In this document: positions 1 through 22,768 of the stretch, piece by piece
How positions within the stretch are numbered: position 1 is the stretch's first letter
Layout: the number at the start of each line of letters is the position of its first letter
Virus record (IMG/VR): IMGVR_UViG_3300046411_000168
Coordinates: 1 to 22,768 of that record
Direction: 5' to 3' (one strand)
Origin: a virus
DNA: 22,768 nucleotides
Notes under the pieces: model-generated
Databases searched by the model: none
What the model was told of the DNA's origin: nothing
The model's input: only the letters and a program-made list of their open reading frames with translations
Position numbers and translations under genes: made by a program

Positions 1-314
1 TAGAGTCAGCAGATTTTGATATGTCTCAAGGTAATGAGATAATGTTTATAGATAGAATGGTTCCTGACTTTACATTAAACAATGAAGTATCAGGAACATC
101 TGGACAACTTAATGTACAGTTTACTACAAAAAGATATCCAGATTCAAATGAATCAACAACAAAAGGACCTTTTATTATTCAACCAAATACTCAAAAGGTT
201 TCAATGAGAGCCAGAGGAAGACAAGCAAAGATAAGAGTAGCAACTTCAACAACAGGCACAAGTTGGAGATATGGTACAGTAAGGCTTGATATAGGCTCAG
301 ATGGGATGAGATAA
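1..314 (+). CDS. C-terminal end of a virion/tail structural protein (5' end outside window)
   Basis: The reading frame is open from the first bases of the window through the TAA at 312-314, so the ATG at 21 is probably internal and the gene starts upstream. The visible 100 or so residues are rich in beta-prone Thr, Ser, Val and Gly. They end in a block with an RARGRQ stretch followed by a Trp-Arg-x-Gly-x-x-Arg-Leu-Asp segment and a final Asp-Gly. From memory, this ending is common at the C-terminus of large tail or virion proteins of marine podoviruses; I cannot name the exact family. The stop overlaps the next start by one base (TAATG), which points to translational coupling inside a late virion operon. 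The class is inferred from context and the C-terminal signature. Confidence 0.6.
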   Translation, partial: ESADFDMSQGNEIMFIDRMVPDFTLNNEVSGTSGQLNVQFTTKRYPDSNESTTKGPFIIQPNTQKVSMRARGRQAKIRVATSTTGTSWRYGTVRLDIGSDGMR

Positions 315-601
315 TGGCTACAAATAAAGCTACAGTTTTTCCTGAACTACGAGATACGTTTGGGGTAATAACTACAAGAGAACAAAAAATTATATTTGAC
401 ATTATAAAACAATGGGCAGATTCTTTAACAACTGAATTAACGTCACAGATTATTCAGGAACAAGCCAGAGAATCAATACGAGTTGCAAGAGTGGACGATA
501 CAGCAAATGTACCTAATCCTCAAGCAGGTGATATAAGATTTAACATTTCAACTTCAAAGTTTCAGGGATATACTGGAAATGCATGGGTTGATTTTCATTA
601 G
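314..601 (+). CDS. Small tail-associated protein with C-terminal fibre-type motif
   Basis: A 95-residue protein. The N-terminal half (about 1-55) looks helical and polar. The C-terminal 30 residues carry a pattern of the type Pro-x-Ala-Gly-x-Ile-Arg-(Phe/Tyr)-Asn-x-Ser-Thr-x-(Lys/Asn)-Phe-x-Gly-Tyr-x-Gly-x-x-Trp, ending in Val-Asp-Phe-His. That pattern is seen repeatedly in phage tail fibres and tail-tip proteins as a small beta unit. The start codon shares one base with the preceding stop, and the next gene follows nine bases later behind a good GGAG. It probably belongs to the tail or fibre complex. The motif is seen directly; the assignment comes from general knowledge of fibre sequences and is not firm. 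Confidence 0.5.
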   Translation: MATNKATVFPELRDTFGVITTREQKIIFDIIKQWADSLTTELTSQIIQEQARESIRVARVDDTANVPNPQAGDIRFNISTSKFQGYTGNAWVDFH

Positions 602-609
602 GAGTAATT

Positions 610-1341
610 ATGGGAGCAGGTGGTAGACAAAACTATGCACAAGCAGCAATGCAAACTTTATTTGGTGAACAGCTAAAACAATTAGAAAATCAAGCTTCTC
701 AACCTGCAGAAGTTAATCAAGAATTAGTTGAGCAGTATACTCCTGAGTCAACACCTGTTGGTGAAACTCCACAAGATATATTAAAAAGATATACTGAAGG
801 AACTGGACAAGCATCTACTACACAATCAGCAGGACTACAAGGTATATTAGATAAGATAGCTGCAGAAAAAAAGGCATTAGAAGATTTAACTGTAACTGAA
901 ACGTCTACTAGAATGGTTCCTCAATATGAAATGACTTATAATAAACCTATGTATGGTTCTGGAAAACCACCTCAAATGACGACTGAATTGCCTAGTGATG
1001 CAAGGTTGGTACAAGGAAATTATGGAGCACAGTATTATCAAGTTCCTTCAACAGGTGGAGGTAATTTTTATGGACAATCTCAGAATACAAATCCTCAGTA
1101 TAGAAGAGTAGGTAGTAAAAAGATTACAAATACAAATGTAAGACCTGCAGTAGCTGGTGACTCAGTATTTGATAAACAACAAAAATTAATAGATGCTTTA
1201 CAAGGACAGTACGATACAAGAAGTAAATATGCTTCACCAGGTGCTACAGGAATACAAGGTTTAATTGCTGAACCTATTGTAAATCAACCACAAACAGGAT
1301 ATAATAATATCAACGAAATTATGAAAAGGTATATAGGATAA
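610..1341 (+). CDS. Hypothetical Gln/Thr-rich virion-module protein
   Basis: A 243-residue protein that I do not recognise. It is hydrophilic, has no membrane segment, and is rich in Gln, Thr, Gly, Asn and Tyr, especially at residues 100-180, which look disordered. Short helical stretches lie near 10-35 and 65-95. A strong Shine-Dalgarno (TAGGAG, six bases before ATG) supports the start. The stop overlaps the next ATG by one base. Its place between a fibre-type protein and the internal-virion-like genes suggests a minor structural or assembly protein. The sequence itself gives no function. Confidence 0.5.
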   Translation: MGAGGRQNYAQAAMQTLFGEQLKQLENQASQPAEVNQELVEQYTPESTPVGETPQDILKRYTEGTGQASTTQSAGLQGILDKIAAEKKALEDLTVTETSTRMVPQYEMTYNKPMYGSGKPPQMTTELPSDARLVQGNYGAQYYQVPSTGGGNFYGQSQNTNPQYRRVGSKKITNTNVRPAVAGDSVFDKQQKLIDALQGQYDTRSKYASPGATGIQGLIAEPIVNQPQTGYNNINEIMKRYIG

Positions 1342-2750
1342 TGATGCAAGACACTATGGCAACTCCACCATTACAAGGTATGGCTAATCTTCTTGAAGAC
1401 CAAGGAAGATATGGTGATACTGAGTTAGTACATATGTCACAACCTGAAGTAAGAGGTTTGCAATCATTAGGTAGATTAACAAGAAACCCTGAAACAGGTT
1501 TAATGGAAGCATTTAGTATTGGTGGCTTCTTTAAAGATTATGTAGCACCTGCTGCATTATTTGCAGTTCCAAAAATTGGTCCTTATCTATCTGCAGCTTA
1601 TGTTGGTGGTAAAGCAGGTATTGAAAGTGGTAATGTATTAACAGGTATTACTACAGGTCTATTAAGTTATGGTGCAGGTAAAATAGGTGATAAATTATTT
1701 AAAGGTGTGTTTGGTGGTGCAGAAAAATTAAGTCCAGGAGCTGAGAGTTTTAAAGCAAGTATGGAAAAAGGAACAACTAAAGGACTTCAACAATCAACAA
1801 CTGCAGGAGCTAATTTTGGACAACTTCCAATGAGCACTGGACCAATGACTACTGGTGTAAATGTTCCTGGTTTTACAGTAGGAGAAGGTATAAAAGGAGT
1901 TACAAATATTCCTGTAGGTGAAAGAACAGGAGCTTTATTTGGTAAAGCTGCTGCATCTGTACCTGAAAGTGGTTTTAAACAACTTGTTAAAACAGCATCA
2001 ATGCCAGGTGGAATGAGGCAATTAGGTGCTGAATTTACAAAAAATTTAATGACTCCTCAAACTGCAATAAGAGGACTAGCTTCAGGTGTTCTTTCAGATT
2101 TAACACGTACACCTGAGTATGCTGAAGCCACAGGTCTTGCTCTTGATGATAGGGATAGAGAACCTGTACTTGCTGATAACAGAGACTTTGCAATGAATAC
2201 TAGAACAGCACCTTTATCTGCATCACAAATTCTAGCTTCACAAACAGGACAAGGAGCACCTTTACAATTTACTGACCCTAAATATTCTCCTGCAGAAACA
2301 GGAACTATTAGTGGTACATTACTAGCTAAGAAGGGTGGTATGTTAGATGCACTAGATTCAATTACTGAAGGTATGGAAGAGTTAGCTGAACAAACAGATG
2401 GTGACGTTTCAATTGAAGGAATGATTAAGGCTGCTGCTGAAGGTGGTATGATGGATGACGTTAAAGTTAATCCAATGTCAAATTTAAAACAGATTGCAAT
2501 GGGACAACAGAGACCTTTTGAAGGAAGAGTTATGGGTCAAGGTGATGGTATGTCAGATGAAATACCATTTAGTATTGAAGGACAACAACCTGCTTTATTA
2601 AGTAGAGATGAGTACGTTATACCTGCTGATGTTGTATCAGCTTTAGGTAATGGGTCATCTAATGCAGGTGCAGATAAGTTAGATGGATTTTTAACTAATG
2701 TTAGAAAAAAAGTTATGGGGAGAGAAAGACAGATTAACCAAATAGGATAG
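1341..2750 (+). CDS. Virion structural protein with shared N-terminal motif and 'SDEIPF...VIPADVV' C-terminus
   Basis: A 469-residue protein with three visible parts. Residues about 24-62 contain a Gly-Asp-Thr-Glu-Leu-x-His block followed by a Leu-Gly...Asn-Pro-x-Thr-Gly-Leu turn, a motif also found in the 978-residue protein encoded at 3150. Residues about 62-130 are Gly/Ala-rich and mildly hydrophobic and could touch membrane. The last 80 residues contain Gly-x-Gly-Asp-Gly-Met-Ser-Asp-Glu-Ile-Pro-Phe, then Leu-Leu-Ser-Arg-Asp-Glu-Tyr-Val-Ile-Pro-Ala-Asp-Val-Val, then a Gly-Asn-Gly-Ser turn and a basic end. That C-terminal pattern recurs in tail and internal virion proteins of many marine podoviruses and siphoviruses, with no assigned biochemical role. 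The start overlaps the previous stop (TAATG). Confidence 0.6.
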   Translation: MMQDTMATPPLQGMANLLEDQGRYGDTELVHMSQPEVRGLQSLGRLTRNPETGLMEAFSIGGFFKDYVAPAALFAVPKIGPYLSAAYVGGKAGIESGNVLTGITTGLLSYGAGKIGDKLFKGVFGGAEKLSPGAESFKASMEKGTTKGLQQSTTAGANFGQLPMSTGPMTTGVNVPGFTVGEGIKGVTNIPVGERTGALFGKAAASVPESGFKQLVKTASMPGGMRQLGAEFTKNLMTPQTAIRGLASGVLSDLTRTPEYAEATGLALDDRDREPVLADNRDFAMNTRTAPLSASQILASQTGQGAPLQFTDPKYSPAETGTISGTLLAKKGGMLDALDSITEGMEELAEQTDGDVSIEGMIKAAAEGGMMDDVKVNPMSNLKQIAMGQQRPFEGRVMGQGDGMSDEIPFSIEGQQPALLSRDEYVIPADVVSALGNGSSNAGADKLDGFLTNVRKKVMGRERQINQIG

Positions 2751-2758
2751 GAGTTAAA

Positions 2759-3175
2759 ATGAAAGTCGTCCCTGTAGAACCCATAGGTGTAGAAATATTT
2801 TGGGATAATATCAAGCCATTAGTAAAAAAAGCAGTAACATATTCAGGTGGTAGACATACAGTTAATTCTACTAAGTATCTTTTAAAACAAGGTATGATGG
2901 ATTTATTTATTGTATTTAAAACTGTAAAAGATATTGAAGCGATTATTGTTACACAAAAATCAATATATCCTGCTAAAACAATGATGACTGTTGTATTATG
3001 TGGAGGTAAAAACATGAACAAATGGGCAGGAGAAGGAATAAAAACAATCATGGAGTACGCAAAGGAAAAAGGTTGTACAGGAGTTGAAGTCATGGGTAGA
3101 CCAGGATGGAGAAAAATATTTAAACAACATGTAAAGTATAAGGAAAGCTATGTCACTTTTGAAACACATTTCTAA
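2759..3175 (+). CDS. GNAT-like internal virion protein (T7 gp13-like position)
   Basis: A 138-residue protein with the general look of a GNAT acetyltransferase fold: alternating beta and alpha segments, a central hydrophobic strand ending in Val-Val-Leu-Cys-Gly-Gly (about residues 78-85), then a helix, then a Gly-x-Glu-Val-Met-Gly-Arg-x-Gly-Trp segment (about 108-118) and a last strand. T7 gp13, an internal virion protein of the same size, has a degenerate acetyltransferase fold and lies in the same order between tail and large core proteins. I therefore infer a gp13-type virion role rather than active acetylation; no clear acetyl-CoA pyrophosphate loop (Q/R-x-x-G-x-G/A) is visible. The start is supported by AGGAG five bases upstream. 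The 3' end overlaps the next gene by 26 bases. Confidence 0.55.
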   Translation: MKVVPVEPIGVEIFWDNIKPLVKKAVTYSGGRHTVNSTKYLLKQGMMDLFIVFKTVKDIEAIIVTQKSIYPAKTMMTVVLCGGKNMNKWAGEGIKTIMEYAKEKGCTGVEVMGRPGWRKIFKQHVKYKESYVTFETHF

Positions 3176-6086
3176 TTTTTTAATAGAAAAAGTATTACCA
3201 ATTAAATTTAAAGTTTGGTTACTAGATAGACTTGCTTGTGATATTGCGTCACAAGGTGAAGATGGTGATACTGAATTAGCACATATTAATTCATATGAAG
3301 CTAAACTATTAAGGTCAGTTGGTGGTTCAGGTACTATCAATAAAACCACAGGTCTAAGACAATATGGTGGTGGTGGTAGTAAAGGTGGTGGTGGAGGTGG
3401 TGGAACTACCACTCAAACTGTAACGAAAGAAGAGTTTCCACCAGAGATACGTCCTTATATTACTGACATTCTTGAGAAGGCTCAAGCACAAGAGGAAGCA
3501 AGACAGGCTGTAGGTTATCCAGTATTTCCTGGTCCACGTATTGCTGCGTTTACTCCTGAAGAACAAGCAGCACAAGCAGGTATAGTAAGTCTTGTGGGTG
3601 CATCTCAACCTTCATTTGATATAGCTAAAGGTTTAACTGCTGCTAGTGCATTGGAAGATACAGCACCTGCTATACAGGCACGTATGTCTCCATTTATGCA
3701 GAATGTTGTAGATATACAAAAAAGGGAAGCTGAACGTGGTGCTGAAGCACGAAGACAACAACTTGCTGCTCAAGGTGTGGCTGCAGGTGGTTTTGGAGGA
3801 ACTCGTGAAGCATTAATGCAGTCTGAGTTAGAAAGAAATTTACAACAACAACTTGGTGATATACAAGCTACAGGTTCACAAGCTGCCTTTCAACAGGCAC
3901 AACAATCCCTTGCTAATTTAAGACAAAGGCAAATGGGTGCTGGTCAACAGATGGCAGGACTAGGTACTGCTCAACAGGCTTCAGCCATGAGAGAACTTGG
4001 TGCGTTATCAGGTATAGGTGAACAACAAAGACAACAACAACAAAAAGCATTAGACTTAGCATTCCAACAATTTAGAGAAGAACAGACTTATCCTGAAGCT
4101 AGTCTACAACAGTATCAATCTATCATTAGAGGTTTTCCAATCTCACCTACAACTACACAAACTCAACAGTCAATTTTACCACAACCATCATTAAGTCAAC
4201 AATTAATTGGTGGTGCTGGTGCTTTGGCAGGTCTAGGTATTGCAGGTCAGATACCTAAGTTATTTGAAAAAGGTGGTCCAACTAATTTAAAACCAGTTCC
4301 TGAAGATAATGTAGGTTTGTCTAAATTACCTCAAGCTGTAAGAAACCAAATGGGTTTTATGAGTTCAGGTGGTTCATTTCCTGATTTAAGTGGTGATGGT
4401 AAAATTACACAAAAAGATATTCTTATAGGTAAAGGTGTTATAAATAAAAAAGAAGGTAAAAGAATATCTAAAAGTGATAATAAAGAATATACTGAAATGT
4501 TAATGGCTATGATTGAGGGAACTCAAAAAGATAAAGTTAAAGAAATGGATGATATAAAAGATATGATGATGGCAATGGCAGGTAATGAATTAACTGGTTT
4601 ACAAAGTGTTGTTAAATTACAAGCAGGTTCAACAAATCCACAATTTACATTAGGTACTAATCCTTTAGGAACTAGTAGAGGATTAACACTACCACAAGTT
4701 CAACCAACATTTCCAGGTGATAAAGAAGAGGAAAGTCTTCTTGATAGATTAAAAAAACTTATAAATATGGATAAAGTTTCAAGTGGAATGGAAAATGTAA
4801 TAAATCAAAATAATATAACAAGTAGTGATTTGCCTGATATAAGTAAATCTAAGACTCCATTTAGTAAAGATGTTAAAAAAGCTGGAGCTGCATTAGCAGA
4901 TGTTGGTGAAAAGTTTACAGAAAAATTAGGAGGTGTAAACGATATAATTGGAAATGTAGGTATAAAGGGAAGAAATTATTTTATTAATCCTGAAGATGAA
5001 CCTGAAAAATTATTAGAAATAGGTAAAGAAATTTTAGAGACAAGCACTCCTAAAAAATTACCAGGTGTAGAACTAAAAGAAGATGGAACTGTAAATTTAC
5101 CTGGAGAACCTGGAGAGATAGTTAAAGTAGGAACAGGACCTAGTAAACCTATTCCAAAAAAAGAAGAATTAACAACAGAACAAAAACAAATAAATAAAGA
5201 AACTGAAAATGCTTTATCTTCTAAAACAATGGATAATGTTTTAGATGAGAATACAGGTGGTGAGTTAGGTCAAGAACAAAAAGAAAAGATAAAAAATGAA
5301 TTATCTGCAAGTGATAACTTCAGACAATTAGTAGCTGAACAGTCTAAAAATTTAAGAGATAAAATACAAAAAAGAAAAAATGAAACTAAAGAAGAATATG
5401 ATAAGAGATTAGGTTTTGCAATCTTCAATGCTAGTCTTAAATATATGGCAGGTGATAGACTTCAAGAAGCATTAATGTCTTATGGTAAAGATGCTATGCA
5501 AATTGCTAAAGATAAAAGAGCAGATTTAGAAAGACTTGAAGATAGAGAATTAAAAGCAGAAGATAGTCTATTGGATAGAACAGCACAAGCTATTACTATG
5601 GGTTTACAAGAAGAAGGTCTTGAAATAAAAAGAGAATCTGCAAAAGCACAAGCAGAAACTAATAAATTAACTCAACAAAGATTATTAAAATTAGCAGATA
5701 TTTCTCAAGATAAATTAGAACTATTACAAAAATCTGCTACCACAATGGACCCTGAAATAGTAGGTGCATTTGCATTAAGTAATGTTGATTTAAATAGTAT
5801 ATTACCTGAACAGAAAGTTCAAAATGCAAAAGGTGAGATATTATCAAAAAAAGCTTTTTCTGGTAAATCAATATATGTTCCAGATAATGCTGATGCAGTA
5901 TCTATACAAACTATATATTTAGATTTAAAAAATAAAGAACCTGAAACAAGTAATGATATATTAATTGCAAAAGCAAAACAACAACATTATACAAATTTAT
6001 TTAATGCAGGATTATTAAGAAAAAGAAAATTTGGTGGTATTGCTAAATTAGGATATGGCACACAAGGTGATATTGTTAGAGAATAA
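3150..6086 (+). CDS. Large internal virion / ejection-type protein, 978 aa, with EF-hand-like loop
   Basis: Order of parts: residues 36-70 hold the motif Gly-Asp-Thr-Glu-Leu-x-His-Ile-Asn...Gly-Gly-x-Gly-Thr-Ile-Asn-x-x-Thr-Gly-Leu, shared with the 469-residue protein. Residues 73-85 are a poly-Gly linker. Residues about 120-135 contain Pro-x-x-Arg-Ile-Ala-x-Phe-Thr-Pro-Glu-Glu. Residues 190-330 are Gln/Ala-rich and helical. Residues about 348-370 form a Gly/Ala-rich hydrophobic patch. Residues 412-423 match an EF-hand/dockerin-type calcium loop (D412, S414, D416, G417, D423). The rest is Lys/Glu-rich, with a helical stretch near 740-860. An AAGGAA lies just before the ATG. Size, composition and place match T7 gp15/gp16-type core proteins that leave the capsid ahead of DNA, though no sequence homology to T7 can be claimed by eye. 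Confidence 0.6.
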   Translation: MSLLKHISNFLIEKVLPIKFKVWLLDRLACDIASQGEDGDTELAHINSYEAKLLRSVGGSGTINKTTGLRQYGGGGSKGGGGGGGTTTQTVTKEEFPPEIRPYITDILEKAQAQEEARQAVGYPVFPGPRIAAFTPEEQAAQAGIVSLVGASQPSFDIAKGLTAASALEDTAPAIQARMSPFMQNVVDIQKREAERGAEARRQQLAAQGVAAGGFGGTREALMQSELERNLQQQLGDIQATGSQAAFQQAQQSLANLRQRQMGAGQQMAGLGTAQQASAMRELGALSGIGEQQRQQQQKALDLAFQQFREEQTYPEASLQQYQSIIRGFPISPTTTQTQQSILPQPSLSQQLIGGAGALAGLGIAGQIPKLFEKGGPTNLKPVPEDNVGLSKLPQAVRNQMGFMSSGGSFPDLSGDGKITQKDILIGKGVINKKEGKRISKSDNKEYTEMLMAMIEGTQKDKVKEMDDIKDMMMAMAGNELTGLQSVVKLQAGSTNPQFTLGTNPLGTSRGLTLPQVQPTFPGDKEEESLLDRLKKLINMDKVSSGMENVINQNNITSSDLPDISKSKTPFSKDVKKAGAALADVGEKFTEKLGGVNDIIGNVGIKGRNYFINPEDEPEKLLEIGKEILETSTPKKLPGVELKEDGTVNLPGEPGEIVKVGTGPSKPIPKKEELTTEQKQINKETENALSSKTMDNVLDENTGGELGQEQKEKIKNELSASDNFRQLVAEQSKNLRDKIQKRKNETKEEYDKRLGFAIFNASLKYMAGDRLQEALMSYGKDAMQIAKDKRADLERLEDRELKAEDSLLDRTAQAITMGLQEEGLEIKRESAKAQAETNKLTQQRLLKLADISQDKLELLQKSATTMDPEIVGAFALSNVDLNSILPEQKVQNAKGEILSKKAFSGKSIYVPDNADAVSIQTIYLDLKNKEPETSNDILIAKAKQQHYTNLFNAGLLRKRKFGGIAKLGYGTQGDIVRE
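3366..3404 (+). repeat. GGT-rich simple repeat encoding a poly-Gly linker
   Basis: A run of GGT/GGA codons encodes four glycines, Ser-Lys, and seven more glycines (residues 73-85 of the 978-residue virion protein). It is a local GC-rich island in an AT-rich gene and sits exactly between the conserved N-terminal motif and the body of the protein, as a flexible hinge would. Repeat length could vary between relatives by slippage. Confidence 0.8.
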
Positions 6087-6089
6087 TCA

Positions 6090-9000
6090 ATGAGTAATAT
6101 TCCAATAGTTAGTGATGAAGAATTTGAAAAACTAAAAGAATCTCAAACTAATGATGCTAATTCTTTTTCATCTTTAACAGGCACAGCATTTAATCAAGCA
6201 AAACAAACTATCTATGAAGCTGCAGATGCAGTAGGTACAGCTATAGAAAGTAAAACTGGTGATACTTCTTTCACTGACTTTCTACAGAACTTTGGTAGAG
6301 AAGGTTCAGCAGAGGTACAACAAGAACTAGATAGAACTCCCTCACCCACTTTAACAACCAGTTTATTTGACATCAAAAACAAAGATGATGCTTTGCAGTT
6401 TGGTAAGTATGGACTAGCTACAGGACTTGGTTCAGCACCTATAGGTATTGGTGGTTATGCAGCAATGAGAACATTGGCTGCTCCTTTATTTGGTGCAGGT
6501 CCTATAGGTATTGCATTGGGAACTTTGCTTTCAGTATCACCTATTGTCGCTATGAGTATTGGTGAAATATTTAAGTCTGCAAAGGACAAAGGTGCTAGTG
6601 AAGAAGATGCAGCAATTGGTGCAATAAAGTATGGTTTAGGTGCAGGTTTAGTTGATTCAGTATTTGCACGTAAGGTTGTCAGTACAATCTTTGACCCAGT
6701 AAAAGCAGACACGATTGTTAAAGATATTACTAAAGATTCATTTACAAAAGCTGCAGTTAAAAATACTGCATCTCTTGGTGCTACTGGTGGTGTAACTGAA
6801 GCAACACAAGCTGCAATATCTGAAGTAGGTTCTAATCAGGCAGCAGGTTTAAAAACTGATTTAAAAGAGTTAGGTAAACAAGCTGTTAATGAAGGAGCTA
6901 TTGGAACTATCTTTGGTAGTGCTGCAGGTTTAACAACTTCACCTATAGCTAAATTACAAAAAGATGCAATCATTGAACAGAAAAAAGATGAAGATTTATA
7001 TAGTCAAATACAAGATAAGATAAAACAAGAAGATGCTGAAAATGCAAATATAATTGAATCAAGCACAAAAGAAATTGAGGATTTAAAATTAAAATTAGAT
7101 AAGGTTAAAAAAACTAAAAGAACTATAAGTCCTAGAAAATTAAAGAGAGAAGGAAGACTTGAGGGTGAATTATTTTCACTTCAAAAAACTTTTGAGGAAA
7201 TTACTCCAACTTCAACTGAACAATTTAATAATCTTAATCCTTTTGAAAAAAGAAAAATAAGAGAACTTGATAAAAAAATAAAGAAAAAAGAAGAAGAACT
7301 GGAAATGATTAGACTTGAAAAAACTACATTTAAAGGTCTACCTAAAGAATTAAAAAAAAGACAAGCTGAACTTCAGTCACAAATAGATTCTAAAAAAGAA
7401 GCATTAGGAAAAGCAAAAGAAAAAAATCCATTTAAAAGTGAATTGTTTATTATGCCTGAACCTGAAACATTATTAGGTAAAGGATTAAGAAAACTAGGTG
7501 AGAAAGATGTACCTTTTTTATCTTCTCCTGCTAGAGGTTTAAGTGCTACAATTGATGGTTTGTTTAATAGGGCAACCACTCCTATAAAAAGAAGAGCACT
7601 TGAGTTATATAAAAAGAATCCTAACTCAGATGAAGCTACATTTTTATTAAGAACTTCTTCAGATTTAGAAACATTTCATCCTGCCTATTTACAAAGAGCA
7701 GGAACTTACAATGCTAAATTAAGAAATGCTTTAGATAAAATAGCACCTGCTTTTAAAACTGGATTAAAAGATTTAGCTTCTTTAGTTGTTGACATAAAAG
7801 AAATATCTGGAAAAGATTCTAAATTAATATTTGATGGTATTACTAAAGGTGAAGATTTTTTAAAATCAAAAATGGGTAATACTAAAAAATATGAAAGTCT
7901 TGTTTCAGTAGTAAGACCTCTAAAAGAATTATTAGATGAAGTTGGAACAGACGCAAAAAATGCAGGTATAGATATACAATTAAGAAAAAATTATTTTCCT
8001 GTTCAGTACGATTTAAGTGATAGAAAAAAAGAAACTATATTTAGAGAAGAAGGTTTAAAAAATGGTATTAATAAAAATGAACTTGAAAATATTATTACCA
8101 ACATAAAAGAACAAGGTGGTTTTTACTTTACTAATTTTTATGGTGAACAATTTAGAAAGAATAAATTTTCTGAACGTAATCCTAATTCTAATTTAGAGTT
8201 TACACGAAAACTTCCTGAACCTATGATTGATGCACTAGCAGATAAAGGGGTTGTTAATACTAATATTCTTGAGGTTTTACCTTCTTACTTAATGAAAGCA
8301 GCTAAAGATATAGAGTATGAAGCACGTTTTAAAAATGTTGACAAAAGAGCAGAAACATTATTAAATCAAAATAAAATTAGCGATACTGAATATAATAGAA
8401 TAGGTAATACTTTACAGGCAATTCTTGGTAAGTATGGGACATCAGTTCCAAGTTCATTAAGAAGTCCTTATCAATTTGCACTAAGTGCAGGTTATATTTT
8501 AACATTACCTTTTGCTGCACTTACTGCACTAGCTGAACCTTTAATTTTATTGTCAAGAGCAAAACCTGGTAGTGCATTAAAATCTGCAATACAATTACCA
8601 GTTAATGCTTTTAGAAGAACTGCAAGAATATTTTTACCAAGACTTAAAAAAGCTGATTCTGAAAAAGCTTTTGATGAAATGATGTATGGTCTTGATGGTG
8701 CATTAACTGAAAGAATGAATGCATCTTCAGCAATTGAGATACCCCAAAGATTATCTCAACAGTTTTTTAAAACAACAATGTTAACTCAGGTAACTCAGCT
8801 ATCAAGACAGATGGCTTTTGATTCATTTAAAAGTGAATTAAAAAATGATATTAAAAAAATAAGAAATATAAATCCTGAAACACTTGAAGCATTTGATATA
8901 AAAAGAAAATACAGAGAAGTTGGTATTCCTGATATAATAAGTACAGTAAAAAATTTAGAAAATAAACCAATAGAAAATATTATAAGGCAAAGTCCTATGA

Positions 9001-9698
9001 TAAAACAAGCAGCTACACGATATGTAGATGAGATTATAATGGCTCCTAATCCTGTAAATAGACCTCTATGGATGTCAAGTCCTGTCTGGGCATTTGCTGC
9101 ACAATTAAAAAGTTTTATGTTTGTATTTGGTAATACAATAGGTATGAAATTTATAAGAGGTGTTATGGGTAAAAATGTAAGACCTACTGAAAGAACAGCA
9201 ACATTATTTAGAATGGCTTTAGCTATGACTTTAATTATAGGTGTGTCTCAATTTACAGATTTAATTAAAGAAATGTTTAAAAGTATGAACTCAGATGACC
9301 CTGTTAGAACTTTTGACGATTTAACTAGAAAGAAAAAAAAGTATGGTCAAGATAGTTTATTTGAATCTATAGCAAGAACTAATATATTTGGTCCTACCAC
9401 TTCAATTAAACTTGCACTTGATGGTTATAAATATGGTAGTAGTCCATTAGTGTCATTATTATTAGGACCTTTTGGAAGTAGTGTAGATAAGATATTAATA
9501 GGTGCAGGAGAAGCTATGGGAACTGGTAAATCAAAAAGACTTGCTAGAGCAATAGCTGATAGTACACCTATACTTAATCAAAATCGTGAAGCAAAAGCTG
9601 AGTTTGTAAAAATATTAGCAGGTGAAGATAAAAATTATAATGACATATTTGAATTTAGAAATGATTTAAATTTAGATGAATATTTTGGAGTAAGATAA
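6090..9698 (+). CDS. Giant internal virion / DNA-ejection protein, 1202 aa, with membrane segments
   Basis: The largest gene in the window. Residues about 105-165 are Gly/Ala/Ile-rich and hydrophobic, enough for one or two membrane passes or a glycine-zipper region. Residues about 295-450 are Lys/Glu-rich with heptad-like spacing (coiled coil). Residues about 793-818 and 1036-1058 are further hydrophobic stretches of 22-26 residues. The C-terminal third is helical and basic. This is the architecture expected of a gp16-like podoviral core protein that inserts into the host envelope during genome entry. I see no convincing lytic transglycosylase motif, so the muralytic activity of T7 gp16 cannot be claimed. 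The ATG follows the previous stop by three bases with only a weak Shine-Dalgarno, so coupling is likely. The stop overlaps the next ATG (TAATG). Confidence 0.6.
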   Translation: MSNIPIVSDEEFEKLKESQTNDANSFSSLTGTAFNQAKQTIYEAADAVGTAIESKTGDTSFTDFLQNFGREGSAEVQQELDRTPSPTLTTSLFDIKNKDDALQFGKYGLATGLGSAPIGIGGYAAMRTLAAPLFGAGPIGIALGTLLSVSPIVAMSIGEIFKSAKDKGASEEDAAIGAIKYGLGAGLVDSVFARKVVSTIFDPVKADTIVKDITKDSFTKAAVKNTASLGATGGVTEATQAAISEVGSNQAAGLKTDLKELGKQAVNEGAIGTIFGSAAGLTTSPIAKLQKDAIIEQKKDEDLYSQIQDKIKQEDAENANIIESSTKEIEDLKLKLDKVKKTKRTISPRKLKREGRLEGELFSLQKTFEEITPTSTEQFNNLNPFEKRKIRELDKKIKKKEEELEMIRLEKTTFKGLPKELKKRQAELQSQIDSKKEALGKAKEKNPFKSELFIMPEPETLLGKGLRKLGEKDVPFLSSPARGLSATIDGLFNRATTPIKRRALELYKKNPNSDEATFLLRTSSDLETFHPAYLQRAGTYNAKLRNALDKIAPAFKTGLKDLASLVVDIKEISGKDSKLIFDGITKGEDFLKSKMGNTKKYESLVSVVRPLKELLDEVGTDAKNAGIDIQLRKNYFPVQYDLSDRKKETIFREEGLKNGINKNELENIITNIKEQGGFYFTNFYGEQFRKNKFSERNPNSNLEFTRKLPEPMIDALADKGVVNTNILEVLPSYLMKAAKDIEYEARFKNVDKRAETLLNQNKISDTEYNRIGNTLQAILGKYGTSVPSSLRSPYQFALSAGYILTLPFAALTALAEPLILLSRAKPGSALKSAIQLPVNAFRRTARIFLPRLKKADSEKAFDEMMYGLDGALTERMNASSAIEIPQRLSQQFFKTTMLTQVTQLSRQMAFDSFKSELKNDIKKIRNINPETLEAFDIKRKYREVGIPDIISTVKNLENKPIENIIRQSPMIKQAATRYVDEIIMAPNPVNRPLWMSSPVWAFAAQLKSFMFVFGNTIGMKFIRGVMGKNVRPTERTATLFRMALAMTLIIGVSQFTDLIKEMFKSMNSDDPVRTFDDLTRKKKKYGQDSLFESIARTNIFGPTTSIKLALDGYKYGSSPLVSLLLGPFGSSVDKILIGAGEAMGTGKSKRLARAIADSTPILNQNREAKAEFVKILAGEDKNYNDIFEFRNDLNLDEYFGVR

Positions 9699-9931
9699 TG
9701 AGTAATAATGATTCGTTAGAAGCACGACTAGCTGCACTTGAAGCACGTAATGAAGAGCAACACAAAGAGGTTGCTAATAAACTAGAAGTTGCTTTTCAAT
9801 TAATTAATAAACAGACAGAGATTATATCAGGACTCAGAGCAGATATTGCAAGAGGTTCAGGTGCTATTAAGATGTTGTTTATTGTAGGTGCTGCACTAGG
9901 ACTAGTGTATACGTGGATTAAGATGATATGA
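9698..9931 (+). CDS. XhlA/holin-like small protein: coiled coil plus C-terminal membrane segment
   Basis: A 77-residue protein. Residues 5-50 form an amphipathic helix with repeated Leu-Glu-Ala-Arg spacing (coiled coil). Residues about 55-75 form one hydrophobic membrane segment ending in Trp-Ile-Lys-Met-Ile. This layout is typical of haemolysin XhlA-type and similar small phage lysis-accessory proteins. It is the first of three small overlapping membrane-protein genes that close the late operon, which fits a lysis or membrane-remodelling role. The start shares a base with the preceding stop, and the stop overlaps the next gene as ATGA. The topology is seen; the lysis role is inferred. Confidence 0.55.
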   Translation: MSNNDSLEARLAALEARNEEQHKEVANKLEVAFQLINKQTEIISGLRADIARGSGAIKMLFIVGAALGLVYTWIKMI

Positions 9932-10140
9932 AGTGGTGGAATAAACTTAAACAAAAGTTTAAAGATGCAGATAATATCATTGATTTTAGTGTGGACATAC
10001 TCATTGTTATATTTGACGTAATGACTACACCATTATTAATACCTATTCGTATAGGTAAATATTATATCAAAGGATTTTTTAAATCAATGTGTAAAAAATT
10101 TTTAAAGAAAACTTATCATAGGTTGTATGATGACAAATAA
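9928..10140 (+). CDS. Small basic membrane protein (possible lysis accessory)
   Basis: A 70-residue protein with a basic N-terminus (Lys/Trp-rich), one hydrophobic stretch at about residues 18-42 interrupted by Asp and Pro, and a strongly basic C-terminal third. It has no lipobox and no clear signal peptidase site. The ATGA overlap with the upstream gene shows it is co-translated. It could be a holin-like or antiholin-like protein, or an inner-membrane spanin-like component; nothing in the sequence decides. It lies directly before a further tiny membrane ORF and the block terminator. Confidence 0.45.
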   Translation: MKWWNKLKQKFKDADNIIDFSVDILIVIFDVMTTPLLIPIRIGKYYIKGFFKSMCKKFLKKTYHRLYDDK

Positions 10141-10243
10141 AATTATTATAACTTTACTTTTAATTGAGATAGCTTTACATTTAGCTGAGATTGCGTTTGA
10201 CTTACACGCACATTATGGATTACAAGAACTGTTATATGGATAG
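10127..10243 (+). CDS. Short hydrophobic peptide (38 aa), last gene of the late operon
   Basis: A short reading frame that overlaps the end of the 70-residue gene by 14 bases in a different frame. It begins with tandem ATGs (10127 and 10130) preceded by ATAGG, and ends at TAG 10241-10243. The peptide has a Lys near the start, then about 20 mostly hydrophobic residues rich in Ile and Leu with Glu at 14 and 21, then a His/Tyr-containing tail, the pattern of a single membrane helix. It continues the chain of overlapping small membrane genes and ends 20 bases before the A-tract of the terminator, so it fills otherwise empty sequence. It was found by reading the frame by hand; real expression is inferred. 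Confidence 0.5.
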   Translation: MMTNKIIITLLLIEIALHLAEIAFDLHAHYGLQELLYG

Positions 10244-10262
10244 CCAACTGTGAAAATTGGAC

Positions 10263-10303
10263 AAAAAAATACCCCTAGTTATTAAGTTAGCTAGGGGTTT
10301 TTT
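10263..10303. terminator. Bidirectional intrinsic terminator between convergent blocks
   Basis: Stem arms at 10272-10281 and 10288-10297 (CCCCTAGTTA paired with TAGCTAGGGG, one G-U pair) enclose a six-base loop. An A7 tract lies on the left (10263-10269) and a T6 tract on the right (10298-10303), so a U-tract follows the hairpin whichever strand is read. It sits exactly between the end of the plus-strand late genes and the end of the minus-strand genes, where both transcripts must stop. The structure is read directly from the sequence. Confidence 0.92.
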
Positions 10304-10305
10304 AT

Positions 10306-10521
10306 TTACTTATCAGATTTATTTTCAATCTTTAGTTCAGACATTTCGTCTTTCACTTCTTTTATTTCTTTTTCATAATGCTCTTTTTGTTCTACAAGAT
10401 AATCTAATCTAGCTTGCAGTTTCTTTTGTTGAGCTTCCTGATACATTTTATCAGATACGACCATTACTCTTGGTCTCATTAAATCAAAATGATTATAGAA
10501 CATGTTGTCCAATAACATCAT
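10306..10521 (-). CDS. Small hypothetical coiled-coil protein
   Basis: A 71-residue protein. The first 25 residues are mixed and include a Met-Arg-Pro-Arg-Val-Met-Val-Val stretch. Residues 28-65 are a highly charged Lys/Glu helix likely to form a coiled coil. A very good AAAAGGAGA precedes the tandem ATG. It is the last gene of the minus-strand block, its stop abutting the shared terminator. I do not recognise a family. A 29-codon frame upstream ends across its ATG (ATGA), so it may be translationally coupled. Confidence 0.6.
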   Translation of the reverse strand: MMLLDNMFYNHFDLMRPRVMVVSDKMYQEAQQKKLQARLDYLVEQKEHYEKEIKEVKDEMSELKIENKSDK

Positions 10522-10607
10522 AGTATTTCTCCTTTTAGTTTATTATCCCTATCATTAGGCAATAATGTTGTAGTTAAACTAGATGAAAGCCATACCTTAG
10601 AAAGCAT
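10518..10607 (-). CDS. Possible 29-aa small peptide between pqqA-like gene and coiled-coil gene
   Basis: A frame starting at ATG 10607 (or GTG 10616) and ending in TGA at 10520-10518, which overlaps the ATG of the downstream gene in the ATGA form typical of coupled phage genes. The peptide begins with a Val-Trp-Leu-Ser-Ser-Ser segment followed by a Thr/Leu-rich part and a charged C-terminus. The ribosome site before it is weak (GGTGTGAG). A perfect 7-bp inverted repeat (10588-10594 with 10607-10613) would bury its start. The overlap and tight fit favour a gene; the weak ribosome site and short length argue against one. Confidence 0.35.
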   Translation of the reverse strand: MLSKVWLSSSLTTTLLPNDRDNKLKGEIL

Positions 10608-10613
10608 ATGGCT
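10588..10613 (-). promoter_or_regulatory. RNA hairpin covering a small-gene start
   Basis: An inverted repeat AGCCATA / TATGGCT with a 12-base loop lies downstream of the pqqA-like gene. On the minus-strand transcript it spans the ATG at 10607 and part of its weak ribosome site. No U-tract of terminator length follows, so it is more likely an mRNA 3'-end stabiliser or a translational block than a terminator. The pairing is seen; the role is inferred. Confidence 0.35.
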
Positions 10614-10634
10614 CACACCAAAAAATAAATGCTA

Positions 10635-10715
10635 TTACTTTTCAGCACAAGCATATGAGTTGATTTCTAAACCTACAGAAATTTCTGCGATAATAGGTTT
10701 TTTCCATGCAGTCAT
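10635..10715 (-). CDS. pqqA: PqqA-like pyrroloquinoline quinone precursor peptide
   Basis: A 26-residue peptide that is almost entirely PqqA family. It has an N-terminal Trp-Lys-Lys-Pro (W4-P7), then Ala-Glu-Ile-x-Val-Gly (A10-G15), then Glu-Ile-Asn-Ser-Tyr (E17-Y21) and an Ala-Cys-Ala-Glu-Lys end. In known PqqA peptides the Glu and Tyr in the E-x-x-x-Y motif are cross-linked by the radical-SAM enzyme PqqE, with chaperone PqqD, and become the atoms of PQQ. The A-C-A-E type ending most resembles, from memory, alphaproteobacterial PqqA. A near-perfect ribosome site (AAGGAGAAA, inside the end of the holin gene) lies before the ATG, one base after the holin stop. Tandem stops TAA-TAG end it. No pqqB-F gene is visible, so host enzymes would be needed. 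It could support PQQ-dependent dehydrogenases during infection or act as a decoy substrate. Confidence 0.85.
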   Translation of the reverse strand: MTAWKKPIIAEISVGLEINSYACAEK

Positions 10716-10716
10716 A

Positions 10717-11088
10717 TTATTTCTCCTTCCATGTTTTAATTCCTTTCTCAGCACCTCTACTTATGATGTAGCCACCAATACCAATCTGTAATAAATCAAA
10801 CAGTTTCATAATAACTTCGTCTGATAAATTTTCAGGATGTATTCCAAACCAATACATAAATAAAAGTAACAAGAAAGATACCATAGTCAATGGTCTCCAA
10901 TTACGTTGTAACCAACCTTCACCTTTAGCTTCAGCAACCACTACAGATGCAGCAGCTTTTTCTATATCTGCTGAGTGCGTAACTAGTGCTTTGTTTAATT
11001 CTGATTGAGCCTTTGCTTGAGCAGCTTTATCAGGAATTATTCTATCAATTACTTTGCCCAAAATAGGTGCAATCATTGGTAATAACAT
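10717..11088 (-). CDS. Holin, 3-TM holin family type
   Basis: A 123-residue protein. Residues 1-15 are hydrophobic, followed by an Ile-Ile-Pro-Asp-Lys segment and a Lys/Ala/Glu-rich helix (about 20-55). The hallmark Gly-Trp-Leu-Gln-Arg-Asn-Trp-Arg-Pro-Leu-Thr-Met (58-69) leads into a membrane helix (about 68-84), and a second one lies near residues 98-112 before a basic tail. This matches the phage 3-TM holin family (GTA_holin_3TM-like), which forms the inner-membrane lesion that lets lysis proceed. A GGGAGAAAT lies just upstream of the ATG. The pqqA-like gene follows one base after the stop and uses a ribosome site inside this gene, so the two are coupled. No endolysin is adjacent. Confidence 0.75.
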   Translation of the reverse strand: MLLPMIAPILGKVIDRIIPDKAAQAKAQSELNKALVTHSADIEKAAASVVVAEAKGEGWLQRNWRPLTMVSFLLLLFMYWFGIHPENLSDEVIMKLFDLLQIGIGGYIISRGAEKGIKTWKEK

Positions 11089-11110
11089 AATATTTCTCCC
11101 ATTTATATGT

Positions 11111-11116
11111 ATTATA
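11111..11116 (-). promoter_or_regulatory. Candidate -10 box upstream of holin
   Basis: A perfect TATAAT (minus strand) lies in the 40-base gap before the holin gene, about 22 bases from its ATG. The region 17 bases upstream is a T-run rather than a recognisable -35, and there is no extended TG. It could start a holin-pqqA transcript, but in sequence this AT-rich a lone TATAAT is weak evidence. Confidence 0.25.
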
Positions 11117-11128
11117 ACTCAAATCTAT

Positions 11129-11704
11129 TTAGAAAAAAAGAGTAATTTTATTATTTTTGTTCATCTTACATTTACCTTCAAGACATACTAAGTCATTGTT
11201 TTCAATAAGTTTTTCATAATACTTATGTAAAGGTTTAGTATAAAAATAAAAGTAACCTTCATACATAGGTATATAATATTTTTTAGTGCCAGGTCTATTA
11301 TAATAGAACAAAGCTGAACTTGATTCACCAGTATATATAGGTAAAACAAAGTAAGCATCTGCATTATGAGATGGTGTGTAGTAAGTCCCATTATTTTGTA
11401 TAATATCAAATGCAGGTGATGAATATGTATCTTCAAATGTTAAATCATCAACATATAAATTATTTAATACCTGTTTTACTTTAAATAATAATGATGGAAA
11501 CTTTTCAAATATGATAGGATTATTTGTCAAGCATTTATCTTTATAACTATCTTCATTATCTTTATCTTCTTTTCCTGAACCTAATGATAACCTGTTAGAA
11601 TAAAGTGACCAAGATTCTTTTAAATTTATAACTGATTTATAGATTGTTTGACAATCTTTATACTCTATAAAATCTTTAATCGTTATTGAAGAGAGTATTT
11701 TCAT
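11129..11704 (-). CDS. Hypothetical protein, possible Fe(II)/2-oxoglutarate oxygenase-like fold
   Basis: I place the start at ATG 11704, giving 191 residues, because an AAGGAA lies ten bases before it. The longer frame to 11815 would only add antisense-like residues inside the upstream gene. The overlap with the upstream stop is 29 bases. The protein shows an N-terminal helical part, then a Pro-Ala-Phe-Asp-Ile-Ile strand, a Ser-His-Asn-Ala-Asp segment, a Phe-Tyr-Tyr strand, and a Tyr-Phe-Tyr...Leu-His-Lys-Tyr-Tyr C-terminal region. This order of strand, His/Asp, and late His resembles double-stranded beta-helix oxygenases found beside phage sugar-transfer genes. However, the first motif is H-x-x-D rather than H-x-D and no distal Arg is obvious. 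I regard the fold as possible and the activity as unproven. Confidence 0.45.
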   Translation of the reverse strand: MKILSSITIKDFIEYKDCQTIYKSVINLKESWSLYSNRLSLGSGKEDKDNEDSYKDKCLTNNPIIFEKFPSLLFKVKQVLNNLYVDDLTFEDTYSSPAFDIIQNNGTYYTPSHNADAYFVLPIYTGESSSALFYYNRPGTKKYYIPMYEGYFYFYTKPLHKYYEKLIENNDLVCLEGKCKMNKNNKITLFF

Positions 11705-13949
11705 ATTTAGGATGTTCCTTTCTACCCCCAGTTTTCCACAACTCAGAAACAAGAGTACCCTCACCATATAGTTCCATGTGCATATCAACATCTTGTCTTT
11801 GAAATAACTTTTCACAATCTTGTGCCATAGCTAGTAGCTCACCTGTAGTCCAGAACTTCTTATTATTTGTGGTAACGTGTAAGTATTTACCTTTACCTGT
11901 TGAACTATCAACTGCATCTTTATCTTTAGGTTCATCCATTGAACAATCAAAACCATATAGCTTAAAGTTTCTAAATCCTAATGTATGTCCAACACTAATT
12001 GCTCTCATTGCTGCACAAGTACCACCAGTTAATAGAACTGTATCATCAGGTATACCTAAGTCTTTTGGTATAGTAACTTTATTATCTGTATTTTTTTCAA
12101 CAATAGCATCTGAGTAAGCATTCCATCCTACTATCTTTGCATTTTTATTTTTTAAATATTCTACAACTGAGGTATCAGTCATAGATGATACAAAAAATAT
12201 AGTCTCTTTAGGTATCTCTTTAAATAATTCTTTGCGAACAATACCATGTGTGCTTGTACCTTCAATAGGTCTAGGGTCAAGTATGTTACATGCCCAAGGA
12301 ACTATACCTTCTTTTAAAAGCATAGGTAATGAATGTTTAACACACATAATTTTATCTTTAGTTGATTTAAGATAGTCTCTGTAGTTTAAAAAAGAACTAC
12401 CACCTGATACTATATTAAGTATCTCTCCATGTGGTCTAGCTTTGATTAACCATTTATTAATTGACTGCACATTATTTTTTATATTGTTTCTAATATAATC
12501 AGTAGGCATACAGTCTTTTGGTTTAACAATTATTGGAACGTGATTGAAACTTTCAGGGAGTTTATCAAGATTAGATTTATGAAGAACAACAGCAAGATGA
12601 GTAACACCACCACCTGCCACTGGGTCATTAGATGGAAGAACTTTTTTGCGTAGCTTTTTATCAAGGGCATCAAATACTTTATTAGTTCCTTTATGTTCAT
12701 CAACAACTTCCTTTCCTTTGTCATCTTTAGTAAAGTAATCGTCAAACACAACAACAGGTAAATCTTTTGTCATATTATAATCGTGTTGAACAGTATCAAA
12801 ACTATGTCCACCATCAAGATAAGCTATATCAAAATCTTTTTGTTGTGTTAGTGTTACTTTAGTATCACCTTTAACTAATTTAAATTCAAAGTCTTTGTTC
12901 ATTTTATCTTTAACAAAAGTTTTAAATTCTTTTAGTCTATTATTAACTGCTTCATAAAGATTGTGTGGTTTAGTATTCATCTCAGTTGCATCAGTATATT
13001 CATCTGCATCTTCAAATAAATCATAACCTTCATAATAAACTTTATCTACGTTGTCAAAAGCTGCCAGTGCCATTTCAATAGCACGACCACCATTCCATGT
13101 ACCTGTCTCCAGTATTCTTGAAAACTTGTAATGTCTGATGACATCTGCCAGTTGCTTATACCTCTTTGGACCAACGACATCAGGTGTGGTCTTATCAGAT
13201 AACAAGTCCTTCCTATTACCTTTGAAATGCTCAAAGTAATCTGCCAAAGGAGAATTATTAAACGCATCTAAACCTCTCACGTCAGGTGTTAAACTATGTT
13301 TCTTTAAACCATGTGCACCATAGATATTAAATAATCTTTCAAAGATAAATCCATCATGCCATTCTCTATATGAAAGAACTTCGTGACTATTATAAAGACC
13401 TCTCATATCTCCTAGTAAATCAAGGGGTGGGATAGTATTAAGATTAAAAGCCATGAAAGATGTTTCACTATAGTCCACATCTTTCCTACCTAAGTGGACG
13501 AGTTCAGAACCTAGGGGAATGATTCCAAACAAGTCTTGTTTATTAACAGGCTTTCTAAGGATAATGTCAGCATCTAACCAAACTACCCACCCTACTTGTA
13601 CACTCTTTTCTACCAACTTGAAGGAGAAGTCAGTCAGAGCATACACTTTGTGACACCATTTAATGGCATCTAATCTCCAGTTATAAGGCATCTTACCACC
13701 TTCAGTACCATCATGAAGTTTCATTTCTTCACGATAGGTAATCATTTCGTCTACCTCATTAAGATTTCTAAATGTTATCTTTTCTGTTTTAGGAAACTCT
13801 TTTATCTGTTCATCAGTAAAGTCATGATAGTAAGCAGTTAAATGTAAATCATCAGCCATATATTTGACAACTGAGTCAATCATTTTCTTTGCATAAGTTT
13901 CCCATCCTTTAGGATTAAAGGACGTAACGATATTTATTGTGTCTTTCAT
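11676..13949 (-). CDS. Three-domain fusion: glycosyltransferase, methyltransferase-like, DUF115/MAF-like
   Basis: A 757-residue protein. Domain 1 (about 1-250) is a nucleotide-sugar transferase-like fold with a D-x-D motif (Asp126-Ala-Asp128 in Val-Val-Trp-Leu-Asp-Ala-Asp). Domain 2 (about 255-465) is class I methyltransferase-like, with Glu-Thr-Gly-Thr-Trp-Asn-Gly-Gly (281-288) as the cofactor loop and a Leu-Asp-Gly-Gly-His-Ser-Phe-Asp segment (378-385). Domain 3 (about 468-740) resembles the DUF115 / MAF_flag10 family: Ile-Val-Ser-Gly-Gly-Ser-Ser (513-519), Lys-His-Ser-Leu-Pro (538-542), Leu-Thr-Gly-Gly-Thr-Cys-Ala-Ala (640-647) and Leu-Tyr-Gly-Phe-Asp-Cys-Ser (664-670). Relatives of domain 3 act on glycans or glycosylated flagellin. 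The start follows the upstream stop by one base. Together the domains suggest synthesis or decoration of a glycan on virion, DNA or host surface; the target is unknown. Confidence 0.7.
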   Translation of the reverse strand: MKDTINIVTSFNPKGWETYAKKMIDSVVKYMADDLHLTAYYHDFTDEQIKEFPKTEKITFRNLNEVDEMITYREEMKLHDGTEGGKMPYNWRLDAIKWCHKVYALTDFSFKLVEKSVQVGWVVWLDADIILRKPVNKQDLFGIIPLGSELVHLGRKDVDYSETSFMAFNLNTIPPLDLLGDMRGLYNSHEVLSYREWHDGFIFERLFNIYGAHGLKKHSLTPDVRGLDAFNNSPLADYFEHFKGNRKDLLSDKTTPDVVGPKRYKQLADVIRHYKFSRILETGTWNGGRAIEMALAAFDNVDKVYYEGYDLFEDADEYTDATEMNTKPHNLYEAVNNRLKEFKTFVKDKMNKDFEFKLVKGDTKVTLTQQKDFDIAYLDGGHSFDTVQHDYNMTKDLPVVVFDDYFTKDDKGKEVVDEHKGTNKVFDALDKKLRKKVLPSNDPVAGGGVTHLAVVLHKSNLDKLPESFNHVPIIVKPKDCMPTDYIRNNIKNNVQSINKWLIKARPHGEILNIVSGGSSFLNYRDYLKSTKDKIMCVKHSLPMLLKEGIVPWACNILDPRPIEGTSTHGIVRKELFKEIPKETIFFVSSMTDTSVVEYLKNKNAKIVGWNAYSDAIVEKNTDNKVTIPKDLGIPDDTVLLTGGTCAAMRAISVGHTLGFRNFKLYGFDCSMDEPKDKDAVDSSTGKGKYLHVTTNNKKFWTTGELLAMAQDCEKLFQRQDVDMHMELYGEGTLVSELWKTGGRKEHPKYENTLFNND

Positions 13950-13950
13950 A

Positions 13951-14784
13951 TTAAAATTTTACCCATTGTGTTGGTCTGGTTTCTTGCACTGTATTTCTAT
14001 ATAATAGTTTTTCATCTTCCCAGTCCTGGGCAAATCTAATATCTTTGTATGAACCACCAAACCATGGACCACCTAAAGAAAAGTGTATGGCACTAGGTTT
14101 TTCATCTAGTTTTGAAACATCAGGTATATGATTCCAACTACAAGGTATACCTGCAATCTCACTATCTGAAGTCCATTTAAATTGATGAAGGTGTAAACCT
14201 CTCATAGTATTTACATCTTCACATGTAAGATTTCGTACATCTTTATGTGACATATTTAATAACATAAGTGAAGACCAAAGCTTTTTATCATAACCTAATT
14301 GTTTTTGGTTATCCATCTTAGTATCTTCAGTAGGTTGCCAATCAAACTTAACACAAGCTACTGCTTTATCAGCACAGTTAATTTCAACCCACTTAAATAG
14401 TTTATCTATATCATCTAAGAATAAAAAGTCACAGTCACAAAACATAATCCAACCTTTAACACCATTACGTTTAGCAATCTCAGGTGCAAGGAAACGTGTA
14501 TGACTGAACTCTGTAGAAAAAGGTTTGTCATCTATTACATCATATTTTTGACCCTCTTCATTTTCTCTCCACTCTCTATCAAAGTAACCACCTTTTCTTA
14601 AAGTGATATGGTTTAAATCAATTACTGTAAGAGGTCGTGAACTTTTTCTTATTAAAGAATGTTCACAAACTCTATAAGCAATATCTTCACGACTATCATA
14701 CCCTATAAAAACAAAACTAGTTTCATTATAGGGTAATGGATGTATAGTCTCTGACTCGTAATTTGTTCTAGCATTTAATAACAT
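13951..14784 (-). CDS. Glycosyltransferase (GT8-like, phage 'FIGYDSRED' type)
   Basis: A 277-residue protein. Residues 24-47 hold the Phe-Ile-Gly-Tyr-Asp-Ser-Arg-Glu...Tyr-x-Val-x-x-x-Ser start. Residues 90-100 hold a Ser-Thr-Glu-Phe-Ser-x-Thr-Arg-Phe-x-x-Pro segment. The metal-binding D-x-D motif lies in Phe-Cys-Asp-Cys-Asp (Asp117, Asp119). A His-Phe-x-x-Gly-Gly-Pro-Trp segment (about 234-241) lies near the C-terminus. These are typical of glycosyltransferase family 8-like proteins common in phages and marine bacteria. The donor and acceptor sugars are not predictable. The gene lies directly upstream of the three-domain fusion with a one-base gap, so they form a sugar-transfer pair. A promoter-like element lies so close that the transcript may begin at the ATG. 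Confidence 0.75.
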   Translation of the reverse strand: MLLNARTNYESETIHPLPYNETSFVFIGYDSREDIAYRVCEHSLIRKSSRPLTVIDLNHITLRKGGYFDREWRENEEGQKYDVIDDKPFSTEFSHTRFLAPEIAKRNGVKGWIMFCDCDFLFLDDIDKLFKWVEINCADKAVACVKFDWQPTEDTKMDNQKQLGYDKKLWSSLMLLNMSHKDVRNLTCEDVNTMRGLHLHQFKWTSDSEIAGIPCSWNHIPDVSKLDEKPSAIHFSLGGPWFGGSYKDIRFAQDWEDEKLLYRNTVQETRPTQWVKF

Positions 14785-14790
14785 TTTATT

Positions 14791-14818
14791 ATTATACTCC
14801 TTTTAAATATAAAGTCAA
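14791..14818 (-). promoter_or_regulatory. Sigma70-like promoter before the glycosyltransferase genes
   Basis: TTGACT (14818-14813) and TATAAT (14796-14791) are separated by 16 bases on the minus strand, in the 41-base gap between the RNR and glycosyltransferase genes. The predicted start of transcription, about seven bases beyond the -10, falls on or next to the A of the ATG at 14784. The AAGGAG in this gap lies inside the spacer and would be absent from such a transcript. Only a read-through transcript from the RNR would carry it. Confidence 0.6.
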
Positions 14819-14825
14819 GAAAAAA

Positions 14826-16739
14826 TTAAACTACTTCACATGCTCCTGCAGTACATGCAAGTTCTTTTGAAGAAGTAGTTGTATCTTCCTTTTCATAGTT
14901 AGTTAAGTCCATCCAATTAATATTTCTTGGAGTCTTAGCTAACCATTCCTCATAAGTTTTCTTATCAACTTCTTGATAAGGTGCTTGTTTATATGAATGG
15001 TCAGAGTGAGGTAAGAATGAAACACCACTCATCACATCAAAGTTTTCGTATACCCATGCACCAACTTGTAACCACTCTTCTTCTTTTACATAAACTGTAA
15101 TTGAAGGTTTATGTTCACACCAATGTAGCTGATACATCTTCCATATCTCTAGTTGTTCAATAGCAGACTTAGCATCTCTCATTACTGAACTCTTTGGAGA
15201 CTTCATAGGAAAATAAATAACCTTTGTATCATTAGGTTTCATTACGTCATCTTCACCATAAAAACCTTTATCCAACATCATGTCACACAATGGGTCTTTT
15301 TTATCTGCCCTAACAGTTCTAAGATAGTAAGGTGAATAACGTGGGTGAATACCTGAAGCTGAATCAACTAATTGTGATACAGTTCCTGAAGGTTTCACAC
15401 AAGTAATAGCAGTAGCTTGGTTAACTCCTAACATCTCTGCCCACTTTTTATTTGTTTTAATTGAATGTTCTTTAAGATTAATTAACATATCTTTTAAAAC
15501 AGTTTGATTATATATATCACCTGATAGAACTTCGTGGTCCATAATACCAGTTAATGAAACACCTAGTAATCTTTCTTCTTCAGTATTATCTTTCCATTGT
15601 TTAGTTAAGTATCTAAAGTCTGATAAAGTTGATTGAAGTGTACCAAAGATTGTAGCTATCTCTACCTTTTCTTTTAAAGTTTCTTCAGTATCATCAGGTC
15701 TAACAACTACTTCAGATAAATTACAGAATTGTTTATTTCGTAAAACTATTTCTGAACATGGATTAGTCCCAAAGTCAAAGTCACCATCTCTCCTACCTGA
15801 ACGTGTAGCCATCTTTTGTGATGCAACTCTATTAAATATACCACGTTCACCTGATTTAGAATCATAAAGAGATACCCACTCTTTCATAAATGTACCTATA
15901 TCAGGCTTCTCAGTATAAGCTACAGAGTTATTAGCATAACTTCTTTGTGGATTATTGTCCCACCATTGACCAGTCTTTGCATCTCTCATTCTAATATCTG
16001 AAAGATTAGACAAGCTAATTAAAGCTGAACGTCTTACACCACCACAAACAACTACGTCTGCAATCTTACATACAATATCGTGACACTCAATACTATTTAA
16101 TTTTCTACCTTTAGCTTTTTGAAATGTTTCAATACTAAATTTAAATAAATCTCTAAGTGGGTCAGGACCACTAGCACGTCCACCAAATGTTTTTAGTTTA
16201 GCACCTGCAGGTCTGACAAGAGACATATCAAATTGTGGTATCTGTCCTGCATAAAGCATAGCAATAAGTTCACGATAAGATTTTGCCCAACCTATTTTAC
16301 TGTCTCTTACTTTAATAACTGTTTCAGTTGTATGAAATTGTTCTGCAATCTCAGGTAGCTTATCAACGTATTGTCTTTCAACACTAAACCCTACACCAGT
16401 ACCACACATAAGTATGTACATAATCTCGTCAAAGGTTCTTACATTATCAATAGCAACATAAGAACAATTAAATCCTGCAACATTATCTTTATCAAGAGCA
16501 GCTCCTGCAGTCATTAATGCTCTCATAGAAGGCATAACTTTTAATGTAGTGATAGCATCAATCCATCTATCTTTTTCTTTCTTATCTAGTTTTTTAGATG
16601 TTAGTTTCTCATAACGTCCTTGCATATAACTAACATATCGTTCAACAGTTTCACTCCACGTTTCTCTTCTGTTTTCTTTTTCAATCCATCTCGCATAACG
16701 AGAGATGGCAATATAGTTTTGGTATTCAGTTGGTAACAT
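14826..16739 (-). CDS. nrdJ: Adenosylcobalamin-dependent (class II) ribonucleotide reductase, monomeric type
   Basis: A 637-residue protein that makes deoxyribonucleotides for phage DNA using coenzyme B12 to generate the active-site radical. The active-site set of the monomeric class II enzyme (Lactobacillus leichmannii type) is in place: Cys92 in Gly-Phe-Asn-Cys-Ser-Tyr and Cys339 in Phe-Cys-Asn-Leu as the redox pair, and Asn326, Cys328 and Glu330 in Asn-Pro-Cys-Ser-Glu-Ile. The C-terminal Cys629 and Cys634, five apart, can act as the re-reducing shuttle. It is about 100 residues shorter than the Lactobacillus enzyme. AGGGGAAA lies eight bases before the ATG. It sits between host-DNA-degrading and sugar-transfer genes, fitting a pathway from degraded host DNA and ribonucleotides to phage dNTPs. 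Confidence 0.92.
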   Translation of the reverse strand: MLPTEYQNYIAISRYARWIEKENRRETWSETVERYVSYMQGRYEKLTSKKLDKKEKDRWIDAITTLKVMPSMRALMTAGAALDKDNVAGFNCSYVAIDNVRTFDEIMYILMCGTGVGFSVERQYVDKLPEIAEQFHTTETVIKVRDSKIGWAKSYRELIAMLYAGQIPQFDMSLVRPAGAKLKTFGGRASGPDPLRDLFKFSIETFQKAKGRKLNSIECHDIVCKIADVVVCGGVRRSALISLSNLSDIRMRDAKTGQWWDNNPQRSYANNSVAYTEKPDIGTFMKEWVSLYDSKSGERGIFNRVASQKMATRSGRRDGDFDFGTNPCSEIVLRNKQFCNLSEVVVRPDDTEETLKEKVEIATIFGTLQSTLSDFRYLTKQWKDNTEEERLLGVSLTGIMDHEVLSGDIYNQTVLKDMLINLKEHSIKTNKKWAEMLGVNQATAITCVKPSGTVSQLVDSASGIHPRYSPYYLRTVRADKKDPLCDMMLDKGFYGEDDVMKPNDTKVIYFPMKSPKSSVMRDAKSAIEQLEIWKMYQLHWCEHKPSITVYVKEEEWLQVGAWVYENFDVMSGVSFLPHSDHSYKQAPYQEVDKKTYEEWLAKTPRNINWMDLTNYEKEDTTTSSKELACTAGACEVV

Positions 16740-16742
16740 AGT

Positions 16743-17123
16743 TTATTTCCCCTTTCTTTTTTTATTATGTTTTACTCTATCATAACTATCTTTATCTGTC
16801 AATATAGCATTTATATGTGTGCGAATAAAGTTAGTTCTTTTTGAAGACAATATATCCATAGCTACCTTTCGCATGTACGTAGGATTAATTTTAGCTGAAT
16901 GACATATATATTCAAAATCTTTTTTAGTTTGTCCAAAATTTGACGTGAACCACAATATAGCTTCACGTTTAATCTTTGAACTTTCCAAATCTCTTGTATC
17001 TTTTTGTGTGGCATCAAGTAAAGCTTGTAAAATAACTGCAAGGAATAGACTTCTCTCAGCACTTGTTGAGCTGATAAAATTAGTTTCTGTTTGTTGTAAA
17101 AAATCTTCATACTCTTTTTGCAT
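16743..17123 (-). CDS. Small hypothetical protein, possible helix-turn-helix/DNA-binding
   Basis: I start the gene at ATG 17123 (126 residues). A GTG at 17150 would add nine residues and lengthen the overlap with the endonuclease gene to 44 bases. Neither start has a strong ribosome site, so the choice is uncertain. The protein is helical, with a pattern Lys-Arg-Glu-Ala-x-x-Trp-Phe...Phe-x-x-x-Cys-x-x-Ala-x-x-x-Pro-x-x-x-Arg (about residues 53-84) that recurs in small phage proteins of unknown role and resembles a DNA-binding helix-turn-helix region. The tail is very basic (Lys/Arg-rich). It lies between endonuclease I and the RNR, four bases from the latter. The DNA-binding role is inferred. 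Confidence 0.5.
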   Translation of the reverse strand: MQKEYEDFLQQTETNFISSTSAERSLFLAVILQALLDATQKDTRDLESSKIKREAILWFTSNFGQTKKDFEYICHSAKINPTYMRKVAMDILSSKRTNFIRTHINAILTDKDSYDRVKHNKKRKGK

Positions 17124-17481
17124 TATACCATTGTTTAGGAATACCATCACTTATTTTACAGTATTCAAAGTTATGCTTATCACACCATCCTGCATAAGTC
17201 ATAGTGCCACCCTTGTTTAGTTTTTTATTTGGATTATCAAAAGCAAATCTAATTATAATATTAGGATTAGATTTTCTAAAAAACAAATGTTTCTTTCTCA
17301 TCTCAATAGTTAATCTACCTTTAACTTCTATATAAGAACCATTAGGTAACAAGAAGTCAGGGCAATAAGTTTTATTTTCAAACCATTCATAATTATATTT
17401 ATTAGGTTCATACTTAACTTTTATTTTTTTATCTTTAAAAAATTTATAAACTTTTTCTTCTGAACCACTTCTAAACTTCAT
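17107..17481 (-). CDS. T7 endonuclease I-like Holliday-junction resolvase
   Basis: A 124-residue homologue of T7 gene 3. The sequence order matches well: Phe-Arg-Ser-Gly-Ser-Glu-Glu-Lys-Val near the start (catalytic Glu at 8), Tyr-Glu, then Pro-Asp-Phe-Leu-Leu-Pro-Asn-Gly-x-Tyr-Ile-Glu-Val-Lys-Gly with Asp42, Glu52 and Lys54 as the metal-binding triad, and a Lys-Gly-x-x-x-Thr-Tyr...Trp-Cys C-terminal part ending Ile-Pro-x-x-Trp. The enzyme resolves branched DNA before packaging and helps break down the host chromosome. A GAGGAA precedes the ATG. It overlaps the membrane-protein gene upstream by four bases, and its 3' end overlaps the next gene. Confidence 0.92.
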   Translation of the reverse strand: MKFRSGSEEKVYKFFKDKKIKVKYEPNKYNYEWFENKTYCPDFLLPNGSYIEVKGRLTIEMRKKHLFFRKSNPNIIIRFAFDNPNKKLNKGGTMTYAGWCDKHNFEYCKISDGIPKQWYNAKRV

Positions 17482-17702
17482 TTAATATTCCTCATATGAA
17501 AATAGTTTCGTATATGTAGGCAAGTAAATACTATACACATAATTAACATATAATAACTATCAGATAGTACTGACCATGTAATCCATATTATATTTGAAAC
17601 CATCCCATACAGAGGTGCATAGTTATCTTTATTACCATACACCCACACAGTAACAACTGCACTAATTGCAGCTAGTAATTCAAATACACTAACCAATGTC
17701 AT
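17478..17702 (-). CDS. Small 3-TM membrane protein, PnuC-like half
   Basis: A 74-residue protein made almost entirely of three hydrophobic helices (about 5-23, 29-47 and 48-66) with a Tyr-Gly-Asn-Lys-Asp turn after the first and a basic end. The middle helix Val-Ser-Asn-Ile-Ile-Trp-Ile-Thr-Trp-x-x-Leu resembles a repeat of PnuC-type nicotinamide-nucleoside transporters, which have about twice the number of helices. It may form oligomers to build a full channel, or it may be unrelated. It overlaps the exonuclease gene by 14 bases and endonuclease I by four, so it is co-translated with nucleotide-metabolism genes, which fits a nucleoside or cofactor transport role. This is an inference. Confidence 0.5.
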   Translation of the reverse strand: MTLVSVFELLAAISAVVTVWVYGNKDNYAPLYGMVSNIIWITWSVLSDSYYMLIMCIVFTCLHIRNYFHMRNIK

Positions 17703-18537
17703 CTACTGCTACCTCTTGTACATCAGGTGTTTTAGCTACCACAGTCAAGTATCTTGGTCCATTCGCATAGACAAATTTTCTAAGTCCTTTCCCACCATTA
17801 GCATCTTTCCAACAATCAACTTTATAAGCACAGTAGGAACAGCCAACGTCAAGTTTACGATTACCACTAACACCATCTGCAATATCGTCATAACACTTGC
17901 TAGGAATTGTATCACTTGCGACAACATTTTTAAGATGTAAGACCCTATCTTTTGCATTTATCATCTCCATTTGATGGACAGGCATAAGACATATCCTGCC
18001 ACTTTGTTTATCTATAGCAAGAAAGGCACCACCCTCTTTACCTTGTGCTTCAGAATAAGCTGATAGTTGAGGTATATAACCAAAAGGGTCATCTTTTAAC
18101 AATGAACGATTAGAAAACTTTTTAAATGAGTAAGCACTAGCAGATTTACAATCTGTAATTACACCATCAATCTCACAGTCTTGGTGTCCTAACACTCCCT
18201 CAATCTCCAATTCTTTTTGTTCATTCTTAACTTCATGCCCTGCAGTTTTTGCAAGAAGTAAAAGTAATTCTTCAAGCATATATCCATAAGCAAATTTTAT
18301 TTTTGCCCATGCAGGTAACTTTTCTTTTTTTATATCTCTTGATTGATACCATACCTGTCTATCAGGTTTACCAATCTGAGACATTCTCAAATTATTATTC
18401 TCAGAATATTTGTCAAATAACGACATGATATTTATTTTGATATTCTCTGCGAATGATTCAACATCTTTCATTGATGGTTGTTTACCTTCAGAGATAGTAT
18501 CGTACATGTCTTTAACTAGAGTATCAATTTTTTTCAT
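17689..18537 (-). CDS. RecB/Cas4-like PD-(D/E)XK exonuclease with Cys cluster
   Basis: A 282-residue nuclease. The PD-(D/E)XK core is visible: Glu89 in a helix, Gly-His-Gln-Asp-Cys-Glu-Ile-Asp (Asp124), Thr-Asp-Cys-Lys (Asp129 and Lys131), then the RecB-family Gln-x-x-x-Tyr motif (Gln157, Tyr161). Cys233, Cys236 and Cys242 near the C-terminus, with Cys215 as a possible fourth ligand, suggest a Cas4/AddB-like iron-sulfur cluster. It fills the place of T7 gp6 exonuclease, which degrades host DNA and removes RNA primers. No ribosome-binding site precedes the ATG: the transcript leading into it is the terminator hairpin and U-tract located 5 bases before. Expression must rely on read-through or on an unusual initiation. 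Confidence 0.8.
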   Translation of the reverse strand: MKKIDTLVKDMYDTISEGKQPSMKDVESFAENIKINIMSLFDKYSENNNLRMSQIGKPDRQVWYQSRDIKKEKLPAWAKIKFAYGYMLEELLLLLAKTAGHEVKNEQKELEIEGVLGHQDCEIDGVITDCKSASAYSFKKFSNRSLLKDDPFGYIPQLSAYSEAQGKEGGAFLAIDKQSGRICLMPVHQMEMINAKDRVLHLKNVVASDTIPSKCYDDIADGVSGNRKLDVGCSYCAYKVDCWKDANGGKGLRKFVYANGPRYLTVVAKTPDVQEVAVDDIG

Positions 18538-18542
18538 TAGAC

Positions 18543-18574
18543 AAAAAAAGGGACGTAGTTATTAGCCACGTCCC
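18543..18574 (-). terminator. Intrinsic terminator/attenuator after the ssDNA-binding protein gene
   Basis: On the minus strand a GGGACGT / ACGTCCC stem with an 11-base loop (18574-18550) is followed directly by seven Ts (18549-18543). It begins 15 bases after the ssDNA-binding protein stop and ends five bases before the exonuclease ATG. It should cut transcription sharply after the highly needed ssDNA-binding protein and let a fraction read into the downstream nuclease and RNR genes. Confidence 0.88.
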
Positions 18575-18589
18575 ACTATTTTATTATTG

Positions 18590-19057
18590 TTAAGCTACGT
18601 TTGTAGCAAAGTCATTTGATTCATCACCTTCTTTAGGGATTTCCTGGAAAGCTTCGTCAACTTCTTTGTCAACATAAGGCACTAAATCAACAACTTGAAT
18701 GGCTTGTAGTTCAGCACTTTTACCTGAGTTACCTCCCCACTTCCAATCGTACATTCTATAAAGAACATTTACGTTAGACCCATTACCAATAAGAACCCCT
18801 TCCAAAGGACGTTTCATATTGTCCTTGACTTCAGGTGCTCTATTTTGAGTACCATCTTTGCGAGTAGCTTTTCTCTTAATAGTAACAAAGTCTCCTCTTT
18901 CGTCTCCTTTATTTTTAATAGTTAGTCCATCAGCTTCAGCTTTCTTTTTGTTTTCAGCATCAACTGATACATCTATACTATACACTCCACCTTCATCAAA
19001 CTTAGTGCTAGGTGCTACAACTTGTGCCCAATAAGATTTTCCATTTATTACAGTCAT
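18590..19057 (-). CDS. Single-stranded DNA-binding protein (gp2.5-like, OB fold)
   Basis: A 155-residue protein of the size and place of T7 gp2.5. It shows beta-strand segments with aromatic residues suited to ssDNA stacking (Tyr9 and Trp10, Tyr26, Phe57, Tyr100, Tyr103, Trp105, Trp107), a basic middle (Lys61-Arg66, Lys68) and an acidic C-terminal tail (about residues 130-149) like those that recruit polymerase and helicase. The family in marine T7-like phages is usually annotated as ssDNA-binding protein; I assign it by layout and position rather than by an unmistakable motif. AAGGAG precedes the ATG. It has its own sigma70-like promoter upstream and a terminator downstream, so it can be made in larger amounts than its neighbours. 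Confidence 0.75.
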   Translation of the reverse strand: MTVINGKSYWAQVVAPSTKFDEGGVYSIDVSVDAENKKKAEADGLTIKNKGDERGDFVTIKRKATRKDGTQNRAPEVKDNMKRPLEGVLIGNGSNVNVLYRMYDWKWGGNSGKSAELQAIQVVDLVPYVDKEVDEAFQEIPKEGDESNDFATNVA

Positions 19058-19109
19058 TTTCGTACTCCTTTCATAATTGTCATTTGAATATGACTTATTT
19101 TAAATACTA

Positions 19110-19138
19110 ATTATATTTCATTATAGTAATATTGTCAA
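19110..19138 (-). promoter_or_regulatory. Consensus sigma70 promoter for the ssDNA-binding protein gene
   Basis: On the minus strand TTGACA (19138-19133) and TATAAT (19115-19110) are separated by exactly 17 bases, matching the bacterial housekeeping consensus at all twelve positions. Transcription would begin near 19103, leaving a leader of about 45 bases with an AAGGAG before the ATG at 19057. It lies in the only sizeable gap of the replication block (19058-19167). A T7-type phage using host RNA polymerase here is consistent with the absence of a phage RNA polymerase gene in the window. Confidence 0.88.
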
Positions 19139-19167
19139 GAACTTTTTACATTTATTTCTCCTTTCAA

Positions 19168-20868
19168 TTAGTGTGTCTCTGCCCAACTCAAACCAGTCTT
19201 AAACTCTGCATCCAGTGGGCATTTCAGGTTTAACTCTTCAGTAGTATTTTTAATAGCAGTCTTTACAATCCTACCCATTTCTTCTACATCTTTTTTATGT
19301 ACTTCAAATTGATACTCATCATGTATTGAAGCTACAAGTTTAGAATCAATACCTGATTTATTAATTAAGTTTATCATTTGTCTTAACCAAACTTTACAAG
19401 CTATTGCTCCTGCACCTTGAACAATAGTATTAACTGCTTTGTGTGGTGAACGTACATTAAATAGTCTACCATCTAAACCCCTTACCTTACCCATATTCGC
19501 AGCTTCTTCTACTTGGTTTCTAAAGTTTTTTAATTTAGGAAGTTCAGATAAAAATTTATCAATAAGTTTTTTACCAACTGCCATATCTTTTGAACCAACT
19601 ATTTGACCAATCTTCTTTGCACCTGCTCCAAATAAAAAGGCATAGATAAAAGTTTTAGCTTGGTCTCTATTTGTAAGTCCTGCCATATTCATATTTCTTG
19701 TATGAATATCTCCATTTAATATTTCATTTGTGTACTCAGGTGTATCAATATAATGTGCTAACATTCTTAACTCTAGTCCTGAAGCATCAGTACCAAAGAT
19801 AACGTGAGTATCAGGTTTGTCAGTTGTCCATACTTCTCTACACTCTTTACCATAAGGTGAATAAACTGCAGGTATCTGAGCCATATTTGGCGAGTGATGA
19901 CTCATTCTACCTGATACACAACGTAAAGTAAGAACACGTCCATGAACTCTACCAGTAGTTTCATTCACAACATCTAACCATGAAGTTATTTGTGACGTTC
20001 TCTTTTTTAATAATAAATATTCAGAAATTAATTTAGCTTCAGCTATGTTATCTATCTTTGACAGTACACCTTCATCTACAATAGGTGAACCTTTATCAGT
20101 AAACTTATTTGGTTTCCAACCTAACTTCATAAGTCGTTCAGCTATTTGTTTACGAGACGCAAGATTAAATTCTTGATAACTAACTTTAGTAAAAGGTTTG
20201 CCCTTCACATATCCACGAGATTTATTATTTACTTTAGGAATAAATTCTTCCTCAATCTTTAATGGTGGAAAAGTTTTATGTACTTCTTTTTCTAACTGTT
20301 CAGCTTTATCTTCAAGCATAGCATATAAGTTACTTGCTTTTTGTTGGTCTAAATAAAAACCATTGTTCTCTTGTTTAGTTATAATTGAACGTATGTCATG
20401 CTCAAGTCTTAAAGATTTTTTAGAAAAGTTTTTACCTTCAACAATTAATCTTTTATAAACTTGGTGAGTTACATCAACATCTCTTTTACAATACGTTAAC
20501 ATCTCTTGACTAAACTGTGAGAAGTTATTGAACTCAATTTTATTTAAACCAATACGTTCACCCCAGGAATCAAGTGAATGACCTTTATCTCTTTCAGGAT
20601 TGTACAACTGTGACATAATTAATGTATCAGTTATTTGTCCAATGGTTATTTTTGTATTGAGTAATCTATTTAGAACTGGTGCGTCAAATGAAACACCATT
20701 ATGCATTATGATTTCTTTACAATAATTGTTAATAAAGTTAGGTAGTTTGGTGTAACAATCTTCACCTACAAATGAATAGGTTTTATTTTCATCAATGTTT
20801 TTAGCGACAACACAATGAATATTCTTTGCATCAAGTGAATCAGTTTCAATGTCTAATACTGTTCTCAT
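19168..20868 (-). CDS. T7-type DNA polymerase (family A)
   Basis: A 566-residue replicative polymerase with a proofreading exonuclease. The 3'-5' exonuclease residues are Asp6 and Glu8 (Asp-Ile-Glu-Thr), Asp62 in a Asn-Gly-x-x-Phe-Asp segment and the Tyr126-x-x-x-Asp130 motif. Polymerase motif A is Asp361 in Gly-Thr-Asp-Ala-Ser-Gly-Leu-Glu-Leu-Arg. Motif B is Arg401-x-x-x-Lys405-x-x-x-Tyr409...Gly. Motif C is His516-Asp517-Glu518. Tyr409 occupies the position of E. coli Phe762, as in T7 (Tyr526). T7 polymerase has about 704 residues; much of the shortfall seems to lie between residues 190 and 235, where the T7 enzyme carries its thioredoxin-binding insertion, and near the fingers and C-terminal region. 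It overlaps the upstream small gene by four bases. Confidence 0.95.
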   Translation of the reverse strand: MRTVLDIETDSLDAKNIHCVVAKNIDENKTYSFVGEDCYTKLPNFINNYCKEIIMHNGVSFDAPVLNRLLNTKITIGQITDTLIMSQLYNPERDKGHSLDSWGERIGLNKIEFNNFSQFSQEMLTYCKRDVDVTHQVYKRLIVEGKNFSKKSLRLEHDIRSIITKQENNGFYLDQQKASNLYAMLEDKAEQLEKEVHKTFPPLKIEEEFIPKVNNKSRGYVKGKPFTKVSYQEFNLASRKQIAERLMKLGWKPNKFTDKGSPIVDEGVLSKIDNIAEAKLISEYLLLKKRTSQITSWLDVVNETTGRVHGRVLTLRCVSGRMSHHSPNMAQIPAVYSPYGKECREVWTTDKPDTHVIFGTDASGLELRMLAHYIDTPEYTNEILNGDIHTRNMNMAGLTNRDQAKTFIYAFLFGAGAKKIGQIVGSKDMAVGKKLIDKFLSELPKLKNFRNQVEEAANMGKVRGLDGRLFNVRSPHKAVNTIVQGAGAIACKVWLRQMINLINKSGIDSKLVASIHDEYQFEVHKKDVEEMGRIVKTAIKNTTEELNLKCPLDAEFKTGLSWAETH

Positions 20869-21278
20869 TTAACCTGAATATAATCTTTTATGGTTTGTAT
20901 GGCAAATAGTTTTTGTAAATTAATTAGGTACATCTTTGAAGCATTATGGTCTCCACCACTTACTGAAACTTTTCTGTCTAAAGAATTAATAATCTTTTTT
21001 AGAGTGTCAGTTTTAAATACTAATGTGGCATAAACATCTTCACCCACACAAAGATTATGAAACCAGTAGTCAGCTTCAGTTGCATTGATACCTGAAGGTT
21101 TACCATAACTCTCATATTCAATCGCAATGTTACCAGTCTTTTGCCATACATCACGTTCAGATTTTACTTCAATCTTTTTATCCTGAAGCATATCCTTTAT
21201 GGCATCTTCTCTGACCTGACCATAAGCTAAGTCAAGGTCAAACTTTTTTCTATTATCCTTGGTTGGTTTCATTGTCAT
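20865..21278 (-). CDS. Small PD-(D/E)XK-like nuclease-fold protein of replication module
   Basis: A 137-residue protein. After a basic start comes Phe-Asp-Leu-Asp-x-x-x-Gly-x-x-x-Glu (Asp14, Asp16, Glu24), a Lys-Ile-Glu-Val-Lys-Ser-Glu segment (Glu37, Lys39), a Thr-Gly-Asn-Ile-Ala-Ile-Glu strand (Glu54), and Ser-Gly-Ile-Asn-Ala-Thr-Glu-Ala-Asp-Tyr-Trp. This arrangement resembles the PD-(D/E)XK fold of small phage and archaeal resolvase-like nucleases. It lies between the helicase and polymerase genes, overlapping the first by 26 bases and the second by four, so it probably acts at the replication fork or on branched DNA. ATG 21272 is a second possible start. Activity is inferred from the motif pattern only. 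Confidence 0.6.
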   Translation of the reverse strand: MTMKPTKDNRKKFDLDLAYGQVREDAIKDMLQDKKIEVKSERDVWQKTGNIAIEYESYGKPSGINATEADYWFHNLCVGEDVYATLVFKTDTLKKIINSLDRKVSVSGGDHNASKMYLINLQKLFAIQTIKDYIQVK

Positions 21279-22768
21279 TATTTTTTTCCTTGAAAGGGTT
21301 TTCTATCTCAGTCATGCGACCATTTTCTTTTGACCACAAAAGATAAGAAGCAATACCAGTAATACCTGCGTATCTATTCTTCAATACCCTAATAATTGAA
21401 GTGTTAGCTGATACTTCATCTTCTTCTTGTTGGTTTCTTTCCATACCAATTACTGCATCAGATAATTGTGCAATGGCATGTGAACCTCTCAAATGAGAAA
21501 GAGAAACTTGCTTACCTTCCTCGTGTCCCTTATCATTATCAAGTCTTCTTAAATGTGAAACTAAAAACATTCCTACTTTTGTTTCGTGACAAAGACCTCT
21601 GAGTTTAGTCATTAATAAGTCAATAGCTTTTCTCTCATTATTATCTTCACGAGCTGACATAATCAAACTAAGATGGTCAATGAATATCCATTTACAATCA
21701 CAACCTTTAGCCATAAAACGTATGCGAGCCATAATTTGTTCATCACTTAAAGAGCCAAATGAATTATTATAGATAGTTAATCTGTCACTATCAAACTCAT
21801 CAACAACTTTGTTTAAGTCTTCAATGTTTTCTTTTTCCCATACCTCATCAAGATGTAATTGTTTATTTGTGTGTATACCCAATACACCTTGTAAAGTTCT
21901 TTCTGCATCTTCTTCAAGAAATATTAAACCAATATTATCTTGAGTTGTTTTCCAAAAATGATAGACTAGTTCTCGCATGAATGATGACTTACCCATACCA
22001 GTCCCTGAAGTAATCGTTACAAGTTCCCCAGTCCTTGCACCATAAAGCTTTTCATTTAGTCCTTCAAAAGGATAAGGACAAGTCTTTCTATCTTTCTTTT
22101 TCCAAAGATTATCTCTTATATCTGATACTCTAAGTATACCTTCAGGTGTATGTGACTTTGCATTCCACCAACACTGAACAAACTTTTGTCTTTGTCCTGC
22201 CCTAAGATATTCATTAGCATCTTTTAATTCCATATTAACAATCTTGCATTTGTTGGGTGAAAATATTTCTGCTACTTTATTTGCAGTTGCCTTACCTATA
22301 TCGTCATTGTCAAAACAAATAATTATATTTTCAAAACTATCTAGGTATTCAAAGTTCTGTTTACAATCTCTAACTGCTGACTGAACTCCATTCTTAATTG
22401 ATACTGATGCCCATTTAGAACCCATCATTTCATAGGCAGACATAGCATCACACTCACCCTCACATATGGTAATGTACTTTTGACCACCACTAAATAACTG
22501 TTGACCAAATAATTGTGATAATCCAAAGTTACCTTGAGCAGTAAATTCTTTTGGTAAAGTTCTTATCTTATTTGCTACGTGTTTTTTATCTGCACTATAA
22601 TAAGGGTAAACGTGTTTGGTTATCATACCATTGTTAGTTAGAGTTGTTACTCCATACTTACTGGCAGTTTCTTGGGATATACCTCTATCTTTTAATGATG
22701 TTGTTTGACCAACATATAAATCGTTATTCATAGTATTGTTCATTGGTGTTGCTACTCCTTCAGCTTTT
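21253..22768 (-). CDS. T7 gene 4-type primase-helicase (5' end at or beyond window edge)
   Basis: At least 496 residues from ATG 22743, and the frame stays open upstream to the window edge. The visible protein begins at the Leu-x-x-Arg-Gly-Ile-Ser block that follows the zinc domain in T7 gp4. The TOPRIM primase domain contains Cys-Glu-Gly-Glu-Cys-Asp (94-99) and Asp-Asn-Asp-Asp-x-Gly-Lys (145-151). The helicase has Walker A Gly-Thr-Gly-Met-Gly-Lys-Ser (247-253), Walker B Ile-Phe-Ile-Asp-His, the Ser-His-Leu-Arg sensor and Arg-Gly-Ser-x-x-Ile-x-x-Leu-Ser-Asp-x-x-x-x-x-Glu-Arg-Asn. It unwinds DNA and primes lagging strands for the polymerase encoded downstream. An AAGGAG lies eleven bases before ATG 22743, so this ATG is either the real start or an internal start like that of T7 gp4B. 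Confidence 0.93.
   Translation of the reverse strand, partial: KAEGVATPMNNTMNNDLYVGQTTSLKDRGISQETASKYGVTTLTNNGMITKHVYPYYSADKKHVANKIRTLPKEFTAQGNFGLSQLFGQQLFSGGQKYITICEGECDAMSAYEMMGSKWASVSIKNGVQSAVRDCKQNFEYLDSFENIIICFDNDDIGKATANKVAEIFSPNKCKIVNMELKDANEYLRAGQRQKFVQCWWNAKSHTPEGILRVSDIRDNLWKKKDRKTCPYPFEGLNEKLYGARTGELVTITSGTGMGKSSFMRELVYHFWKTTQDNIGLIFLEEDAERTLQGVLGIHTNKQLHLDEVWEKENIEDLNKVVDEFDSDRLTIYNNSFGSLSDEQIMARIRFMAKGCDCKWIFIDHLSLIMSAREDNNERKAIDLLMTKLRGLCHETKVGMFLVSHLRRLDNDKGHEEGKQVSLSHLRGSHAIAQLSDAVIGMERNQQEEDEVSANTSIIRVLKNRYAGITGIASYLLWSKENGRMTEIENPFKEKNNDNETNQG

Follow-up and report, generated by a model that had tools for sequence, protein, structure and literature searches.

A virus fragment from IMG/VR, 22,768 bases long and hereafter called the window, carries pqqA, the gene for the precursor peptide of the cofactor PQQ, without the remainder of the PQQ pathway, and such lone pqqA genes recur in many different marine phages. 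We consider it probable that phage pqqA is a working auxiliary metabolic gene, one that supplies the PqqD and PqqE of the host with a substrate and not with an enzyme. Genes lying beyond the window were judged from longer relatives of up to 57 kb. The features of the locus are as follows.

10635..10715, minus strand: pqqA, 26 codons, encoding the PQQ precursor peptide MTAWKKPIIAEISVGLEINSYACAEK, with cross-link residues Glu17 and Tyr21
10723..10727, minus strand: AGGAG ribosome-binding site of pqqA, 7 nt upstream of its ATG and overlapping the last holin codons
10717..11088, minus strand: 123-aa holin, immediately 5' of pqqA (PF11351 GTA_holin_3TM, phrog_3427)
10306..10521, minus strand: optional 71-aa coiled-coil-like ORF downstream of pqqA, without a confident family match
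10271..10308, no strand assigned: hairpin terminator with T-run, lying where the two strands converge (plus-strand prediction)
14826..22743, minus strand: replication and nucleotide block, upstream of the holin and pqqA, which sit at its far end on the same strand

The first-pass annotation had placed a PqqA-encoding gene at 10635-10715, and the gene is found there on the minus strand, with its ATG at 10715-10713, its stop at 10637-10635 and a product of 26 aa; a plus-strand reading of the same bases was ruled out by the stops it contains. The peptide MTAWKKPIIAEISVGLEINSYACAEK scored well above the curated cut-offs of both PqqA profiles, reaching 31.9 bits with Pfam PF08042 (cut-off 21.1, E 1.3e-7, profile positions 1-19 of 19) and 38.7 bits with NCBIfam TIGR02107 (cut-off 20, E 6.3e-10, positions 1-21 of 21). 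Because both profiles were matched above cut-off over their full length, the resemblance is beyond chance and, judged by its sequence, the gene encodes a genuine PqqA. The annotation had named a sub-threshold profile score as grounds for refutation, and these scores do not refute it. The leader has the PqqA-type Trp and Pro, as W4 and P7, which are unchanged across 13 nucleotide versions of the gene. The Glu-x3-Tyr pair of PqqA, the part that becomes PQQ, corresponds to Glu17 and Tyr21, and cross-linking of this pair by PqqE with PqqD is predicted for the phage peptide. The annotation was also right about how closely the gene follows the holin and about its ribosome site: the holin ORF ends at 10717, which leaves 1 base between its stop and the ATG at 10715, and the AGGAG lies in a region that reads AAGGAGAAATAAT or AAGGAAAAATAAT in aligned relatives. 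The holin itself matched PF11351 GTA_holin_3TM at 39.9 bits (cut-off 24.8) and the holin family phrog_3427 with an E of 5e-25.

Read leftward from 22743, the minus strand holds replication and nucleotide genes, transferase-like genes, the holin, pqqA, the 71-aa ORF and the hairpin terminator. The block at 14826..22743 encodes a primase/helicase, a DNA polymerase, an ssDNA-binding protein, a Cas4-like exonuclease, endonuclease I and a ribonucleotide reductase, and virion genes, including those for a 1202-aa virion protein and a DNA ejection protein, occupy the plus strand at the left. A host-type metabolic gene is thereby embedded among phage genes, with a holin upstream, the replication block on the same strand and virion genes on the other, and it closes the replication/nucleotide strand instead of lying among the virion genes. 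The minus-strand replication block is likely transcribed as a single transcript, and the terminator probably acts in both directions. An RNA element over the 3' end of pqqA was considered, where a hairpin folds (z -2.35), and was dropped, because four relatives of the window (L009, L020, L023 and L024) do not share the sequence downstream. Elsewhere in the window, positions 11676-13949 encode a 757-aa protein that joins an unassigned N-terminal region to Methyltransf_24 and an MptE-like domain, a fusion unusual for a phage.

The lineage of the window was represented by 25 close loci gathered by a holin search of IMG/VR, and pqqA occupies the identical position in 24 of them, one of which is cut by a contig end. 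The remaining relative, L021 (56.7 kb), presents a clean empty site in which the hairpin terminator stands directly 3' of the holin. Three arrangements can be aligned, namely holin-terminator in L021, holin-pqqA-terminator in the four relatives named above, which keep pqqA and lack the 71-aa ORF, and holin-pqqA-71-aa ORF-terminator in the window and others. Thus, pqqA is separable from the 71-aa gene; the alignment is unpolarised and does not distinguish gain of pqqA from loss. The 24 sequences comprise 13 distinct nucleotide versions of the gene. Across codons 11-26, the 16-residue core, synonymous changes occur at five codons and amino-acid changes at none (pN 0, pS ~0.21), while the leader codons vary freely except for W4 and P7 (leader pN/pS 1.4). 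By this measure the PqqA core is under purifying selection in the phage lineage. Gene exchange with host copies could contribute to the pattern; phage and host core DNA are at most 90% identical, though the core peptide is identical. The last five pqqA codons (GCT TGT GCT GAA AAG, 10638-10652) are without synonymous variation in the 13 versions, and the codons before them do vary.

One could suppose that pqqA is a neutral passenger (moron), a copy from host DNA that came to lie beside a terminator and has no role in the phage. It is a single-gene insert in a compact gap and is missing from one close relative, as a passenger might be. A neutral copy would not be expected, however, to go without amino-acid change in its core while synonymous changes accumulated, to be kept in 24 of 25 relatives, or to appear in several different phage contexts (see below), and we regard this explanation as very improbable.

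The first-pass annotation had also stated that no further pqq genes accompany pqqA, and this held: PqqB, PqqC and PqqD were not found in the window, nor did profile scans find a radical SAM protein among its large ORFs. The same pattern extends to other pqqA-bearing viruses. Exactly one pqqA is present in 49 of 50 viral records; a profile search of these 50, which did not include the window, found no PqqE, and no PQQ_2 propeller (PQQ dehydrogenase) was found in 50 pqqA-bearing records. PqqB, PqqC and PqqD were likewise not found in 40 viral records including the window; the PqqC search was run without a positive control, and the model used for it does recognise a host PqqC. Most viral records are fragments, and only in the longest (55-60 kb) is the absence of the pathway firm. 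Linkage to pqqBCDE, which is usual for PqqA but not defining, is absent from the window and its longer relatives. Orphan pqqA copies are common in cells, where the pathway is encoded elsewhere in the genome (also PMC4109929).

A phage equipped with PqqA and none of the other pathway proteins might use it as a decoy, such that excess peptide saturates the PqqD and PqqE of the host, PQQ output falls and a host process is shut down. The annotation had offered this role beside that of raising PQQ, and had named variation at Glu17 or Tyr21 as evidence against a PqqA function. Both residues are invariant in related phages sampled without the motif: across three phage groups including the window's lineage, 88/88 sequences retain the cross-linked Glu and 87/87 the Tyr, those missing being cut by contig ends. 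An inhibitor needs only to bind, and its reactive residues would be expected to be lost or altered in some lineages, but selection has preserved the core in full, the cross-linked Glu and Tyr as well as the C-terminal residues. Moreover, the predicted hosts themselves have several pqqA copies, which suggests that more PqqA is tolerated. Because selection covers the full core and not leader contacts alone, the pattern of conservation speaks for a working substrate rather than a decoy. We consider the decoy role improbable, though sequence would not distinguish a decoy that keeps the native residues.

To estimate spread, IMG/VR was scanned with a DNA pattern of the PqqA core, and the matches were judged by eye for a PqqA reading. 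At least 119 places matched, and all of those listed except L219 read as PqqA, so that at least 118 are PqqA-bearing. Among the matches listed, neighbour clustering places pqqA in at least five gene contexts. In two phage groups it follows a holin (phrog_3427), and elsewhere it is flanked by portal or terminase genes and GroES or by an exonuclease and a DNA helicase loader, precedes a NifU-like gene, or follows a phrog_2524 protein. These contexts were defined by gene neighbours and are not a count of independent gains. Two further phage groups were sampled through neighbour genes and a loose profile, which avoids motif bias, and the peptide is present in 41/80 and 24/80 of their loci, where absences include contigs that end too early. 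A tblastn search of 50,697 GenBank phages with three PqqA peptides gave no match; such short queries have limited reach, and a diverged PqqA could escape them.

That pqqA adjoins a holin in two phage groups raises the alternative that the peptide retains the PqqA shape yet serves a different purpose, such as lysis timing or signalling. The other contexts, in which pqqA adjoins portal/GroES, exonuclease/helicase-loader or NifU-like genes, do not fit a task tied to the holin, and selection retains exactly the residues used in PQQ synthesis. Of the explanations considered, we judge this one the least probable.

Several neighbours of pqqA are worth recording in their own right. A NifU-like Fe-S assembly gene (phrog_8429) directly follows pqqA in one phage group (L174, L195, L218, L221, L223, L237, L285 and L286). 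In many relatives of the window it borders the far side of the pqqA cassette on the opposite strand, as in L004-L006, L009-L012, L016, L017, L019, L020 and L022-L025, though not in the window. The pairing may be functional, PqqE being an Fe-S radical SAM enzyme. In another large phage group, made up of L226, L220 and some 45 further related contigs, pqqA lies between portal/terminase genes and a GroES-like gene and encodes a peptide of the NCYACAE[I/L] type. The contigs L060 and L091, which were binned in MAGs of Maricaulis and Flavobacteriaceae, come from phages: nearly all of their proteins have matches at about 91-100% in L278 and L215, two viral contigs that bear pqqA.

A strict PqqA pattern was searched for in 84,980 species genomes and returned 116 stretches. 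The exact EISVGLEINSYACAEK ending of the phage peptide occurs in small (0.9-2 Mb) marine alphaproteobacterial genomes and, apart from evident phage or mis-binned contigs, is confined among the 116 stretches to HIMB59-type records. One candidate host genome bears the title HIMB59 (MED-G10), and its order takes in 27 of the 28 candidates; HIMB59 is the AEGEAN-169 clade (PMC10308909). Since pqqA was found in just 54 of 289 alphaproteobacterial genomes sampled, its carriage is informative about the host. All 28 candidates have pqqA, in 1-5 copies each, of which one lies in a pqq operon and the others are solitary, with unrelated neighbours such as a sodium symporter or typA. PqqB and PqqC come after the operon copy, PqqE is over cut-off in 22/28, and one PQQ alcohol dehydrogenase over cut-off lies near the operon in 15/16 candidates. 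The annotation had asked whether the host has the pathway and a PQQ-dependent enzyme, and the group predicted here has both. This quinoprotein alcohol dehydrogenase matches TIGR03075 at ~670 bits and contains WDYDGVNE with an Asp-x-Asp metal motif, which is typical of XoxF (lanthanide-type methanol dehydrogenase). PQQ is unmentioned in the main text of two AEGEAN-169/HIMB59 papers.

From these matches, the host of the phage is probably a HIMB59/AEGEAN-169 alphaproteobacterium. It is possible, if unlikely, that the host is instead another PQQ-using marine alphaproteobacterium, in which case the supply role would stand. The isolate phages with the nearest DNA polymerases are the Pelagibacter phages HTVC115P, 104P and 103P, at 50-52%, and a search of 32 HIMB59-order genomes with the 1202-aa virion protein, a weak search made without a positive control, found no phage of the window's lineage. 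The near-confinement of the EISVGLEINSYACAEK ending to HIMB59-type records weighs against a different host.

PqqA is consumed stoichiometrically, at one peptide per PQQ. If pqqA is a substrate-supplying gene, the phage would make extra PqqA during infection, the PqqD and PqqE of the host would cross-link its Glu17 to Tyr21, and a host protease, PqqB and PqqC would complete the cofactor. The added PQQ would sustain the quinoprotein alcohol dehydrogenase of the host, XoxF-like in the predicted HIMB59/AEGEAN-169 host, and this enzyme would keep passing electrons to respiration while host gene expression declines, from which the phage would presumably benefit. That PqqA supply can matter is indicated by a cell-free extract that converted added PqqA to PQQ, as cited in PMC9851590, and by a 29% rise in PQQ from extra pqqAB (PMC7936290). 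The patchy presence of pqqA (24/25, 41/80 and 24/80 loci, some of them contig-cut) was counted toward the supply role.

Several points count against substrate supply. In Acetobacter, the 29% rise from extra pqqAB compares with about eightfold for pqqABCDE (PMC7936290), and therefore PqqA is one limit among others; enzymes rather than PqqA may be limiting there. Lying beside the holin, pqqA could be expressed late, with little time to profit. The host, too, is a predicted one: no phage of the lineage was found in the 32 HIMB59-order genomes, and the polymerase is nearest to those of Pelagibacter phages, at ~50%.

A broader proposal, on which we are evenly divided, is that supplying a ribosomally made cofactor precursor without its enzymes is a general strategy that marine phages of PQQ-using alphaproteobacteria have reached repeatedly, raising the PQQ of their hosts by substrate flooding, and that pqqA dosage is contested between phages and multi-copy hosts. 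If phage pqqA does supply substrate, a phage that brings only a consumed cofactor peptide would represent a different way to steer metabolism, and PQQ-linked alcohol oxidation would limit infection in abundant, hardly cultured ocean bacteria. The gene also gives a sequence handle on HIMB59/AEGEAN-169 phages. Gene callers readily overlook genes of 24-26 codons, and counts of the trait may therefore be too low.

One earlier report, from 2020, describes PqqA in a phage, the Lake Baikal population VP_266 (PMC7678222), and a list of viral phosphorus-cycle genes includes pqqA (PMC13188868); phage pqqA is much more widespread than the single reported case. A literature search that excluded subscription papers found no report of lone pqqA across marine phage groups or of a HIMB59 link. 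The breadth, the lone-gene pattern and the likely HIMB59 link thus appear to be new, while PqqA in a phage as such is not.

Like the phages described here, VP_266 carries pqqA and is predicted to infect PQQ-using bacteria, and support of methanol oxidation was proposed for it (PMC7678222). VP_266 is a single case, however, a T4-like phage of Methylophilaceae from fresh water, with methanol dehydrogenase among its genes, whereas the present phages are marine, have several gene layouts and another predicted host class, and include no PQQ dehydrogenase in 50 records. The window's nearest isolate by DNA polymerase (52%), Pelagibacter phage HTVC115P (MN698247), has a similar polymerase, endonuclease and ribonucleotide-reductase block, but no PqqA motif was found in its genome. 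The phage peptide shares with cellular PqqA (PF08042/TIGR02107) its size, W-x-x-P leader, Gly-x-Glu-x3-Tyr core and above-cut-off scores, and differs in that its gene adjoins a holin without pqqBCDE. Where demand for PQQ is high, bacteria maintain several pqqA copies for one enzyme set: Methylophilaceae have 3-12 (PMC4109929), and a PQQ-producing methylotroph has five copies (PMC9851590). The orphan copies of Methylophilaceae are, as here, extra genes scattered singly beside a single pqqBCDE set, but they are chromosomal, whereas here the extra copy is brought by a phage. As host-type metabolic genes among phage genes, mazG, phoH and ribonucleotide reductase are comparable to phage pqqA. Known auxiliary metabolic genes mostly encode enzymes, and these three encode enzymes or regulators, whereas pqqA encodes a substrate that is consumed, a RiPP precursor.
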